Positions 1 to 64,000 of a stretch of DNA of 64,000 nt are shown piece after piece. The notes below the pieces were generated by a model. It worked only from the letters and a program-made list of their open reading frames with translations, searched no databases and had not been told where the DNA came from. Numbering within the stretch: the first letter of the stretch is position 1; the number at the start of each line of letters is the position of its first letter. Source of the stretch: an uncultured Nitrospirales bacterium (GTDB taxonomy: Bacteria > Nitrospirota > Nitrospiria > Nitrospirales > UBA8639); contig OY282373.1 of the NCBI GenBank assembly GCA_958295805.1, positions 1,955,001 through 2,019,000 of the forward strand, in the 5' to 3' direction. The position numbers and the translations under genes were made by a program.

Positions 1-422
1 TAATTCAGCAGAACCTCCGTCCCTGAAGCTTTTAAGATCCGGACCACGTCTTCCTTGGTCGGTTCAGGCTCACTCCCCACGACAAAGGTATACGCATCCG
101 GGTATTCACTCATGTGTTGGGAAACGCCGTCCAAAACCTTTCCCATCCCGACTTTGACGCCCGTCTTTGGTAAATCTGCACAAAACACCGTGGTGCAGTT
201 GGGTTCGGCAAAGACGGCTTCGTTCACGTCCTGCCCGACCTTGCGTCCGTCAATGTCAAAAGCCGCCACAACCTCAACGTCGGAAGGCCGATACCCACCT
301 ATCTCCCAGTGCATCAAGCCGACGGCGTCATCAGGGTTTTTATCACGGTAGTAACAGATACCTTGAATGAGTGAACTGGCACAATTTCCAATGCCGACGA
401 TTGCCACGTGGATTTTACCCAT
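1..422 (-). CDS. ino1: Inositol-3-phosphate synthase, N-terminal part (runs off the window)
   Basis: About 140 codons are readable from the ATG at 422 down to the left edge; the C-terminal part lies outside. The protein opens with a Rossmann dinucleotide loop (VAIVGIGNCASSLIQGI), followed by stretches typical of archaeal/actinobacterial-type myo-inositol-1-phosphate synthases (DKNPDDAVGLMHWEIGGY; VVAAFDIDGRKVGQDV). This NAD-dependent cytosolic enzyme converts glucose-6-phosphate to inositol-3-phosphate. A GGGAG ribosome site precedes the ATG and a strong sigma-70-like promoter lies about 190 bases upstream. No operon partner is visible. Confidence 0.85.
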   Translation of the reverse strand, partial: MGKIHVAIVGIGNCASSLIQGICYYRDKNPDDAVGLMHWEIGGYRPSDVEVVAAFDIDGRKVGQDVNEAVFAEPNCTTVFCADLPKTGVKVGMGKVLDGVSQHMSEYPDAYTFVVGSEPEPTKEDVVRILKASGTEVLLN

Positions 423-613
423 AGACCGAATACTCCCAAATGAACGTTATGAAGAAACCTCTAGGATTTCACGGTTGAACCTACACTTTACACGCGTAAG
501 GGCAACGAGCAGTTCAGGATACAGGGCGGCGATTGGTCAGTGTCGCGCCCAACTTCCAAACGAGACATCTCAGAGCGCCGGGCGGATTGCAGGCGAATCT
601 TGAGGAAAGGAGA

Positions 614-642
614 ACTATATCCTGTCAAGAAATAAGCGTCAA
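614..642 (-). promoter_or_regulatory. Sigma-70-like promoter for the inositol-phosphate synthase gene
   Basis: On the minus strand TTGACG (637-642) and TATAGT (614-619) are separated by exactly 17 bases, close to the consensus -35 and -10 boxes. Transcription would start near 607 and give a leader of about 185 nt. Apart from this, I see nothing else in 423-710. Confidence 0.55.
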
Positions 643-710
643 GACTTTTCAAATCCATGCAAGAGGATCAAAACCTGCGCTCGGGCGAAGGGCATTGCAA
701 GACGTGACTG

Positions 711-2249
711 TCATTTCGATTGGCTGCGCCGCTCTGTTTGATAGTTCTGTTCTTGCTCTATGAGCAGGCTGAGTTGTTGATGTCCGTCATCCAGCGGGAC
801 GGAGCCTGACGACGTGAATTCTCTCAGTTCGTACAGTCGTTTCATCATCTTCGCAACGTTGATGAAAGAAAGTCGGCGCAGGATATCAACCGTGATTGGA
901 CGCTTGGAGTCCTGGAATACAAGTGACCAGAGGAAGCGTTGTGCCGGGTTTGCATTGAGGAGATCACAGAGTAACCAAGCTTCTCTTTCGCACTTGCAGG
1001 GTATCGAATAGCACGTGTCATCAACCATGACGGGACGACCGTTGTGAGGGGAAACAACGACAAACGTGAAAGATTTATAGAGCCCTGATAGCGCAACCTT
1101 CCACGGTGCAAAAGAATAATCGCCGACTCCAAAAATGCTGAATCGTGGACGATTCTGATAGATTGAGCTTTTCCGTGAATCCAGCTTATCAGAGTGATCC
1201 TCAAGGTATTTCCACGTCTTAGGAGCCACGTCCCTGATCCAACTGGTGTCATCGCCGGTACGGCGTTGCGTGACTAAAACCACCTTACGCGGCGTTGTCC
1301 TCCGATTCCCTAAATCTGAAGACTTCAGAAGAGGATACAGAAAATCTTCCTCAAGTTCGACGGCCTCACCCAGTCCATTCACAAAGCGTCCATTCCATCG
1401 TGAAAACTCCATCACCTTGGACGCATCATGCTTAACACCTGATCGCCAAGTATAAGGGGAACCGCCGTCCAGTTCTCGAAAGTTCATATAGGTCTCGACG
1501 TCCGAAACGAGACTTCCATCAACCAATCCAAATTCCGTCATCCTGGAATCCACGTTGAGACTGGAATAGACCGCGGCAACGCGATCTTCCGTACGTTTCC
1601 CAGAAGCGAAAAACAAACAGGCGTCAACGGCAACGTCAAAATGCTTTTTTGCATCAATGCCAAACAACTTGGACGACTCAAGTCCGCCTTCATTCTTCCA
1701 AAAATGGCGTAAGATTTTCCTGGCGGTCATGGTTTTACAAAGCATGGCAATGGCTCCTGATTCGGGCAATGCCTCAATCAGGCGAATCAGCATCCACTCG
1801 GCTACGTCGAAATTCGATTTCCCCGTTTTCGTATCAAAACCCCGGAGCCGCTGAAAGTTCGCTTTCTTCGGCAAATTGTTGCTGCCCAGAATGCCCTGCT
1901 CGGAATTCGTGATCCAGGGAGGATTGCCGAGAACCAGAATTCTGTGCAACTTCTCTTTTCTGAGCACTTGATTCCAGTCAGCCGAAAAAAAATCTTGTTG
2001 AGACAGTCTGATCCCCAAATCCGACAAACGCCGATTTGCTAAATGAACGTAGTCATCATTGATTTCGTAACCTTTGTAACGGCAAGCGCGCCCCCATTCG
2101 CCATGAGACGCGATGAGAAATGCGCCAAGGCCAGCCGTCGGCTCAACAACGCAATCAGGCAAACCAAACAATCCGGCCACCAGGTACACTACTTGCACCG
2201 CTAAATCATTCGGCGTCTGATAGTCGCCAAATTCCTTCTGTTTGTTCAT
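711..2249 (-). CDS. Adenine-specific DNA methyltransferase (Eco57I-like, NPPW motif)
   Basis: A 512-residue class I SAM-dependent methyltransferase. AdoMet motif I (EPTAGLGAF) is at about 36-44, an acidic motif II (YEIND) at about 61, and the catalytic NPPW motif of N6-adenine methylases at about 109-112. The downstream TGKSNFDVAEWML stretch is typical of this type II DNA methylase group. The C-terminal half would hold target recognition. No restriction endonuclease is recognisable next to it, so it is an orphan methyltransferase or the remnant of an R-M system. Its ATG overlaps (ATGA) the end of a small interrupted reading frame upstream. Confidence 0.8.
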   Translation of the reverse strand: MNKQKEFGDYQTPNDLAVQVVYLVAGLFGLPDCVVEPTAGLGAFLIASHGEWGRACRYKGYEINDDYVHLANRRLSDLGIRLSQQDFFSADWNQVLRKEKLHRILVLGNPPWITNSEQGILGSNNLPKKANFQRLRGFDTKTGKSNFDVAEWMLIRLIEALPESGAIAMLCKTMTARKILRHFWKNEGGLESSKLFGIDAKKHFDVAVDACLFFASGKRTEDRVAAVYSSLNVDSRMTEFGLVDGSLVSDVETYMNFRELDGGSPYTWRSGVKHDASKVMEFSRWNGRFVNGLGEAVELEEDFLYPLLKSSDLGNRRTTPRKVVLVTQRRTGDDTSWIRDVAPKTWKYLEDHSDKLDSRKSSIYQNRPRFSIFGVGDYSFAPWKVALSGLYKSFTFVVVSPHNGRPVMVDDTCYSIPCKCEREAWLLCDLLNANPAQRFLWSLVFQDSKRPITVDILRRLSFINVAKMMKRLYELREFTSSGSVPLDDGHQQLSLLIEQEQNYQTERRSQSK

Positions 2250-2536
2250 AGGCTTTCAACACCATTGACTGTAGTATGACGTATTCTGAGATAGATCCGA
2301 AGAACGTTTTCCTTCCCCTCCACCAATCCTTTCACCATCCCTGACCCTACAACGTAAGATTGACAGCATTGTGCAGCGTTCGTATGCTTTTCTGCACAGG
2401 CACGACTCACAACCTTGAGGATCGCCTCTACCAAGCTGCCACGTCCGATGTGGGGTCAATCATCCAAAATCCTTGAAGGTATTCCTTCAGCATTCTTAAT
2501 CAAAACGCTCTCAGGACAAACTTCTCCGACCTCCAT
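2246..2536 (-). pseudogene. Small reading frame interrupted by one in-frame TGA, upstream of the methyltransferase
   Basis: From an ATG at 2536 a 96-residue frame runs to 2246 and overlaps the methyltransferase start by ATGA. It contains a single in-frame TGA at 2458-2456, right after ...PSRILDD and before PHIGRGSLVEAIL. The part after the stop (about 70 codons) is open and ends exactly at the coupled position. The simplest reading is a small translationally coupled gene broken by a nonsense change, such as TGG to TGA. I do not recognise the family. A restart at the TTG at 2434 would give a 62-residue product. Confidence 0.35.
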
Positions 2537-2556
2537 AAAAGGCGCCTGAGATTCTG

Positions 2557-2745
2557 GTGAAAAACCAGGAAAAATCACATCGACTTCGACTTGCATTACG
2601 TTGCACGACGGTGGCGTTGATGTTTGCCATTGTCGCTGATGCCGCAGCTTATGCCAGCGATGACGGGACTGACAGGCAACCGGACGTCGGAACCGTCGCG
2701 TTACTGTTTGCCGACCCGCTCATCCATAGTGTGGGCAAGTGTTGA
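2557..2745 (+). CDS. Possible small exported protein (62 aa)
   Basis: A GTG-started frame with a basic N-terminus, a hydrophobic stretch (TTVALMFAIVADAAAYA) and an Ala-rich putative signal-peptidase site, then about 30 polar residues. It ends just before the binding-protein gene of the sugar ABC operon and overlaps its earliest possible start. No strong ribosome site is seen and no family is recognised, so it could be a chance frame. Confidence 0.3.
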   Translation: MKNQEKSHRLRLALRCTTVALMFAIVADAAAYASDDGTDRQPDVGTVALLFADPLIHSVGKC

Positions 2746-2762
2746 CCGGTGATAACGCATCC

Positions 2763-4142
2763 ATGCCTCTCTTCTCTTCCGACCGAATCGCGTTTGTGAG
2801 ACTTCCGGTCTTATCCGTCCTGCTGCTGACTTTCGGGTTCTTTATTCACGAACCTGCCTTTGGAGAGTCTCGCAATGCCAAGCCCGGCAAGACCGTTCTT
2901 CACTTCGTCACATGGAAAGCGGATCACCCAGCCGCGTGGAACGAGGCGATTGCACGCTTTGAGCAAGCCTATCCACACGTTCGCATCCAACGCGAAATTG
3001 CACCGCATTCATCCACCGCGTATCACGACGTCTTGACGCAAAAGCTCAAGAATCGGGATCAGTCTCTGGATATCTTTTTCATGGACGTGATCTGGCCGGC
3101 GGAGTTTGCCGCGGCGAGATGGGCGTTGCCTCTTGACGAGTATTTCCCTTCCTCAGAACGTCGCAAGTTCTTGCGTGCAACCATCGAAGCCGGCACGTAC
3201 CAAGGCCGCGTCTACGGCGTACCTTCTCGCATTGACGGCGGTATGCTCTACTACCGAAAGGACTTGTTGGAGCAATATGGATTTTCGCCTCCGAGAACCT
3301 GGGATAAACTGGTACGTCAAGCCAATGCGATTGTCGAAGGTGAACGAATCAGGCAGCCTGCATTGCGGGGCTACAGCGGACAGTTCAAGCAGTATGAAGG
3401 ACTGGTGTGTAACATGCTGGAGTTTATCGGCAGTCACAATGGATCCCTGCTCACGGAAGACGGCATCCGCTCTTCGTTGGCCAGTCCCGAAACTATCAGA
3501 GCGATGCAGTTTGTACGAGAACAGATCATTCAAAAACTGGCCACGCCCGCGGTGCTGACGTATCAAGAGCCGGAGTCGTTGGTGGTCTTTGTCCAGGGCA
3601 AAGCGGTCTTCCATCGCAATTGGCCGTATGCCTGGGGCTTGGCGAATGATCCACGACACTCGAAGGTGGCGGGCCACGTCGGCGTAACGACGCTGCCCCA
3701 CTTTCCAAACGGCCATAGCGTGTCGTCGTTGGGCGGCTGGCTGTACGGCATCAGTGCCTATTCACGACACCCGAAGGAAGCGTGGACGTTTATTGAGTTT
3801 ATGACCAGCGCGGAGATGCAAACCCATTTTGCCCGGTATGCGTCGCTGGCACCTTCACGCATTGCGCTGTATTCGGAGCCGGAAGTCCTCCGGGCGAACC
3901 CGCACTACAAAAAATGGTTGCCGGTTTTTCAAACGGCCAGACCTCGGCCGCGCACACCGGTGTATCCGATTGTTTCTCACATTCTGCAACGATACTTCAG
4001 TCGTGCGTTGGCCTTTTCCGACGTGGACGTTGTGAAAGAGGCCGAGGCGGCGGATAGACAGATCAATCAGTTTCTGGCCTTGGTCGATGAACACAAAGGA
4101 CGAGGATCGTTTGAGAGAAGAACAACCGTGCCGACTCCTTGA
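2763..4142 (+). CDS. Sugar ABC transporter, extracellular solute-binding protein (family 1)
   Basis: A 459-residue periplasmic binding protein that would deliver a sugar or oligosaccharide to the two permeases encoded directly downstream. An N-terminal hydrophobic signal (VLSVLLLTFGFFIHEPAFG) is followed by family-1 features: VLHFVTWKADHPAAWNEAI, the DIFFMDVIWPAEFA pocket segment, and GGMLYYRKDLLEQYGF. There is no lipobox cysteine, so a soluble periplasmic form is likely. The ATG at 2763 gives the best signal peptide; an in-frame TTG at 2739 is possible. It is the first gene of a four-gene importer operon. The substrate cannot be told from the sequence; maltose/trehalose-type sugars are only suggested by family resemblance. 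Confidence 0.85.
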   Translation: MPLFSSDRIAFVRLPVLSVLLLTFGFFIHEPAFGESRNAKPGKTVLHFVTWKADHPAAWNEAIARFEQAYPHVRIQREIAPHSSTAYHDVLTQKLKNRDQSLDIFFMDVIWPAEFAAARWALPLDEYFPSSERRKFLRATIEAGTYQGRVYGVPSRIDGGMLYYRKDLLEQYGFSPPRTWDKLVRQANAIVEGERIRQPALRGYSGQFKQYEGLVCNMLEFIGSHNGSLLTEDGIRSSLASPETIRAMQFVREQIIQKLATPAVLTYQEPESLVVFVQGKAVFHRNWPYAWGLANDPRHSKVAGHVGVTTLPHFPNGHSVSSLGGWLYGISAYSRHPKEAWTFIEFMTSAEMQTHFARYASLAPSRIALYSEPEVLRANPHYKKWLPVFQTARPRPRTPVYPIVSHILQRYFSRALAFSDVDVVKEAEAADRQINQFLALVDEHKGRGSFERRTTVPTP

Positions 4143-4161
4143 TCGCTTGAGCATTCTCCAT

Positions 4162-5058
4162 ATGACGCAATCAACCCGCGATCAGACCACTGGCTGGTTG
4201 ATGGTGTTTCCTGCCTTGACGGTGGTCACAATTTTTTCCCTGTATCCGGCAATGGATTCGTTTCTGCTCAGTCTTCACCGCGTCTACTTGAGCCTGCCTG
4301 GTCTGGGACAATCGTTTATCGGATTGCGCAATTACACTCATCTCTTCCAAGACCCCGTGGTACATCAGGCGTTTATCGTGACGCTGGGCTTCGTCATCCT
4401 GTCTACCACGCTCGAACTGCTCCTGGGGCTGGGCATCGCGCTCGTCATCCATGAACACTTCAGAGGGCGGGGATGGGTTCGGGCGGCCGTCCTGATTCCC
4501 TGGGCGATTCCGACGGTCGTGGCCTCCCAGATGTGGCGATTCTTGTTGAACGATCAATATGGCGTCGTCAATCTCATCCTGTTCGGCGACAGGGTCGGAG
4601 AGTACGTCCCCTGGCTGGCCGATCCGTGGACGGCCTTCTGCGCCATTGTCGTGGCCGACGTCTGGAAAACTTCGTCGTTTGCCGGCCTCCTGATTCTAGC
4701 CGGCTTACAGGCCATTCCCGATGAGATGTACGAAGCCGCTCGTATTGACGGGGCAAGAGCTTGGCAACGATTCCGGCACGTCACCTTTCCCCTGCTGAAA
4801 CCCGCGATCCTTACCGCGCTGCTGTTCCGAACAATCGACGCGTTTCGGGTCTTTGACCTGGTCTTCGTCATGACCCAAGGCGGCCCGGGCGACGCCACGC
4901 AAGTGATTCAATTCTACGGCTATAAAACACTCTTCACCGAAGGACGGATGGGCTACGGCACGACGGTCTCGGTCACGGTCTTCGTGGCACTGCTGATCCT
5001 CTCCGTGTTTTACGTTCGCACCATGGGATCCACTCTGTTGAAACGAGAGCCGACGTGA
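4162..5058 (+). CDS. Sugar ABC transporter permease, MalF/UgpA type
   Basis: A 298-residue inner-membrane permease with about six hydrophobic helices. The cytoplasmic EAA loop that docks the ATPase is visible near the C-terminus (YEAARIDGARAWQRFRHV). The start at 4162 gives a compact N-terminus (MTQSTRDQTTGWLMVFPAL) typical of the family. An upstream ATG at 4087 would overlap the preceding gene by 56 bases. The stop overlaps the next permease start by GTGA at 5055-5058, implying translational coupling. Confidence 0.88.
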   Translation: MTQSTRDQTTGWLMVFPALTVVTIFSLYPAMDSFLLSLHRVYLSLPGLGQSFIGLRNYTHLFQDPVVHQAFIVTLGFVILSTTLELLLGLGIALVIHEHFRGRGWVRAAVLIPWAIPTVVASQMWRFLLNDQYGVVNLILFGDRVGEYVPWLADPWTAFCAIVVADVWKTSSFAGLLILAGLQAIPDEMYEAARIDGARAWQRFRHVTFPLLKPAILTALLFRTIDAFRVFDLVFVMTQGGPGDATQVIQFYGYKTLFTEGRMGYGTTVSVTVFVALLILSVFYVRTMGSTLLKREPT

Positions 5059-5882
5059 CGAAACCCTTCTCCGAACGTCTGGTGTTACTCATTGGAATTT
5101 TCGTTGCCGTCCTGGGCAGCCTGTTTCCATTTTTCTGGTTTGTCATGACCTCGTTGAAATCCCAAATTCACGTCGAAGCGATTCCTCCGACCTGGTGGCC
5201 GGACGGCAGTCTGACCTTTTATGAATCCGTGCTCTTTGACCGTCACGTGCTGACCTCCATGGGAAACAGCCTGATCGTTGCGAGTTCCACCACCGTGATT
5301 GCCCTGCTCATCGCAACCCCGGCCGCCTATGCCCTCGCGCGACTTCGACTGTCGGGCAAAGCGTGGATGCTCGGGGGACTCCTCTGTGTGGCCATGTTTC
5401 CACAACTCGTCATTGCCGGGCCGATCTGGCAAATCCTGAAACGCCTCGGCGGACTCAATACCCATTGGGGTCTGGTGCTTCCATACGTCACGCTGACCCT
5501 GCCCCTTGCCGTCTGGATTCTCGCAACCTTTTTTAAGGAGTTGCCTTTGGAGTTGGAGGAAGCCGCACGAATCGACGGTTGTACCGCGTGGCAAACGTTG
5601 TCCAAAGTGATGCTGCCTCTCGCTGCGCCTGGATTGTTTACTGCGGCGATCTTGACGTTTATTTACGCCTGGAACGAATTTTTCTTTGCGTTACTGATTC
5701 TGACTGATCCTGCCAAACACACGCTGCCGGTCGGCATTGCGTTATTCCAGGGCGAATTCACCATGCCTTGGGGAGAAATCGCCGCGGCATCCGTCATCGC
5801 AACCCTGCCGTTAATTGTTCTGGTCCTCCTGTTTCAACGAGGGATTATCAGCGGGCTTTCCGCTGGTGCGGTGAAGGGGTGA
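5055..5882 (+). CDS. Sugar ABC transporter permease, MalG/UgpE type
   Basis: A 275-residue membrane permease, the second half of the translocation channel. It has a typical MalG-type opening (FPFFWFVMTSLKS) and an EAA loop (LEEAARIDGCTAWQTLSKVMLP) around residues 170-190. It starts with a GTG that overlaps the previous stop by four bases and is followed three bases later by the ATPase gene, so the operon is tightly coupled. Confidence 0.9.
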   Translation: MTKPFSERLVLLIGIFVAVLGSLFPFFWFVMTSLKSQIHVEAIPPTWWPDGSLTFYESVLFDRHVLTSMGNSLIVASSTTVIALLIATPAAYALARLRLSGKAWMLGGLLCVAMFPQLVIAGPIWQILKRLGGLNTHWGLVLPYVTLTLPLAVWILATFFKELPLELEEAARIDGCTAWQTLSKVMLPLAAPGLFTAAILTFIYAWNEFFFALLILTDPAKHTLPVGIALFQGEFTMPWGEIAAASVIATLPLIVLVLLFQRGIISGLSAGAVKG

Positions 5883-5885
5883 ACC

Positions 5886-6971
5886 ATGGCGGGTCTTGCT
5901 CTTCAACACGTGACCAAAATCTTCGGACGCACGACGGTCTTATCCGATGTTTCGCTTGAGGCTTCTGATGGCGAGTTCGTCGTGGTGCTCGGACCGTCGG
6001 GTTGTGGAAAATCGACGCTGCTCCGCGTTATTGCGGGTCTCGAACCGCAAACGAGTGGTTCAGTATCGATTGGAAAGCAAATCGTCGATCGCCTCACTCC
6101 ACGAGATCGAGACGTTGCCATGGTGTTTCAACATTATGCGCTGTATCCACACCTGACGGTCAGAGAAAACCTGGCCTTCGGGTTGAAGATGCGAAAAGAA
6201 TCTCCTTCCGTCATTGAAACGCAAATAGCCGAAGTCGCCGAATTGCTGGAAATTCAATCGTTGCTCAACGCAAAACCTCAAGAACTGTCCGGCGGGCAGC
6301 GTCAGCGCGTGGCCATCGGCCGGGCCATTGTCCGCAAACCTCGATTGTTTCTTTTTGACGAACCGCTGTCCAACCTGGATGCACGCCTCCGCGCCTCCAT
6401 GCGCGTGGAATTGAAGAAACTGCACCGGCGGTTGAACGTGACCATGGTGTACGTGACGCACGATCAAATCGAAGCCATGACGTTGGGTGAAAAAATCGTG
6501 GTCATGGATCACGGGACGATCCAACAGATCGGAACGCCCGATCACGTGTATCATGAACCCGGAAATCCATTCGTCGCCGGATTCATCGGCAATCCTCCGA
6601 TGAATCTCATTGAAGGGATCGTGAAACCGGCCGCGACTCACGTGGAATTCCATGCAGGAGCGTTGACGCTGCACTTACGGGCTCAAGCCGACGTGTACGC
6701 CGAACGAGGAATTCTCGGCATTCGTCCGGAAGACGTGTGTTTGACTCGTCCCGGGACGAATCATCTGGTGTTGGACGGCATGATTGACGTCCACGAAAAC
6801 CTTGGCGGGGATCATCTCGTCTACCTTGAGGTTCACAGGCATCGTCTGGTCGCACGCACGACTGCCGAAACCGCGAAAAACATCGGCCAGTCCGTGCCCG
6901 TATATGTCCCTGAAGAAAAGCTTCATTTGTTCATCAACCACAATCGGATCCCATTGAAACGTCATGAATGA
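5886..6971 (+). CDS. ABC transporter ATP-binding protein, MalK/UgpC type
   Basis: A 361-residue ATPase that powers the importer. Walker A (GPSGCGKST) is at about 36-44, the signature LSGGQRQRVAIGRA at about 135, Walker B FLFDEPLSNLD directly after, and the switch histidine in YVTHDQIEAMTLG. The C-terminal third is the OB-fold (TOBE-like) regulatory domain typical of MalK/UgpC (GIRPEDV motif). Such ATPases can serve several sugar importers; here the cognate binding protein and permeases are adjacent. Confidence 0.92.
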   Translation: MAGLALQHVTKIFGRTTVLSDVSLEASDGEFVVVLGPSGCGKSTLLRVIAGLEPQTSGSVSIGKQIVDRLTPRDRDVAMVFQHYALYPHLTVRENLAFGLKMRKESPSVIETQIAEVAELLEIQSLLNAKPQELSGGQRQRVAIGRAIVRKPRLFLFDEPLSNLDARLRASMRVELKKLHRRLNVTMVYVTHDQIEAMTLGEKIVVMDHGTIQQIGTPDHVYHEPGNPFVAGFIGNPPMNLIEGIVKPAATHVEFHAGALTLHLRAQADVYAERGILGIRPEDVCLTRPGTNHLVLDGMIDVHENLGGDHLVYLEVHRHRLVARTTAETAKNIGQSVPVYVPEEKLHLFINHNRIPLKRHE

Positions 6972-7659
6972 ACAAAAAAGCCGTCCCCTTCCGTTCTTTC
7001 TCTCTTTGTTTGTCGCCCCGTTCATTTTCTCGCCGCTTTTTGTCTTCTTCCCAGTTCTCGCCGATGCTGAATTTCCATCCGGCGTTCAGCCGCTACAGAA
7101 GTTCCCTCAATCCGGCGTTCACGCCCTGATCACCGACCATACCGTTCGTCCGCTTTTGACGTCTGCGGAACAAGTACGTTTTCTGAAAGAATTAGAACAT
7201 GAGCCGCCGAAATGGAACCAGTTGCACGATCCGCCCGGTGAAGAACGCGGCTCCCGACTCTTTGCCCTGAATCGAAGACGTGATGAGTTACGGAACGGAC
7301 ATCCCTTACTCAATCAACGCATTGCCTTTGTGTGGTCCGGCATCCTGAGCGACTATCGTGAACGACACAACGGCTACAACGTCGTGCTGGGACCTCACCC
7401 GACTCAAACGAGTTGGGGACTGGTACGATTCAAACCCACGGAGTTCCCCCATGAAATGGTCGCCGTCCCTTCACCAATCCGGCTTCGCACGATCCAGTAC
7501 CTCAGAGCGAGAGGAGAACCACTGGAAATCGTCATCCTTTTTACCGGCACTCTGATTCCGTGGGAATCCATTATCTATGGTTTTTCACACGATGGACCAG
7601 ACCAGGGGATCGTCATGCCGGTGGTACAAATCGACGGCGTGCACTACTTTGTCAAGTAG
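6964..7659 (+). CDS. Exported protein of unknown function linked to the sugar importer
   Basis: 231 residues with a clear N-terminal signal (FFLSLFVAPFIFSPLFVFFPVLADA) and a mature part of about 195 residues that I cannot assign to a family. Its ATG lies inside the end of the ATPase gene (8-base overlap), so it is co-transcribed with the importer. A periplasmic role is inferred. Conserved-looking segments include RIAFVWSGILSDYRERHNGYN and VILFTGTLIPWESIIYGF. Confidence 0.6.
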   Translation: MNEQKSRPLPFFLSLFVAPFIFSPLFVFFPVLADAEFPSGVQPLQKFPQSGVHALITDHTVRPLLTSAEQVRFLKELEHEPPKWNQLHDPPGEERGSRLFALNRRRDELRNGHPLLNQRIAFVWSGILSDYRERHNGYNVVLGPHPTQTSWGLVRFKPTEFPHEMVAVPSPIRLRTIQYLRARGEPLEIVILFTGTLIPWESIIYGFSHDGPDQGIVMPVVQIDGVHYFVK

Positions 7660-7723
7660 AAACCTGAAGCGACGTGACTCAGTCACTTGGAAACCTTTGC
7701 AACGCCGTCATTCCCGCGCACGG

Positions 7724-7750
7724 CCCGCCCCGTCCTTAATACGGGGCGGG
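7724..7750. repeat. GC-rich palindrome (REP-like hairpin)
   Basis: A perfect 10-bp inverted repeat (CCCGCCCCGT, loop CCTTAAT, ACGGGGCGGG). It sits in a larger sequence with GTCATTCCCGCG on the left and GGAATCCAG on the right, the flanks of a dispersed intergenic repeat found in many bacteria. It lies in the 256-base gap between two unrelated genes, and no T-run follows it. Confidence 0.6.
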
Positions 7751-7915
7751 AATCCAGCAGCGGCAATTCACACATCGGTTCGGCAAGTATTGACCCTCCA
7801 CCGTCAAGTCGGTATCTTCGTCCCGTCCCTCGGTGCTACACGCATTGATTGATCCTGTGACCAAGAGGCATTCGGCCGTTGGCCCGTCAAGTTCCTCCAC
7901 TGCACAAGGAGCGTT

Positions 7916-8344
7916 ATGGATATTGCAATCGGCTCAAATCGTCTTCGTAACACCAATGGAATTTTTGTGGCCCAGGACCAGGACTTGATCAAAATTGAAC
8001 GAAAGAGTGACGACGGGTCCCTGCTGCTGAGCATGGAGCTCTATAATCCCGCCGGATCCCAGGTCGCCAAGCTGGAGCGTAACGGATGGACATCCAACGA
8101 CCAGGATCGCTTCGAGCTTCAGACCAGTGCGGAATCGGTCATGCTGATCGATAAAACGCTGAAAGGCGTCGTCTTCTTAGTTAAAAAGGACGGCGAAAAC
8201 AGCGTGCAGGTGCCACAAGCGAAATTTTATTTACCGGGCGGCACCGCGTCTGAAGTCACGAGCGACCACTGGCACATCGGCAATAAGATGGAGTTGAAAG
8301 ACGCGGACGTTGACCTCCAGGGAGGAGCGATTGAGATTCAATAA
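7916..8344 (+). CDS. Conserved-looking hypothetical protein (142 aa)
   Basis: A 142-residue soluble protein with alternating short beta-type segments (IGSNRLRNTNGIFVAQ; SMELYNPAGSQVAKLERNGW) and no signal peptide. It ends with KMELKDADVDLQGGAIEI, suggesting an all-beta or beta-helical fold. An AAGGAG ribosome site precedes the ATG. No family is recognised. It precedes the peptidoglycan-binding protein gene by 64 bases and may share its transcript. Confidence 0.55.
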   Translation: MDIAIGSNRLRNTNGIFVAQDQDLIKIERKSDDGSLLLSMELYNPAGSQVAKLERNGWTSNDQDRFELQTSAESVMLIDKTLKGVVFLVKKDGENSVQVPQAKFYLPGGTASEVTSDHWHIGNKMELKDADVDLQGGAIEIQ

Positions 8345-8408
8345 CGTCGGCAGTCTCGATAAAGCCTTGCTATTAGAGAACAACGGAAACGTCTCGGAGG
8401 ATAAATTC

Positions 8409-9305
8409 ATGCGACAATCCTGGTCTTTCACGGGCCTCTTGTGTTTGTGTCTTCTCACCGGCGTCGCCCATTCCGAAGACGGCGGCTCCGATGGCGCCGT
8501 CTTCGCTTCCGGCCAATCTCCAACGGGAATGACCTCAACCGGTTCCACGCCGTCCCTCACGCCCGACCAAGAACTCGAGTTATTGAAGCAAAAGCCCGAA
8601 GAATACCGAACGCTTGTCTTAGGCACGCAGATATTTCTTGGTCGATTTGGCTACGGTGTCGGCCCTTTTACGGGAGAGGTGGATGAAGCCACGAAACGGG
8701 CACTTCGAGAATACCAACACCACGTGGGCTTGCCGGAAACCGGAGAAATTGACTACCAGACGTTGAAACAGTTGACCGACGACAATAAGGCCCTTGACCA
8801 GGCGATTCCATTTCTTCCTCAATATGCGTTCACCAACCAGAACGATCACGTGGTTTCCGCTCAAGGAACCTGGGCGAGAGAAAACCTTCCCGTTCACGAA
8901 GCCCTCCAAACGTCCGACTTCACGTGTCGCCGCCAATTCAACGTGTGCATCGACTCAACGGCCGGGCTCTCACCGGGGCATACGCAAAGCCTTCTGGTTC
9001 GAACCCAATATTTTGAAATTGACTCATGGGATGAAAAGATCATTGCAACGAAACCGACTCAGACCGGTCCATGTGCGATCACGGTGGTTCGGATCGATCG
9101 AGAAGACAAGACGGTTGTACGCTCGACTTCGGTCAAACGTGAAGTGAACGGCCCGTGCGCTGAGGCTGCGACCTTCAACCGACAATTTCAGCTTGCTGAC
9201 GGGGCGCAGATTTACCGCGCCTTGAAACGGCAAAAGTTGAAAGACACCCAGAAAATCCTTCGAGTGACAGAACCCGATCATCCCATCCCACAACGGCAAG
9301 ACTGA
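8409..9305 (+). CDS. Exported protein with a peptidoglycan-binding (PG_binding_1) domain
   Basis: 298 residues starting at an ATG preceded by a GGAGG site. A signal peptide (WSFTGLLCLCLLTGVAHS) is followed by a linker and then a PG_binding_1 three-helix domain at about residues 70-125, with the typical G-x-F-D/E pattern (GPFTGEVDEATKRALREYQ). The C-terminal 150 residues have no recognised family; the cysteines at CRRQFNVC and at GPC could form disulphides. Likely a cell-wall-associated periplasmic protein. Confidence 0.65.
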   Translation: MRQSWSFTGLLCLCLLTGVAHSEDGGSDGAVFASGQSPTGMTSTGSTPSLTPDQELELLKQKPEEYRTLVLGTQIFLGRFGYGVGPFTGEVDEATKRALREYQHHVGLPETGEIDYQTLKQLTDDNKALDQAIPFLPQYAFTNQNDHVVSAQGTWARENLPVHEALQTSDFTCRRQFNVCIDSTAGLSPGHTQSLLVRTQYFEIDSWDEKIIATKPTQTGPCAITVVRIDREDKTVVRSTSVKREVNGPCAEAATFNRQFQLADGAQIYRALKRQKLKDTQKILRVTEPDHPIPQRQD

Positions 9306-9366
9306 CCGACCTTTTCGTCACCACGATCCACCCTTTGTCCCGTTTGTCGCGTGCGGAGGACCGCTG

Positions 9367-9783
9367 ATGCCGACGTGCGGCGTGTCACTTGACCGGTCTT
9401 CGTCCTCTCCGTATATTCTTCACGACTTTCTGCTCCTCTATCGGATGCCCCCCATGGTTGACCTTGAAGGAAAAAAGCTGGGCTTACTTCTCTCGACGCC
9501 ACCTTCGCATCATCACGTAGAAGTCGTCATCGGATTGAGCAGAGAAGCGTTGCGCTCCAACGTCAAGGTCTATTTGTATCTGATCGACGAAGGCGTCAAA
9601 AACCTGGAAAATCCAAAATTCCTTGATCTGGCGTCGGCAGGCGTAAAATTGAACGTCTGTGCGTATGGATGTCAGCAGCACAAGGTTTCAACGGAGGGGT
9701 ATGGTCAAGAAGTCACGTTTTGTGGACTCGTGGTTCTCTCCCAAATCATAACGGGCTGTGATCGCTTCGTTGCCTTTAATTAG
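9367..9783 (+). CDS. DsrE/DsrF-like family protein
   Basis: 138 residues. From about residue 30 the sequence follows the DsrE/F-like (sulfur-relay related) alpha/beta fold: KKLGLLLSTPP, VKVYLYLIDEGVKNL, AGVKLNVCAYGCQQHK. The two nearby cysteines (CAYGC) are where family members often carry the active cysteine. A GGAGG site stands upstream of the ATG at 9367; internal ATGs at 9445 and 9454 are alternative starts. The actual function is unknown. Confidence 0.65.
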   Translation: MPTCGVSLDRSSSSPYILHDFLLLYRMPPMVDLEGKKLGLLLSTPPSHHHVEVVIGLSREALRSNVKVYLYLIDEGVKNLENPKFLDLASAGVKLNVCAYGCQQHKVSTEGYGQEVTFCGLVVLSQIITGCDRFVAFN

Positions 9784-9879
9784 TTGCTCGTTTCTTCCTT
9801 CCCTTTCTTCACACTTCTCGGACACGGCTTCAGCGGATTTTCAGATTGAGGAGAGACGGACCGGCTCCTGACAATCATT

Positions 9880-11571
9880 TCAGGATCGTCGTCCATACAG
9901 GAACGTGACGTTGATTCGCCGAGACTCATAATCGTCACGAAACGCACAGGCGTCTGATTCATGGAACAGGTCGGAATTAAAGATCAACGCTCTGTTTTCT
10001 CGATAAGGGACTTTCACGGGTGACGCGCCGGTGTGTTCCAGGAACTCCATGATTTTCGGCTTAAACGCCTTGGAATTATACACTTTGAAATCCCAATCTT
10101 TCGGCGCTTCTTTATTCCAAACGATCAATCCGCCACGCGAGGGGTCGAGATTCGCTTCATCCGGGGTAATCCAGAAATTGACGTTGACGGCCGCGGCATC
10201 GGCGTGGACGTTCAAAGGCCGTCGCGCGCTGTCTTGCTTGAACGCCCAGGCCTGGAGCAACCGATGTCGGCGAAAGATTCCCGGAAAGGTCGTGCGTAAT
10301 TCTTCAGCCACCTGCAACAATAACGGAGAGGAAAACCCTTCACTCAGAAACGCTCCGATGTACCCGTCATCATAATTTTTCTTCCAGATAGTAGACTCCC
10401 AACAAAACTGCCGAAGGGCTTTCACCGCTTCCGGCCGCAGTAAGGCATCAATGACGAGAATCTCAGGATGACTCGCGTGATAACGTCGTTCAACGTCCGC
10501 CACGTCCAGGTCCGGATTGAGCGCCCCCTGAGGCAGAACCGGATTCTCGGCGTAGTGAAGAATTCGATTAAATGAGGGAGCGAGGGCTTGAGATTCCCGT
10601 TGACTGAGCCGGACGGGCTGATTGGCCTCCCCTGCCTTCACAATCTTTTGGCGTAAGGCGAACAGGGTTTCTTCATATTGTGGATTGAAAGACCTCGATA
10701 ATCCGTGCTCGGCAAGGTAGTGGATTTGCTCGGCGTCGTGCTTGATCCGAGAAGGAAGAAGAGTCTGTACCTGGACGGATCGTCCATGATTGTGAATCAG
10801 CTCCGCGGAAGTACGGAATTCGCGCAACGCTCCATCCAGATTCTGTTTCCACAATCGAACCAGACCCAGATGATGATGCGCTTTGGCATAATGGGGCTTG
10901 ATGGATGCGGCTTGTTGGAATTGATCCTCTGCCTCATCAATCTGTTCCCGTTCAAACAGAATCATTCCGAGATTGCAGTGCGCTTCGGCATTGCGGGGAT
11001 TGAGAGCAATCGCCCGTTCATAGGCAGTCTTTGCTTGATCCCATTTCCCCTGTTCCTTGAGTGCCACGCCATAGCTGTTGTATGCCTCGGCATAATCGGG
11101 CTTCAGGGTCAAGGCCTTTTCAAAGACCGCAACGGCGGCATCCAATTCCCCCTTCTCTCGTAACACGTTACCCAGATTCCCCAAGGCTTCGACGTAATCG
11201 GCTTTGAGCGAGAGGGCCCGTCTGTAGGAACGTTCTGCCTCATGCAATTGATTGAGTGCGTGATGGACGAGCCCTTGATTATAAAAATACAAAGGCTGCG
11301 TGGCACGATGCTGAATGGCCTTGGCAATCAAACTGAGGGCTCGATCATACTGAGATCGCTGGTAGGCAAGTAACCCGAGTAAATGAAGCGCGTCGGCGTG
11401 TCCGGGGTCACGCGTGATGATGTTCTCGTAGCAGGCCTCCGCCTGTGAAAAACGTTTCTCCTGATGATGACGGATAGCCTCATTGAACAGGCGTTTCAGG
11501 AGCATCGCGTCTGACGACGTCACGGATTTCGTCACCACTCGTTGTTGTCGTCTTCGTTCTGCGCGGTTCAT
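9880..11571 (-). CDS. TPR-repeat protein fused to a 2-oxoglutarate/Fe(II) oxygenase-like domain
   Basis: 563 residues. Residues about 25-270 form at least six tetratricopeptide repeats (AEACYENIITRDPGHADALHL and successive copies). The C-terminal 200 residues look like a prolyl-hydroxylase-type 2OG-Fe(II) oxygenase, with HAD as the iron-binding HxD, a distal histidine in SDLFHESD and the cosubstrate arginine in YESRRINVTF. The TPR part probably recruits a protein or glycan substrate; the reaction may be hydroxylation, but the substrate is unknown. It is a single-gene unit between convergent and unrelated neighbours. Confidence 0.75.
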   Translation of the reverse strand: MNRAERRRQQRVVTKSVTSSDAMLLKRLFNEAIRHHQEKRFSQAEACYENIITRDPGHADALHLLGLLAYQRSQYDRALSLIAKAIQHRATQPLYFYNQGLVHHALNQLHEAERSYRRALSLKADYVEALGNLGNVLREKGELDAAVAVFEKALTLKPDYAEAYNSYGVALKEQGKWDQAKTAYERAIALNPRNAEAHCNLGMILFEREQIDEAEDQFQQAASIKPHYAKAHHHLGLVRLWKQNLDGALREFRTSAELIHNHGRSVQVQTLLPSRIKHDAEQIHYLAEHGLSRSFNPQYEETLFALRQKIVKAGEANQPVRLSQRESQALAPSFNRILHYAENPVLPQGALNPDLDVADVERRYHASHPEILVIDALLRPEAVKALRQFCWESTIWKKNYDDGYIGAFLSEGFSSPLLLQVAEELRTTFPGIFRRHRLLQAWAFKQDSARRPLNVHADAAAVNVNFWITPDEANLDPSRGGLIVWNKEAPKDWDFKVYNSKAFKPKIMEFLEHTGASPVKVPYRENRALIFNSDLFHESDACAFRDDYESRRINVTFLYGRRS

Positions 11572-11738
11572 GCGTTGATCGTCGTCGAGACGCGACTCAA
11601 CGTTTTTCGACGAGACGTCCGTCCATCAACGTAAAAAGAGTACCCTTCCCGTCGGCAAAAAGTAAAGTTGGATATTCTGCCGGTCCTGAACAGAGGCGAA
11701 GAGTCCGCAACCGAAAAAATGAGTTGCCTCGTCGGCAA

Positions 11739-11774
11739 AAAAATGGTCATGCCCTTTCGAGCACGACCATTTTT
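11739..11774 (-). terminator. Intrinsic terminator of rpoD
   Basis: A 10-bp inverted repeat (AAAAATGGTC ... GACCATTTTT) lies 34 bases beyond the rpoD stop. A T-rich tail follows on the minus strand, and because of the A/T ends it could act in both directions. Confidence 0.6.
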
Positions 11775-11807
11775 CAGATTTCATCTTCAAAGGACGAGAG
11801 CCGTTCC

Positions 11808-13595
11808 TTAAAATCCTTCCGCAAAATTCCGAAGTCGCCTGCTTTCATTTGAATGCCGAAGTTTGCGTAAGGCCTTGGCTTCAATCTGCCGAATCCGCTC
11901 CCGCGTCACGCTGAAGTCCTGCCCCACCTCCTCCAACGTATGATCCGTCGCCTCCCCAATCCCAAACCGTTTCCGCAGCACCTTCTCTTCCCGCGACGTC
12001 AGCGACTCCAACGACGTCGCGATATGCCGCTGCAAGTCATATCGCACCGCCGCCTCCAACGGCGACACCGCCTTCTTGTCCTCAATAAAGTCCCCTAAAT
12101 GACTGTCTTCTTCTTCCCCAATCGGCGTCTCCAGCGAGATCGGCTCCTTCGCTATCTTCAAGATCTTCCGCACCTTCTCTAACGGCATCTCCATCCGCTC
12201 CCCGATCTCTTCCGGCGTCGGCTCCCGCCCCAACTGTTGCACCAAATGCCGCGACGTCCGCACCAGCTTGTTGATCGCTTCGATCATGTGCACCGGAATC
12301 CGTATCGTCCGCGCCTGATCCGCAATCGCCCGCGTGATCGCTTGCCGAATCCACCACGTCGCATACGTGCTGAATTTATACCCCCGCTGGTATTCAAACT
12401 TGTCCACCGCCTTCATTAACCCGATGTTCCCTTCCTGAATCAGGTCTAAAAACTGTAACCCCCGATTCGTGTATTTCTTCGCGATACTCACCACCAACCG
12501 CAAGTTCGCTTCGATCAACTCCGCTTTGCCCCGCTTCATCTTCTCTTCCGCCCCTTCCACGCCCCCCAACGCCCGCTTGAATTCCTCCGTCGGCAACCCC
12601 GTCCGCCCCGCCACCGCCTTCAGCGTCGCCGCCGCCTGACTCGCCCGCAGCACCGCTCCCATCGTCCCCTCACTCAGCCCCGCCCCGGCGCCCGCCTGCT
12701 CCCGCCTCATCTGCCGCAACACCTTCACGCCCCCCGGCCACGGCGCCCCCACTCGCCGACAACACGCCCGCAACACCCCCTCCGCCTTCCGCACTTGCCG
12801 CCCCTCCGCCTTGATCTCCGCCAACACCTCCCCCCAGACCCCCGGCTGCAACTTCAGCGCCTCCCACCGCGCCACCAAGTGCCCCTGCACCTGCTCCACC
12901 TGCTTCGCCATCCGCCCCTGCTCCCCCGCTCCCGCTTGCCGCCGCTTGACATACAGCCCCGTCAGCCGCTGGCTTAACCGCCGCACTTTCCCCAATTCTC
13001 CCACCGTCTGCCGCAGCAACTCGCTCTCATCCTCCTCCGGCCCGCCCGCCCGCTCCACGTCCTCCTCGTCGCTCGGCTCATGCACCAACTCCCGCACCCG
13101 CACCGCCCCGCTCTTCAGCCCCGCCCGCCACGCCTCCAGCCGCGCCAGCGTCAGCGGCAGCCCCACCATCGCCCTCACCAACTCCGCTTTCCCTTCCTCG
13201 ATCTTCTTCGCTAACTCGATCTCCCCTTCCCTTGTAAGAAGAGAAACGCGAGCCATTTCATTGAGGTACAAACGAACCGGATCGTCAATCCGGTTGAGCG
13301 TCCCAGGCGTCAGATCGATTTCCTTTTCAGAATCTTCTGAAGATTCATCGAGTTCATCAACTGACGTCGGCCGGCCGGAATCCCCATTGGCTTGAGCATC
13401 GAATCCTTCATTTTCAGTGAACACCGCATTCTTGAAGGGGGCTTCTCCAAGCACCGTGAGCGAGGACGAACGCTGACCGGAAGAGTTTTTTTTGATCGGT
13501 GAGATATCCTTTCTCTCATCAACGTTCATCCGTTTCGATTTTCTACCGCCCCTTATAATCGGTTTGGTATTCCCTATGACACTGGTTCTTGGCAT
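11808..13595 (-). CDS. rpoD: RNA polymerase primary sigma factor RpoD (sigma-70)
   Basis: 595 residues with all primary-sigma landmarks: region 1.2 ([11 protein letters not shown]), a non-conserved insert, region 2 ([33 protein letters not shown]), region 3, and the region 4.2 helix-turn-helix ([21 protein letters not shown]). It directs core polymerase to housekeeping promoters. Codon use is odd: in the 100 codons from 13199 to 12900, 81 end in G, against 13 of the first 45 codons of the gene. The G-rich block continues into region 2. The protein itself looks intact. Confidence 0.95.
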
Positions 13596-13930
13596 CTTGT
13601 CTCCCTATTCTGCCTTTTCAGGAATGAAACATTCCGGGTTGTCCTTTCAGGCGCTGACGCAACGCGCAACAACGCTTATCCCATTTCCACTTCATTTATT
13701 TCACGCAATTGGAGATTCACGAGAAGAACAGGAACGACTTTTATCAGAGAGGCAGCAGACGTTTGCGTATTTGAGATACAATCAAAAAACAGGCAAATTC
13801 GTATGGGAAAATCCAACACATTGAAAAATGCTCAATCCTATAACTATATAGTAAATAAACTTGCTCATGCAAGTCAGATAACGACCTTTATTTCTCCAAA
13901 GGCTCTTTATTTGGAAAACCTTTCCGTCAG
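13596..13930. other. Intergenic region upstream of rpoD
   Basis: 335 bases without a convincing gene. A plus-strand open frame that begins inside rpoD and reaches 13824 has no family features and no ribosome site. The right half is AT-rich and carries the probable rpoD promoter. Confidence 0.5.
13845..13872 (-). promoter_or_regulatory. Candidate rpoD promoter
   Basis: On the minus strand TTGCAT (13867-13872) and TATATA (13845-13850) are 16 bases apart. Transcription would start near 13838, leaving a leader of roughly 240 nt before the rpoD ATG. Confidence 0.35.
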
Positions 13931-14407
13931 CTAATCACTCGGGGGTTCAAAATGGCCGGAGGGACGAGTTTGCCAAGGGACGGTGGCGGTGCGGGCTTGC
14001 TTCAGAAGACTGCGGAGATTGACCTCGGCAGCACGGAGGAGTTTGGGTTCGCCACGCTGAAGCAGGGACGTGAGAAGCACGTACAAGTCCCGGTCGGTTT
14101 GATGACCACGAAGAATACGTTCAATCACGGGATCGGGAGAATCCAGGTTGGGATAGACGGAATCTTCTCCATCCGGATCTCCTAATAATAATTCCAGGGC
14201 TTGAGGAGAGCTGTAGAACCAAGCCGTCGGAATCCCCAGCCCTCTAGCCAAAATCTCGACAATCGACGCAGCCGGATCGATTGTTCCGGCTTCGATCGCT
14301 TCAATCGTGGATACGTCAACGCCGGACTCAGCGGCTAATTTGGAGAGTGAACAGTGACGGGCTTTCCGCCACGCCTGTAATGATTGAGCAAAGGGCATGG
14401 TCGTCAT
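13931..14407 (-). CDS. XRE-family helix-turn-helix transcriptional regulator
   Basis: 158 residues. The N-terminal 60 residues are a Cro/CI-type HTH (AWRKARHCSLSKLAAESGVDVSTIEAIEAG). The remaining 100 residues have no known sensor domain. It is the last gene of a minus-strand run (15753-16097, the FG-GAP gene, then this one), with 58 bases separating it from the FG-GAP gene. DNA target and signal are unknown. An ATG at 14398 is an alternative start. Confidence 0.75.
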   Translation of the reverse strand: MTTMPFAQSLQAWRKARHCSLSKLAAESGVDVSTIEAIEAGTIDPAASIVEILARGLGIPTAWFYSSPQALELLLGDPDGEDSVYPNLDSPDPVIERILRGHQTDRDLYVLLTSLLQRGEPKLLRAAEVNLRSLLKQARTATVPWQTRPSGHFEPPSD

Positions 14408-14465
14408 CGTAACGAAAACGCGGGGGGTTCATCTACATCTTGATTGCCGTCGGTTGACGCGATTC

Positions 14466-15752
14466 TCACGGCGTTCCCACCGGAAGCGTCAACTGATGCA
14501 CCAGACCTGCATCGGGCATCGTCTCGAGGTCGCCGTATGGCGAGCCCACGGCGAGATACTCTCCCTCTCCACTCATTGAAAGTCCAAAAAGGTCGGCCGC
14601 ACCGGTAGGAGTCGAGGGATTGGAAATCTTCAATTTCAACGTTCCGCTCCGTCGATCAAAGACAAACACCGCGCCGGCATCAACGCCTGCGGTATCGTCT
14701 CCCGGTGCCCCCACGATGATAGCGTTCTGGAGCAGGGCCACGGCTTCCCCGAAGTGGTCGTCCGGTTGTAGGTTGGGGGCTTGTAATTTTTGTACAAATT
14801 GCCCCGTATTCGAATAGAGGTAGACCGCGCCGGCTCCCGGTTGTGCCCCCTCGCTCCGCAACGCCCCCACAACTAACAACTCTGCGTCACCGGCCAAGGC
14901 CCACCCAAAATACTCATGGGGTTGAGGAGCAGGCGATTCAAGAATTCCTTGTAACTGCCCGCTTTCCCAATCAAAGAGAAACACCCGTCCATGATTCTCC
15001 CGTCCGGTTCCAGCCAGAGGAGCACTGATCGCCAGCATGGGGCCCAGAAAGGTGAGGGCATGACCAAAACGATCGCGTTTATTGTTTTCCGCGTGTGGAG
15101 ACGAAAAAGTCCGATGAACCTTCCCGGTAGACGGATCAACGACGTAGCCTTCACCTACATAAAACTTGGTAGCGGTACTGGCCTCCGGATCTCCAACGGC
15201 CAAGAGCGAAGCCTGGGCAGCCAGGGCATGACCAAAGGCTTCGGCAAATGAGTTGGGGCTGGTGAGCACTCGTCTCAATTTCCCCGTCTCCCGGTCAAAC
15301 ACGGAGACCGATCCCACGGAGCGACGAACGTTTCCTTGTCCTCTGGGAGCACCGACGATCACGTAGGCCGGAGTCAGTTTCACCGACAGCCCGAATAAGT
15401 CGTCTCCCAAAGGCGAAGGCGGAACGAACTCCCGTACCATTGTCCCGTTGTCACGCCGGAATAAAAACACTTTTCCTGATTGCCCACCGACTCCCGCAGC
15501 ATGAGGCGCGCCCACAAGGACGTGACGGCCTTCACTGGCCACGGCATATCCAAATCCATCCAACAACGTGGGTTTGGAAGAATGAAGCAAAGGGACCCGT
15601 TCAACAAATCGTTGTCCCGAAGCGTTGAAACATGGAAACAGACACGTCAAAAACAGACACGTGAAAAAAAACAACGACCGAAAAGGGGAAGGCATTTTCA
15701 CGTTATGAAGTCGTGCTCGCGTTCGAGAAGAGATGAAAACTCGGCGTTTCAT
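14466..15752 (-). CDS. Exported FG-GAP repeat (seven-bladed beta-propeller) protein
   Basis: 428 residues. After a hydrophobic signal (LFFFTCLFLTCLFPCFNASG) seven FG-GAP-type repeats can be counted, each about 50 residues and carrying a D/E-x-FG-x-A/S-(x)n-L-x-VGAP core (for example DGFGYAVASEGRHVLVGAP and DDHFGEAVALLQNAIIVGAP). Seven repeats match one integrin-alpha-like propeller. It probably acts at the cell surface or periplasm in binding. The start abuts the stop of the upstream gene (TGAATG). An ATG at 15695 is an alternative start closer to the signal peptide. Confidence 0.75.
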   Translation of the reverse strand: MKRRVFISSRTRARLHNVKMPSPFRSLFFFTCLFLTCLFPCFNASGQRFVERVPLLHSSKPTLLDGFGYAVASEGRHVLVGAPHAAGVGGQSGKVFLFRRDNGTMVREFVPPSPLGDDLFGLSVKLTPAYVIVGAPRGQGNVRRSVGSVSVFDRETGKLRRVLTSPNSFAEAFGHALAAQASLLAVGDPEASTATKFYVGEGYVVDPSTGKVHRTFSSPHAENNKRDRFGHALTFLGPMLAISAPLAGTGRENHGRVFLFDWESGQLQGILESPAPQPHEYFGWALAGDAELLVVGALRSEGAQPGAGAVYLYSNTGQFVQKLQAPNLQPDDHFGEAVALLQNAIIVGAPGDDTAGVDAGAVFVFDRRSGTLKLKISNPSTPTGAADLFGLSMSGEGEYLAVGSPYGDLETMPDAGLVHQLTLPVGTP

Positions 15753-16097
15753 TCATTGGAGTTGTTCTATCGTACCGGGATGGTCGGAAGGCAAATCAAT
15801 CACGTGGCGAATCGAGTGTTCTACGTCCGAATCGCGTTGATAGAGTGCAAACGGCGGAACGTCCACCTGCAACCGTTTGAACAACCGGCGGATGAATTTT
15901 TCTCCGGGCGCTTCACAGATCCAGACGTACATGCCGGTTTCCAACTCGTGGAGATGTCGTTTCATCCGAAACCGCGCGTCTTCCATAAAATAGGCTGACA
16001 AAAATCCCGTGATCGCTTGAACGACCCACGCATGTTCTTGAGCGTAACGATAACTCACGCCAATTTCGAAGAGATTGCCTTGCCCACCCGTTGCCAT
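15753..16097 (-). CDS. Hypothetical protein (114 aa)
   Basis: 114 residues with no signal peptide and no recognised family. It is rich in aromatic and charged residues (RYAQEHAWVVQAITGFLSAYF; FRMKRHLHELETGMYVWIC). Its stop directly abuts the start of the FG-GAP gene, so the two are co-translated. Confidence 0.5.
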   Translation of the reverse strand: MATGGQGNLFEIGVSYRYAQEHAWVVQAITGFLSAYFMEDARFRMKRHLHELETGMYVWICEAPGEKFIRRLFKRLQVDVPPFALYQRDSDVEHSIRHVIDLPSDHPGTIEQLQ

Positions 16098-16267
16098 AGC
16101 CTTCGCCGATTGTCTCGAAACTCACCCGCCCAAGGATGATGCTGACTCCTTGTAAAAGATTCGTCAAAGACGCTGCAAACCTGATAGTGTTCTCGATTCC
16201 GTCGTCAAGCTCATTGCCGCTGGAGACAACTTGTGGCAAAATACCAGCCAGTCATGGGAGCCAACAC

Positions 16268-16489
16268 GTGAATTTCCTGACCCATCCCCACGTCTGGATC
16301 GCCCGAGTTATCGGCATCATGGCGATCGCAACGGGATTCGTGCTTGGAATCGAAGGATTGAATCGGCCGAATTCGGTTTGGCTGCACACGGCGCTGGGAT
16401 TGATCGTGATTGGCTTGTGCGCCCAAATCTATGCTTTCTACAGATCTCTTCTGTACAAAATTCAATCCCGGAATAACCAGAATTCATGA
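16268..16489 (+). CDS. Small membrane protein (73 aa)
   Basis: 73 residues with two hydrophobic helices (VIGIMAIATGFVLGI and WLHTALGLIVIGLCAQIYAF). The GTG at 16268 is preceded by GGGAG at good spacing. Its stop overlaps the ATG of the lipoprotein gene (ATGA), so they form a two-gene unit. Function unknown. Confidence 0.5.
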   Translation: MNFLTHPHVWIARVIGIMAIATGFVLGIEGLNRPNSVWLHTALGLIVIGLCAQIYAFYRSLLYKIQSRNNQNS

Positions 16490-16920
16490 TTCATCCGACG
16501 CAACGTTCCCACGTCCTCCAACCGCTTCTTGCGTGGATGGCCGCGTTTGCCCTGGGCATGACGCTTACGGGATGCAGTCATTGGCGAGAGTCGTACCTCA
16601 AGGGTGCGCTGAAGGAGGCCACCCAAGAAGAAATCGTGGAAAAGTTCGGCGAACCGTGGAAAAAAAAGACGTCGCTGTTATATAGCCAATCCACGTGGAT
16701 CTATCGCTATGCTCTGACCAAAGATGATCTTGACCCCATGGGCGTCGGCGCGCTGGGGAGCGTGCTCCAAGTCACCAATTCCATCGCGGCACTGATTGGA
16801 CGAGGCAATAATGCCACCGCCAAGAATAAACCAGAATGTTTCCACTATATCCTGACGTTTAATCAAGCGAACGTCCTTCAAAGCTGGGCGCGAGAAGCCT
16901 GTGCCGACACCACGTTATAA
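16486..16920 (+). CDS. Lipoprotein of unknown function
   Basis: 144 residues with a signal peptide ending in a lipobox (GMTLTGC), followed by a short mature domain (KEATQEEIVEKFGEPWKK; WIYRYALTKDD). The mature start somewhat resembles small SmpA/BamE-like outer-membrane lipoproteins, but I am not sure of the family. It is translationally coupled to the small membrane protein upstream. Confidence 0.6.
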   Translation: MIHPTQRSHVLQPLLAWMAAFALGMTLTGCSHWRESYLKGALKEATQEEIVEKFGEPWKKKTSLLYSQSTWIYRYALTKDDLDPMGVGALGSVLQVTNSIAALIGRGNNATAKNKPECFHYILTFNQANVLQSWAREACADTTL

Positions 16921-17162
16921 CTGGTTGACCATGACGGACCTTTTTGGTCCCGTGCCCTCACGGGCTTGACTCTTTCCCAAAAACGCATTCAGGTCCAGGG
17001 CACCAGCCGTCAACCCTGAAAAGGATCGTTGGATTTTCCGTCTCATTGGAACCAGTCATCACGCTGAAACAGGCGGATTTTCTCGAAATGGGGAACATTT
17101 TCAGATCCGGGGCGTTTTTACAGCAATGTTTTTCCGTGCATCCCTTGTCGCTCAGTTTGAAA

Positions 17163-17435
17163 ATGTTGACGTTGCCGGACAAAATCGGAGTTTTTTGCCT
17201 TCACTGCAAATCCCGACATCGCCTGACGGTCGATACCATTTCGCGTGTCATCGGAGATGCAGAATTGTTCGAAGAAGGCGCCGCCCGTATGCTGGAGGCA
17301 TGCGCCAACGCCCACCAGGAAGCTCTGCACGTCACGGAAGTGAGCGTGGACGGGAACATCGTCCAATTTCGGTGTCGTGAATGTAAAGCAGGCTTTCAGA
17401 CCAAGATTTCCCTCTACGAAACCTACCAACCCTGA
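17163..17435 (+). CDS. Small CxxC...CxxC (zinc-ribbon-like) protein
   Basis: About 90 residues from the ATG at 17163. Two CxxC knuckles (FCLHCKSRHRL near the N-terminus, FRCRECKAGF near the C-terminus) would bind one zinc or support a redox pair. The frame extends upstream to 16944, but the upstream part lacks family character. Convergent with the peroxiredoxin gene, with a shared terminator between them. Function unknown. Confidence 0.5.
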   Translation: MLTLPDKIGVFCLHCKSRHRLTVDTISRVIGDAELFEEGAARMLEACANAHQEALHVTEVSVDGNIVQFRCRECKAGFQTKISLYETYQP

Positions 17436-17472
17436 GAGACTCCTGCCCGATAGCATTCAACCACCCTCAAAA

Positions 17473-17502
17473 AAAGAGCCGCCCCAATCGAGGCAGCTCT
17501 TT
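17473..17502. terminator. Bidirectional terminator between convergent genes
   Basis: An inverted repeat AAAGAGCCGCC ... GGCAGCTCTTT (one mismatch) with an A-run on one side and TTT on the other. It sits between the zinc-ribbon-like gene and the peroxiredoxin gene, whose ends face each other. Confidence 0.75.
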
Positions 17503-17532
17503 CAGAATAACCAACCGAGACCGTAAGAAGGC

Positions 17533-18168
17533 CTATTGGTTGGGTTGCGGCGTATACCGGAGATACGGCTTCACTGCCCGGTGGCCTTTGGGAAATTTTG
17601 AGGGAATGTCTTCGTCCTTCACCGCCGGGACAATGATACAATCTTCCCCGGCCTTCCAATTGGCAGGGGTGGCCACCTGATGATTGGCCGTCAGTTGTAA
17701 CGAGTCTACGACCCGAAGAATCTCATCAAAATTCCTGCCGGTCGATGCCGGATAGGTCAGAGTCAGTTTAATCTTTTTATCGGGCCCAATAACAAAGACC
17801 GACCGCACCGTCATGTTATCCAACGCGTTCGGATGAATCATGTCATACAAATTCGCAACTTTCCGTTCGGGGTCGGCAATGATCGGATAGGCAACCGTAC
17901 AATTCTGCGTTTCATTGATGTCGTTGATCCAACCTTGATGTGAATCCAGAGGATCCACGCTGACGGCGAGGACTTTGACGTTGCGTTTTGCAAATTCCTC
18001 GCTGATTTTCGCGACGGCACCCAATTCCGTGGTACAGACCGGGGTAAAATCTTTGGGATGGGAAAACAGAATCCCCCATCCATTTCCAAGCCATTCATGA
18101 AAATGTATGCTTCCAGCCGTTGTTTCAGCAGTGAAATTGGGGGCTTCATCCCCTAAGCGAAGTGCCAT
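17533..18168 (-). CDS. Peroxiredoxin, 1-Cys (Prx6) type
   Basis: 211 residues. The peroxidatic cysteine lies in the PVCTTE motif at about residue 45. The long C-terminal region (GEDCIIVPAVKDEDIPSKFPKG) marks the Prx6/1-Cys subfamily rather than short AhpC forms. It reduces hydrogen peroxide and organic peroxides in the cytosol. The gene stands alone, ended by the bidirectional terminator. Confidence 0.92.
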   Translation of the reverse strand: MALRLGDEAPNFTAETTAGSIHFHEWLGNGWGILFSHPKDFTPVCTTELGAVAKISEEFAKRNVKVLAVSVDPLDSHQGWINDINETQNCTVAYPIIADPERKVANLYDMIHPNALDNMTVRSVFVIGPDKKIKLTLTYPASTGRNFDEILRVVDSLQLTANHQVATPANWKAGEDCIIVPAVKDEDIPSKFPKGHRAVKPYLRYTPQPNQ

Positions 18169-18342
18169 GCTGAATCCCTCCTCAATAGAATGAACGTATC
18201 GAATAATCAGGGACGTTGGCGATTCCAGTCCCTCATCAACCCATCAAGACCGGTAGAAAGTATACGCCTCCCCCCAAAAATGAGTCAACAACGGATGGGC
18301 GAATCAGTCCCCACACTCCCCTACTTTCTCCCGAAGCATAAA

Positions 18343-18368
18343 AAAGGGGAGGCTTTCGCCTCCCCTTT
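18343..18368 (-). terminator. Intrinsic terminator downstream of the cold-shock gene
   Basis: A perfect 11-bp stem (AAAGGGGAGGC, loop TTTC, GCCTCCCCTTT) with a T-run on the minus strand, about 50 bases after the stop codon. Confidence 0.8.
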
Positions 18369-18421
18369 ACCGTGACGTCAAATGAGCCGATGAGACCCGC
18401 GTTTTCCGAGAAATTTCTGGA

Positions 18422-18652
18422 TCAGGCTGATTGTTGCGCCGTGGGTGTTTTAACCACGTTGGCGGCTTGCGGTCCTTTCGCTCCTTCCACCAGATCGAAT
18501 TCAACGGGTTCATTTTCTTTCAGCGTCTTAAATCCCTCGTCCTGAAGAGCCGAATAATGCACGAACACGTCTTGTTCGCCCTCGACTCGAATAAATCCGA
18601 ACCCTTTTCGATCATTAAACCATTTCACCGTCCCAGACTTGCGATCACTCAC
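18422..18652 (-). CDS. Cold-shock protein, CspA family
   Basis: About 76 residues: one cold-shock OB-fold with RNP1 (KGFGFIRV) and RNP2 (DVFVHYSAL). It binds single-stranded nucleic acid and melts RNA structure. The GTG at 18652 is best because GGAGG lies at proper spacing; a GTG two codons upstream is also possible. A leader of about 140 nt with a terminator-like hairpin precedes it. Confidence 0.92.
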
Positions 18653-18718
18653 AGGCACCTCCCTCCTCCCGGACCATGGGAAACGCTGCTTTTCAGAACA
18701 GTTCCCCCAAAAGGCCCT

Positions 18719-18757
18719 AAAAAAACAAACCGCAGACGGGCCTCACGGCTTCTGCGG
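18719..18757 (-). promoter_or_regulatory. Terminator-like hairpin in the cold-shock gene leader
   Basis: On the minus strand a hairpin CCGCAGA ... TCTGCGG is followed by TTTGTTTTTTT. It lies upstream of the csp start and downstream of its likely promoter, so it resembles an attenuator, or the end of a short separate RNA. A -35-like TTGACG occurs at 18830-18835 with a weak -10 (ATATAT at 18807-18812). Confidence 0.45.
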
Positions 18758-18975
18758 TAGATCTCAAAAGATAATAAACATCCTAAGTCCTGAATGATGT
18801 GAGACCATATATCATAACGCAGCGAAATCCGTCAACAACGTGTATGGGGCCATCACCGGCAGCACTTGGAAAGCCGTTGGAGTGCCAACGGGTTCCGAAC
18901 TTATGCAGAGAGCGTCACCCGTCTCTCTCCGTCGGGTTTGTTTTCATCCGTTCCGTTCGAGATAATTCTTGCACC

Positions 18976-21107
<2,132 letters not shown>

Positions 21108-21125
21108 AGGAATACGAATGAAGGC

Positions 21126-22475
21126 CTACTCCATACGGCTGGCTAAGAATCGATCCAGAAAACCGGTGGACACGCGGCCTTTTTGAAAATCAGGATCGCG
21201 TAAGATGAGCCGATGCAACGGAATCGTGGTTTTCACGCCTTCAATCGCCAACTCATCAAGGGCGCGCAGGGCTCGAGCAATCGCTTCGTCTCGATCTTGT
21301 CCATGCGCAATCAACTTGGCAATCAGGGAGTCATATTGGTGATGAACGTGGCCCGTGGCTTCCAGTGCCGTATCCACCCGAATCCCCGGTCCTCCCGGAA
21401 CGTGAAACCGGGTCACCATCCCGGGACTCGGGGCAAAGGTCTCTGAACACTCGGCGTTGATCCGACATTGAATACTGTGCCCGTTGAGACGAACGTCTTT
21501 CTGGCGAAATCGTAAGGGCAACCCCGCGGCCACGCGGATTTGTTCCTTAATGAGATCAACGCCCGTTACCATTTCAGTAACGGGATGTTCAACCTGAATC
21601 CGCGGATTGACCTCCATAAAATAAAAGTTGCGATTGTGATCGACCAAAAATTCCACGGTGCCGGCGTTCCGATAGTTCACGGTTTTGACCACCTTCAGGG
21701 CGACTTTCCCCATCTCCAGCCGCAACGAGTGGTCCACGGCCGGAGAGGGAGATTCTTCAACCAATTTTTGATGGCGCCGCTGAATCGAACAATCGCGTTC
21801 CCCTAAATGGATGGCATGGCCGCGTTCATCGGCCAGCACTTGAATTTCGACGTGTCGAGGATCGAGAACGTACTTCTCGATGTAGACCCCGTCATGGTCA
21901 AACATCGTTCTCGCTTCGACTTGTGCCGCAAGAATCGCCTTTCCTAAATCAGCTTCGAGGCCGACGACCCTCATGCCGCGTCCGCCGCCGCCGGCCGACG
22001 CTTTGACGATGACCGGGTAGCCCAGTTTTTCGGCAACGGCAATCGCGTGATCGAGATGACGAATTTCGCCGTCACTGCCCGGCAGCACGGGAATCCCCTG
22101 CTTGAGCATGATTTCTCGCGCCTTGGACTTGTCCCCCAGCAGAGCAATGTGGTCGGAAGCCGGCCCGATGAAGGTGATGCCGATGGATTCACAGACTTCG
22201 GCAAAATGCGCGTTCTCCGCCAGAAATCCATAACCCGGATGAATCGCGTCGGCCCCCGTGACTTCCGCGGCACTCAAGACGCCGGGAATATTCCGATAGC
22301 TCAACGCACCGTCCGCCGGCCCGATGCACACGTGCTCATCCGCGTAGCGCACGTGGAGGGAACGGGCATCGGCTTCGGAGTACACCGCAACCGTTCGAAT
22401 ACCCATTTCTTGACAGGCGCGGACGACGCGAAGGGCGATTTCTCCACGATTGGCAACCAGAATTTTTTTGAACAC
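21126..22475 (-). CDS. accC: Biotin carboxylase subunit of acetyl-CoA carboxylase
   Basis: 449 residues, full length. ATP-grasp enzyme that carboxylates the biotin of AccB using bicarbonate and ATP. Seen: the N-terminal [18 protein letters not shown], the glycine-rich ATP lid [14 protein letters not shown], and the active-site [15 protein letters not shown]. It follows accB by 28 bases. Confidence 0.96.
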
Positions 22476-22503
22476 GCGGGGTTCCTCGTGGAACGGATGG
22501 TCC

Positions 22504-22974
22504 CTAAGTCACGGGATGAGGATCAACGACGAACAACGGTTGGCCATACTCAACGGTTGACCCATTCTCAACCAACGCCTGAACAATGCGACCATCCGTC
22601 TCGGCCTCTATTTCATTCATAAATTTCATGGCTTCGACGATGCACAACACTTGACCGCGACTCACGACGTCGCCTTCTTCGACGAAGGGGTCGGCATCGG
22701 GCGACGCCGACCGGTAAAACGTCCCGACGATGGGCGACGTGACCGTGAACAAGCCCGAGGAGTCCTCAACCACGGATTCGACGGGTCCTTCAGGTGGGTG
22801 ATTCGTCCCTGAATCGACGGGGCTCGCCGGCAGCCGCGAGGAACGGGACGGCGGTGAAGCGTCCCGTCGCACGCGAATGCGCACGCCCGCTCGTTCCACC
22901 TCGATTTCAGTCAAATTCTGTTCGGTCAGAATGTCAACCAATTCCTGAATGTCTTTGTGCCGTTCACCGTTCAT
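22504..22974 (-). CDS. accB: Biotin carboxyl carrier protein of acetyl-CoA carboxylase
   Basis: 156 residues. A flexible Pro/Ser-rich linker joins an N-terminal helix to the C-terminal biotinyl domain. The biotinylated lysine is in EAMKFMNEI, with Phe where many family members have Leu. Partner of AccC encoded just downstream; both start malonyl-CoA synthesis. Confidence 0.95.
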
Positions 22975-22979
22975 GCGTA

Positions 22980-23540
22980 CTATCTGACCCGTTCGACGTA
23001 TGCTCGCGTCCGAGTATCGACTTTAATCATCTCACCGACTTCCAGATACAACGGGACTTTAATTGTCGCCCCCGTTTCCACCACCGCGGGCTTGGTTCCT
23101 CCGGCGGCGGTATCTCCCCGAATGCCGGGATCCGTATCGACGACCTTTAATTCCAGAAACGTCGGCAAGATCACGGCGATAGGGTTGCCCTCATAGAGCA
23201 AGACGTCCACGACCGTTTCCTCTTTCAGCAACCCCGTCTGATCACCGAGTTGGTCTTTTTGATAGGTGAACTGCTCATAGGACGAGGTGTCCATCAACGT
23301 ATAGGAATCACCGCTGGCGTAAAGAAACTGCATTTCCCGTTCGTCCAGATCCGGTTCATCAAATTTTTCACCGGATCGAAACGTCTTCTCCAGAACCTGC
23401 CCGGTTTTCAAGTTTTTTAACTTGGTACGGACGAATGCCCCGCCTTTGCCGGGCTTCACGTGCTGAAACTCCACGATGAAAAATGGGGCCCCATCGACCT
23501 CCAATCGAGCCCCATTACGAAATTCCGACGTTGAAATCAC
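22980..23540 (-). CDS. efp: Translation elongation factor P
   Basis: 186 residues with three beta-barrel domains. It relieves ribosome stalling at polyproline. The tip of domain I reads PGKGGAF, with the lysine that is modified in many bacteria. No dedicated modification gene (epmA/epmB) is visible nearby. It precedes accB by five bases in a compact operon. Confidence 0.95.
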   Translation of the reverse strand: MISTSEFRNGARLEVDGAPFFIVEFQHVKPGKGGAFVRTKLKNLKTGQVLEKTFRSGEKFDEPDLDEREMQFLYASGDSYTLMDTSSYEQFTYQKDQLGDQTGLLKEETVVDVLLYEGNPIAVILPTFLELKVVDTDPGIRGDTAAGGTKPAVVETGATIKVPLYLEVGEMIKVDTRTRAYVERVR

Positions 23541-23641
23541 GATTCACGTATCCTTTCCTTCACCGCCACCGGGGTGAAGCGCCTGTACTGAACAATGAAG
23601 GGAACTCGACGCACACGTGCCACGTTGACCCGTTTCACGGC

Positions 23642-24097
23642 CTAGGCTTTTTTCGACTGAGCCCCATGCACGTAATCAATGGCGGCGAGCACTCCCAGAT
23701 GATAACTCAATGCCCCGAACCCGCTGATTTGGCCAATGACCACGCCGGCCAAATAGGACTGCCGACGAAAGTCCTCACGTTGGTAAACGTTGGACAAATG
23801 CACTTCAACGGTCGGCAACGCCACGCTCAAGACGGCGTCTCGAAGGGCAATGCTGGTATGGGTATAGGCAGCGGGATTCATCACGATGGCATCGAACCGT
23901 CCGCGGGCTTCCTGAATCCAGGACACTAATTCACCTTCGCTGTTGGAATGTTTGGCCTCAAGCGCCACCCCTTCGGCATCGGCCAATTTCATGAGTCGGG
24001 CGTTAATCTCCGCGAGGGTCTGAGAGCCGTACACTTCCTGCTCACGCACCCCAAGCATGTTCAGATTAGGTCCATGCAACACTAAGATCCGGATCAT
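23642..24097 (-). CDS. aroQ: 3-dehydroquinate dehydratase, type II
   Basis: 151 residues. Third step of the shikimate pathway. Family features: [13 protein letters not shown], the active-site lid with Tyr in [20 protein letters not shown] and the HLSNVYQRE motif. It heads the aroQ-efp-accB-accC(-thiE) run, with 101 bases before efp. Confidence 0.95.
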
Positions 24098-24214
24098 GAA
24101 AGGATGGTGTTCGTGTGTGAGTCAGAAACGCATGCTTTAAGGGAGGGAGGAAGGGACGGCCACGCCAAAACTCAATCCCCGAGCACGCCCAAGTCATTGA
24201 CATGTAAAAGAATT

Positions 24215-25720
24215 CTAGCAAGGAGCGGACGGGCGGTCAACGAAAGAGTTGGCCACCTTTTGAGACAACGTCCGGCGAAGTTCCATCATCCCCAAGGAAT
24301 CCCGCGCACAATAGGCATGAAGAGCCGCGGCCAACCGCTGGCGTTCAACCCAGTCGGTTTCAACAAACACCATTCGATGATACATCGCTGACGCCGTGGC
24401 GCCGTCATGGATGTCCAAGTCTCCATAATCCAAGGACGGCACCAGAGCCGGCAGGACGGACTTCATTGAGTATGATCCCTGAAAGTCCGGATGGTAATAA
24501 TGGGTTTGCATGACGACCAACAAATCCCAGAGACGATCCACTAATCGGAGCAAGTCTTTCCGCAACGACGGCACGGCTTCGGCCAGGTTTCGCAGGATGG
24601 ATCGTTCAGAATCGGAGTACACGCAAATGCTTCCTTCATCGCCGACGGATTCCAGCACGCGCACCGCGATTTCCTCGCGCGCGTCTTTCTGCTCCGTCCA
24701 TAAATAGGCCGTATGACGCCACGCCCCGTCTGCGGTCTCCGTGTGGTTCGACCATTGAATCGGGATGGCCTGATACGGGCGAGTCCGCACGTACAGCGGA
24801 ACAGCGGGCATAAAGGTCTCAAAATCCAAATGATGGACGGGATAGCGAACCGATTGAAGCACGTCTCCCAACTGGGGAGAGAGCCATTCACGATGATCCC
24901 GTACGCGTTGTTGCAACGGCGTCAGAGGAACCCGCGGAGGAACGTCGTCCATTGTGGCAATCCCTTGCTTCTGCAATCGACGGACGACGCCTTTGTTCTC
25001 CGGGAGATAGTAGATCCACCGCGACGACTTGGCAGCCGTACAATGCGCCCAGAACGGGCATCCGTAGGGAGCATGGCAATGATGATCCGGCTCGACGTCG
25101 GGAACACGGTCTGCGCCAAGCACGTCGCGCATGTGATCCAAGCGGGCAGGAACGGCAAGCAGCCGCTCCTGAATCGCGTCGGTGAGGTCAGCGAGTGTAA
25201 ACAATTCGTTGAGATCCACTTCCCCCCCGAGGTACGTATACCGTCGATTCACGTGCATCAGGAAAACCCCGGCCAGGTCCAGCCCGTTGCCTTGAAGCAC
25301 GTAGGTCTGCACGGCAAGATCGTCGAGATGGACGGACTTCACCCGAGAAGCGGCCTTCACTTCAATCAACCGCCAGACCCCATGAGCCACCCGTTCAAGC
25401 ACGTCCACGCGAATCAACGTCCCTTCAAAGTGAAACGCCCCCTCAAAAACGGCCGGCACCGTCGAGTCGGCCATGAGTGCCGCGGTCCGTTCCAGAGCAG
25501 ATGAAGCATGACGATGGTCCTCCGTCACCAACACGCCGCCCGGAAAACGCCGGCGAGCGGCCTCACCAACGTCTTTTCCCACGTCCAGCACGTTCCGGCG
25601 TTGCGCATCCCGCTCCGTCGCCAACTGCGGCGCATGGACTTCCAGATACAGACGTTTATGACATTGAAGACCGGAGAGAAACCGTGATTTAGAAAGCCGC
25701 GGGGGGCGAGCAGGATTCAT
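24215..25720 (-). CDS. DUF2779-type protein: Cas4/RecB-like nuclease plus DEDD exonuclease-like domain
   Basis: 501 residues. The N-terminal half resembles a Cas4-like PD-(D/E)xK nuclease, with a first cysteine in SGLQCHKRLYLE, the catalytic-type LIEVKAAS, and a C-x6-C-x5-C cluster (CHAPYGCPFWAHC) fit to hold an iron-sulfur cluster. The C-terminal half (DUF2779) has RNase H/DEDD-like motifs: HHLDFETF, YSDSERSILRNLAE and YCARDSLGMMELR. It is probably a DNA or RNA processing nuclease. It is a single gene, not next to CRISPR or other cas genes. Confidence 0.75.
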   Translation of the reverse strand: MNPARPPRLSKSRFLSGLQCHKRLYLEVHAPQLATERDAQRRNVLDVGKDVGEAARRRFPGGVLVTEDHRHASSALERTAALMADSTVPAVFEGAFHFEGTLIRVDVLERVAHGVWRLIEVKAASRVKSVHLDDLAVQTYVLQGNGLDLAGVFLMHVNRRYTYLGGEVDLNELFTLADLTDAIQERLLAVPARLDHMRDVLGADRVPDVEPDHHCHAPYGCPFWAHCTAAKSSRWIYYLPENKGVVRRLQKQGIATMDDVPPRVPLTPLQQRVRDHREWLSPQLGDVLQSVRYPVHHLDFETFMPAVPLYVRTRPYQAIPIQWSNHTETADGAWRHTAYLWTEQKDAREEIAVRVLESVGDEGSICVYSDSERSILRNLAEAVPSLRKDLLRLVDRLWDLLVVMQTHYYHPDFQGSYSMKSVLPALVPSLDYGDLDIHDGATASAMYHRMVFVETDWVERQRLAAALHAYCARDSLGMMELRRTLSQKVANSFVDRPSAPC

Positions 25721-25807
25721 GCCTCAACCTCAATGTTTCAACCTCAAAAAGACCTCTGAATTGTTGAGAAGACGTCGCTGATGTATCATGACGGCGAGCC
25801 GAATGCC

Positions 25808-26338
25808 ATGGAAAACAACCAGCGCGATACCACGCCACCCGTCACGCCTCTTCCGGACGAGGCACGCGAGCAGCACCGAGAAGAGATTCGTGCGTTCGCG
25901 GATTGGATCGCGAAGCTTCTCGACTCAGTCATTCAGATACCCGGGACGTCCATCCGCATCGGCATTGATCCCCTCCTGGGACTCATTCCCGGTCTCGGCG
26001 ACGTGCTCGCGAATCTCATCGGTTCGACGATTCTCTTTCTCGCCGCCCGACTCCAGGTCCCAAAAATCGTCATGGTTCGGATGGCGATGAACATGGGCAT
26101 CAACGCCATGATCGGGGCCATCCCAGGTATTGGAGACCTCTTTTCTGTCTGGTTTCGAAGCAACCTGAGAAACGCCGAATTGCTGCGGCGCCACGCCACT
26201 CGACGAACAACCCACGCCACTCCGTGGGACTGGCTCGTGGTCATCGGCTTCATCGTCGGGACATTGGCGATGACCGTCGGCACGTTCGCATTCATCATTG
26301 TGGGAATCCGAACCCTATGGCACGCGGGCACGTTCTAG
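25808..26338 (+). CDS. DUF4112 membrane protein
   Basis: 176 residues. The core DUF4112 pattern is clear: IRIGIDPLLGLIPGLGDVL and its near-repeat INAMIGAIPGIGDLFSVWF, followed by a helix rich in charged residues and a C-terminal transmembrane segment (WLVVIGFIVGTLAMTVGTFAFII). The two G-x-G-D motifs make an internal duplication. Inner-membrane location; function unknown. Confidence 0.75.
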   Translation: MENNQRDTTPPVTPLPDEAREQHREEIRAFADWIAKLLDSVIQIPGTSIRIGIDPLLGLIPGLGDVLANLIGSTILFLAARLQVPKIVMVRMAMNMGINAMIGAIPGIGDLFSVWFRSNLRNAELLRRHATRRTTHATPWDWLVVIGFIVGTLAMTVGTFAFIIVGIRTLWHAGTF

Positions 26339-26359
26339 CGGACCCGATCCGTTCCACGG

Positions 26360-26381
26360 GTCCCGTTCGACTGAACGGGAC
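26360..26381. repeat. Perfect 9-bp palindrome
   Basis: GTCCCGTTC, loop GACT, GAACGGGAC, between the DUF4112 gene and the methyltransferase gene. There is no T-run, so it is more likely a REP-type hairpin or RNA stem than an efficient terminator. Confidence 0.4.
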
Positions 26382-26511
26382 GCCGCCGTGGACGTGCTTG
26401 ATTCCAACCACCGGTTTGTTATAGAAGACGTGCCATCGTCGTCTCCGCGTCCACGCCGTCACGCTCAGCGTGAACATTTTACCAACAAGCATCACCCGCG
26501 GAGGTCACCCC

Positions 26512-27522
26512 ATGACCCCACCCCTTACCCCTGAAAAAATCCTGCACCTCGGCATGGCGTTCTGGGAATCCAAGACCGTCTTAAGTGCCGTGGAACTCGA
26601 GGTGTTCACGACGTTGGCCAAGGGTCCCATGGACATGCACACCCTGCGAACGCAACTGGGAATCCACGAGCGCAGCGCCCGAGATTTTTTCGACGCATTG
26701 GTCGCGTTGGGCATGCTGGACCGACGCGACGGTCTCTATTCCAATGCCCCGGACGCCGACTACTTTCTCGACAAAGCCAAACCCTCGTATATAGGCGGCA
26801 TCCTGGAAATGGCAAACGCACGATTATATCGATTTTGGGGATCACTGACTACCGCGCTAAAAACCGGCCAGCCGCAAAACGAAGCCAAAGAAGGCGGCAA
26901 CTTTTTTGAAACACTGTACAACGATCCTGATCGATTGAAAAGCTTCATGCAATCCATGACCGGGATCAGCATGGGAGCCAGCATCGCCATTGCCCAAAAA
27001 TTTCCCTGGAAGGATTACCAGACGTTTATTGACGTTGGCTCGGCGCAAGGCGGATTGGTCGTCCAAGTCGGCAAGACCCACTCCCATCTCACGGGCGGCG
27101 GATTCGATCTCCCACCCACCGGTCCCCTCTTTACAGCATACGTGGAATCATTCGGATTGAGTGATCGATTCACGTTTATCCCGGGCGACTTTTTTCACGA
27201 CTCGTTTCCGAAAGCCGACGTGCTCGTCATGGGACACGTCCTCCACGACTGGGACCTGGACCAGAAAAAGCTGTTGCTCAAAAAAGCCTACGATGCCCTC
27301 CCGCAAGGCGGAGCCTTGATCGTCTTTGAAGCGCTCATTGACGACGAACGCCGCAAGAACGTCTTCGGACTCTTGATGAGCCTCAACATGCTGATCGAAC
27401 TCCCGGGAGGATTTGACTATACCGGCGCAGATTGTTCCGGTTGGATGAAAGAAACCGGCTTTCGCAAAACCCGAGTCGAACACTTGGCCGGCCCCGATTC
27501 CATGGTCATCGGACTCAAATGA
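26512..27522 (+). CDS. SAM-dependent O-methyltransferase (family 2 type)
   Basis: 336 residues from an ATG with GGAGG upstream. An N-terminal winged-helix dimerisation domain ([17 protein letters not shown] ... [16 protein letters not shown]) is followed by a Rossmann AdoMet domain ([34 protein letters not shown]). It resembles hydroxyneurosporene- or acetylserotonin-type O-methyltransferases; the substrate is unknown. The stop overlaps the following glycosyltransferase start by ATGA. Confidence 0.82.
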
Positions 27523-28583
27523 GTCTGCTCGGCAATCAAACGGAACGTGCGCGGGACACCGTCCCATCCTCCCGGGAGAAAAGTCCTTCCTTCGTGCTCC
27601 TATCCGTCGTCGTCCCCTGCTTCAACGAGGAAGCGGTCATACCTGAGACGCATCGCCGTCTCGTCAACGTCCTCGAAAACGTACCCGGGATCGATTTCGA
27701 GATCGTCTACGTTGACGACGGCAGCCACGACGCCACGCTGGACCTGCTGCGGGGACTCCAGCGCACCGACCCGCGCGTGCGGATACTCGCCTTGTCCCGC
27801 AATTTCGGACATCAGCTCGCTCTCACCGCAGGGTTGGCCGAAGCCGCCGGCAACGTCGTCGCCATCATCGACGCTGACCTGCAAGACCCTCCAGAAACCA
27901 TCCTGGAGATGCTAGACCGTTGGCGACGGGGCGCCGACGTCGCCTACGGCGTGCGGGCCGAGCGCGAGGGTGAAACGGCCTTCAAACGCTGGACGGCTAC
28001 GGTGTTCTATAGGCTCCTCGCTCGCATCGCCAACGTCTCCATTCCGCTCAACGCCGGTGATTTCCGGCTGATGGATCGTAAGGTGGTGACTGCGTTCCTC
28101 GACATGCCGGAACGCGACCGCTTCGTGCGCGGCATGGTGGCCTGGACCGGCTTTCGCCAAGAGCCCGTTTCCTACAGGCGGAACGCTCGCGTGGCAGGCG
28201 AAACCAAGTATCCGTTCAAAAAGATGCTGCGCCTGGCCGTAGACAGCATTCTGTCATTTTCCCTCGTGCCGTTGCGCCTGGCGACCTGGAGCGGCTTTCT
28301 TGCCGCCGGGCTGGCCCTGTCGGGCATCGTCTATGCCGGCGGGATGCGCATCTTCACCAACGTCTGGGTCACCGGCTGGACGCTGCTGTTCATCGCCATC
28401 CTGTTCCTCGGCGGCGTACAGCTCGTGCTCATCGGCGTGCTCGGTGAATACCTGGGGCGCATCTACGCCGAGGTGAAGCGACGTCCACTCTATCTCGTCA
28501 AGGAGCGGGTAGGATTCGAGCCGGCAAACCAGCCTGCGTCCGCCGTTCAGCAAACGATTCGGGAAGAGCCGGTGAATGAATAG
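27519..28583 (+). CDS. Family 2 glycosyltransferase, DPM1/GtrB type, membrane-anchored
   Basis: 354 residues. A GT-A catalytic domain ([33 protein letters not shown] as the metal-binding DxD) is followed by two C-terminal membrane helices ([39 protein letters not shown]). This family transfers a sugar from a nucleotide to polyprenyl phosphate on the inner face of the membrane. The adjacent flippase-like gene would fit export of the product. Confidence 0.87.
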
Positions 28584-29595
28584 GACGTGGACGCGGTGGC
28601 TCAAGCTGTCAATCGGCTTGGCCACGACCGCGGGGTTTGTCTGGCTGCTCGCGCGCGGGCTGAACCTGGACGCACTGGGCCGAGCGTTCGCAGGCTTGTC
28701 CGTCTCAGCCGTCGTCCTTGCTCTGTCCTTCATGGCCGCCGGTCACGCGGGACGCATCGTGCGCTGGTGGCTCCTGTTGCGTGCCCTCGAACCGAGCCTG
28801 CCGCTCGGCGACTGTGTCCGGCCGTTCCTCACCGGCATCGCAGTCAACAACGTGATGCCGTTCCGGGCGGGCGACGCGCTTCGCGTCCTGGGGTTTCGTC
28901 GGCAACTCCGGTCTCCGGCCATGCGGGTGCTGGGGACCCTCGTGATTGAGCGCGCCTTGGACTTGATCGTCTTGTCGGGAATTTTCTTTCTAAGCCTGCT
29001 CGGATTGCCGGCCGACGCGTTCCCGCGCAGCTTCGTCGTCGCGACGGCATGGCTCGGGGGCGCGGGCGTGGCCGCCATACTTGGCGCGATGCTGTTCCTG
29101 CCCCTGTTTGAGCGGTTTCGGGACCGCTTGCCGGGACGCCGTTTCTTCGCCGGCCGGCGCTGGACGGAAGCCGTTTCCAAGCACGGCAAGCATCTGGCCG
29201 AGGCCATCGGCCTCGTGCGCTCCGTGCCGAGAATGCTCATGCTCATCGGGCTATCGGTCGTGGTCTGGCTCTGTGAAGGCATGACGTTCGTCACCGTAGC
29301 CGTGGCACTCAAGGCCGACGTCGCGCCACTTGGCCCATGGCTGTCGCTCGCGGCCGGCACCCTCGCGACGGCCATTCCCAGTTCGCCCGGCTACATCGGA
29401 ACGTTCGATTATTTCGCCGCCCAAGGCCTCGCCGCGTACGGCGCCTCACCTGAAGTCGCCGCGGCCCTCGCACTGACCGTCCACGCACTGTGGATACCGT
29501 TGACCGTGGTCGGGCTACTCTCCTACTGGCTCCCTCATGCCGTTGACCAGCGGAAAGAAGAAACCGATTCCCCAAGTCACGTGCATGGTAGCTAA
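28576..29595 (+). CDS. Flippase-like lysylphosphatidylglycerol synthase TM-region protein (UPF0104)
   Basis: 339 residues with about eight hydrophobic helices and the family markers (RALEPSLPLGDCVRPFLTGIAVNNVMPFRAGDALR split over two helices; PSSPGYIGTFDYFAAQGL). Related proteins act as integral-membrane flippases or aminoacyl-lipid transporters. It overlaps the glycosyltransferase gene by eight bases. Its 3' end overlaps a glycosyltransferase remnant on the other strand. Confidence 0.82.
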   Translation: MNRTWTRWLKLSIGLATTAGFVWLLARGLNLDALGRAFAGLSVSAVVLALSFMAAGHAGRIVRWWLLLRALEPSLPLGDCVRPFLTGIAVNNVMPFRAGDALRVLGFRRQLRSPAMRVLGTLVIERALDLIVLSGIFFLSLLGLPADAFPRSFVVATAWLGGAGVAAILGAMLFLPLFERFRDRLPGRRFFAGRRWTEAVSKHGKHLAEAIGLVRSVPRMLMLIGLSVVVWLCEGMTFVTVAVALKADVAPLGPWLSLAAGTLATAIPSSPGYIGTFDYFAAQGLAAYGASPEVAAALALTVHALWIPLTVVGLLSYWLPHAVDQRKEETDSPSHVHGS

Positions 29596-29766
29596 GATCA
29601 ACGGAACGAGGACGGCCGCGGCATCCCATCGCTGAAAACCTAGAAACATCGCGCCCGCCACGATGACCGACGTGTAAGTCAAAAGCACCACCGAACTCCT
29701 CAACAACCCGGGACTGCGCGAACGCCTCATTCGGAAGGGATACGAAAGCGTGTTCCAGAGCTAGAT
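29515..29766 (-). pseudogene. 3' remnant of a membrane glycosyltransferase gene
   Basis: After a TAG, about 83 codons are open: LWNTLSYPFRMRRSRSPG, then two hydrophobic segments (VVLLTYTSVIVAGAMFLGF; VLVPLILATMHVTWGIGFFF). The last one resembles the C-terminus of GT2 membrane glycosyltransferases. Directly upstream, after the end of the C-terminal half of the poly-G gene, an ATG at 29821 opens MNRLCLAYVAVVGGSFL and then stops. I read these as head and tail of one or more genes joined by a deletion. Confidence 0.35.
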
Positions 29767-29826
29767 CACAAGAAACTGCCACCGACCACCGCGACGTAGG
29801 CCAGGCAGAGGCGGTTCATCGTCCGG

Positions 29827-31098
29827 CTACTCATCGAAGCTGACCTCGGCTTCCCAGAGGCGACCTTCGTCAGTGTATTGGCCGGTGGAGATGCGGGCGA
29901 TGTCGTAGTCGGGCAGGTTGCGCACCGCAACGCATTTTTGACCTTTACGCTTGGCATAATCGGCGAAAAGAAAGTTCACGTTGTCGAAACCGTACTGTTG
30001 ACGAGGTTCCGGCAGATCATTTGCGTCACGGGGAACGACGTGCAGAAAGAAGGGGGTATCTGTGTTCGTGCATTCTTTCCCGACGTATATCAGGGTGCCA
30101 TCCTTGTTGAAGTAGACATCCCAGTCGGAAGCAATGATCGGGCTGCCGAGAGCCTCTTTCTCGTACGGGTTATCATAAAGAATCCGGTCATACAAAAAAA
30201 TTCGTCGGTTGTCCGGCGTCAGGAGGGCAGGCACCCTCTCGCGATCGAGGGTGATGACATAATCAGCAAGATCACGCCTTCCTCGTATAAGTAAGGGAAA
30301 GCCGGACTTCTCGTATTCAATGAAACTGCCGGTAAGGAAGTAACTTGACGCGAGTGACGCCCCACCATACCTCGCGTCGGTCTGTATCCCGTCAATGTAC
30401 ACAACGGACTCGCCAACCATGTTCCGTATGACCTCGAAGTCCTTCAGCATGTCATGTTCTGCTCTGGCCTCCCCGGAATCATGGCCGACGCCGGCCATCT
30501 CCGCGCTGGAAAGAACGAACAGCAACAGCGCGGCAACGGCAAAAGTGGAGACGACTTGCTCGCTTGACCGCTTTCGTATGTAAAGCAGCGCCAGAGAGAC
30601 TGCGACGAGCGGAATGCCGATATAAAACAGGCTCTGAAAATCATGGAACGCGACGTGATTACGTAGCGGCAAGCCCCAGCAAAAGCCTGACGTCAACAAC
30701 GTCGCCAGCAGCAGCTTATGACGGATGAAACCCAAGCCGATGAGGCAAACCGTGACGACCAACGCTGCCGCAATCACCGCGAGAGAGTCTTGTGGCTCCA
30801 CAACGGTCCATTTGTCGTATGGACTCTCATATGGACTCAAAAAGGCCGGCAGCGTCATCATGGCAATGCGGTAGAACTGGCCTCCGAGGAAATACCCCCA
30901 CTCTCGGGCTTCGGCATACTGAGCATTGAACTCGTCATTTTGCCCAAAACGATAAGACATTGAGTGGATTGTAGGCAGGTCAGTCAGCGGAATCCGTCGG
31001 TCAAGCGCGACGTACTCGTTGACCACGTTGAAAGACAAAACCGCTGCGCCGAAACACAGCGCAACAACGCCGAGTCTCAGATAGCGACTGGACAGCAC
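29827..31098 (-). CDS. Membrane protein, C-terminal half of a poly-G-split gene
   Basis: 423 residues from a GTG at 31098. Several transmembrane helices (YLRLGVVALCFGAAVLSF; VIAAALVVTVCLIGLGFI) are followed by a large extracytoplasmic C-terminal domain of about 230 residues. In the frame of this half, codons upstream of 31098 stay open through RLVRRCVAAV and NFAPWRSAG right up to the G tract. It is therefore the downstream half of the gene whose first half is 31151-31819. If the tract were one G shorter, the joined product would be 663 residues, with the layout of a large polyprenol-sugar-dependent membrane glycosyltransferase (inferred). Confidence 0.65.
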   Translation of the reverse strand: MLSSRYLRLGVVALCFGAAVLSFNVVNEYVALDRRIPLTDLPTIHSMSYRFGQNDEFNAQYAEAREWGYFLGGQFYRIAMMTLPAFLSPYESPYDKWTVVEPQDSLAVIAAALVVTVCLIGLGFIRHKLLLATLLTSGFCWGLPLRNHVAFHDFQSLFYIGIPLVAVSLALLYIRKRSSEQVVSTFAVAALLLFVLSSAEMAGVGHDSGEARAEHDMLKDFEVIRNMVGESVVYIDGIQTDARYGGASLASSYFLTGSFIEYEKSGFPLLIRGRRDLADYVITLDRERVPALLTPDNRRIFLYDRILYDNPYEKEALGSPIIASDWDVYFNKDGTLIYVGKECTNTDTPFFLHVVPRDANDLPEPRQQYGFDNVNFLFADYAKRKGQKCVAVRNLPDYDIARISTGQYTDEGRLWEAEVSFDE

Positions 31099-31150
31099 CG
31101 CAGCAACACAGCGCCTGACGAGCCGACCCGCCGAACGCCAAGGCGCAAAA

Positions 31151-31819
31151 TTACCCCCCCCCCCCCCCCCCCACTCGGCTCAGCTCGCTCGCCATCCCCA
31201 GGACAATAAACGGCAGCAGCAGCGCATAGACCTGCCAGCAAAGCAGCAGCGCCGCGCACGACTTCACCAGTAGCTGTCGAAAGCGGTCCTCCTGGACAAA
31301 AAGAACCATACCGTGAAAGGTCAGCATCACGCCGAACAGGCCAGGTACGGCGTCGGGAGCGAAAGCGTCGCTGTAGTACAGCGCGTGCCAGGACGAAAAC
31401 GCCACCAGCGTCGCCGCCAGCGCAATCCACCCCTCGCCCCCGGTGAGCCGGGCGAGCGCCAGGTAGGCCAGCACTGCGCTGCCGGCGAAAAGGAGCAGGG
31501 TCACAATCCGCGCCGCGTAAATTTGCGCCGACAGATCGCCCTCGAAGGGGAGGACGGCCAGCTTGACCAGCGCGTAGCTGCCGATCGGCCAACGCGCATA
31601 GGTGACATACAGAGGAGCGCCGTCGGCATCCAGGGTGCGGGAGATGAACAGCAGGAAATGATGTTCCGGGGACAGGTTCACGGCCTGGGCCAAATGCTGC
31701 GAGGTTAGCCAGTCATGGTGCCCGGCCCGGTAAAAATGGCCCCGGTCGTGGCCAAACAGAAACACCGTTGACAACGCCAGCACGAGCAGAACTAGCGACA
31801 GCGCCACCCGTTTATGCAA
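31151..31819 (-). CDS. Membrane protein, N-terminal half of a poly-G-split gene
   Basis: 222 residues from a TTG at 31819. It has an N-terminal helix (LSLVLLVLALSTVFLFG) followed by a short lumenal segment and at least three more helices. It ends ...ELSRV plus six glycines and a TAA created directly by the end of the 19-G run. The reading frame is broken there. Acidic and His residues after helix 1 (HDRGHFYRAGHHDW) recall GT-C glycosyltransferases, but family assignment is tentative. Confidence 0.65.
   Translation of the reverse strand: MHKRVALSLVLLVLALSTVFLFGHDRGHFYRAGHHDWLTSQHLAQAVNLSPEHHFLLFISRTLDADGAPLYVTYARWPIGSYALVKLAVLPFEGDLSAQIYAARIVTLLLFAGSAVLAYLALARLTGGEGWIALAATLVAFSSWHALYYSDAFAPDAVPGLFGVMLTFHGMVLFVQEDRFRQLLVKSCAALLLCWQVYALLLPFIVLGMASELSRVGGGGGG
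31154..31172. repeat. Homopolymeric tract of 19 C (poly-G on the coding strand)
   Basis: Nineteen consecutive C on the plus strand, equal to G19 in the membrane-protein gene. Such tracts change length by slipped-strand mispairing. At G19 translation stops right after the tract; at G18 or G21 the two halves would join in frame. Confidence 0.9.
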
Positions 31820-31928
31820 TCTCGCTAAAGTCAGACGAACCCTCGCGTTTGAAGATGGTGAACGTCCGTGGTTACCCCAAGAGTATCTTTATCACATAAT
31901 CATTGAGTCAACCAACGGCTGAGCGTGG

Positions 31929-32108
31929 TCAAGGCTGTTCGCGCACAATGGCGTTCAAGCATGACGCGCACAGACAATCCGCAAACCGTTCAGCAATGAC
32001 CGCGTAGTGGGCGTCGGAAACCGGAACGTCGGTACACCAGCACCCGTACAGTCCGCACGTGAACGCACGGCCGCACCGTTCGCACGTTTTCTTGAGATTG
32101 CGTTTCAC
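31929..32108 (-). CDS. Cysteine-rich CWC family protein (59 aa)
   Basis: A short protein with eight cysteines: CERCGRAFTC, YGCWC and DCLCASC. This matches the Cys-rich CWC family, thought to bind metal. The GTG start lies three bases after the cobS stop, so it is translationally coupled to the end of the cobT-cobS run. The function within B12 metabolism is unknown. Confidence 0.7.
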   Translation of the reverse strand: MKRNLKKTCERCGRAFTCGLYGCWCTDVPVSDAHYAVIAERFADCLCASCLNAIVREQP

Positions 32109-32111
32109 GGG

Positions 32112-32888
32112 TCAGGACGCCGCCAGCATCAGGATGGACGGGGACATGATGAGAAACAGGATCTCCGTCACTTCATTGATCGCCCCAAGCACGTCTCCCG
32201 TGATGCCGCCAAAGACGCGGGAGCACGCAAAGACCATGCCGCGCGCCACGAGCACCCCGAGACCAAGGAGGAATCCACCCGCCAGCCATCCAAAGGTTCC
32301 ACAGAGAACGAGTCCGGTCCAGACGGTGGCACACAAGACGTCCTTCAAGCGGATTTCGTTAAAAAAATCCGAGGCAAGGCCACCACTCGCCCGGGCGTGT
32401 GAACTGCCGAACGCGCTTACCACCATGGCACATCTCCCCATCACCGGCATACACGCCAAGAGAAAGAGTCCGTCGGCGGAGGGCAGATTCAGGATTCCGG
32501 CGAACCGTAGCCCGAGGCTCAACGCCAATCCCGTCGCCCCCAAGGCGCCGATGCGTCCGTCCTTCATGACGGCCAACCGCTCCGGCGGACTCCCTCTCTT
32601 ACCCAGGCCGTCAAGGGTATCAGCCAGCCCGTCCTGGTGTAACCCTCCGGTTAGGACAACCAAGCTGCACAAGACCAGCAATGCCGTCATCTCCGGCGTC
32701 AACGCCACGTGCAACGCGGCGTCTCCGGCAGCGAGCATTCCCCCGATGACGGCACCGACCGCGGGATACCACTGCATGGAAGAGGCCATTTCTCTTGGAA
32801 TCGGCCGAACGTGCGAGCCCCCGTCAAGGGGAATGATCGTAAGAAAGTGCCAGGCCAACGCGGCGGATCTGATCATGGGCGTCCTCAT
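32112..32888 (-). CDS. cobS: Adenosylcobinamide-GDP ribazoletransferase (cobalamin synthase)
   Basis: 258 residues, polytopic inner-membrane enzyme. It joins adenosylcobinamide-GDP with alpha-ribazole (product of CobT) to give adenosylcobalamin. Family marks: the early LAWHFLTIIPL, the acidic GGLHQDGLADTLDGLG, and RLAVMKDGRIGALG. GAGGG before the ATG at 32888 supports this start; a longer frame would overlap cobT. Nucleotide-loop assembly and salvage role. Confidence 0.92.
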   Translation of the reverse strand: MRTPMIRSAALAWHFLTIIPLDGGSHVRPIPREMASSMQWYPAVGAVIGGMLAAGDAALHVALTPEMTALLVLCSLVVLTGGLHQDGLADTLDGLGKRGSPPERLAVMKDGRIGALGATGLALSLGLRFAGILNLPSADGLFLLACMPVMGRCAMVVSAFGSSHARASGGLASDFFNEIRLKDVLCATVWTGLVLCGTFGWLAGGFLLGLGVLVARGMVFACSRVFGGITGDVLGAINEVTEILFLIMSPSILMLAAS

Positions 32889-32895
32889 GCTCCCT

Positions 32896-33966
32896 CTAGG
32901 ATTTCTGGAGCGCGCCGGCAATGGCTGCTTCTTCAAAAGTGGCCATCTGGCCGTAGAGGTTCAACGCGGCCTGCACGAGGGTGATGGCCAAACAGGCGCC
33001 GGTCCCCTCGCCGAGTCGCATCCGCAAATCCAGAAGAGGCTCAAGCTTGAGGTGGTCAAGGACGATCCGATGGCCGGATTCCTCAGACAGATGCGAAGCT
33101 AGAAGATACTCACGGCATCGGGGCGCCAGGGCCACGGCAATAAACGCACTCACGCCGCTAATGAATCCATCAAGCACGACCGGCACGCGACGGGATGCCG
33201 CCCCGAGCATCAGACCGGCCATCCCGCCGATTTCGAATCCCCCCACCTTCGCCAACGTGTCCACGACGTCGTCAGGAGACGGACGGTGCAATGCAAGTGC
33301 CCGCTGAATAACGGAAATTTTACGCCTCAGACGCTGCCCGTCCACGCCGGTTCCTCGACCGGTCACCCGTTCCACGTCGTATCCCGTCAACACCGACGCG
33401 ATCGCGGCACTCGCCGTCGTGTTCCCAATGCCCATCTCCCCGACGGCAAGAAGATTTTTTCCATCCGCGCAAGCGGCTTGGGCCAAGTTCATTCCAACGT
33501 GAAGGGACGTAATTGCCTGCTCATGCGACATCGCGGGTTCATAAAGAAAATTTTTTGTTCCATGGGCAATCTTGTGATGCAGAAGCCCGACGTGCGCGCC
33601 AAGATCTTCGGCCACCCCCACGTCGACCACGCACAAAGACGCCGCAGCGTGGCGGGCCAGCACGTTCACGGCGGCACCGTCACGGATGAAATTCTTGACC
33701 ATTTGCGCGGTCACGGATTGCGGGTACGCGCTCACGCCTTCGGCCGTCACGCCGTGGTCGGCCGCCAGTGTAAAAACCACGGGATCAAGCGGTGGGGGAG
33801 AGACGTTTCCCGTCATCCCGACGTAACACGCGGCAAGGTCTTCGAGTCGTCCGAGACTGCCGGCGGGCTTGGTCAGCGAATCAAGACGATTGCGCGCCCG
33901 GGCACAAGCCTCCTCGCTGGGAAGCCGAATCGCCGACAACGTGCGCTTGAGTTCACCGTCTCTCAT
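32896..33966 (-). CDS. cobT: Nicotinate-nucleotide-dimethylbenzimidazole phosphoribosyltransferase
   Basis: 356 residues. It makes alpha-ribazole phosphate from the lower ligand base and nicotinate mononucleotide. Seen: LDSLTKPAGSLGRLEDLA, the TLAADHGVTAEGVSAYPQ region, GEMGIGNTTASAAI, and the C-terminal LRLGEGTGACLAI with the catalytic-type Glu. Next to cobS and cobU, as expected for the nucleotide-loop branch. Confidence 0.94.
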   Translation of the reverse strand: MRDGELKRTLSAIRLPSEEACARARNRLDSLTKPAGSLGRLEDLAACYVGMTGNVSPPPLDPVVFTLAADHGVTAEGVSAYPQSVTAQMVKNFIRDGAAVNVLARHAAASLCVVDVGVAEDLGAHVGLLHHKIAHGTKNFLYEPAMSHEQAITSLHVGMNLAQAACADGKNLLAVGEMGIGNTTASAAIASVLTGYDVERVTGRGTGVDGQRLRRKISVIQRALALHRPSPDDVVDTLAKVGGFEIGGMAGLMLGAASRRVPVVLDGFISGVSAFIAVALAPRCREYLLASHLSEESGHRIVLDHLKLEPLLDLRMRLGEGTGACLAITLVQAALNLYGQMATFEEAAIAGALQKS

Positions 33967-33997
33967 CTTCAGTACCCGACGGCATCCGAAGACGCCC

Positions 33998-34531
33998 TCA
34001 TTTCAATTTCACGGGGAGCCCGCTCACGGCAAGATACACCGCGTCCGCGACCTCGGCCACGCGTTGATTCATGGCGCCTGCACAATCCCGGAATTGTCGC
34101 GTCGCCGCGTCACCGGGAACAATGCCCATGCCCACTTCATTGCTGACCAGCACGACCGTTCCGGGAATCATTCGAACCGATTTCATCAGGTCATCCACGT
34201 GGGAAAGAACCCGGGAATCCTGAATCCCGCCGCCGAGAAGATTCGCCAACCACAGGGTCAAGCAGTCAATCACCACGGTCTTGTACGCCGTCCCACGGGT
34301 TGCAAGCCAGCCACTGACGTCAATGGGAATTTCCTGGGTTTCCCAGCTTGGGTCACGCTCCCGTTGATGCCGGCGAATGCGTGCGGCCATTTCCTCATCC
34401 CCGGCCTCCGCAGTCGCGACAAAAGCCCTGGGACACGCCTGCCCCGCAAGCTTCAACGCCAGCCGACTCTTCCCGGAACGGGCACCTCCAAGCACGACGC
34501 ACAGATAGGAAGACGCCTCACGCGCGTTCAT
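33998..34531 (-). CDS. cobU: Adenosylcobinamide kinase / adenosylcobinamide-phosphate guanylyltransferase
   Basis: 177 residues. Bifunctional enzyme that phosphorylates adenosylcobinamide and attaches GMP. P-loop GGARSGKS at about 15-22; the guanylylation histidine in RIRRHQRERDP; LVSNEVGMGIVP typical of the family. With cobT and cobS it completes cobinamide salvage. No corrin-ring genes are in the window, so scavenging rather than complete synthesis is suggested here. Confidence 0.94.
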   Translation of the reverse strand: MNAREASSYLCVVLGGARSGKSRLALKLAGQACPRAFVATAEAGDEEMAARIRRHQRERDPSWETQEIPIDVSGWLATRGTAYKTVVIDCLTLWLANLLGGGIQDSRVLSHVDDLMKSVRMIPGTVVLVSNEVGMGIVPGDAATRQFRDCAGAMNQRVAEVADAVYLAVSGLPVKLK

Positions 34532-34570
34532 GGGAGAAGGATGATCACAAAAGAGGGCATCACGTATCCC

Positions 34571-36559
34571 CTAGTCCGACAACAATGGGAGATCAACGTT
34601 CACGCGGATACCGCCGAATATCGAGCGGCCGGGGGTTCCAAAAAATAATATTTCTTCATACTCCTCGTCCAAGAGATTGTCCACGCGCACGTAGGCTTCG
34701 ATCCGTTCGGAGACGTCATAGGTCACGGCTAGATTGAGCACGTCAAACGAGCCGAGGCGCCACGTGTCGTTCTGGGCGACGTTCGGTCTATCGAATTGCG
34801 ATCCCACAAAACGGAAATCGAGGGTCATGCGCAAAGGATCAATCGGTTGATACTGGACGCTGATACCGGCCTGATCAACGGGCCATCGAGCCAATCTGGT
34901 GCCGGTCACAAGGTTACGGGTCAGGGTCATGGTGTAGTGGCCTTTCAGTTCCAGACGTTTCATCCACGGGTGATCCTGGGCCAAGACCAGATCGATCCCG
35001 ACTTCCCAGCCTTGCGATTTGGCCGAACCCACGTTGACGGGGCAATAATTGATTCCATACGGACCGATACCGCACGCCGTTTCACTCTGAATGGTCTGAA
35101 TGATATCCCGATACCGATTCCAGAAATAACCGGCACTGATTTTCACCCCGTCGTCGAACACGATCTGGTCAACGCCGACGTCGAAACTCTGACTTCTCTC
35201 GGGTTGCAAGGTGGGATTGCCGAAATTCGGCCAGAACAATTCATTGATCGACGGCGCCCGAAACCCCGTGGCGTAGCTGCCGCGTAGTTTCGTATTGGTT
35301 GCCTTGACCAGATATCCACCGGTCAGGCGATAGGTCGTGGCATCGCCGAACGTATTATACCCGTCGTGCCTGACCCCTGCCGTGGCAAACAGTCGATCAT
35401 CCAGGCTGAATTGCACCTGACCGAACCCGGCGTGGGCGGACAAGATTTTTTCCGACAAACCCGCGTCGCTTTCTCCCGTCTGTTCACGCAATTGATAGCC
35501 CGCGGTCACCGTGACGTATCGATTGAGCCGGAAGTCGTGTTGACTTTCGATCCGGTCCGCCAGCACGCGGGTTTCATTAGGACCGCCAAAGGGAATACTC
35601 TCTCTTCCGGTTGACAGATTACGCTGGAGAATTCCCGGATCGTATGAGTTTGTCTCTTGAGACCGGGAAAGGGTCAACACGTGCGTCCACCAATCGGTCA
35701 AGGGTTGCCGATGGGTTCCGCTGAAGATGAATTGCTCATCGTCGTTTCTGGCCTTGATCACGTCAGAGGGACCGAAACTGCTGTCGACGTGGAGTGAACC
35801 GCTCCACCATCGAACGTTGAAGTCGAACCGACCATCGGCGGGCAGGGCCACGCCCAGTCGAGACGAAGCCTGCCAATTCCGATAGGCGTCACGTTCAGAG
35901 GCTCCCCTTCGATAATTGACCGCCGAAATGCTGGTGGTATCCCAGCGGGAGAGGTCGAGAGAAAAATCAACCGGTCCCTTGCCGCCGGCAACGCGTCCGC
36001 CTTCCCTCACGGTATTCAACGATCCGTATTCAACGAACGCTTCCGTCTTCAGGGGACCGCCTCCCCGTTTCGTCGTAATATTCACCACGCCACCCATCGC
36101 GTCAGCTCCCCAGAGCGTACTCTGCGCGCCTCGAACGATTTCGATTTTCTCGACGTTGTCCGCGGTGACGTAACCAAAGTTAAATTCGCCCAACGTTGCG
36201 CTGTTCACGATCGCTCCGTCAATCAAGACCAACGTCTGATTGGCCGTTCCTCCTCGAATCCGGACGTTCGCCGCCGTGCCGGGTCCGCCGTTTTGAGTCA
36301 CGGCCATGCCCGGCGAAAGACGAAAGACTTCCACCAACGTCTTGATTTTTCGTCTGGTCAAGTCTTTTTCGGTCAAGACCTCCACGGCACTCGTGACCTG
36401 ACGAAGGGAAACCGGTGTTTTGGTGGCACTCACGACCACGGGCTCAAGCGTCTGAATGCCTGAAGAAGCGGCGGGTTGTTGACTCAAAGAAACGTCAGGG
36501 GCAAAAAAACCGGCGAGAACCAAGACTGGATACATGAACCAGGACCCGTGAAACGACAT
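34571..36559 (-). CDS. btuB: TonB-dependent outer-membrane receptor, probable cobalamin receptor (BtuB-like)
   Basis: 662 residues. Signal peptide, then a TonB-box region (LEPVVVSATKTP), plug domain (VRIRGGTANQTLVLIDGAIV) and a C-terminal 22-strand-type barrel with many aromatic-ended strands. The ATG at 36559 has a strong GGAGG. A cobalamin riboswitch lies directly upstream, and B12 salvage and uptake genes surround it, so cobalamin or corrinoids are the likely ligands. Membership in the BtuB family proper is inferred from context. Confidence 0.88.
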   Translation of the reverse strand: MSFHGSWFMYPVLVLAGFFAPDVSLSQQPAASSGIQTLEPVVVSATKTPVSLRQVTSAVEVLTEKDLTRRKIKTLVEVFRLSPGMAVTQNGGPGTAANVRIRGGTANQTLVLIDGAIVNSATLGEFNFGYVTADNVEKIEIVRGAQSTLWGADAMGGVVNITTKRGGGPLKTEAFVEYGSLNTVREGGRVAGGKGPVDFSLDLSRWDTTSISAVNYRRGASERDAYRNWQASSRLGVALPADGRFDFNVRWWSGSLHVDSSFGPSDVIKARNDDEQFIFSGTHRQPLTDWWTHVLTLSRSQETNSYDPGILQRNLSTGRESIPFGGPNETRVLADRIESQHDFRLNRYVTVTAGYQLREQTGESDAGLSEKILSAHAGFGQVQFSLDDRLFATAGVRHDGYNTFGDATTYRLTGGYLVKATNTKLRGSYATGFRAPSINELFWPNFGNPTLQPERSQSFDVGVDQIVFDDGVKISAGYFWNRYRDIIQTIQSETACGIGPYGINYCPVNVGSAKSQGWEVGIDLVLAQDHPWMKRLELKGHYTMTLTRNLVTGTRLARWPVDQAGISVQYQPIDPLRMTLDFRFVGSQFDRPNVAQNDTWRLGSFDVLNLAVTYDVSERIEAYVRVDNLLDEEYEEILFFGTPGRSIFGGIRVNVDLPLLSD

Positions 36560-36568
36560 CCTCCACCT

Positions 36569-36585
36569 CCCTTTGATACGAAGGG
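36569..36585 (-). promoter_or_regulatory. Ribosome-site sequestering stem of the btuB riboswitch
   Basis: On the minus strand CCCTT (36585-36581) can pair with AAGGG (36573-36569), whose GGG begins the GGGAGGTGGAGG ribosome site of the receptor gene. There is no T-run, so control at translation is likely. Confidence 0.45.
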
Positions 36586-36597
36586 CGTAATGGACAC

Positions 36598-36785
36598 AAC
36601 CGACAATCGGGTTTCCTGACTTGCGGATCCCAACTTCTCTGCGCCTTCCCATGAACCTTTCGTTCACAGTGGCCTTGTGCAGATTCACTCCCCGCTTACA
36701 GTGGCGGCACCGTGATGGCTTTGCACCATCTTCCCCGTCGTTGTCAGCTTGCTTCCTGTAGAAACGCCTCCTTAGGTTGTTATAC
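36598..36785 (-). ncRNA. Cobalamin riboswitch upstream of the btuB-like gene
   Basis: The minus strand carries the conserved cobalamin core: GGGGAAGATGGTGCAAAGCC, then GCCGCCACTGTAAGCGGGG (the B12-box region), and a 3' GCAAGTCAGGAAACC. Adenosylcobalamin binding would lower receptor expression. The limits are approximate. Confidence 0.88.
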
Positions 36786-36824
36786 GTTCAACGTTCGTGG
36801 TGAATGATTCGCGTCCGTCACCAC

Positions 36825-36856
36825 GCCTGCCCCCGACTGCTCCTATCGGGGGTCGG
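36825..36856. repeat. Palindromic repeat, copy 1 (between btuB leader and btuD end)
   Basis: A 32-base unit containing CCCCCGA ... TCGGGGG. It differs by one base from the copy at 37693-37724 that lies inside the btuD coding region. Confidence 0.7.
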
Positions 36857-36892
36857 ACGTCAAAAATTCGTTGAGTGACGCCGGTCTTCCGC

Positions 36893-37750
36893 TTAAACCG
36901 GCAACGTCACCCTTGGCAGACCGGACTGCGGATGTTGATCGATGAGAACCTGACATCCGTAGACGGGTTCGAGCGATTCCTTGGACATGACTTCTTCCGG
37001 TGTTCCCGCCGTCACGATCTCCCCTTCTTGGAGAAGCAACAAGCGATCGCAAGACTGACTGGCTAAATTCAGATCGTGGGAAACCAGGATGACGGTCAAC
37101 CCGCGCTCTCGATTGAACCGGCGAAGAATTCTCGCAATATCCAACTGGTGATGGAGATCGAGAAAGGCCGTCGGCTCATCCAGAAGCAAGACGTCCGGGT
37201 CTTGGGCCAACGCCCGGGCAATCACCGCTCGTTGTCGCTCTCCACTGGAGACGTCGGTAATCAGCCGAGTGCCGAGGTGGGCAACGTCCAGCTCTCTCAT
37301 CGCCTGCATCGCCACGGCACGGTCCTGATCTCCTTCCCATCCCAACCCCCACGTTCGATTGTGGTGGGGGTATCGCCCCATCAAGACCATTTCATTGATC
37401 GTAAAAGGAAACGCCTGCTGAGTTTCCTGAGGAACGAAGGCCACGCGACGGGCAATCTCGACCTGGGAAAACGAACCATGGGGTTGACCGAACAGTTCAA
37501 CCGTCCCACGCTGAGGCGTCACGATTCTCATGAGGACTTTCAGCAGGGTACTTTTCCCGGATCCATTGGGACCCAGGATTCCCAACACTTCCCCCGCGGC
37601 AATCGTGATGGAGATATTCTTTAACACCGGAAATTGAACGGCCGTTTCCCCTCGCCCAAACCCGAAGCTGACGGCGTGTAACCTGAACGAAGGCCTGCCC
37701 CCGACCGCTCCTATCGGGGGTCGGCTTGGATTTACTTGATCGTGGTTCAC
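36893..37750 (-). CDS. btuD: Cobalamin ABC transporter ATP-binding protein (BtuD/FecE type)
   Basis: 285 residues from a GTG that overlaps the btuC stop by GTGA. Walker A GPNGSGKST, Q-loop FVPQETQQ, signature VSSGERQRAVIARA, Walker B VLLLDEP and the switch SHDLNLA are all present. The window supplies a matching permease (btuC) and binding protein (btuF). The first 25 residues are unusual: residues about 6-18 (PSRPPIGAVGGRP) are encoded by a palindromic repeat. The conserved ATPase core starts at about residue 24 (LHAVSFGFG). Confidence 0.88.
   Translation of the reverse strand: MNHDQVNPSRPPIGAVGGRPSFRLHAVSFGFGRGETAVQFPVLKNISITIAAGEVLGILGPNGSGKSTLLKVLMRIVTPQRGTVELFGQPHGSFSQVEIARRVAFVPQETQQAFPFTINEMVLMGRYPHHNRTWGLGWEGDQDRAVAMQAMRELDVAHLGTRLITDVSSGERQRAVIARALAQDPDVLLLDEPTAFLDLHHQLDIARILRRFNRERGLTVILVSHDLNLASQSCDRLLLLQEGEIVTAGTPEEVMSKESLEPVYGCQVLIDQHPQSGLPRVTLPV
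37693..37724. repeat. Palindromic repeat, copy 2, inside the btuD coding sequence
   Basis: Same 32-base unit as at 36825-36856 with one base change. It lies in the first 20 codons of btuD and keeps the frame open. Stem CCCCCGA/TCGGGGG. Confidence 0.75.
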
Positions 37751-38916
37751 GGAACAATTCTCTTTCGTTGTTGAACCAGCAGATATAAAAAGATCGGGCC
37801 ACCGACTAACGCCGTCACGACGCCCACGGGGATTTCCGCCGGACTCAACAGCGTCCTCGCCGCGGTATCGGCGACCATCAGGAACGTGCCCCCTGCAATC
37901 CCCGAGGCCGTCAATAACAATCGATGATCGGCTCCAAACACCAAACGAACCGCGTGGGGCACGATAAGTCCGACGAATCCTATCAGACCGCTGAAGGCAA
38001 CGACCGCTCCCGTGACCAACGCGGACGCGGCAAAGAGCACGCGCTTCACTCGTTCCACCTCGACGCCCAACGAACGCGCCGACTCTTCGCCAAGCGTGAG
38101 CAGGTTCAAGGCCGGAGCCTGTCGAATCAGGACGCACACCCCGAAAAGAAGATACACGGCCAGGATGAAGACGGTTTGAAAATCCGGACCCGTTAATGAG
38201 CCCATCAGCCACGCATACATCCCCGACGCCTTGTACGGATCAGCCAGGCTCGTCAGAAATAAGATGAGGGCTGAAAAAATCGCGTTCAGCACCACTCCGC
38301 CCAACAACAGCGTATGAATCGAAAAACTCCCGTAGGACACGGCAATGCGATAGACGATGAGCAGCGCAACCAGCGCCCCAAGGAAAGCACAAACCGGCAA
38401 AACCGATATACTGAAAACGGAAAGGCCGACGCCGAACAGAACGGCCACGGCCGCGCCGAGTGCGGCCCCGCTCGAAATGCCGATGACGTAGGGATCGGCC
38501 AAGGGGTTCCGAAGCAACGCCTGAAGCGAGGCCCCGACTGCCGCCAGACTTCCACCAACCATAAACGCCAGCAACACGCGGGGCACGCGTACCTGCCAGA
38601 GAATAACGTACTCGGGGGCTTCTTGCGCCTCCCTTGCAGAAAGCGGCCCCTGCGCCAGAATCCTTGCGACCTGAGAAAAGGGGATCGTCTCAGTCCCGAA
38701 TCCCAGACAGACCACGAAAGCTACGAGGGACAACGCTCCCAACCCGCCCGACGCGGCCATCCACTTCGTCGGCGAAAGGGTCACGACTCCTTGAGCCGGT
38801 TGATCCGTCGGTGCAAGACTGCCTTCTGCACGCGGGGCAGGAGAGAAAAAAGCTGACGTCGACGCGGTTGGCGTGGTCACCTCAATGGTTTTTCTTGAAG
38901 GAGTCAAAGAAGCCAT
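37747..38916 (-). CDS. btuC: Cobalamin ABC transporter permease (BtuC/FecCD family)
   Basis: 389 residues, about ten membrane helices. FecCD family marks: LPRVLLAF as VRVPRVLLAFMVGGSLAAVGASLQALLRNPLADPY split over helix 2-3, GISSGAALGAA, and GLIGFVGLIVPHAVR near the coupling helices. The ATG at 38916 avoids overlap with btuF; an upstream ATG at 38967 would overlap btuF by 29 bases. It is coupled to btuD by a four-base overlap. Confidence 0.9.
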   Translation of the reverse strand: MASLTPSRKTIEVTTPTASTSAFFSPAPRAEGSLAPTDQPAQGVVTLSPTKWMAASGGLGALSLVAFVVCLGFGTETIPFSQVARILAQGPLSAREAQEAPEYVILWQVRVPRVLLAFMVGGSLAAVGASLQALLRNPLADPYVIGISSGAALGAAVAVLFGVGLSVFSISVLPVCAFLGALVALLIVYRIAVSYGSFSIHTLLLGGVVLNAIFSALILFLTSLADPYKASGMYAWLMGSLTGPDFQTVFILAVYLLFGVCVLIRQAPALNLLTLGEESARSLGVEVERVKRVLFAASALVTGAVVAFSGLIGFVGLIVPHAVRLVFGADHRLLLTASGIAGGTFLMVADTAARTLLSPAEIPVGVVTALVGGPIFLYLLVQQRKRIVP

Positions 38917-38938
38917 CACCCGCGGGGACCCCAGTTCG

Positions 38939-39985
38939 TCATTTCTCCTGCCCCTTCGCAGTTTCAAGCACGTCGGGGTGAAGTATTGTCACAAGCGCCT
39001 CCAAGCCTTCGATCACTCGGGGGCCGGGCCTGTTGAGCACGTCGCTGTTTATCTGCACGAGTTGATTCCGTTTGACGGCTTCAAGAGACGTCCACCGCCG
39101 CCATTGATCCTGCTCGGCTTGAGGAATTCCCTCAAAACGACCCGTTGGGAACAGCAGAAACTCGGGGTTCCGTCGGAGAACTTCCTCGATGCTGAGGCGC
39201 GGGTACGGCGTTCCTGCACGTTCCGCGGCATTTCTTGCCCCGGCCAGTTCAATCAATTGATGGATGTAGCTCCCCGGGCCGACCGTAATGAGTGGATCAG
39301 TATTGAGCACGAATAACAGCGTGGGGCGCGGACGCCCTGCTAAGCGAGCGGACAGCCGCGTTATTTTCTTTCGAACGTTTTCACTGACCTTGAGGGATTC
39401 AGGGACTCGCCCCACCATGCGGCCCAGCACTTGAACGTGCGTCAAAATATCTTCAACGGTTCTGGGATCGAGAAGAAACGTGGGAATTTTCAGTTGCTCC
39501 AGACGGTTGAGTAAGTCGACTCTCAAAAATGACTTCGGCGCGACGATGAGTTCCGGCCGGAGCGCCACAATGGCTTCCAGATTCGGTTGGGAATACCCGA
39601 CCTTCGGTTTGTCCAACGCGGCAGGAGGGTAGTTGCAAAATTCCGTGACGCCGACGATTTCCTGATCCAGGCCGATGGCAAACAGAATTTCCGTGATGCT
39701 CGGAGCCAGCGAGACGATGCGTTTCGGTGGTTCGGCAAGGTAGAGTTTCCGGCCAAGGTCATCAACGAACGTCCGCGGAGCCACGTTGGCCATAAACGGC
39801 ATCCCCGTGAGAATTCCTTGTTGGCGGCGTTTCATGGGAGTGGACGGGTCGGAGAACCCGAACGGAGGATCACCGGCCGGAACAATCAGAAGCGCAATCG
39901 TCAGGAAAACGAGACCAACGCGAGCGCGCCGTTTCCTTTCTTTTGCACCACGATAATCCCGGACGCGCGCAACGTCCGACGACAT
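38939..39985 (-). CDS. btuF: Cobalamin-type ABC transporter periplasmic binding protein (BtuF-like)
   Basis: About 348 residues. An N-terminal basic stretch and hydrophobic helix (VGLVFLTIALLIVPAG) is followed by a class III helical-backbone binding fold (PPKRIVSLAPSITEILFAIGL; EIVGVTEFCNYP; LVQINSDVLNRPGPRVIEGL). The ATG at 39985 stands directly after a terminator-like T-run and has no good ribosome site. An in-frame ATG at 40036 would place the terminator inside the gene. A cobalamin riboswitch upstream supports B12 as ligand. Confidence 0.85.
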   Translation of the reverse strand: MSSDVARVRDYRGAKERKRRARVGLVFLTIALLIVPAGDPPFGFSDPSTPMKRRQQGILTGMPFMANVAPRTFVDDLGRKLYLAEPPKRIVSLAPSITEILFAIGLDQEIVGVTEFCNYPPAALDKPKVGYSQPNLEAIVALRPELIVAPKSFLRVDLLNRLEQLKIPTFLLDPRTVEDILTHVQVLGRMVGRVPESLKVSENVRKKITRLSARLAGRPRPTLLFVLNTDPLITVGPGSYIHQLIELAGARNAAERAGTPYPRLSIEEVLRRNPEFLLFPTGRFEGIPQAEQDQWRRWTSLEAVKRNQLVQINSDVLNRPGPRVIEGLEALVTILHPDVLETAKGQEK

Positions 39986-40017
39986 AAAAAATCCCCAAGG
40001 CCTGAATGACCCTGAGG
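39986..40017 (-). terminator. Intrinsic terminator of the btuF riboswitch
   Basis: On the minus strand CCTCAGG and CCTTGGGG pair (with two wobbles) and are followed by six T just before the btuF ATG. This is a typical expression platform that stops transcription when cobalamin is bound. Confidence 0.5.
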
Positions 40018-40134
40018 ATTGCACCCGCGTCTTCATCCTCACCCGTTCCCCAGCCCACGAGGGTTCGAAGGTCGTGAATCCCGTTCGATCATCCCCGGGA
40101 CCGCTTGGCCGAGGGGAACATCGAAACGGCATTC

Positions 40135-40325
40135 TTTGCCCGGGTCGGTCTTCTGGCTTCTGGATCCTGACCTACTTCCCGCGCCTTCCCGTCAAATACG
40201 GCATCCTTGACAGTGGCACGTGCGGGGTTCGTTTCCAGTTACAGCGGCGGGACCGCGAAGGACTTGCACCTTCTTCCCTATCCCCGGGCATCCATGGATA
40301 TGTAGAGAAGAACCGGACTCTAGGG
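40135..40325 (-). ncRNA. Cobalamin riboswitch upstream of btuF-btuC-btuD
   Basis: Minus-strand core GGGAAGAAGGTGCAAGTCC, then CCCGCCGCTGTAACTGG and the 3' element CAGGATCCAGAAGCCAGAAG. It matches the cobalamin aptamer. It fills most of the 391-base gap between the hydrolase gene end and btuF. Limits are approximate. Confidence 0.88.
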
Positions 40326-40376
40326 AACCCGAAGTCCATTTGTCAAGCAGACGGGCTTCCTGATTTTTTGGAAACG

Positions 40377-41723
40377 TTATCGCGGAACGTCAAGGGTCAA
40401 TCGGGCGGGAAACAGTCGATCCACGTCCCGACGGCGTCGCACGTCACGGAGAAGCGTTTCGATTCGCGGCGTCACGCGGCCGTGGAAACTCACGCGGCCG
40501 TTCGTCGTGACCGTCACGGATTTGGAAAAATCGATCAAGGCCTCATTCAAAAACACGGTGTATCGACGGACCCGGTCGGTTTGGACGTCGATATGATTCT
40601 CACCTCTCACCTCAACGGCCAATTTTGCGTACACCTTGTTCTTGATCAGATCATCCTGATAATCCATCAACTGCTCTGAAAACATGGCAATGCGGTCCGT
40701 CGAATCGATACGCACCCAGCCGAAGTCCGTCAAATGACTGGCGTCCCGAACCACGGTCAATCTCCGCGGATACGGATCACGGCGTTGCCGCTCAAACCAC
40801 TCCACCAGGGCCGGCAACTCCTGTCGAGGAAAGAAATGACCGCCGGCGTGTGGATGCACCCATTCGTGTTCACGATACGTAAAGGCGATCCCAAGCCGCG
40901 ATAATTCATTCGTGATCGTCCGACTCAGCCAGACGGGCATGACGCGATCCCTGGCTCCGTGAATCACGTACACCGAGGCGTGCCGAATATTTTCCAGAAA
41001 GGGAAACAGGACGTCGTCAATTCCGCCGGCCATTGGCGCCACCGCAGCAAACCGAGGCGCGTGGTGCATACCAATCATCCACGCACCGACGCCGCCGTTC
41101 GACATGCCCGTCAAGTAAATTCGGTTCGGATCAACGCGATAGTGCGCACGGACGGCTTGAATGGTGTTGAGCACTAACTCTTCACCGAACCGCGTCCACC
41201 ACGTCCCCATCCTGATCGTAGGACAGGCAAGAAGAAAGGACTCCCCCAACCGCGCAACCCATCGCTCCAGATAGGAATCGCCCGTAAACCCGGCCCCGTG
41301 CAAACAGATCACCAACGGCAACGCCACCGCGGGATCATAAGACGGCGGCACAAACAGGCCATACGAAAAGGTTCGTCCGCGAACCCGAATCGGCCGCTTC
41401 GGAAGCCTGCCCACCGGAGCCTCATCATAGGTGCGACTTTGTTTGAGCAGGCGGCTCACGTGCTCCAGCGTGGCATCAGGATGCGCCAGAATTGTCTGCA
41501 AGACCGACTCAGCCCGTAGACGATCCTCAACCGCGAGATAGTGCACGACAAGGGTTGCCAAGGATTGGCCTGATGTCCGGAGCAAAACGGTTGCAGCACC
41601 GGATTGCGTGGGCCGTTCCCACGCACCGGCACCTGCCTCCAGATTCCCGACGGCCGGCAGTCCGACAAAAATCAGCACAATCACCAGAGCACGGCGCACG
41701 AGATTCCCATCATTCACCATCAC
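40377..41723 (-). CDS. Exported alpha/beta hydrolase (poly-hydroxybutyrate depolymerase/esterase-like)
   Basis: 448 residues. An N-terminal signal-like helix (ALVIVLIFVGLPAVG), a helical spacer, then an alpha/beta hydrolase core: oxyanion strand PLVICLHGAGFTGDSY, nucleophile elbow GMSNGG, acid in VIHGARDRVMP and His in HPHAGGHFF. The C-terminal 150 residues form an extra domain. Substrate unknown; related proteins cleave esters of polymers or feruloyl groups. The start overlaps the end of recQ by 14 bases. Confidence 0.75.
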   Translation of the reverse strand: MMVNDGNLVRRALVIVLIFVGLPAVGNLEAGAGAWERPTQSGAATVLLRTSGQSLATLVVHYLAVEDRLRAESVLQTILAHPDATLEHVSRLLKQSRTYDEAPVGRLPKRPIRVRGRTFSYGLFVPPSYDPAVALPLVICLHGAGFTGDSYLERWVARLGESFLLACPTIRMGTWWTRFGEELVLNTIQAVRAHYRVDPNRIYLTGMSNGGVGAWMIGMHHAPRFAAVAPMAGGIDDVLFPFLENIRHASVYVIHGARDRVMPVWLSRTITNELSRLGIAFTYREHEWVHPHAGGHFFPRQELPALVEWFERQRRDPYPRRLTVVRDASHLTDFGWVRIDSTDRIAMFSEQLMDYQDDLIKNKVYAKLAVEVRGENHIDVQTDRVRRYTVFLNEALIDFSKSVTVTTNGRVSFHGRVTPRIETLLRDVRRRRDVDRLFPARLTLDVPR

Positions 41724-43581
41724 GCTCCCCCGACGGATGTTCCCTCACGACCCGTAAAAAAATACTGCCGTATTTCCTTAATTTATGTTCGCCGACGCCC
41801 GGGATTTGCGCAAGGTCTTCCAGCGTTCGTGGCTTGACTCGGGCCAACTCACGCAAGGTGGCGTCGTGAAACACGACGTAGGGGGGCACGCCCTGCTCCC
41901 GTGCCAGAGTCGTACGCGCCTCACGTAACGCTTGCCACAGGGGTTCGTCGTTCGGCGAGACCGGCACAACGGGACTCCTTACAACGGGACTCTTTTCTTT
42001 TTTCACCGTCACGGGACGCCGCAATTTACGCAGGGTCAGCCCCCGCTCGCCACGCAGCACCGGATGTGCCTGCTCCGTCAGGCGCAGGGCGTCGAAACGC
42101 TCGGCGTCCACCCAAAGACAGCCTTGAGCAATCAGTTGACGGAAAATGGAGCGCCACTCGGCGGCAACGTACTCCGCGCCGCTGCCGAACACCTGGAGTC
42201 GATCGTGGCGGTAATTTCGGACGCGCGCGTTATTCTTGCCGATGAGCACGTCAACCAGATAGTTCACGCCGAAACGCTCGCCGGTGCGGGAAACGCAAGA
42301 GAGGGCCTTTCGCGCGGCCTCAGCACCTTCCCACGTTTGCGGCGGGTCCAGGCAGTTGTCGCAATTGCCGCAGTCTTCCCCAGGCTCCTCACCAAAGTAG
42401 GCACGGACGGCGCGTCGGCGACAGGTGGCCAGTTCACACAGCCCCACCATTGCTTCCAGTTTCTGATGCTCCACTCGCTTGTACGCCTCGTCGGCTTCGG
42501 ACTCGGACAGCCATTGCCGGAAGATGATGATTTCCCTCAGACCGTAATTCATCCACGCGCTAGCCGGTAGGCCATCCCTGCCCGCACGACCCGTTTCCTG
42601 GTAGTAAGCCTCAATGCTTTTCGGCAGACTGAGGTGGACGACGAAGCGCACGTCGGGCTTGTCGATACCCATGCCGAACGCGACCGTGGCAACGATCACC
42701 ACGCCCTCCTCACGCAGGAACCGCTCCTGGTGTCGGCGGCGCGCGTGGTCCGAAAGGCCCGCGTGATAGGGCAGCGCGTCGCGTCCACGGGCACGCAGCC
42801 ACTCGGCGATCTCATCCACTTTCTTGCGCGTCAGGCAGTAGACGATGCCGGAATCGGCGGGGTGCTCGCTTTGGAGAAACCGCCACATGCGCTCACGCCC
42901 GTTATCGTCGTCGGAGATGGCGTACCTGACGTTGAGACGATCACAACTGTGGCTGTAGACGTTGGCCTCTTCCAGCTGCAATTGGGCAATGATTTCACGG
43001 CGCGTCGCGGCGTCGGCGGTGGCCGTCAGGGCAATGCGCGGCACGGCGGGATACCGCTCGTGCAACACCGACAATTGCAAATATTCCTCTCGGAAGTCGT
43101 GCCCCCAGCGCGACACGCAATGGGCTTCGTCAATGGCAAACAAGGCGATGGTTTGCCTGTCCAGCCACGCCAGAGTACGATCCTGCACCAGACGCTCCGG
43201 CGCGACGTAGAGCAGATCCAACCGCCCGCCGCTGACCGCTGCCTCCACTGCCCGTACTTCCTCCAGGCCCAAAGTGGAGTTCAGGCAAGCGGCACGCACC
43301 CCACACTGGCGCAACGCGTCCACTTGATCCTTCATCAACGCAATCAACGGCGACACCACGACGCCCACCCCTTCCCGCATCATGGCCGGCACTTGATAGC
43401 ACAACGATTTCCCCCCGCCGGTCGGCATCAGGACCAGGGCATCTCTGCCGGCCAGCAGATCCGCTATCATGTCCTCCTGTCGCAAGCGAAAAGAAGCATG
43501 TCCGAAGACGCTCTGAAGAATACGAAGCGCAGCGTCGGTGGATTGGCCGTGTTCCATTGCCTGTTTTTCCTGATTCCCCAT
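41710..43581 (-). CDS. recQ: ATP-dependent DNA helicase RecQ
   Basis: About 623 residues. SF2 helicase motifs: MPTGGGKSLCYQVPA (I), DEAHCVSRWGHDFREEY (II), SATAD-type ALTATAD (III), and GRAGRDG (VI). The RecQ zinc module shows CRRRAVRAYFGEEPGEDCGNCDNC in pieces, then a winged helix and a C-terminal HRDC domain (LAREQGVPPYVVFHDATLRELA). It unwinds DNA in recombination and repair. Starts at 43557 or 43620 are also possible. Confidence 0.95.
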   Translation of the reverse strand: MGNQEKQAMEHGQSTDAALRILQSVFGHASFRLRQEDMIADLLAGRDALVLMPTGGGKSLCYQVPAMMREGVGVVVSPLIALMKDQVDALRQCGVRAACLNSTLGLEEVRAVEAAVSGGRLDLLYVAPERLVQDRTLAWLDRQTIALFAIDEAHCVSRWGHDFREEYLQLSVLHERYPAVPRIALTATADAATRREIIAQLQLEEANVYSHSCDRLNVRYAISDDDNGRERMWRFLQSEHPADSGIVYCLTRKKVDEIAEWLRARGRDALPYHAGLSDHARRRHQERFLREEGVVIVATVAFGMGIDKPDVRFVVHLSLPKSIEAYYQETGRAGRDGLPASAWMNYGLREIIIFRQWLSESEADEAYKRVEHQKLEAMVGLCELATCRRRAVRAYFGEEPGEDCGNCDNCLDPPQTWEGAEAARKALSCVSRTGERFGVNYLVDVLIGKNNARVRNYRHDRLQVFGSGAEYVAAEWRSIFRQLIAQGCLWVDAERFDALRLTEQAHPVLRGERGLTLRKLRRPVTVKKEKSPVVRSPVVPVSPNDEPLWQALREARTTLAREQGVPPYVVFHDATLRELARVKPRTLEDLAQIPGVGEHKLRKYGSIFLRVVREHPSGERDGE

Positions 43582-43667
43582 GACACACCGATGACGTGGA
43601 CGACGATCAAGCCGCGACACCGTCGTAGTATACAGGCCAGCACGGCATCAGGTCACGCATCATACAC

Positions 43668-43691
43668 GGGTTCAGTGGAACCTTTGAACCC
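43668..43691. repeat. 7-bp palindrome between recQ and the ATPase gene
   Basis: GGGTTCA, ten-base loop, TGAACCC in the divergent intergenic region. It could be an operator or RNA stem for either gene. Confidence 0.3.
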
Positions 43692-43758
43692 ACGCACCTG
43701 CTTGACCACTCCACCATCAATAGCGTCTAATTTCATCCATTGACAAAAACGACGCAGG

Positions 43759-44835
43759 ATGGCCGTACAGGAGAGAGTGGAAACGGTGCTCAAGAAAATA
43801 CGAATACGGAATTTTCGCAAATTGAACGGTCTTAAGATTGATCGGATGGACCAGGTAAACCTGTTTACCGGCCGCAACAATTCAGGCAAGACGACGCTCC
43901 TGGAAGCACTGTTTTTGTTGGTTGGCGCCGGAAACGCCGGAATGACGTTGAGTATTAACGCATTTCGTGGAATCGACTCGGTAGGTGGAACGCCGGCGGC
44001 AATTCGGGAAGCATTCTGGAAACCTATGTTCTCCGAACTTGAAATGAGCGAAGTCATCCAAGTAGAGGCAGAGGAGACGTTACTCGGCCAGTTGACGCTA
44101 AGCATCATGCTGGAGCAGCCGGGTGTGATTGAACTCCCGATTGGGAAACCAGCCGGAACGGCGGCGGAATTCTTGAAGGAAAGTCCGCTGCTGTTTTCGT
44201 TCGACAGCAAACAGACCGGACACGTTGAATGCCGCATGCGCGTACAGGGAACCGGTATTCAGATCGAACATCCTGCTGCCAGCGTCCCACTTCAAGCCGT
44301 GTTTCTTTCATCTCGACTAGGAAATCTCCAAGAAGACGCGATGCGCTTGGGACAACTTCGGAAACGCAAGCAGGCGACGATCATTGTGGACGCACTCAAA
44401 ATCGTCGAACCCAGACTGCAAAGCGTTGAGGATAATTCCGCGAGTGGAACGCCGCTGATTTGGGGCGACGTCGGGTTGCCCGAACTCATACCCCTTCCCG
44501 TCATGGGCGAAGGCATGACGCGCGTCGCCAGATTGATTCTGGCACTCTCCGCGGCTCAAGGCGGCCTTGTGCTGGTTGACGAGATCGAAAACGGATTGCA
44601 CCACACGATCTTGGCCAAAGTCTGGCAGGCGATCAACGCAGCAGCAAAGAACTTTAACACGCAGGTCATTGCAACCACGCATAGCTTTGAATGTATGGAG
44701 GCCGCCTATCAGTCCCTCGGGAAAGATGGTTTTTGTCTCCATCGGCTCGAAGCCGAGAACGGCAAAAGCCGCTGCGTGACGTACGAACCGGATCAGATCG
44801 AGGCCGTAATTCGTCACAGGCTGGAAGTTCGCTGA
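43759..44835 (+). CDS. OLD-like (AAA-15 type) ATPase, first gene of a putative defence pair
   Basis: 358 residues. The sequence is of the ABC/SMC-like ATPase kind found in OLD-family proteins: IRIRNFRKLNGLKIDRM, Walker A GRNNSGKTTLLEA at about 38-46, signature-like GEGMTRVARLILAL, Walker B GLVLVDEIENGLHH, and the switch ATTHSFECMEAA. No nuclease domain is fused to it; the next gene supplies a TOPRIM-like protein two bases later. A GTG at 43786 with GGAGAG upstream is an alternative start. Confidence 0.82.
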   Translation: MAVQERVETVLKKIRIRNFRKLNGLKIDRMDQVNLFTGRNNSGKTTLLEALFLLVGAGNAGMTLSINAFRGIDSVGGTPAAIREAFWKPMFSELEMSEVIQVEAEETLLGQLTLSIMLEQPGVIELPIGKPAGTAAEFLKESPLLFSFDSKQTGHVECRMRVQGTGIQIEHPAASVPLQAVFLSSRLGNLQEDAMRLGQLRKRKQATIIVDALKIVEPRLQSVEDNSASGTPLIWGDVGLPELIPLPVMGEGMTRVARLILALSAAQGGLVLVDEIENGLHHTILAKVWQAINAAAKNFNTQVIATTHSFECMEAAYQSLGKDGFCLHRLEAENGKSRCVTYEPDQIEAVIRHRLEVR

Positions 44836-44837
44836 CC

Positions 44838-45446
44838 ATGCCCCAACCGAATACGATTGAGGAGAAAACACAACTTTTGGTTGAGGGAAACGATCAGCGA
44901 AATTTTTTCGAGGCGTTTATCAAACACCTCAATCGTCAGGACGTCCAAATTCAAAATTTCGGCGGGATCAATGAACTACGCGGATTTTTGCGTGGATTTA
45001 TCAAGGTTCCCGATTTCCATTCGGTTGAGAGTATAGGAATTGTCCGCGACGCGGAAACCAATGCCGACAGTGCGTTTCAAAGCGTCGTGACGGCAGTAAG
45101 GGCGGTGAGGTTACCGATTCATGGACGCGCTGCGCAAAAGAAAACGGACTGCCCGCGTGTGAGCGTACTCATCCTTCCCGATGGTAGGAGTCCGGGAATG
45201 CTGGAAACGCTGCTGAATCGGTCATTTGCAGACGATTCAGTGAATGGGTGCATCGATGTGTTTTTTCAGTGTGTCAATGACCTACCCAGCAGGCAGATTC
45301 AAAGACCCGAAAAGGCCCGAACACATGCCTATCTCTCGACGCGGCCCGAACCCCAATTTTCAGTAGGCGTGGCAGCGAAAAATAATTACTGGGATTTGGA
45401 CCACAAGGAGTTCGAACCCATCCGTTCTTTCCTAGCAGGGCTATAG
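44838..45446 (+). CDS. DUF3226 (TOPRIM-like) protein, second gene of the putative defence pair
   Basis: 202 residues. Typical DUF3226 course: QLLVEGNDQRNFFEAFI with the conserved Glu of a TOPRIM-like fold, GIVRDAETNADSAFQSV with the acidic residues after strand 3, and VLILPDGRSPGMLETLL. Related proteins are coupled to ABC-type ATPases. It follows the ATPase gene by two bases, so the two are translated together. Nuclease activity is inferred from the fold and not shown. Confidence 0.75.
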   Translation: MPQPNTIEEKTQLLVEGNDQRNFFEAFIKHLNRQDVQIQNFGGINELRGFLRGFIKVPDFHSVESIGIVRDAETNADSAFQSVVTAVRAVRLPIHGRAAQKKTDCPRVSVLILPDGRSPGMLETLLNRSFADDSVNGCIDVFFQCVNDLPSRQIQRPEKARTHAYLSTRPEPQFSVGVAAKNNYWDLDHKEFEPIRSFLAGL

Positions 45447-45471
45447 GACTCTCGGCTTATAGCTGGTTCCC

Positions 45472-47484
45472 ATGATGTTTTTTCCTTCTCCTGGAAAGGC
45501 CACCCGCCTGGGTGACGGCTTGGCCTTGGCCGCGGCGGTGCTCGTCCCCCTCCTCCTCTACGGACTCACCCTCCCTCGCACCGTCGTCCTGGAAGACGAC
45601 GGCCTGTTCCTGATGGCCGGAGCCCACCTCGGCGTCGCCCATCCCCCCGGCTATCCCCTCTACACGCTGCTCTGTCACCTCGTCACGTGGTTGCCCTTCG
45701 GCACCGTCGCTTTCCTCGGCCACCTGTCCAGCGCGATCCTGGGCGCGCTGGCATGCGGCGGCGTCTATTTGTGCGCCCGGCTGTTGCAGGCCGCGCCCGT
45801 ACCGGCCGTGACGGCGGCCTGGCTGTTCGCTGCCTCGGAGCACGTCTGGGCTCAGGCCATCATCGCGGAGGTGTATACGCTGAACGCGCTGTTGTTCTTT
45901 GCCACGTATGGGCTGATTCTGTACGGGGTGCGGCACCCGGCGCGGTCCCGCCTCTGGATGGCTGCGGCCGCGGGGTACGGGTTGAGTCTGGCCAATCACT
46001 GGCCACTGATGGGACTGGCTTTGCCCGGCCTGCTGCTGGCGGTCCTGCCGGCCTGGAAGTCCCTGCCCGTCAAACTGCCGAAACTCGTCGCGGTTTCGCT
46101 GGTGAGCGCGGCCCTCCCCTATGCGTGGATGGTGGTACGCTCCTGGCAGGAGCCGTTCATCAGCTTCTACGGCCCGATTACGGACTGGGAGGCATTCTGG
46201 TACTACGTCAGCAGAAGCGGCTATTCCAAAGTCGACGTGAGCCCCAGCGCGGACTGGGGCGACCGTTTGGCGTTTCTGGGGTGGTTTGGGAACGAAGTGA
46301 TCTGGCAGGTGACGCTGCCGGGGTTCGCGCTCGCAGCACTGGGCCTCTACGCGCTGTTCCGTTGCCGGCGATACACCGAAGCGGGCTCAGGGTTGCTGGT
46401 GTTCCTGGGGAACAGCGCGGTGTTGATCGTCCTGCTCCGCTTCGATTTCGACGATTATAACGTCTCAGTCTTCCGCCCCTACTCCCTGGTCAGCTACGGG
46501 ATCGTGTCCCTGTGGCTGGCGGTCGGATTGCAGTTTCTCCTGGACCGCCTGCCCACCGGGCTTCGCACGGGGCCGTGGGTGCGAACCGGTGCCGCGGCCC
46601 TGGCGGGTTTGGGGATGGTGGCGTATTCCGTACAGGCGAACTGGGGCTTGAACGATCGCTCCGGCAGCGATTTTTCGGAGCGGTATTCGGAAGTGATGTT
46701 TGACCTGCTGCCGCAAGACGCGGTGCTGTTCGTGTTCGGCGACTCTGAGATCGGCCCCCTCGGCTACTACCGCTTCGTTGAGCAGCGTCGCCCGGACGTT
46801 ACCCTGCTGAGCGCCCAGGGGCTGGTGTACGGAAACCGCCTCTACCGGCCAAGAACGTCCGATCGGCGCAAAGCCGAAGCCCTCCGGCGGTTCGTGAATG
46901 AAACAGATCGTCCCGTTTTCTATACCATCGAAGACGAAAAAATTCCCCACGACGGCGGCAGCCGACGCCACGGGTTCGTCAAGGAAGTCATTCGGGAGGG
47001 TGCGCCAGGCGCCATGGAGTTACGCATCCAGCCGCAAGCCGAGCACTATTTCGAGGAACTCCTGAACCGGCAGCCGGTCGATAGCTGGGAACGATTTCGA
47101 CGGCATAAATTGCTCTACCTCTACGGCGAGCACCTTGGATACGCCGTACTGTCGGGCAACGCCGAGCTGTTGGAAAGAACGCGACGCACGCTTGCACTTG
47201 CCAGGCGGAGTTTCTTCAGTCTGATCGGAATGGTCGAAGTCCTGTTAAATCACGGGAATCGCTCACATCTGGCACAAATTGACGAGTGGTTGCAGGAGGC
47301 GGATCACATGCAGGATGAGATCATGAGTAAAGAGCGGATGGCCAGGTTTCTCTATCTGAAAGGATTTCTGCGTTATCGCCTGGGTCGGGCGGAGGAAGCC
47401 GTCGCGTTGTTCCGAAAGTCCCTCGCCATCTACCCGCATCCGGACAATGCGTCCATCATGGCACTCAAGCAGATCGTACCTTGA
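45472..47484 (+). CDS. DUF2723 membrane protein (protein O-mannosyltransferase-like) with C-terminal helical repeats
   Basis: 670 residues. The first 400 form about ten membrane helices with the DUF2723 hallmarks: LEDDGLFLMAGAHLGVAHPPGYPLY split over helix 1-2 (acidic DD and HPPGYP), AIIAEVYTLNALLFF and LANHWPLM. GT-C glycosyltransferases of this kind use polyprenyl sugars on the outer face of the inner membrane. The last 200 residues have TPR-like helices (FLRYRLGRAEEAVALFRKSLAIYP). It is coded in a GC-rich style unlike its left neighbours. Confidence 0.82.
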   Translation: MMFFPSPGKATRLGDGLALAAAVLVPLLLYGLTLPRTVVLEDDGLFLMAGAHLGVAHPPGYPLYTLLCHLVTWLPFGTVAFLGHLSSAILGALACGGVYLCARLLQAAPVPAVTAAWLFAASEHVWAQAIIAEVYTLNALLFFATYGLILYGVRHPARSRLWMAAAAGYGLSLANHWPLMGLALPGLLLAVLPAWKSLPVKLPKLVAVSLVSAALPYAWMVVRSWQEPFISFYGPITDWEAFWYYVSRSGYSKVDVSPSADWGDRLAFLGWFGNEVIWQVTLPGFALAALGLYALFRCRRYTEAGSGLLVFLGNSAVLIVLLRFDFDDYNVSVFRPYSLVSYGIVSLWLAVGLQFLLDRLPTGLRTGPWVRTGAAALAGLGMVAYSVQANWGLNDRSGSDFSERYSEVMFDLLPQDAVLFVFGDSEIGPLGYYRFVEQRRPDVTLLSAQGLVYGNRLYRPRTSDRRKAEALRRFVNETDRPVFYTIEDEKIPHDGGSRRHGFVKEVIREGAPGAMELRIQPQAEHYFEELLNRQPVDSWERFRRHKLLYLYGEHLGYAVLSGNAELLERTRRTLALARRSFFSLIGMVEVLLNHGNRSHLAQIDEWLQEADHMQDEIMSKERMARFLYLKGFLRYRLGRAEEAVALFRKSLAIYPHPDNASIMALKQIVP

Positions 47485-47511
47485 GCCGGGTCGTCCACGA
47501 ACCCCGGCTCA
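47482..47511 (+). terminator. GC-rich hairpin after the DUF2723 gene
   Basis: TGAGCCGGG ... CCCCGGCTCA overlapping the stop codon. There is no T-run, so it may be a weak terminator or an mRNA-stabilising stem. Confidence 0.35.
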
Positions 47512-47627
47512 GGGCAACGTTCTCGAACACAGGGACACGTCGTTGATTTTTCCACCATCAATTCTGTAATTTGGCCCGTCTGTCGGTCCTTGATTGCGGG
47601 ATGGAATGACTCGGAAAGGAGAAAACC

Positions 47628-48602
47628 ATGAAAAAGACGGAACGGCGAAATCTGAACATCCTTCTTGCTTTGACGCTGGGTGTCTGTATCCTTGGATCGG
47701 CAAGCTTGGCAAGTGCTGAAGAAAAAAGCCGGCGGGGCTTCTACGTCGGCATTGATGTGGGTCTGACACACGCCGCGAGCATGGGTTCTCCCCTTTCGGG
47801 CATCAGCCACCCCACGCGCTGCGACAGCATCTTGTACCAGCAAGCGACTGAAACTGAGGGTAGGCAGTTCACGGCACCGACCGATGATAAATGCACGACC
47901 ACCACTCCCAAAGATCCCATCTATACCGCTGATTTCGATCTGAACACCGGATTCGCCGGTGCCCTCAGCGCGGGCTACACGCTGGACAATCTGCGCTTCG
48001 AAGTCGAATACCTGCACCGACGCCAGGATGGCGACTCATCTCTCCTGCCCGGAACGACCGACGTGACCCGAGGCAAAGGCCGCGAATGGCTTGAGCCACC
48101 GTCCGCGAGCATTTCCGACTTCCAGGCCAACCAACTCTTCTTGAACGCGTATTACGATTTCAGGAACGACTCGCCCTGGACGCCCTATCTGGGCGCGGGG
48201 CTCGGCTGGGCACGCACCAGTCTGCGCTACGGAAACCACTACATGCGCAAGAATGGCCAAGACTATCTGGAAGCGGTCAAGGACCAGGGGTGGCCCGACA
48301 ATACAGATGCAGTCAAGCTTGAGGCTGCCGGAACGACCAGCTATCTGAACACGCGGATCAGCAAAAACCTCTTCGGCTTCCAGTTTCTCGGTGGACTGGA
48401 CTATGCCCTCACGGAAAAGGTATCCATCGGGCTGAAAGGGCGCTGGGCCCGTTTTCAGAACATCCGCCACAACGCCGTCTGGAACAAAATCCGCGGTCAC
48501 GCACCGGTCCTTGCCGACGGTGTGACGCCGTACCGGGTACGCATAAAACTGGACAACGTTGAGTACTGGGGAATGACGCTCGGGCTGAAATACCACTTCT
48601 GA
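47628..48602 (+). CDS. Outer-membrane beta-barrel protein (P44/Msp2-like surface protein)
   Basis: 324 residues. AAAGGAG ribosome site; a signal peptide ending ASLASAEEK; then alternating amphipathic strands (GFYVGIDVGLTHAA; GFAGALSAGYTLDNLRFEVEYLHRR; PWTPYLGAGLGWAR) and a C-terminal GLKYHF ending in Phe, as required for BAM insertion. Matches the small opacity/P44-Msp2 porin group. Two cysteines in the first loop may form a disulphide. Role unknown. Confidence 0.8.
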   Translation: MKKTERRNLNILLALTLGVCILGSASLASAEEKSRRGFYVGIDVGLTHAASMGSPLSGISHPTRCDSILYQQATETEGRQFTAPTDDKCTTTTPKDPIYTADFDLNTGFAGALSAGYTLDNLRFEVEYLHRRQDGDSSLLPGTTDVTRGKGREWLEPPSASISDFQANQLFLNAYYDFRNDSPWTPYLGAGLGWARTSLRYGNHYMRKNGQDYLEAVKDQGWPDNTDAVKLEAAGTTSYLNTRISKNLFGFQFLGGLDYALTEKVSIGLKGRWARFQNIRHNAVWNKIRGHAPVLADGVTPYRVRIKLDNVEYWGMTLGLKYHF

Positions 48603-48625
48603 TCCGGTATCCATCCGCGGAAGCC

Positions 48626-49279
48626 TCAGGCCATCTTCAGCAATTCGCCAATCGCGCCACTGACGCCTTCAAATATCTGATGCGGTTTCGCAGTCCCGTA
48701 CATGTACGCCGGGGTGGTAATCACGCGATTGGCCGCGTCAACGACAAACTGTTCGACCGCACAATGGCTGTGCTTGGCTCCGGTTTTTTCAACTTCTGAC
48801 GCCGTTCCCTGATCGTTGCCAATCGTCACGTTGACGCCTTTCTCGCCAAACGCCAAGGCTATGATGGCCGGCGCGATACAAATCGCGGCGATGGGTTTGC
48901 GGCCTTCATGAAATTCTTTGACGATCCGAAGGACGTGCGGATCAATCGCTCCCCCACTCCCCTTTTGCGCGAAATCACACAAATGAAGGGCCGCGCCATA
49001 TCCGCCGGGAAACGCCAGGGCGTCGAAGTCTCGCGCGTGGAGTTCTTCAAGCGGCCGGATCTCACCCCGTGCAATACGGGCGGCTTCTTCCAGGACGTTT
49101 CTGTTACGGCCGGTCGGCCGTTGCGTGAGATGATTCGTTTCCGCCGCCTCCTTATTCGGCGCAAAACATTGATACGCCGCGCCTCGTTGTCCAATCGCCA
49201 CCAACGTACTGATGGCTTCGGTGACCTCCGCCCCATCCAAAAATCCACAGCCTGAGAGAATGACGGCAACGTTTTTCAT
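48626..49279 (-). CDS. elbB: ElbB-like glyoxalase (DJ-1/PfpI superfamily)
   Basis: 217 residues. DJ-1/PfpI fold with the nucleophile-type cysteine in AAICIAPAI and the ElbB-specific segments SGCGFLDGAEVTEA, APNKEAAETNHLT and GGYGAALHLCDFA. Homologues are annotated in isoprenoid-linked glyoxalase activity; the physiological role is uncertain. Confidence 0.9.
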   Translation of the reverse strand: MKNVAVILSGCGFLDGAEVTEAISTLVAIGQRGAAYQCFAPNKEAAETNHLTQRPTGRNRNVLEEAARIARGEIRPLEELHARDFDALAFPGGYGAALHLCDFAQKGSGGAIDPHVLRIVKEFHEGRKPIAAICIAPAIIALAFGEKGVNVTIGNDQGTASEVEKTGAKHSHCAVEQFVVDAANRVITTPAYMYGTAKPHQIFEGVSGAIGELLKMA

Positions 49280-49345
49280 GATGACCTCCTCAGCACGTCG
49301 TTCCGTTCACGTTTGTTCCAACGCCAACAACACGATCACGTTCCT

Positions 49346-50464
49346 TTACACGTCTCCGGTGATGAGCAGGTCCTCGCCAAGGGATTGCACGTGAAGATTG
49401 TCCACTCCCACGTTTTCATTCAGACGTTTGGGCGAGAGCCCGCCGATCAAGCCTTTGGCGTCGCGTCCTCCCAAGAGAACGGGAGCCACGTACAGGTAAA
49501 GCCGATTGACCAGAGCCGCACGTAAGAACCCGGCATACAACTCGCTCCCGCCTTCCACCAGCAGACTCGCGATCTCCCTTTTTCCGAGTTCGTGAAGACA
49601 TCGGCGAAGGGAAACGCGATGTGTTTGTTGAGGGAGCACCAGGACGTCCACGCCAATGTTTCGCAATTGCTGAATTTTTGTGGCGGCAGCCAATCTCGTG
49701 GTCGCCACGATTGTAGGAAACCGTTCCAATTCCTGAAAAACCCGTGCGTTGACGGAACTCCGAAGCCGGCTGTCGAAGATGATCCGACGAACCGGCGGAT
49801 GGGTGGCGTTTGCGTGCTTTTCAGGAAGCCGGACGGTTAACCGCGGGTCGTCTTTGAGTACGGTCCTGACTCCCACGGCAATGGCATCCACCTGACTCCT
49901 CAGTCGATGGACGTGCTCTCTGGTCTTGACGCTGGTCATCCATTGCGATTCTCCGGAGGCCGTTGCAATCTGACCGTCCAACGTCATCGCGGCTTTGAGC
50001 ACGACGAACGGGCGGCCGGTTTTGACCCAGTGGATGTATCCCTCATTGAGCGTGGCGGCCTCGTTGCCGAGGCATCCGACGTCTACCGTAATCCCTGCTC
50101 GTCTGAGTCGCTGAATCCCGCGTCCATTCACTCGATCATGCGGGTCCCGCATCGCCACAACGACGCGGCCAACCCCCGAATCGATGACGGCGGGCACGCA
50201 GGGCGCCGTGCGTTTGTCCGTATGGCAACAGGGTTCGAGCGTGCTGTAGAGCGTGGCCCGACGAGAACGGGGTCCGGCTCGTCGAAGGGCAATGATCTCG
50301 GCGTGGGGGCCGCCGGCTCGTTGGTGATATCCGGAACCCACGAGGGTCCCTTTGGCCACCACCACTGCCCCTACCATGGGATTCGGACGAGTCATCCCCC
50401 GCCCTTGAGCCGCCAGCCTGAGGGCGCGTTTCATAAAGGAGACGTCTTGTTCTACGTCACTCAC
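49346..50464 (-). CDS. ribD: Bifunctional riboflavin biosynthesis deaminase/reductase
   Basis: 372 residues. The N-terminal deaminase has the zinc site GGPHAEIIAL and EPCCHTDKRTAPC; the C-terminal half is the NADPH reductase (KAAMTLDGQIAT; SLLVEGGSELYAGFL). It performs the second and third steps of riboflavin synthesis. The GTG at 50464 overlaps the ppdK stop by GTGA; an open extension upstream is only antisense-like sequence inside ppdK in another frame. Confidence 0.93.
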   Translation of the reverse strand: MSDVEQDVSFMKRALRLAAQGRGMTRPNPMVGAVVVAKGTLVGSGYHQRAGGPHAEIIALRRAGPRSRRATLYSTLEPCCHTDKRTAPCVPAVIDSGVGRVVVAMRDPHDRVNGRGIQRLRRAGITVDVGCLGNEAATLNEGYIHWVKTGRPFVVLKAAMTLDGQIATASGESQWMTSVKTREHVHRLRSQVDAIAVGVRTVLKDDPRLTVRLPEKHANATHPPVRRIIFDSRLRSSVNARVFQELERFPTIVATTRLAAATKIQQLRNIGVDVLVLPQQTHRVSLRRCLHELGKREIASLLVEGGSELYAGFLRAALVNRLYLYVAPVLLGGRDAKGLIGGLSPKRLNENVGVDNLHVQSLGEDLLITGDV

Positions 50465-53310
50465 GGACGAACTTGCGCGTTTCGCCGCCGCGCCTTTGTT
50501 TTCGGCTTGGATTGGGAGCGCGTTGCAGCCGTGCGGCGGCCGGACGCGCTGGTTTTTGCCGAAGCGTTCACCGCCCGCTTCTTTGATTTCGTCGCTGATT
50601 GTTTGTCTTCGGCGTTCAACGCGGCTTGGGCGGCGGCCAAACGGGCAATGGCCACTCGATACGGAGAACAACTCACGTAGTCCAGACCAAGGCCATGACA
50701 GAATTCGACGGAACTGGGTTCTCCCCCGTGTTCTCCGCAAATCCCCAGCTTGATGTCCGGACGGGTCGAACGCCCTTCATTCATGGCCAATCGCATGACG
50801 GCGCCCACGCCTTCCCTGTCCAGCACGGCAAACGGGTCGAACGCCAGCAGATCGTGCTCGCGATAAAAGCCCGTAAACTTGGCCGCGTCATCCCTGGAGA
50901 ATCCGTAGGTGGTTTGGGTCAGATCATTGGTCCCAAAAGAAAAGAATTCTGCGTCTTCGGCAATCTGTCCCGCGGTGACCGCGGCCCGGGGCAACTCGAT
51001 CATGGTTCCGACCAGGTAGGTCAATGTTTTTCCGCAGCGCTTCATGGTTGCTTCTGCGACTTCTTTGATGAGGGTTTTCTGCGCTTTCATTTCGGAGGAC
51101 ATGCCAACCAGGGGAATCATGATTTCCGGCACGATGTTTTTGCCTTCCTTGGCCACTTCACACGCGGCTTCCATGATGGCCCGAACCTGCATCCGGGTAA
51201 TTTCCGGCATGGTGATCCCCAACCGGCATCCTCGAAGCCCCAGCATCGGATTGAATTCATGAAGTTCTTCGACTCTTGCCAGAATTTTTCGTTTTTCTTC
51301 AACGCGACCTGAATGCTCATGAGCAGCCTCGGCTCGCGCAATATCCACCATGAGTTGTTCCCGTTTCGGCAGGAACTCATGTAACGGGGGATCAAGCAAC
51401 CGGATGGTGACCGGATATCCTTTCATCTCCCGATAGAGACCGATGAAATCCTTTTTCTGGAGAGGAAGCAATTGATCGAGATGGCGCTCTCGTTCCCGTC
51501 GGGTTGCGGCCAGGATCATGGCTTGCATGAGCGGAGCCCTGTCTTCTGCAAAAAACATGTGTTCCGTTCGACAGAGACCGATGCCTTCCGCCCCGAATCC
51601 CCGAGCAATTTGCGCTTGTTCCGGGCCGTCGGCATTTGCCCGAACCCTGAGACGACGGATGTCATCGGCCCATTTCAGGATGGTGGCAAAATAGCGAAAC
51701 TTTTCGGATCGGGTCGCGGAACGTTTGCCTTGGATGACTTGAATCACTTCAGAGGCCGTCACGGACAGCATCCCGCCGTAGACGCAGCCGGTGAACCCGT
51801 TAATGGAAATAGACTCCCCTTCCTTGAAGACGGATGGACCAATCCGCACCTTGGCTTCCTCTTCAAAGACCTCAACGTCTTCGCAGCCCGCGACGCAGAC
51901 CTTGCCCATTTGTCGGGCCACGACCGCGGCATGGGAAGTCATGCCACCCGTCGCCGTGAGAAACCCTTCCGACGCGTGCATGCCGTGAATATCATCCGGG
52001 CTCGTTTCTTTTCTGACGAGCACGGACTTCTCACCACGACGCTTGAGCGCCACGGCCCGTTCCGGGGTTAAGGCAATTTTTCCACAGGCGGCTCCCGGAC
52101 CAGCCGACAATCCTCTGCCGATGGGTTGAAATTTCTTTTCTTCCGCTTGGTCGAAAATGGGATACAAATACTGAGCCAATTGTTCCGGTTCGACTCGACG
52201 AACCGCTTCTTTTTTGTCAATCAGTCCCTCTTTGACCATATCGACGGCAATCCGAACCGCGGCAATCCCCGTTCGCTTCCCGTTCCGCGTTTGCAGCATG
52301 TAGAGTTTGCCTTCCTGAATCGTAAACTCCATGTCCTGCACGTCGCGATAATGGCTTTCCAGAATTTTCTGGGTGTTCATGAGGGATCGATACGCAGCGG
52401 GTAATTTGTGCCGTAAGGCCGTGACGGGAAGGGGGGTGCGAATGCCCGCGACCACGTCTTCCCCTTGGGCGTTTAATAGACATTCCCCAAAAAACGTGCG
52501 CCGCCCGGTGGAAGGATCACGAGAAAACGCCACCCCCGTCCCACTGGTTTCACCCATGTTCCCAAACACCATGGCCACCACGTTGACCGCGGTGCCCCAG
52601 TCGTCGGGAATCCCATAGATTTTTCGATACGTCACCGCACGTTCGCCGAACCAGGAGGCAAAGACGGCCTGAATTCCCATTTTGAGTTGGTCAAGCGGAT
52701 CCTCGGGAAACGCCTGCCCGGTTTCCCGTTGGACGAGCCTTTGATACTTGGAAACCAGATCGCTCAGTGTGTCCGAGGAGAGGTCCGTATCGGTTGCCAC
52801 GCCATCGTGCTTCTTCTGCACGTCAAGGATGGTTTCAAATTTTTCACGTGACACGCCCATGACCACGGAACCAAACATCGTAATAAATCGACGCTGGGCA
52901 TCCAGGGCAAACCGGACGTTATTCGTTTTCTCGGCCAACCCTCTGACCGTCTGCGAGTTCAACCCAAGGTTCAACACCGTGTCCATCATGCCAGGCATCG
53001 ACGCTCGGGCTCCGGACCGAACCGAGACCAGCAAGGGATTTCGTGGATCACCGAATCCGGCCTTCATCAACCGTTCGACCCGCTTCAGACCAGCCATGAC
53101 CTGCTCATGCAGACCTTTGGGATACGCGTTCCCGGCGTGAAAATATTCGAGACAGGCATCCGTCGTGATCGTAAATCCCGGCGGGACGGATATGTGCAAA
53201 TTGGTCATTTCCGCCAGACCGGCACCTTTCCCGCCGAGCAGATTCTTCATCGTGCCCTTGCCTTCGGCTTTGCCGTCGCCAAAGTAATACACGTACTTCT
53301 TCTTCCGCAT
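50461..53310 (-). CDS. ppdK: Pyruvate, phosphate dikinase
   Basis: 949 residues. It interconverts pyruvate, ATP and phosphate with PEP, AMP and diphosphate. The nucleotide domain opens with FGDGKAEGKGTMKNLLGGKGAGLAEM split over strand 1, the phospho-histidine is in GGMTSHAAVVARQMGK, and the PEP domain has GEPSSVEF and LDYVSCSP. The canonical end IARLAAAQAALN is followed by a 50-residue tail rich in Lys, Arg, Ala and Ser that most PPDKs lack. Coupled to ribD downstream. Confidence 0.95.
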   Translation of the reverse strand: MRKKKYVYYFGDGKAEGKGTMKNLLGGKGAGLAEMTNLHISVPPGFTITTDACLEYFHAGNAYPKGLHEQVMAGLKRVERLMKAGFGDPRNPLLVSVRSGARASMPGMMDTVLNLGLNSQTVRGLAEKTNNVRFALDAQRRFITMFGSVVMGVSREKFETILDVQKKHDGVATDTDLSSDTLSDLVSKYQRLVQRETGQAFPEDPLDQLKMGIQAVFASWFGERAVTYRKIYGIPDDWGTAVNVVAMVFGNMGETSGTGVAFSRDPSTGRRTFFGECLLNAQGEDVVAGIRTPLPVTALRHKLPAAYRSLMNTQKILESHYRDVQDMEFTIQEGKLYMLQTRNGKRTGIAAVRIAVDMVKEGLIDKKEAVRRVEPEQLAQYLYPIFDQAEEKKFQPIGRGLSAGPGAACGKIALTPERAVALKRRGEKSVLVRKETSPDDIHGMHASEGFLTATGGMTSHAAVVARQMGKVCVAGCEDVEVFEEEAKVRIGPSVFKEGESISINGFTGCVYGGMLSVTASEVIQVIQGKRSATRSEKFRYFATILKWADDIRRLRVRANADGPEQAQIARGFGAEGIGLCRTEHMFFAEDRAPLMQAMILAATRRERERHLDQLLPLQKKDFIGLYREMKGYPVTIRLLDPPLHEFLPKREQLMVDIARAEAAHEHSGRVEEKRKILARVEELHEFNPMLGLRGCRLGITMPEITRMQVRAIMEAACEVAKEGKNIVPEIMIPLVGMSSEMKAQKTLIKEVAEATMKRCGKTLTYLVGTMIELPRAAVTAGQIAEDAEFFSFGTNDLTQTTYGFSRDDAAKFTGFYREHDLLAFDPFAVLDREGVGAVMRLAMNEGRSTRPDIKLGICGEHGGEPSSVEFCHGLGLDYVSCSPYRVAIARLAAAQAALNAEDKQSATKSKKRAVNASAKTSASGRRTAATRSQSKPKTKARRRNAQVRP

Positions 53311-53531
53311 ACGCTGATTCCCCCAGTCGGCTGACGCCGGAACGTCCAGCCGGAACGTTCACATCACCTCTGCTTCACGAAACAAAGCAGAAATGTACCA
53401 CAAGTTGGAGATTCCTCAAAAAAAATTCTTCACCGCGCCGTGCAAAGCCCGGAGACATCCCGATACGTGCCGAGCGAGGCGTTTTGCCGAGTGATGCATC
53501 GGACCACATGAAGGCGTCGTGCGTTTGACGA

Positions 53532-53981
53532 TTATCGTTCATGCCGTTGCAGCCGCATCTCATACCACGTCAACAAATAGCGTTTACTCCGCATGCCCAG
53601 ATAGATGACCGCCGCGACAACGATCATGAGGCCCAAGAGCCGGGGTTCGGCCTTTCTGGCGTTTTCATAATATAAATTCCCCTCACCATCCATGGCTAAA
53701 GGCTCCCCTGCTCTGAGGGAATGCACTTGCCCGGTCGGATCGGTCGTGTCCAACCATTCCGAGCACACCCGAACCAGACCCTCCATCCCGGACACCTCGG
53801 CCCAGGCCACCCGCACACAATGGCCCCCTTGTGGATCGTAGAGTTCGGCGTTCGTCAACACAAAATCCAGATCCAACCCGCTGACCCACAACGCACTCAA
53901 GAGAATCAGATTACAGATCACGATGAGGACGAGAGTAATTCCCCTGCGAAACCAATGAAACCCGGATTCGGAAAAGATCAT
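53532..53981 (-). CDS. Hypothetical membrane protein (149 aa)
   Basis: 149 residues with a membrane helix near each end (ITLVLIVICNLILLSALWV and LLGLMIVVAAVIYLGM) and a soluble middle of about 75 residues containing two cysteines. No family recognised. It lies between glyS and ppdK, separated from ppdK by 221 bases. Confidence 0.5.
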   Translation of the reverse strand: MIFSESGFHWFRRGITLVLIVICNLILLSALWVSGLDLDFVLTNAELYDPQGGHCVRVAWAEVSGMEGLVRVCSEWLDTTDPTGQVHSLRAGEPLAMDGEGNLYYENARKAEPRLLGLMIVVAAVIYLGMRSKRYLLTWYEMRLQRHER

Positions 53982-54025
53982 GAGGTCTCACGTTTCCGAG
54001 CAGACGAGCACGAATTCCGGCACTC

Positions 54026-56239
54026 TTACTGACCTTGAACCTGGATTCGCGATAAATCACCAAAACTTGAGAACAGTTCATCGACCTGCCGCAATAACGA
54101 CAACCGATTCGCTCTTTTTTCAGGCTCCGGGGCATTCACCAGCACGCCTTCAAAGAACTGATCAATGGGACGTTTTAAGTCGATGAGTCGTTTCAAGGCT
54201 CCATGGTAATCGCCGGAGGCAAGGGACTGCTCCACGGCACGTCGAATCGTTTCGACGGCCTGATGCAAGGCACGTTCCGTTGGATGCGTCAAACGTTCTG
54301 CGTTGACGCCACTGCTTGCCCATGCTTCTTTTTCGACGATTCTGTGTGCTCGTTTGAATCCGATCAGTAAGGGATCAAATTCTTGTCGATTGGTAACCGC
54401 TTGCAAGGCGTCCATGCGTAAAAACAAATCCCGGAGGTCACCGTCGGCACCGTGCGGCCCGTGGATGATGCTTTCCACGACGTCTTCACGATAGCCGCAC
54501 ACGGTTCGACCATAAAATCTGAGCCGATCCAACAGAAAGCCAAGCACGGGCGAACGAGAAGCATCATTCCCTGCACGTTCACCCGCCGGCCGACTCGCGA
54601 CGTTGACCCCCTGCCGGTTCAGAAGCCCTTCAGCCTGCTGTAAGATTTCCCCAAGGTGAAGAGTCATCCCGGCTTCAACCACAATGCGAATGAGACCGAA
54701 CGCACTGCGGCGAAGGCCAAAGGGATCTTCCGAACCCGAAGGGACGATTCCAGCGTAGAAAAAAGCCGAGAGGGTATCGAGACGGTCGGCAATCGATAAT
54801 AATCGGCCCACGATGGTCTTGGGAACGTCATCATCCGGCGTCCTGGGTTGATAGTATTCGCCTATGGCTTCACACACTTCAACCGACTCGCCGTCGTGCG
54901 CCGCATACTTTTTTCCCATCACGCCTTGGAGGGCAGGAAATTCCCCAACCATCCCCGTCACCAGATCCGCCTTACATAAGAAGGCCGCTCGCTGACAGGC
55001 TTCCTTCACCTCCAGAACCCCGGCAGCCTGAGCAAGGGCTCCGACCAAAACAACGGTTCGTTCGGTCTTTTGGTATAAAGACCCCAATTTTTTGTGAAAC
55101 ACCACGCCATGAAGCTGAGGCACCCGTTCAGCCAGTTTCCCTTTTCGGTCTTCATGAAAGAAATATTGCGCATCCGCTAAACGGGCGGCTAAGACCCGTT
55201 CATTCCCCGCCCGAATCAACTCCATGTTTTTGACCTTCACGTTGGTGGGAGCCAGAAACCGAGGAAGCAGGTTTCGATTCTGATCCACGACCGAAAAAAA
55301 TCCCTGGTGCTCCTGCATGGAGGTAATCAGGACTTCCGGCGGCAAGGCAAGATAGCGTGCATCGAAGTTCCCGAGAAGAACATTGGGACATTCCAGGGAA
55401 AACACCGCCTGCTCAAGAAGTTCTTCCTGATTCGCCTGATACACGGATTCTTCGGACGAACGGGTAAGACGTTTGAGGCGTTGACGAAGGAGAGTCCGAC
55501 GCCGGCTGGGATCAACCACGACGCCGGCTCGTTCAAGAACGGCTTCATACTCTTCCGGCCGCTGTATTTCGAGTCCCTTCGTCGCCGTTTCGCCCGGCCT
55601 TTCCCTTGACGTGAATCGATGTCCCCATGACCGGGACCCGGACCGAACGCCGGCAACGTCGATCGATAAAACTTTCGTACCCATCAGCGCAATCAACCAG
55701 CGAATCGGTCGAGGATACCGAACGCCAGAAGCATTCCATCTCATGGTTTTGGGAAAGGTGAGTCGTTGAATGATGCCGGGAAGATGCTGGGTTAACACCC
55801 TGGCCGCGGACAACCCCGCTTCCCGTTTGACGGCACAAACGTAGATTCCCTTGGGAGTCGTTCGAGTCACCAGTTTGTTGACGGCCACGCCTTGAGCTTT
55901 CGCAAATCCCTCTGAGGCCTTGGTCGGCCGTCCTCGTGGATCAAAGGCCACGGTCTTGGGTGGACCCAATACTTCTTGAAACACCGACGTTTGCTTGAGA
56001 GCCAGGTCTTCGACGACCACCGAGAGGCGACGAGGGGTTCCAAACGATCGGACGCGGCCATGAGACAGGCGTTGATCCTCCAACAAGCGTTCCGTTAATT
56101 GAGCCAGTTGCGTCATGGCCGGCTGAATCATCTGCCACGGCAACTCTTCCGAGCCTATTTCCAACAGAAACGACGTGGTGGGCGAATGATTGTGCCGTTT
56201 CCCTGACACGCGGAGTTGAGACGGCCGTTTGGATGTCAT
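54026..56239 (-). CDS. glyS: Glycyl-tRNA synthetase, beta subunit
   Basis: 737 residues. Typical opening FLLEIGSEELPWQMIQPA and the tRNA-binding HD-like central region; C-terminal anticodon-binding helices. Forms the alpha2-beta2 enzyme with GlyQ, encoded three bases upstream. Confidence 0.95.
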   Translation of the reverse strand: MTSKRPSQLRVSGKRHNHSPTTSFLLEIGSEELPWQMIQPAMTQLAQLTERLLEDQRLSHGRVRSFGTPRRLSVVVEDLALKQTSVFQEVLGPPKTVAFDPRGRPTKASEGFAKAQGVAVNKLVTRTTPKGIYVCAVKREAGLSAARVLTQHLPGIIQRLTFPKTMRWNASGVRYPRPIRWLIALMGTKVLSIDVAGVRSGSRSWGHRFTSRERPGETATKGLEIQRPEEYEAVLERAGVVVDPSRRRTLLRQRLKRLTRSSEESVYQANQEELLEQAVFSLECPNVLLGNFDARYLALPPEVLITSMQEHQGFFSVVDQNRNLLPRFLAPTNVKVKNMELIRAGNERVLAARLADAQYFFHEDRKGKLAERVPQLHGVVFHKKLGSLYQKTERTVVLVGALAQAAGVLEVKEACQRAAFLCKADLVTGMVGEFPALQGVMGKKYAAHDGESVEVCEAIGEYYQPRTPDDDVPKTIVGRLLSIADRLDTLSAFFYAGIVPSGSEDPFGLRRSAFGLIRIVVEAGMTLHLGEILQQAEGLLNRQGVNVASRPAGERAGNDASRSPVLGFLLDRLRFYGRTVCGYREDVVESIIHGPHGADGDLRDLFLRMDALQAVTNRQEFDPLLIGFKRAHRIVEKEAWASSGVNAERLTHPTERALHQAVETIRRAVEQSLASGDYHGALKRLIDLKRPIDQFFEGVLVNAPEPEKRANRLSLLRQVDELFSSFGDLSRIQVQGQ

Positions 56240-56242
56240 AAG

Positions 56243-57139
56243 TCAGACGATTGGAGACGACGGCGCTCCGCGGTTTTTCAACAAGGGGAAGCCTAACCGT
56301 TCTCGTCTTTGAATATACGCCGTCGCGCATTCCCTCGCGAGTCCGCGGACGCGGCCGATGTATCCCGTTCGTTCCGCCACGCTCATCGCACCCCGCGCGT
56401 CAAGCACGTTGAACCAATGAGAGGTTTTCATACAATAATCATAAGCCGGCAACACCAGGTCCTGCCCCAGGAGCTTCCGACATTCTTCCTCACAGGACGT
56501 AAACATCGTCCGGAGCATCGCCACGTCCGCCGCCTGAAAATTATACTGAGAAAATTGAACCTCGGCGTCGTGGAAAAGGTCTCCATACGTCGTCTCCTCG
56601 GACCACTGAAGATCGTAGACCGTATCCACGTCCTGCAGATACATGGCAATGCGCTCGGTTCCATAGGTGAGTTCCACGGTCACCGGATCGAGGGGGTGTC
56701 CACCAGCTTCCTGAAAATAGGTGAATTGCGTGATTTCCATGCCATCCAGCCGCACTTCCCATCCAAGGCCCCACGCCCCCAGAGTCGGGGATTCCCAATC
56801 ATCCTGAATAAACTGCACGTCGTGTTTCCGCGGATTGATGCCCATGGTCGCAAGACTGTCCAGATACAACGACTGAACGTTCTCCACGCAAGGCTTGATG
56901 ACCACCTGATACTGATAATAATGCTGAAGACGATTCGGGTTGTCCCCGTATCGTCCGTCAGTGGGACGGCGACACGGCTCAACGTATGCCGCCCGCCAGG
57001 GTTCCGGCCCTAAGACGCGCAAAAACGTCGCAGGATTAAAGGTGCCGGCCCCTTTTTCCACGTCATACGGCTGGCAAATGATACAGTGTTGATTTGCCCA
57101 GAATTGATGAAGAGCGAGGATAAGATGCTGAACGGTCAC
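56243..57139 (-). CDS. glyQ: Glycyl-tRNA synthetase, alpha subunit
   Basis: 298 residues, full length. Class II catalytic subunit: motif-like [26 protein letters not shown] in two pieces, [15 protein letters not shown], and [18 protein letters not shown]. First gene of the glyQ-glyS pair. Confidence 0.96.
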
Positions 57140-57223
57140 GGAAGTAGTTGCCGCTACGTCTGGCAGCGTATATTGACCTGATCAGGAAAAAGCCATAAAA
57201 ATTCAGCTAAAACGTGAAGTTGG

Positions 57224-57252
57224 AAAGTAACAACAAACCCCAGGAGTGTCAA
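57224..57252 (-). promoter_or_regulatory. Candidate glyQS promoter
   Basis: On the minus strand TTGACA (57247-57252), 17 bases, TACTTT (57224-57229). The start would be near 57216, about 77 nt before the glyQ ATG, inside the candidate small RNA region on the other strand. Confidence 0.4.
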
Positions 57253-57322
57253 GCACGTGTCAGTCCACCACTCTCGGCACGTGGAGAACCGTTGGACAAG
57301 GGATGACCCCGGAGAGGGCCGG

Positions 57323-57354
57323 CGCCCGTGGCGGTTTGCCCCGGGCGTTTTTTT
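57323..57354 (+). terminator. Strong intrinsic terminator
   Basis: Six plus three base-pair stem with a GGTTT loop and seven T, oriented on the plus strand. Confidence 0.75.
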
Positions 57355-57397
57355 CGACTCTCTCGATTTTCTGAACGGGATCAACCATTTTCCCGTT

Positions 57398-57862
57398 TCA
57401 AGATACTGATCGGGCTGGCTCCTGCACGACGATGATCCCGTTCATTCCTTGATGCCCCCTGATCGGACACCGGAAATGATACAGCCCGGGTGGCAAGGTC
57501 AACACCGCCTCAACGCGTTGCCCAGGAGCCAGCAACAGTCCTCGTTCAAGCTGCTCGACCGTCTCTCCCTCACCGCCCACCACGGCACCCCCACGCAGGG
57601 AAAACACAGTGGCCTGAAATCGATGGGGTTCCCGACCTTGATTTCTGACCACCAGATGCACGGATTGTCCCGCGGTCACGTCAACCCGCGTCGGGGTGAC
57701 CCGGAAGTCATCCAACGTAATCCACACCTCCTGGTCCTCGGAGGAACAGGCTCCGATGCCAAGCAACAAGAAACCAAGCAGGACGCTTCCGACTTTCCCA
57801 ACGATGGCGGCGTCTTGACACACGTTCCACGTGCCCCCGTTTATTTGACCACTCTGATACAC
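57398..57862 (-). CDS. Cupredoxin-like lipoprotein
   Basis: 154 residues. A hydrophobic N-terminus ends in a lipobox-like GIGAC followed by SS. The mature part is a cupredoxin fold (VTPTRVDVTAGQSVHLVVRN) with type-1 copper ligands visible as His in EPHRF and Cys-x5-His-x2-Met in CPIRGHQGM. Likely a membrane-tethered periplasmic copper electron carrier. The GTG at 57823 is an alternative start. Confidence 0.8.
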   Translation of the reverse strand: MYQSGQINGGTWNVCQDAAIVGKVGSVLLGFLLLGIGACSSEDQEVWITLDDFRVTPTRVDVTAGQSVHLVVRNQGREPHRFQATVFSLRGGAVVGGEGETVEQLERGLLLAPGQRVEAVLTLPPGLYHFRCPIRGHQGMNGIIVVQEPARSVS

Positions 57863-57936
57863 CGTGATAGAGTCCGATCTCTTTCACCCCGTCAGGCTGA
57901 CCGTTTCAGCATTGTTCCACGCGGTTCCCCCAGCCC

Positions 57937-58725
57937 ATGCTCAAACAAGTTCTCACCATTGCCGGATCCGATTCAGGTGGTGGGGCGGGAATCCAGGCTG
58001 ACTTGAAAGCCATGTCAGCAAACGGCACGTATGCCGCGTCGGCGATTACCTCGATTACGGCACAAAATACCCAGGGAGTCACGGCCATTTACGATCTCCC
58101 TGAGTCCATCGTTGAAGCTCAGATCGACGCCGTGTTTGATGATTTCGACGTCGCCGCGGTCAAAACCGGGATGCTGTCTTCTTCCTCGCTCACGGAACTC
58201 GTAAGTCGAAAGTTGCAACAATACCGCGCGTCTTGCGTGGTCGTCGACCCCGTCATGGTTTCCAAAAGCGGGCACGACCTATTACGACCCGACGCCGTTG
58301 AGTCGTTCAAACGCCATCTCATTCCCTTGGCCTACGTCGTCACTCCCAACGTCCACGAAGCCGAACGGTTAACGGGCCTGACGATTCGATCCTTGGCCGA
58401 CGCGAGACGTGCAGCAAAGGCCCTGCACCAGTTGGGCTGCCGGCACGTGCTCATCAAGGGCGGACACTTGTTCGAACGTCCCGCGACGGATCTGCTGTAC
58501 GACGGACGTTTTTTTCGCGTGTATCGGGGAGAATGGATCGACACCCCTCACACCCACGGCACGGGTTGCACCTATGCCGCCGCCCTTTCCGCTCACTTGG
58601 CCTTAGGCAAATCGCTGCCTGACGCGGTTGACGCAGCCAAACGGTACGTCACCGGTGCCATTCGTCACGGTCTGGCGATTGGTCGGGGGCATGGTCCGAC
58701 CCATCATTTTTATTTTCTCCCATGA
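57937..58725 (+). CDS. thiD: Hydroxymethylpyrimidine/phosphomethylpyrimidine kinase
   Basis: 262 residues, ribokinase fold. Sequential phosphorylation of HMP to HMP-PP for ThiE. Seen: [41 protein letters not shown], and the anion-hole [17 protein letters not shown]. The partner thiE lies at 20.5 kb, so thiamine genes are scattered. Confidence 0.95.
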
Positions 58726-58801
58726 ACGACGCCCACGCTCTTCTCGCCGACTGGACGCACGTCCCCCTTTCACCATCTCAACCCTCGACTCAGGCCCCCT
58801 G

Positions 58802-59272
58802 ATGACTGAGACACCGGCCAAGCTCAGCGAGGAACAGATCGAAGTCTTTCGGGTGCTCTATCCCTGGTACAAAGAAGAAGTCTTTCGCCGCAGGGAGCAC
58901 ATGATGCGCCTGACGGCCTTCGGCAGTGCGTTTCTGGTCCTGCTCCTCATCACGATTCTCGCGCTTTCTCCTCCGTATCCCATGGATCCCACCATCAAGG
59001 TGTTTGCCGTGACGGGAACAGCCCTCTTCTCGGCACTGTTCGTCTACCTCATTTTGCAACAACGAGACCGGCACCGGCTCGCCAAACAAACCTTGGTTGA
59101 GATGGAACGCGTCCTGGGCCTGTACCAAGAGGGACGGTACCTGGTGGGAAAAGCGTTGTACCCGGAAGAGTGGCAAACCACTTGGTTGAGCGACCGAAGC
59201 GTCACCGTTTACGTTGCCATGATGACGGTTTTGACGATTCTTGTCATCGCCTCGATTGTCAGCAAAAGTTGA
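58802..59272 (+). CDS. Small polytopic membrane protein (156 aa)
   Basis: 156 residues with three hydrophobic helices (AFLVLLLITILAL; VFAVTGTALFSALFVYLIL; VYVAMMTVLTILVIASIV). The soluble N-terminal segment contains VLYPWYKEEVFRRREHMM. No family recognised. Sits between thiD and the epimerase gene on the same strand. Confidence 0.5.
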   Translation: MTETPAKLSEEQIEVFRVLYPWYKEEVFRRREHMMRLTAFGSAFLVLLLITILALSPPYPMDPTIKVFAVTGTALFSALFVYLILQQRDRHRLAKQTLVEMERVLGLYQEGRYLVGKALYPEEWQTTWLSDRSVTVYVAMMTVLTILVIASIVSKS

Positions 59273-59324
59273 CCGGTCTCCATCACGGGTGTTCCGTTCG
59301 CCGGCACCATCCTCCGAATCTCTC

Positions 59325-60113
59325 ATGACGGCTCCCTCACGCGCGCCAGTCCCCCTTGTGATCCTCGGTACAGGATACGTCGGACGCTTTATCCATCAAG
59401 CCGCTCAGCATCATGGTCGCGTGGCGTTCGCAACGAGTCGCGCGCCCGACGCCCATCTCTCATTCGTGCAGCCTGACCGCCGCGTCTTGTACGATTTACT
59501 GAGGCCGGAAACCTGGCGTCACGTTCCAGCGCGTGCAGACGTCATCTGGTGTTTTCCCGCACTTCCCGAAGATGGTGCGACGCGTTTTGCTCAACGCATA
59601 ATTGATCGGGGAAGCCGGTTGGTCGTTCTGGGCAGCACGGCAGCGTTTCCCCCCGGCCTTTCCGACGTCATTGATGAACGCACGCCGATTGACCATTCGA
59701 TTCCCAGAGTGGCAGCCGAAGAACGTTTGCGAACCACGTTCGGAGCCATCATTCTCAGACTCGCGGGAATCTACGGACCGGACCGACACGTGTTTGATTG
59801 GATACGAAGAGGAAAAATTACCAATTCTCAGAAATTCGTCAATCTTGTTCACGCGGAAGACGCGGCGGAACTCTGCCTCCTCGCGTTGCAACGCGCGTCG
59901 CCTGGCTCAGCCTACATTGTGAGTGACGGTCAACCACGGCGTTGGACGGAGATTTGCCGGTTTGCCGAGGAGCGTTTTCAGATTCCTCTTCCGCCGCCGA
60001 TGACGACCGACGACGTCGGGAAACGTCTGTCGTCCAGGAAAATCCTGTCGGATTTCAAATACCGATTACGTCATCCGGATCTGTTCACGGCTCTCAGCAA
60101 TCTGGAATCCTGA
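59325..60113 (+). CDS. NAD(P)-dependent epimerase/reductase-like protein (atypical SDR)
   Basis: 262 residues. Rossmann opening VILGTGYVGRFI (GxGxxG) and a segment typical of sugar epimerases (ILRLAGIYGPDR; FVNLVHAEDAAELCLLAL). The YxxxK motif of classical SDRs is not obvious, so it resembles the YeeZ-like atypical group. Substrate unknown. Confidence 0.75.
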   Translation: MTAPSRAPVPLVILGTGYVGRFIHQAAQHHGRVAFATSRAPDAHLSFVQPDRRVLYDLLRPETWRHVPARADVIWCFPALPEDGATRFAQRIIDRGSRLVVLGSTAAFPPGLSDVIDERTPIDHSIPRVAAEERLRTTFGAIILRLAGIYGPDRHVFDWIRRGKITNSQKFVNLVHAEDAAELCLLALQRASPGSAYIVSDGQPRRWTEICRFAEERFQIPLPPPMTTDDVGKRLSSRKILSDFKYRLRHPDLFTALSNLES

Positions 60114-60134
60114 AGCCCAAAGGCCAAGACCGCG

Positions 60135-61811
60135 TCATTCGACGCTTGAGAGCGTCTCGAAAATCTCCTGATAGTGCTGAACGGTCCTCTCCCAGGAAAA
60201 CTTATCCAGCATTGACAATCCGTTCAGGATCATGGTTCCGTACTTCGTCTGATCGGTTTCGTAGAGTTCCAGCGCGTCTTGTAACGCGGTCGCGGCTTGT
60301 TCCACCATCGCTTGAAACACGGGAATCGTTGAACGTTCGGCGACTCGATCGTGCTGATGCGCACGATCAAAAATTTGTCGCCACCCCCGTTCCGTTTCTT
60401 TCGGTTTCACGTCCGGTTCCCGGTAGAGGAACCCGGTCGGCGGATCTGAAAGTTGATGATAGCGACCACTCAGTTTTTTCACCGTCGCAGTCAACGATTG
60501 TCCTGGATGGGGCACAATTTGCTGCACCAGCCCCCCCGTCGCCCGCGCCACGACCGGCGTGCCCACCGCATAGCCCTCAGTGGCACTCCCAAAGGGTTCA
60601 TAGAACGAACACATCACCATGAAAGACGCCCCGCGTTGCAATTCCCTGTAGCCGGATGCCATGCGAAACGGAAAGACCTTGACTTCCCCTTCCCGTTCTT
60701 CAGCCAACCTCCTGAGAAACGATAATCCTGCCTCTCCTTCATCACCGGGAATCGGCGTAAAGACGTACCGGGCTCGACCCACGGGGACGCGGAGAATCGC
60801 CGCAGCCGCCACGTCATATCCCTTCTGCCTGGCGTCATCGCGGCCGGAAAACAGAAACACCGGTCCTTCAAAATTCGTAAAGTCCAACGATCCCCAGGCG
60901 CGGGACGGCACGTAGTCCGTTAACGCTCGGATCATCTCCCGCCGACGTCGGCTCTTTTCTCGGAGAATCAGACGGCCGTTTCTCCGCGCGCCGCGGGTTC
61001 CGGCGACGGCGGGAAAATCACGCGGATGGAACGTGCCGTTATCAATGCCGCAAATCGTTTGCTTGCGAAACAGCTTTTGCAAATGCGGCGCAAAAATTTT
61101 GCGATGGATCGGCTCATGTTCCAATTCATGGGCAAACTGTTGAGAAACCGTACAGATCGGACCATCGAAAAAGCCGGCCATTTTCAAAAGGACGGTCCGT
61201 CCAGAAACTCGCCGAGTTGACACGGCTCGCCAAGCGTGGGCGCTGAGCTCAGCGTCGTATGAGTTATGCAGAGTGAGCAGACACGAAATTGACGACAAGC
61301 CGGGTTCCCGTTTGGCGGTCAACGCCGTACAGGCCGTTTCCCAATCCTGGAGACACAAAATCAGATCCCGCGTCACGTGTAATCCGACCAGTGCCTTCGG
61401 GACGGCTGCACAAAAAAACAGGGCATCCCGCTGGAGTTGACCCGGTCGCGTGGGATCAACGTACGGATTGCACGGAGCCTCGGGACTGGGCGGATCATCA
61501 CAGTCACACGGCGCGTTAAAAAATTCAGGTGAATCGATGAAATAGGTCGTATGCCCGTGAACGTCACGTTGCCATACCTCAAACCGATGCCTGGTCCGAC
61601 CAAATTCAAGGGCGCCGGCTATTCCGGTCGGACGGATCGATTCCAGGACGGTGGGCCGACATTTGACGATCTCCCGAAACAGCGGCGTGATCGTGAAACA
61701 ACGGCCCCGCCGTTGTTCAGCCATGCGTCTGGGCAGCACGCGCATGACGGCTGCCAATCCACCGAGGGGCGCACATTCGTTTTCAAAGGTCACGAAGATA
61801 ACCGTCTTCAT
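60135..61811 (-). CDS. Glycogen-synthase-like glycosyltransferase (GT-B)
   Basis: 558 residues. N-terminal ECAPLGGLAAVMRVLPRRM parallels the substrate loop (K/R-x-GGL) of GT5 synthases; the C-terminal nucleotide-binding half has SGRDDARQKGYDVAAAAI, CSFYEPFGSATEGYAVGTPVVARATGG. A long insert after the first third (SPEFFNAPCDCDDPPSPEAP) recalls eukaryotic-type or Gys-like glycogen synthases. Probably makes an alpha-glucan from a nucleotide sugar; donor and acceptor not proven. Confidence 0.82.
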   Translation of the reverse strand: MKTVIFVTFENECAPLGGLAAVMRVLPRRMAEQRRGRCFTITPLFREIVKCRPTVLESIRPTGIAGALEFGRTRHRFEVWQRDVHGHTTYFIDSPEFFNAPCDCDDPPSPEAPCNPYVDPTRPGQLQRDALFFCAAVPKALVGLHVTRDLILCLQDWETACTALTAKREPGLSSISCLLTLHNSYDAELSAHAWRAVSTRRVSGRTVLLKMAGFFDGPICTVSQQFAHELEHEPIHRKIFAPHLQKLFRKQTICGIDNGTFHPRDFPAVAGTRGARRNGRLILREKSRRRREMIRALTDYVPSRAWGSLDFTNFEGPVFLFSGRDDARQKGYDVAAAAILRVPVGRARYVFTPIPGDEGEAGLSFLRRLAEEREGEVKVFPFRMASGYRELQRGASFMVMCSFYEPFGSATEGYAVGTPVVARATGGLVQQIVPHPGQSLTATVKKLSGRYHQLSDPPTGFLYREPDVKPKETERGWRQIFDRAHQHDRVAERSTIPVFQAMVEQAATALQDALELYETDQTKYGTMILNGLSMLDKFSWERTVQHYQEIFETLSSVE

Positions 61812-62028
61812 ACAACCATTCGACTCGTGTTTCCGACGGGTTTCAGACCGGAGATGAGTGAGAGAACCTTGGAACAGCGGGAGAGAACGTGAACGGATTC
61901 AGTTGTGAAACCCTCAGCCCCGGGCGATTGAAGTCGCTCACTGAAGGAGAGGCTCACGTTGAGGGCAGGAGGTTTTGAAGAAACGCCGTGCGGCCTCGTC
62001 TTCGCACAAGGCCGCATCGACGTGTACA

Positions 62029-63033
62029 CTATTGCAACACGAAATGTCCGCGTCGATTCTGCTGCCAGCACTCCGGTTTGGATTCTCGACAAAAGGGTTT
62101 CTCTTTCCCGTAACTGACAATCCGGATTCTGGACGCTTCCACTCCGAGGTCGACCAAATAATCTTTCACGGCCTGGGCCCGACGTTTGCCTAATTCGACG
62201 TTATAGTCCGTCGTCCCACGTTCATCACAATGGCCTTCAACCAGGACGTTGGAATCTTTGTATGTCTCGTCAAGCAGTTTGGCGTTTTTTTCTAACACGG
62301 ATGCGGCGTCATCACGAATGGAATATTGATCAAAGCCGAAAAAGACGTGCTCCAACTTGCTGTCCACCTTCTCGACTTCAGGGACCGGCTCCTCCTGAGT
62401 CGGAGGTTCTTCAGGCACAATGTCGGACGAGGTTAATGTTTCGACGGCCGGTTCGGCTTCAACGATTGGTTCGGCTTCAACGATTGGTTCGGCTTCAACA
62501 ACTGGTTCGGCTTCGACGACTGGTTCGGCTTCAACGACTGGTTCGGCTTCGACGCCCTCCGTCGGCTCAACCGGACTCGCAACTTCAGGCGTATCAAGGA
62601 CGGGTTGAGGAGGTAATTCAGGAACATAGTCTGAGGCCGGGCCACGACTTCCCTTCGGAAATTCCAACGGCACTGTTGGAAGTGCTCGAGTCGGAGGAGT
62701 GGCTTCAAAAACGACTGCCTCAGACTCCACGTCAGGTAATTCAATTAATTCAGGCTCCACTTCCGGTAATTTCGGACTCTCAGGAAACGTCGGGCTGGGA
62801 GGGCTTTCCGGAATAAAATCTGATGAGCCGAATTCTTCGACGTTTATCATTTCCTCAACCATCGAATCCCCACTCCCCGTGTCATCCTCGCCGTCGGACT
62901 GTACTTGACGCTGCTCACGAACGTCCTCGGCACTCATGACCGCAGCACGTTTCGTCGTTTCACATGCGGAGAACGTCACAAGGAGCCCTAGGCCCACGAG
63001 GATAAGAGTCGCCGCATTTTTTACGTTGGACAT
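62029..63033 (-). CDS. pal: Pal-like OmpA-domain lipoprotein with EAEP repeats
   Basis: 334 residues. A lipoprotein signal ending LLVTFSAC precedes a long acidic, proline-rich spacer of about 180 residues with six 6-residue repeats (AEPVVE type). The C-terminal 110 residues are an OmpA-C peptidoglycan-binding domain (VEGHCDERGTTDYNVELGKRRA). It links the outer membrane to the cell wall. The spacer makes it longer than usual Pal proteins. GGAGC supports the start at 63033. Confidence 0.88.
   Translation of the reverse strand: MSNVKNAATLILVGLGLLVTFSACETTKRAAVMSAEDVREQRQVQSDGEDDTGSGDSMVEEMINVEEFGSSDFIPESPPSPTFPESPKLPEVEPELIELPDVESEAVVFEATPPTRALPTVPLEFPKGSRGPASDYVPELPPQPVLDTPEVASPVEPTEGVEAEPVVEAEPVVEAEPVVEAEPIVEAEPIVEAEPAVETLTSSDIVPEEPPTQEEPVPEVEKVDSKLEHVFFGFDQYSIRDDAASVLEKNAKLLDETYKDSNVLVEGHCDERGTTDYNVELGKRRAQAVKDYLVDLGVEASRIRIVSYGKEKPFCRESKPECWQQNRRGHFVLQ
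62450..62557. repeat. 18-bp tandem repeat in the pal spacer
   Basis: Six copies of GGTTCGGCTTCAACGATT-type units starting at 62450, 62468, 62486, 62504, 62522 and 62540, each coding for six residues of the EAEP spacer. Copy number could change by slippage without frameshift. Confidence 0.85.
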
Positions 63034-63413
63034 CCAAGCTGCTCCTTTCATCTCAACCCTTTTATCGCTCACGATCTAGCATACATGTTCTTGAGACAAT
63101 TGTCTCCCTCAATTTCCGACCATCACTCCATGACACGACGACAACGTTGACAATGGAATTGAGAAAAACAATTGATAAAGACAAAGGAATGGCAAAACGG
63201 ACGATTAGGATGATTATCTTGAATCTGGTGATCGCCTTTACTAATAAATTCTGCTTAACTTGTCAACATGTTTTCAGAAAATGCCTTTTGCACGCCTTCG
63301 ACTGAGTTCGGCTTGACGAAGGTTTTTTCAGGCCAGTATGATTCGACGCCTGCCACGTTCTTCATGCCGACGTTTCATGTGCTCAACGTTGTCGGATCAC
63401 GTCCATTGTTTGC
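63034..63413. other. Intergenic region between pal and the ABC ATPase gene
   Basis: 380 bases without a protein gene. It is AT-richer than its surroundings. Contains a minus-strand -35-like TTGACA at 63259-63264 pointing at pal and, on the plus strand, a terminator-like hairpin at 63295-63328. No plus-strand gene precedes that hairpin. Confidence 0.5.
63295..63328 (+). terminator. Terminator-like hairpin on the plus strand
   Basis: CCTTCG, 16-base loop, CGAAGG, then six T. It may end a short RNA transcribed from the pal upstream region or attenuate the following ABC gene. Confidence 0.4.
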
Positions 63414-64000
63414 ATGATTACCGTCCAACACGTGTCGAAACATTATGGACGCCACACGGCCGTTCATGACGTGACGTTCCACGTCCGGAAAGGCGACGTT
63501 CTGGCGTTCCTTGGTCCAAATGGTGCAGGGAAAACCACCACGATGCGAATCCTGGCTTGCTTTATGCCCCCAAGTGACGGCACGGCTCACGTCGCGGGAT
63601 TTGACTGCCTGGAACAGCCAATGGAAGTCAAACGACGCCTTGGATATTTGCCTGAAACTCCTCCCCTCTATCAGGAACTCACCGTCAACGAGTATTTAAC
63701 GTTCGTGGGGCGGTTGAAGGGCATCACGCCGTCGCGTGTGCCTTCACGGAAGGCACAAGTGATTGAGCAAGTGGGGCTCGGACCCGTGCATCACCGGGTG
63801 ATTGGACACCTCTCCAAGGGCTATCGACAGAGAGTCGGTCTGGCCCAAGCCCTGATTCACGATCCACCGGTTCTGATTCTGGATGAGCCGACCGTGGGGC
63901 TTGATCCCAACCAAATACGTGAGATCCGCAGCCTGATTAAAAGTCTGTCCGGGTCGCACACCATTATCCTGAGTACCCACGTTCTTCCCGAAGCCACCGC
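63414..64000 (+). CDS. ABC transporter ATP-binding protein, GldA/NatA type (runs off the window)
   Basis: 195 codons visible from the ATG at 63414 to the edge. Walker A GPNGAGKTT, signature LSKGYRQRVGLAQAL, Walker B LILDEPTVGLDP and the switch STHVLPEA are all present. Of the kind paired with two-component export systems (gliding/ABC-2 type). The C-terminus and partners lie outside. Confidence 0.88.
   Translation, partial: MITVQHVSKHYGRHTAVHDVTFHVRKGDVLAFLGPNGAGKTTTMRILACFMPPSDGTAHVAGFDCLEQPMEVKRRLGYLPETPPLYQELTVNEYLTFVGRLKGITPSRVPSRKAQVIEQVGLGPVHHRVIGHLSKGYRQRVGLAQALIHDPPVLILDEPTVGLDPNQIREIRSLIKSLSGSHTIILSTHVLPEAT

Follow-up and report, generated by a model that had tools for sequence, protein, structure and literature searches.

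Most of what is known of phase variation through poly-G tracts comes from host-adapted pathogens and commensals, and slipped-strand mispairing at replication is the established mechanism for such tracts. In Campylobacter, Helicobacter and Neisseria one-base changes in a G/C homopolymer that lies inside the coding sequence switch the reading frame of surface glycan and surface protein genes, with several such loci per genome. The G/C tracts of Campylobacter peak at 9-10 nucleotides, those of 13-15 being rare, and PhasomeIt applies a threshold of 7 or more G/C (PMC6321876). Phase variation is also described for the gtr modules of Salmonella, which combine a GtrA flippase, a GtrB donor-lipid synthase and a GtrC glucosyltransferase (PMC2909390, PMC3688519), and whose switch is DNA methylation at the promoter. 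Here we describe a locus from an uncultured Nitrospirales bacterium, a member of an order that includes sponge-associated nitrite oxidisers (PMC10579370). The locus is probably a slipped-strand phase-variable gene, OFF as assembled, for a GT-C-like surface-glycan enzyme. With the Campylobacter, Helicobacter and Neisseria genes it would share the homopolymer inside the coding sequence, the one-base frame switching, the classes of targets and the presence of several loci per genome. It differs from them in that the tracts are longer (13-22, against the Campylobacter peak of 9-10), in that the host lies outside the documented host-adapted groups and in that it is read from one assembly.

The locus lies in a stretch of 64,000 nucleotides (the window) of a genome assembled as one contig of 2.90 Mb. 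A first-pass annotation had reported a run of 19 C on the plus strand within a minus-strand membrane-protein gene, and the run is present at exactly this length at 31154..31172, i.e. as G19 on the minus strand, a putative slippage switch. No other G or C run in the window exceeds 7, and under a first-order Markov model runs of at least 19 are expected about 2e-6 times per window and about 1e-4 times per genome. The frame leading into the tract is a 222-aa ORF encoding a multi-pass membrane segment (31151..31819, minus strand), which starts with TTG at 31819 and ends in VGGGGGG-TAA directly at the tract, just as first described. Past the tract an alternate frame had been said to stay open into a 423-residue ORF; we find it to be open for 441 codons on the minus strand, from 31152 to 29827, with the listed 423-aa ORF (31098..29827) lying inside it. 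Both assignments draw on the ORFs and on identity to a paralogue. The 3' half encodes additional membrane helices and a soluble domain at the C-terminus; its frame has no stop in 441 codons, the remaining frames having 11 and 21, and the probability that a random frame of this composition would stay open for so long is about 5e-8.

Simulation of tract lengths from 12 to 23 gave products of 661-664 aa for G12, G15, G18 and G21, of 222 aa for the actual G19, of 247 aa for G20 and of 220-248 aa for all remaining lengths. This agrees with the earlier proposal that the loss of one G or the gain of two would yield a single protein of 663 residues with six glycines. The placement of the tract is thus such that, over the simulated range, a change in length toggles between a full-length and a truncated product. 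Its position in the middle of the gene rather than close to the start counts against a contingency switch, as does the fact that the paralogue described below has no long tract there. Hydropathy places it in a short K/R-rich loop between helices, for which reason extra glycines should be tolerated there.

The same genome encodes an uninterrupted paralogue of 766 aa in a single frame (G000:C1:2237047-2239344). Its residues 25-221 are 65% identical to the 5' half, whereas the 3' half matches its residues 245-589 with 43% and its C-terminus (residues 688-766) with 52% identity. Across the junction the window has SELSRV-glycines-NFAPWRSAGRLVRRCVAAV where the paralogue has RELNRARRLSAPPSLAGRIKRCVAAP. 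Given that the paralogue has neither a long tract nor a stop at the break, and that the alignment spans it, the two halves are by this comparison one gene, and the tract is extra sequence in the short basic loop that this single gene encodes there. The alternative of two separate genes is ruled out by the intact paralogue. Tract-free homologues that end with the first half, which the first-pass annotation held would speak against a switch, were looked for, and the opposite was found, since the paralogue reads on.

In the divergence comparison the amino-acid identity to the paralogue is 64% for the 5' half and 47% for the 3' half, with GC3 values of 0.79 and 0.64, respectively. Changes in the 3' half are concentrated at third positions, and the estimated dN and dS are about 0.27 and 0.86 for the 5' half and 0.34 and 1.41 for the last 75 codons. 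The divergence shows constraint. Selection acting today would explain the open 3' half, as would a frameshift of very recent date, and the open state is by itself no proof of use. Comparison of the tract between related genomes had been proposed as a check, and the split-gene family was absent from all 48 other family genomes searched, leaving nothing to compare. G10 runs occur in the paralogue and three tandem homologues. Those at L037:4844-4853, 12030-12039 and 19288-19297 (minus strand) lie in tandem repeats of about 7.2 kb with surface-enzyme genes, upstream of the first predicted helix and with the same length in 3 of 3 repeats.

To what kind of protein the joined halves belong is suggested chiefly by topology and context. 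Hydropathy predicts 9-10 helices, the first of which is followed by a loop of about 80 residues, and a soluble region at the C-terminus, an outline that is GT-C-like; enzymes of the GT-C / PMT_2 kind have 8-13 membrane helices and a large early extracytoplasmic loop. The earlier description as glycosyltransferase-like rests on this topology and on the neighbouring genes; it finds no counterpart among Pfam families, none of which matched the 5' half, the 3' half or the paralogue at E<=0.01. As the AF2 model of the full-length protein is also unusable (pLDDT 35), we treat the term glycosyltransferase as inferred. The predicted helices (about 9-10), the long second loop and the soluble C-terminal domain would be likenesses to GT-C / PMT_2 enzymes, including the LA_3751/LA_3752 family, and PMT_2 is matched by other proteins of the genome that end in this same domain. 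The window protein and its paralogue differ from these in matching no Pfam family, and hhalign comparison with the PMT_2-matching proteins gave an alignment limited to the C-terminal domain.

The core of this C-terminal domain, with the signature FFLHV...YGFDN...TGQ, spans about 76 aa (29842..30051, minus strand) and is in none of the libraries searched. Its fuller motif, FFLHVxPxDxxDLPxxRKQYGFDN...LPDYxIxRIRTGQ, marks a domain of about 76-110 aa that occurs at 19-28 places in this genome (e.g. L037, L039, L036 and L044), appended to membrane proteins matching the arylsulfotransferase, GDSL hydrolase or PMT_2 families, and in none of 295 other genomes of the phylum that were searched. AF2 modelled the domain alone with a pLDDT of 84.6, and comparison of this model with the PDB returned nothing at E<0.001, only a loose beta-sandwich resemblance. 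Viral, plasmid and PDB sequence searches made in the split-gene analysis were likewise negative.

Convergent with the split gene is a pair of genes whose presence the first-pass annotation had noted and which profile matches confirm. One encodes a GT2 of the GtrB / polyisoprenyl-phosphate glycosyltransferase type (27432..28583, plus strand; PF00535), which matches PDB 5ekp (sll0501) with E=2e-89 over residues 52-363, the homology beginning at about residue 52; it is likely to be a donor-lipid synthase. The other, overlapping it by 8 bases, encodes a flippase-like membrane protein of the LPG_synthase_TM / TIGR00374 type (28576..29595, plus strand; PF03706 E=1.6e-43, TIGR00374 above cut-off). 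By analogy, the closest functional counterpart is the phase-variable gtr module of Salmonella, in that a GT2 of the GtrB type, a protein resembling a flippase and a large multi-pass membrane enzyme are neighbours and variable expression is proposed. The GtrB-type enzyme is identified through 5ekp, whereas GtrA and GtrC were not found in an operon with it: the flippase belongs to LPG_synthase_TM and not to the GtrA family, and the third gene is convergent, lies outside the operon and has no recognisable GtrC identity. A further difference is the switch itself, which here would be a homopolymer. Taken by association, the GT-C-like outline, the GtrB-like and flippase-like neighbours and the company that the C-terminal domain keeps make a surface-glycan-modifying role the most likely one for the split protein.

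A scan of the genome starting from runs of G12 recovered nine G/C tracts, of 13, 19, 15, 19, 19 (the window), 22, 22, 16 and 18 nucleotides, each length being one value from a single assembly, whose consensus lengths err in such sequence. Runs of at least 13 are thus observed nine times against about 0.2 expected per genome under the first-order Markov model. Shorter G/C runs number seven of length 9, seven of length 10 and two of length 11, and a scan for A/T runs of 12 found none in the genome. The context of each tract was read on both strands; by inspection of the nine loci, most tracts lie at genes for surface proteins or surface sugars. In one, C22 directly follows the AGGAGG..ATG of a 292-aa membrane protein and is in frame; homologues of this protein were looked for in the relatives and none was found, while two of the C-terminal-domain proteins have an N-terminal part homologous to it. 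After a near-identical AGGAGG..ATG leader, C16 precedes an autotransporter and puts it out of frame from that ATG; because an overlapping GTG would be in frame, the state of this gene is ambiguous. At the gene for a 1788-aa protein weakly similar to He_PIG, a further G19 separates AAGGAG..ATG from the signal peptide and puts it out of frame, an ATG directly 3' of the tract offering an alternative start. Two tracts stand six bases 5' of a start: G18 ahead of the point where an ORF of >2000 aa with He_PIG repeats could first begin, and G13 ahead of the first ATG of an ORF of >1960 aa that gives 13 matches to Calx-beta and has its signal peptide about 130 codons further on. A bacterial sugar transferase gene (PF02397) that has LRR, Wzz-like and ligase-like genes downstream carries G15 at its 3' end, and a B12-radical-SAM gene next to glycosyltransferases carries G22 close to its own 3' end. 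For at least one of the nine tracts, the G19 in the DNA next to a copy of IS30, no role is evident. By their sequence context, seven or eight of the nine tracts fit contingency loci.

The leader shared by the 292-aa protein and the autotransporter is a duplication, comprising the 3' end of lgt and an RBS-ATG-polyC segment (L014:5890-6012 and L014:7170-7294), that stands before two unrelated surface genes. One copy has C22 and the other C16, which shows, if indirectly, that the tract has changed in length since the duplication. The frame of the autotransporter shifts again near 8110 (L014:8040-8180) in a place free of homopolymers, through sequence error or decay. Next to the G22 of the B12-radical-SAM gene (L013:6040-6700) there follows a frame that reads as glycosyltransferase-like, with in-frame stops. 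The IS30-family element (L012:5010-6040, L185-L196) is present in at least 13 copies, often at REP-like GGATTC/TTCCCG palindromes, and two of these border G tracts (G19 and G11), both in target DNA. We rejected the idea that the tract is part of an IS element, given that the G19 beside IS30 is target DNA and that other IS30 copies lack it.

A lone assembly accident is ruled out by the nine tracts and by the paralogue, from which the halves are one gene. A subtler error of length, by which almost every cell would in truth carry 18 (or 21) G and an intact gene with no meaningful switching, draws some strength from the fact that consensus errors are commonest at long homopolymers and that the paralogue shows the uninterrupted gene to be the natural state. 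However, the tract is long whatever its exact length, eight others of 13-22 nt accompany it, the duplicated leader carries two different lengths, and a run of 18-21 nt would itself be expected to slip, G/C runs of at least 7 being counted as phase-variable by PhasomeIt (PMC6321876). We hence consider this explanation unlikely, though it is the strongest of the rivals.

Less probable again is that slippage has fixed a frameshift in one of two redundant paralogues and that we see a recently dead gene decaying as a pseudogene. Against it stand the 441 codons free of stops, the excess of changes at third positions, the conservation of the C-terminal domain and the fact that a one-base change in the tract would revert the lesion; in its favour are the intact paralogue and the greater divergence and lower GC3 of the 3' half (47% vs 64% identity, 0.64 vs 0.79). 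We give marginally less weight still to programmed or leaky decoding, in which slippage of RNA polymerase or of the ribosome along the G run lets every cell make the short and the full-length product from one DNA sequence. Homopolymers can be slippery for both transcription and translation, and the frame changes exactly at the tract, but the characteristic motifs of transcriptional slippage are runs of A or T (PMC3711429). Moreover, one would expect a conserved recoding signal of fixed length, whereas the paralogue has none and the tracts of this genome vary from 13 to 22.

The preferred reading remains phase variation, given that slipped-strand mispairing is established at tracts of this kind and that G19 exceeds the slippage-prone length set by the PhasomeIt threshold of at least 7 G/C. 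The on/off switching first suggested for this locus gains support from the paralogue and from the eight further G/C tracts, its glycosyltransferase part resting on topology and context. From the tract, the frames, the one-gene origin and the genome-wide tract set, which the analysis shows, we infer slippage in cells, an enzymatic activity and a phenotype along the following lines. Mispairing during replication would add or remove G residues, and lengths divisible by three (15, 18, 21) would fuse the two halves, giving a product of about 663 aa whose oligoglycine, variable in length, sits in a loop that is positively charged and probably cytoplasmic. With any other length a stop would fall within or just after the tract and leave the first membrane helices only, so that the assembled genome would represent the OFF state. 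In the ON state the enzyme would use a sugar-lipid that the neighbouring GtrB-like GT2 synthesises and the flippase-like protein beside it probably flips, and switching would alter the surface glycan in a subpopulation. The window gene would then be one of about eight tract-bearing surface loci in the genome.

This is most likely a known mechanism in a new place, namely an environmental Nitrospirales lineage. A literature search for homopolymer phase variation in Nitrospira or sponge symbionts found no publication in the library of papers that it covered. The chances appear evenly balanced that the roughly eight G/C tracts constitute a true phasome, stochastically switching giant adhesins, the autotransporter and a lineage-unique set of surface-modifying membrane enzymes that have the C-terminal domain in common. 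If so, poly-G phase variation would extend to the phylum of the nitrite oxidisers, presumably serving host contact, phage escape or both. A well-supported multi-locus set of this kind would show surface bet-hedging in this lineage of chemolithoautotrophs and point to immune-like or phage pressure. Switching at tracts would also account for a class of genes that look broken in the assemblies of this genus, each tract predicting a specific on or off state.

Among relatives, 10 of 14 members of the genus and 7 of 35 other genomes of the family have G/C runs of at least 13 (Fisher p ~0.002). This enrichment is a tendency and not a rule, as some of the tracts are at the ends of contigs where the assembly is fragmented, and one genome of the genus that is complete lacks such runs. 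Two further members of the genus carry a tract beside the start of an exported protein, as G13 followed by TATG (L069) and as C13 before a signal peptide (L071). Homologues of the sugar transferase in two genus members have no run of at least 8 at them. A first contig scan found no relative. Near named genomes are Nitrospira sp. CO36405bin_1 (WTGX01000004.1) and Nitrospirales bacterium p16x63bins.32. In a CobT-based scan the two nearest named genomes (L093 and L094) had CbiB after CobS, where the window has the glycan locus instead (29827-32112), so that the glycan locus marks a point of insertion or rearrangement here. The window also contains two ordinary cobalamin riboswitches, at 36589-36767 and 40126-40347 (minus strand).

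Follow-up and report, generated by a model that had tools for sequence, protein, structure and literature searches.

A probable OLD-related immune module of the PDC-M38 type, pairing an ABC-type ATPase with a stand-alone DUF3226 Toprim protein, in a Nitrospirales genome

Within the window, by which we mean the whole stretch of 64,000 nucleotides analyzed here (G000:C1:1955001-2019000, part of a 2.90-Mb single-contig genome), an ABC-type ATPase gene is followed directly by a gene encoding a DUF3226 protein, and we consider it probable that the two form an OLD-related immune module (PDC-M38) working as an ATPase-gated Toprim nuclease switch, similar to PARIS and AbiL-like pairs. This is not the first sighting of such a pair, which is already catalogued in PADLOC as candidate PDC-M38. 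The initial annotation had proposed a candidate anti-phage module, a proposal that holds at candidate strength given the matches to PDC-M38A and PDC-M38B and the accessory, mobile nature of the pair. The features discussed are listed below.

43759 to 44835, + strand: ABC-type ATPase of the SMC/Rad50/OLD head class (PDC-M38A/AbiLi-like), 358 aa, C-terminus LEVR-COOH; presumed sensor and inhibitor
44838 to 45446, + strand: stand-alone Toprim protein DUF3226 (PDC-M38B), 202 aa; presumed nuclease effector
44821 to 44832, + strand: codons for the ATPase C-terminal Leu-Glu-Val-Arg, immediately 5' of the stop; candidate docking tail
43558 to 43758, no strand: intergenic, separating recQ from the divergent ATPase gene; marks the left end of the insert, as judged by comparing the recQ-elbB junction with congeners
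43558 to 48625, no strand: segment that congeners lack between recQ and elbB; contains the pair together with the TMEM260-like and outer-membrane barrel genes listed below; from the same junction comparison
45472 to 47484: TMEM260-like gene in the inserted segment
47628 to 48602: outer-membrane barrel gene in the inserted segment

Both ORFs were confirmed on the + strand as originally called. The ATPase ends in TGA, two bases follow, and DUF3226 opens with ATG at 44838; stop codon and new start separate ATPase and Toprim into two polypeptides. On the opposite strand lies recQ (ORF 41710-43620, likely start ~43557). The GC content of the pair was 52.4% versus 56.3% for the window, and the adjoining TMEM260-like gene, on the side where a block of different base composition had been pointed out earlier, had 62.4% GC. 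Four more homologs of this gene, 35 to 72% identical, occur in the same genome, that with 72% identity at G000:C1:889559, and hence the insert may combine separate events. Elsewhere in the window, an rpoD-like sigma factor gene (11808-13595, by sequence reading) showed extreme base skew in its middle part, with 63% GC and a GC skew of -0.43 over 12001-13000.

The second protein matched Pfam DUF3226 (2e-29, residues 11-200) and, in PADLOC, only PDC-M38B (1.7e-12). Its AF2 model, built from a 41-sequence alignment, had a pLDDT of 94.1 and the strand and helix order of a Toprim domain (b1 11-16, b3 65-71, b4 107-113), with E16 closing strand 1 and D71 closing strand 3, as the Toprim fold demands. 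The best four PDB matches found by Foldseek were OLD Toprim domains. A second structural aligner ranked PH0156 (2p62) first (Z 13.1, rmsd 3.2, 183 residues), gave OLD Toprim domains Z scores of 8.6-9.6, and placed DnaG, topoisomerase I, and AriB (8ux9, Z 6.5) lower in the ranking. Succinyl-CoA synthetase domains also aligned, at Z ~9 over ~113 residues; this likeness was read as the common Rossmann-like arrangement, since OLD aligned over more residues and shares the same acidic site.

Across the 41 homologs, positions E16, D71, D/E73, E123, and K159 were fixed (each 41/41), the second position of the DxD motif being Glu in 28 of them, the window protein included. Of the acidic residues named in the initial annotation, Glu16 and Asp71 are thus invariant, but Asp77 was present in only 8 of 41 sequences and was rejected as a site residue. 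The active site of Burkholderia pseudomallei OLD (BpOLD) comprises E400, D455-x-D457, E508, and K562 with two magnesium ions, and combined changes of the ligands, or changes of K562, impair cutting (PMC6755086). E16, D71-x-[D/E]73, E123, and K159 follow the same order as this set, a comparison of residue order only, in which E123 and K159 match E508 and K562 by order and not by superposition. DUF3226 therefore appears, at the level of sequence, to keep the complete predicted two-metal nuclease residue set plus the extra lysine of the OLD type. The DUF3226 profile also picked up, below the cut-off, the C-terminal Toprim parts of single-chain OLD-like proteins, and hhalign with one such protein aligned VEGND with TEGQDD and RDAE with HDRDD. 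Judged by its modeled fold, DUF3226 is a Toprim nuclease, with cutting as its predicted activity, and so gains a concrete predicted biochemical identity as an OLD-type Toprim nuclease. A DUF3226 fold devoid of the Toprim acidic site, which the initial annotation had held would speak against its reading, is excluded, and its suggestion of a split OLD-like ATPase and stand-alone Toprim protein is supported by fold, active-site conservation, and profile bridging.

The ATPase matched Pfam AAA_21 (7.6e-23) and AAA_15 (3.4e-21) and, almost equally, the PADLOC models PDC-M38A (5.4e-51) and AbiLi (6.2e-51, over 11-358), with the PADLOC AriA models scoring far below both. The nucleotide-binding motif set, described as complete from the window protein, was conserved among 41 homologs: Walker A GxNNxGK[TS], the signature-like [ML]GEGxxR, Walker B DExE(N)G, and the switch residue H308. 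Compared with the AF2 model of the ATPase (pLDDT 90.5), the heads of SMC, Rad50, PtuA, GajA, and OLD were effectively tied (Z 17.6-19.4).

The ATPases end, exactly at the carboxy terminus, in hydrophobic-E-[VIL]-R, the Glu and the Arg each being present in 40 of 41 sequences, and an E-[VIL]-R-type end was also found in the Klebsiella and viral-contig ATPases, while HEC-01A and other nearby ATPases have no such end. We ruled out that the tail is a mere by-product of a ribosome-binding site: a Shine-Dalgarno-like motif was seen in only 20 of 41 cases and the Arg is encoded by six codon types, which argues for selection at the protein level. The tail occupies the position where a single-chain OLD would run on into its Toprim domain and is a candidate contact with the Toprim subunit. 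This conserved end is a new detail of PDC-M38-type pairs, and through it the way in which such ATPases would restrain their nucleases can be put to a sharp test.

At 45 of 46 genome loci, drawn from many phyla (one locus fragmentary), the ATPase gene was found directly upstream of the DUF3226 gene on the same strand, and the gap was nearly always within a few bases, with 2 bp as the commonest spacing. The sole exception to pairing, L097, is a truncated copy. ATPase and DUF3226 form an obligate, tightly coupled module across phyla. The window genome itself encodes a second pair, with DUF3226 at 1377043-1377684 adjoining a HigB/antitoxin-like pair; this locus (L034 1235-11995, G000:C1 ~1368235-1378995) also carries a gene for a 1358-aa DrmMI/IIG-like protein and bSEFIR (3.8e-67). 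In the phylogeny, the window pair clustered with a Defluviicoccus pair (support 99/98), and the tree alone gave no significant support for transfer, grouping with the congeners not being rejected (AU p 0.165). By record names, many of the closest relatives (L070-L098; 47-58% identical and from several phyla) are apparently MAGs from sponge or coral microbiomes. This origin hints at exchange within such communities, of which the tree alone is no proof.

Comparison within the genus showed the pair to be an insertion. The spacing between recQ and elbB was 8-85 bp in six congeners (G001, G004, G005, G011, G012, and G013) and ~5 kb in the window, where the pair, the TMEM260-like gene, and the outer-membrane barrel gene intervene. 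A recQ gene with at least 55% identity was present in 13 of the 14 genomes of the genus, and DUF3226 in 5 of 14. recQ was rejected as a part of the system, being conserved across the genus without the pair; the neighborhood with recQ reported in the initial annotation is real, recQ adjoining on the opposite strand, but a meaning for it is not supported, as recQ is core and the pair is inserted. Other cargo occupies the same junction in G010 and G007, so the recQ-elbB junction is a variable spot, and may be a spot for defense cargo. The G010:C1 insert (L051 10821-14376) encodes proteins of 225 and 968 aa, the latter a partial match to Dsr1 (5.6e-22), and behind them a small pair of genes that is found alone at the G007 junction (L053 11762-12290). 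No integrase or repeats were seen at the window insert, and the short ends of the segment that were compared showed neither repeats nor target duplications. Broken copies of the pair, by frameshift or truncation, were found at L093, L095, and L097, and G013 holds only a partial ATPase. The pair is accessory, gained and lost.

A relative was recorded in 144 plasmid records, 138 of them from Klebsiella and a few from other enterobacteria. In Klebsiella and a few Escherichia coli strains, the pair is carried on ColE1-type plasmids of ~4.1-4.7 kb (pKpn114 and related plasmids, L116 and L061), where it is the main cargo beside little more than replication genes. These small plasmids make the question directly testable in laboratory E. 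coli. A 337-kb conjugative resistance plasmid (L117) also contains an integrated copy. On a viral contig (IMGVR_UViG_3300046458_000053; L118 2402-4141), the pair is flanked by a tRNA-Gly gene on one side and by phi3-like prophage tail genes on the other. The edge between a tRNA and prophage tail genes is a typical place for cargo genes, and this position is likely a prophage-edge cargo site. No DUF3226 relatives turned up in named phage records, and two of three scans returned none in viral contigs.

Genomic context gave a mixed picture. Among copies in the window's genus, a type I restriction-modification (R-M) operon lies directly behind the pair at L029, a IIG R-M enzyme beside it at L026, HEC-01A/B at L033, and the DrmMI/IIG-like gene and bSEFIR at the second locus of the window genome. 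Across ~40 loci from many phyla, however, no enrichment of defense genes near the pair was found, the rates being similarly low for the two neighbors on each side (135 proteins), distal genes (125 proteins), and the window; these rates are approximate, relying on family tallies only and on gene sets from simple ORF calling. Immediate neighbors across phyla were mostly housekeeping genes, and some clades hold the pair at one housekeeping site, as in Methylomonas, between trmU and purB, and in Caldilineaceae. The window copy has no defense genes as its own neighbors, and a defense island in the window was rejected, since its 54 other ORFs gave few PADLOC matches, among them the core RecQ, which was called as DpdF, and a type II-like DNA methyltransferase gene (714-2249; PADLOC MTase_II, 6.5e-149) that lies ~41 kb from the pair, at the window's left edge. 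In four Caldilineaceae loci (L084, L085, L086, and L098), the pair occupies one and the same site, with hisG on one side and a xylose-isomerase-like/sulfatase cluster on the other, and L098 has an additional IIG R-M gene just upstream; this site is a candidate case of long vertical keeping of a candidate defense pair. The initial annotation had taken occurrence in housekeeping contexts only as speaking against a defense role: many copies do lie among housekeeping genes without enrichment, yet others lie beside R-M, HEC-01, or toxin-antitoxin-like genes. Given the housekeeping neighbors and the lack of enrichment, genomic context was not used as strong support.

Because the pair has the same anatomy as PARIS and AbiL-like pairs, an ATPase-gated nuclease switch is, by analogy, the most likely reading. 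In such a switch, the ATPase would assemble as an oligomer, bind the Toprim subunit, and keep it inactive, with the conserved hydrophobic-E-[VIL]-R tail as the likely contact between the two. The ATPase would then be altered by a phage protein, or by a change in nucleotide or DNA state that the phage brings about, and would activate or release the nuclease; this in turn would cut nucleic acid and halt the phage, the cell itself probably being arrested or killed. As to the target, our guess slightly favors RNA (e.g., tRNA, as for AriB) over DNA, since no extra DNA-binding domain is attached to the Toprim subunit. A more specific proposal, which we put forward tentatively and with some doubt, is that the free carboxy terminus of the ATPase, hydrophobic-Glu-[Val/Ile/Leu]-Arg-COOH, acts on the partner's Toprim active site as a plug or docking peptide. 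If true, the pair would be a tail-inhibited nuclease switch with a family-defining signature, and its mode of restraint would be one that the papers cited here do not state for PARIS.

The main rival to an immune function, which we regard as unlikely, is that the pair serves DNA repair or chromosome maintenance, with a RecF/Rad50-like ATPase and a Toprim nuclease acting on the cell's own DNA. Its appeal comes from an ATPase fold that is equally close to Rad50/SMC heads and to defense ATPases, from the many copies among housekeeping genes and the clades that keep one site, and from the precedent of Cran1, an archaeal OLD-family protein that acts in the cell cycle and not in defense (PMC12796447). 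Patchiness (5 of 14 genomes), empty sites, broken copies (L093, L095, L097, and G013), and carriage on small plasmids do not fit such a maintenance role.

Plasmid carriage is what lends weight to a slightly less probable reading, in which the pair is a toxin-antitoxin, plasmid-addiction, or anti-plasmid module, the ATPase being the antitoxin and the DUF3226 nuclease the toxin, and serves plasmid stability or the exclusion of rival plasmids, not defense against phages. Most of the 144 plasmid records (138 from Klebsiella) are small plasmids, with mainly replication genes alongside the relative, and Toprim toxins neutralized by AAA proteins do act as toxin-antitoxin pairs (PMC10440598). Chromosomal copies outside plasmids in many phyla count against it, as does the anti-phage activity of the AAA-Toprim pairs that have been tested, PARIS and AbiL (PMC12409363, PMC10440598), and its mechanism overlaps with that of an immune module. 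We think it very improbable that the pair is purely regulatory, with a Toprim subunit that no longer cuts and is a binding partner only: nothing favors this directly, although the second DxD position is Glu in 28 of 41 sequences, including the window protein, and none of the 41 has lost a presumed metal ligand or the catalytic-type lysine.

An immune module related to OLD remains our preferred reading, and the catalogued system that it matches is PDC-M38, with A next to B in the same two-gene layout. Both window proteins were matched by its two models, each taken singly. The Methylomonas pair is near-archetypal (8.8e-140 and 5.1e-66), and the window pair is a divergent branch. A literature search returned no paper naming DUF3226, PDC-M38, or PH0156. 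PDCs are described as unvalidated (PMC12988326). PH0156 of Pyrococcus horikoshii (PDB 2p62), the best structural match to DUF3226, with motif I and RD-x-[DE] aligned, is listed in its PDB entry as a hypothetical protein.

OLD class 1 and class 2 (Gabija GajA) proteins combine the same two activities and have a two-metal site with a lysine (PMC6755086) of the kind predicted for DUF3226, but OLD class 1 and GajA are single-chain, whereas the window pair consists of two chains. GajA also has a UvrD-like partner, GajB, and no such helicase accompanies the window pair, the adjoining helicase being the core RecQ on the other strand. HEC-01 in PADLOC, which adjoins a DUF3226 pair at L033, is likewise a two-gene ATPase with a small partner; however, that partner is unrelated to DUF3226 by profile comparison, and the HEC-01 ATPase lacks the E-[VIL]-R end.

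In PARIS (OLD class 4, AriA and AriB), an ABC ATPase and a Toprim protein are likewise encoded by separate adjacent genes. AriB has the Toprim fold in common with DUF3226 (8ux9, Z 6.5; profile E 0.88) but is longer (316 residues in 8ux9 versus ~200 aa) and belongs to another family, DUF4435; no AriB-family match to the window effector was found up to E 1, only the DUF3226 and PDC-M38B models matching. The AriA hexamer sequesters AriB, a phage protein acts as the trigger, and AriB then cuts host tRNAs (PMC12409363). In AbiL-like pairs, an AAA protein neutralizes a Toprim toxin (PMC10440598). The model of the lactococcal ATPase AbiLi is as close to the window ATPase as that of PDC-M38A (6.2e-51 versus 5.4e-51) and is the best one for the Klebsiella ATPase (1.9e-58), but the AbiL effector, AbiLii, is of the RloB family, and neither AbiLii nor RloB models matched the DUF3226 effector of the window. 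PDC-M38 thereby takes its place beside PARIS and AbiL as a further, probable split ATPase-Toprim system.
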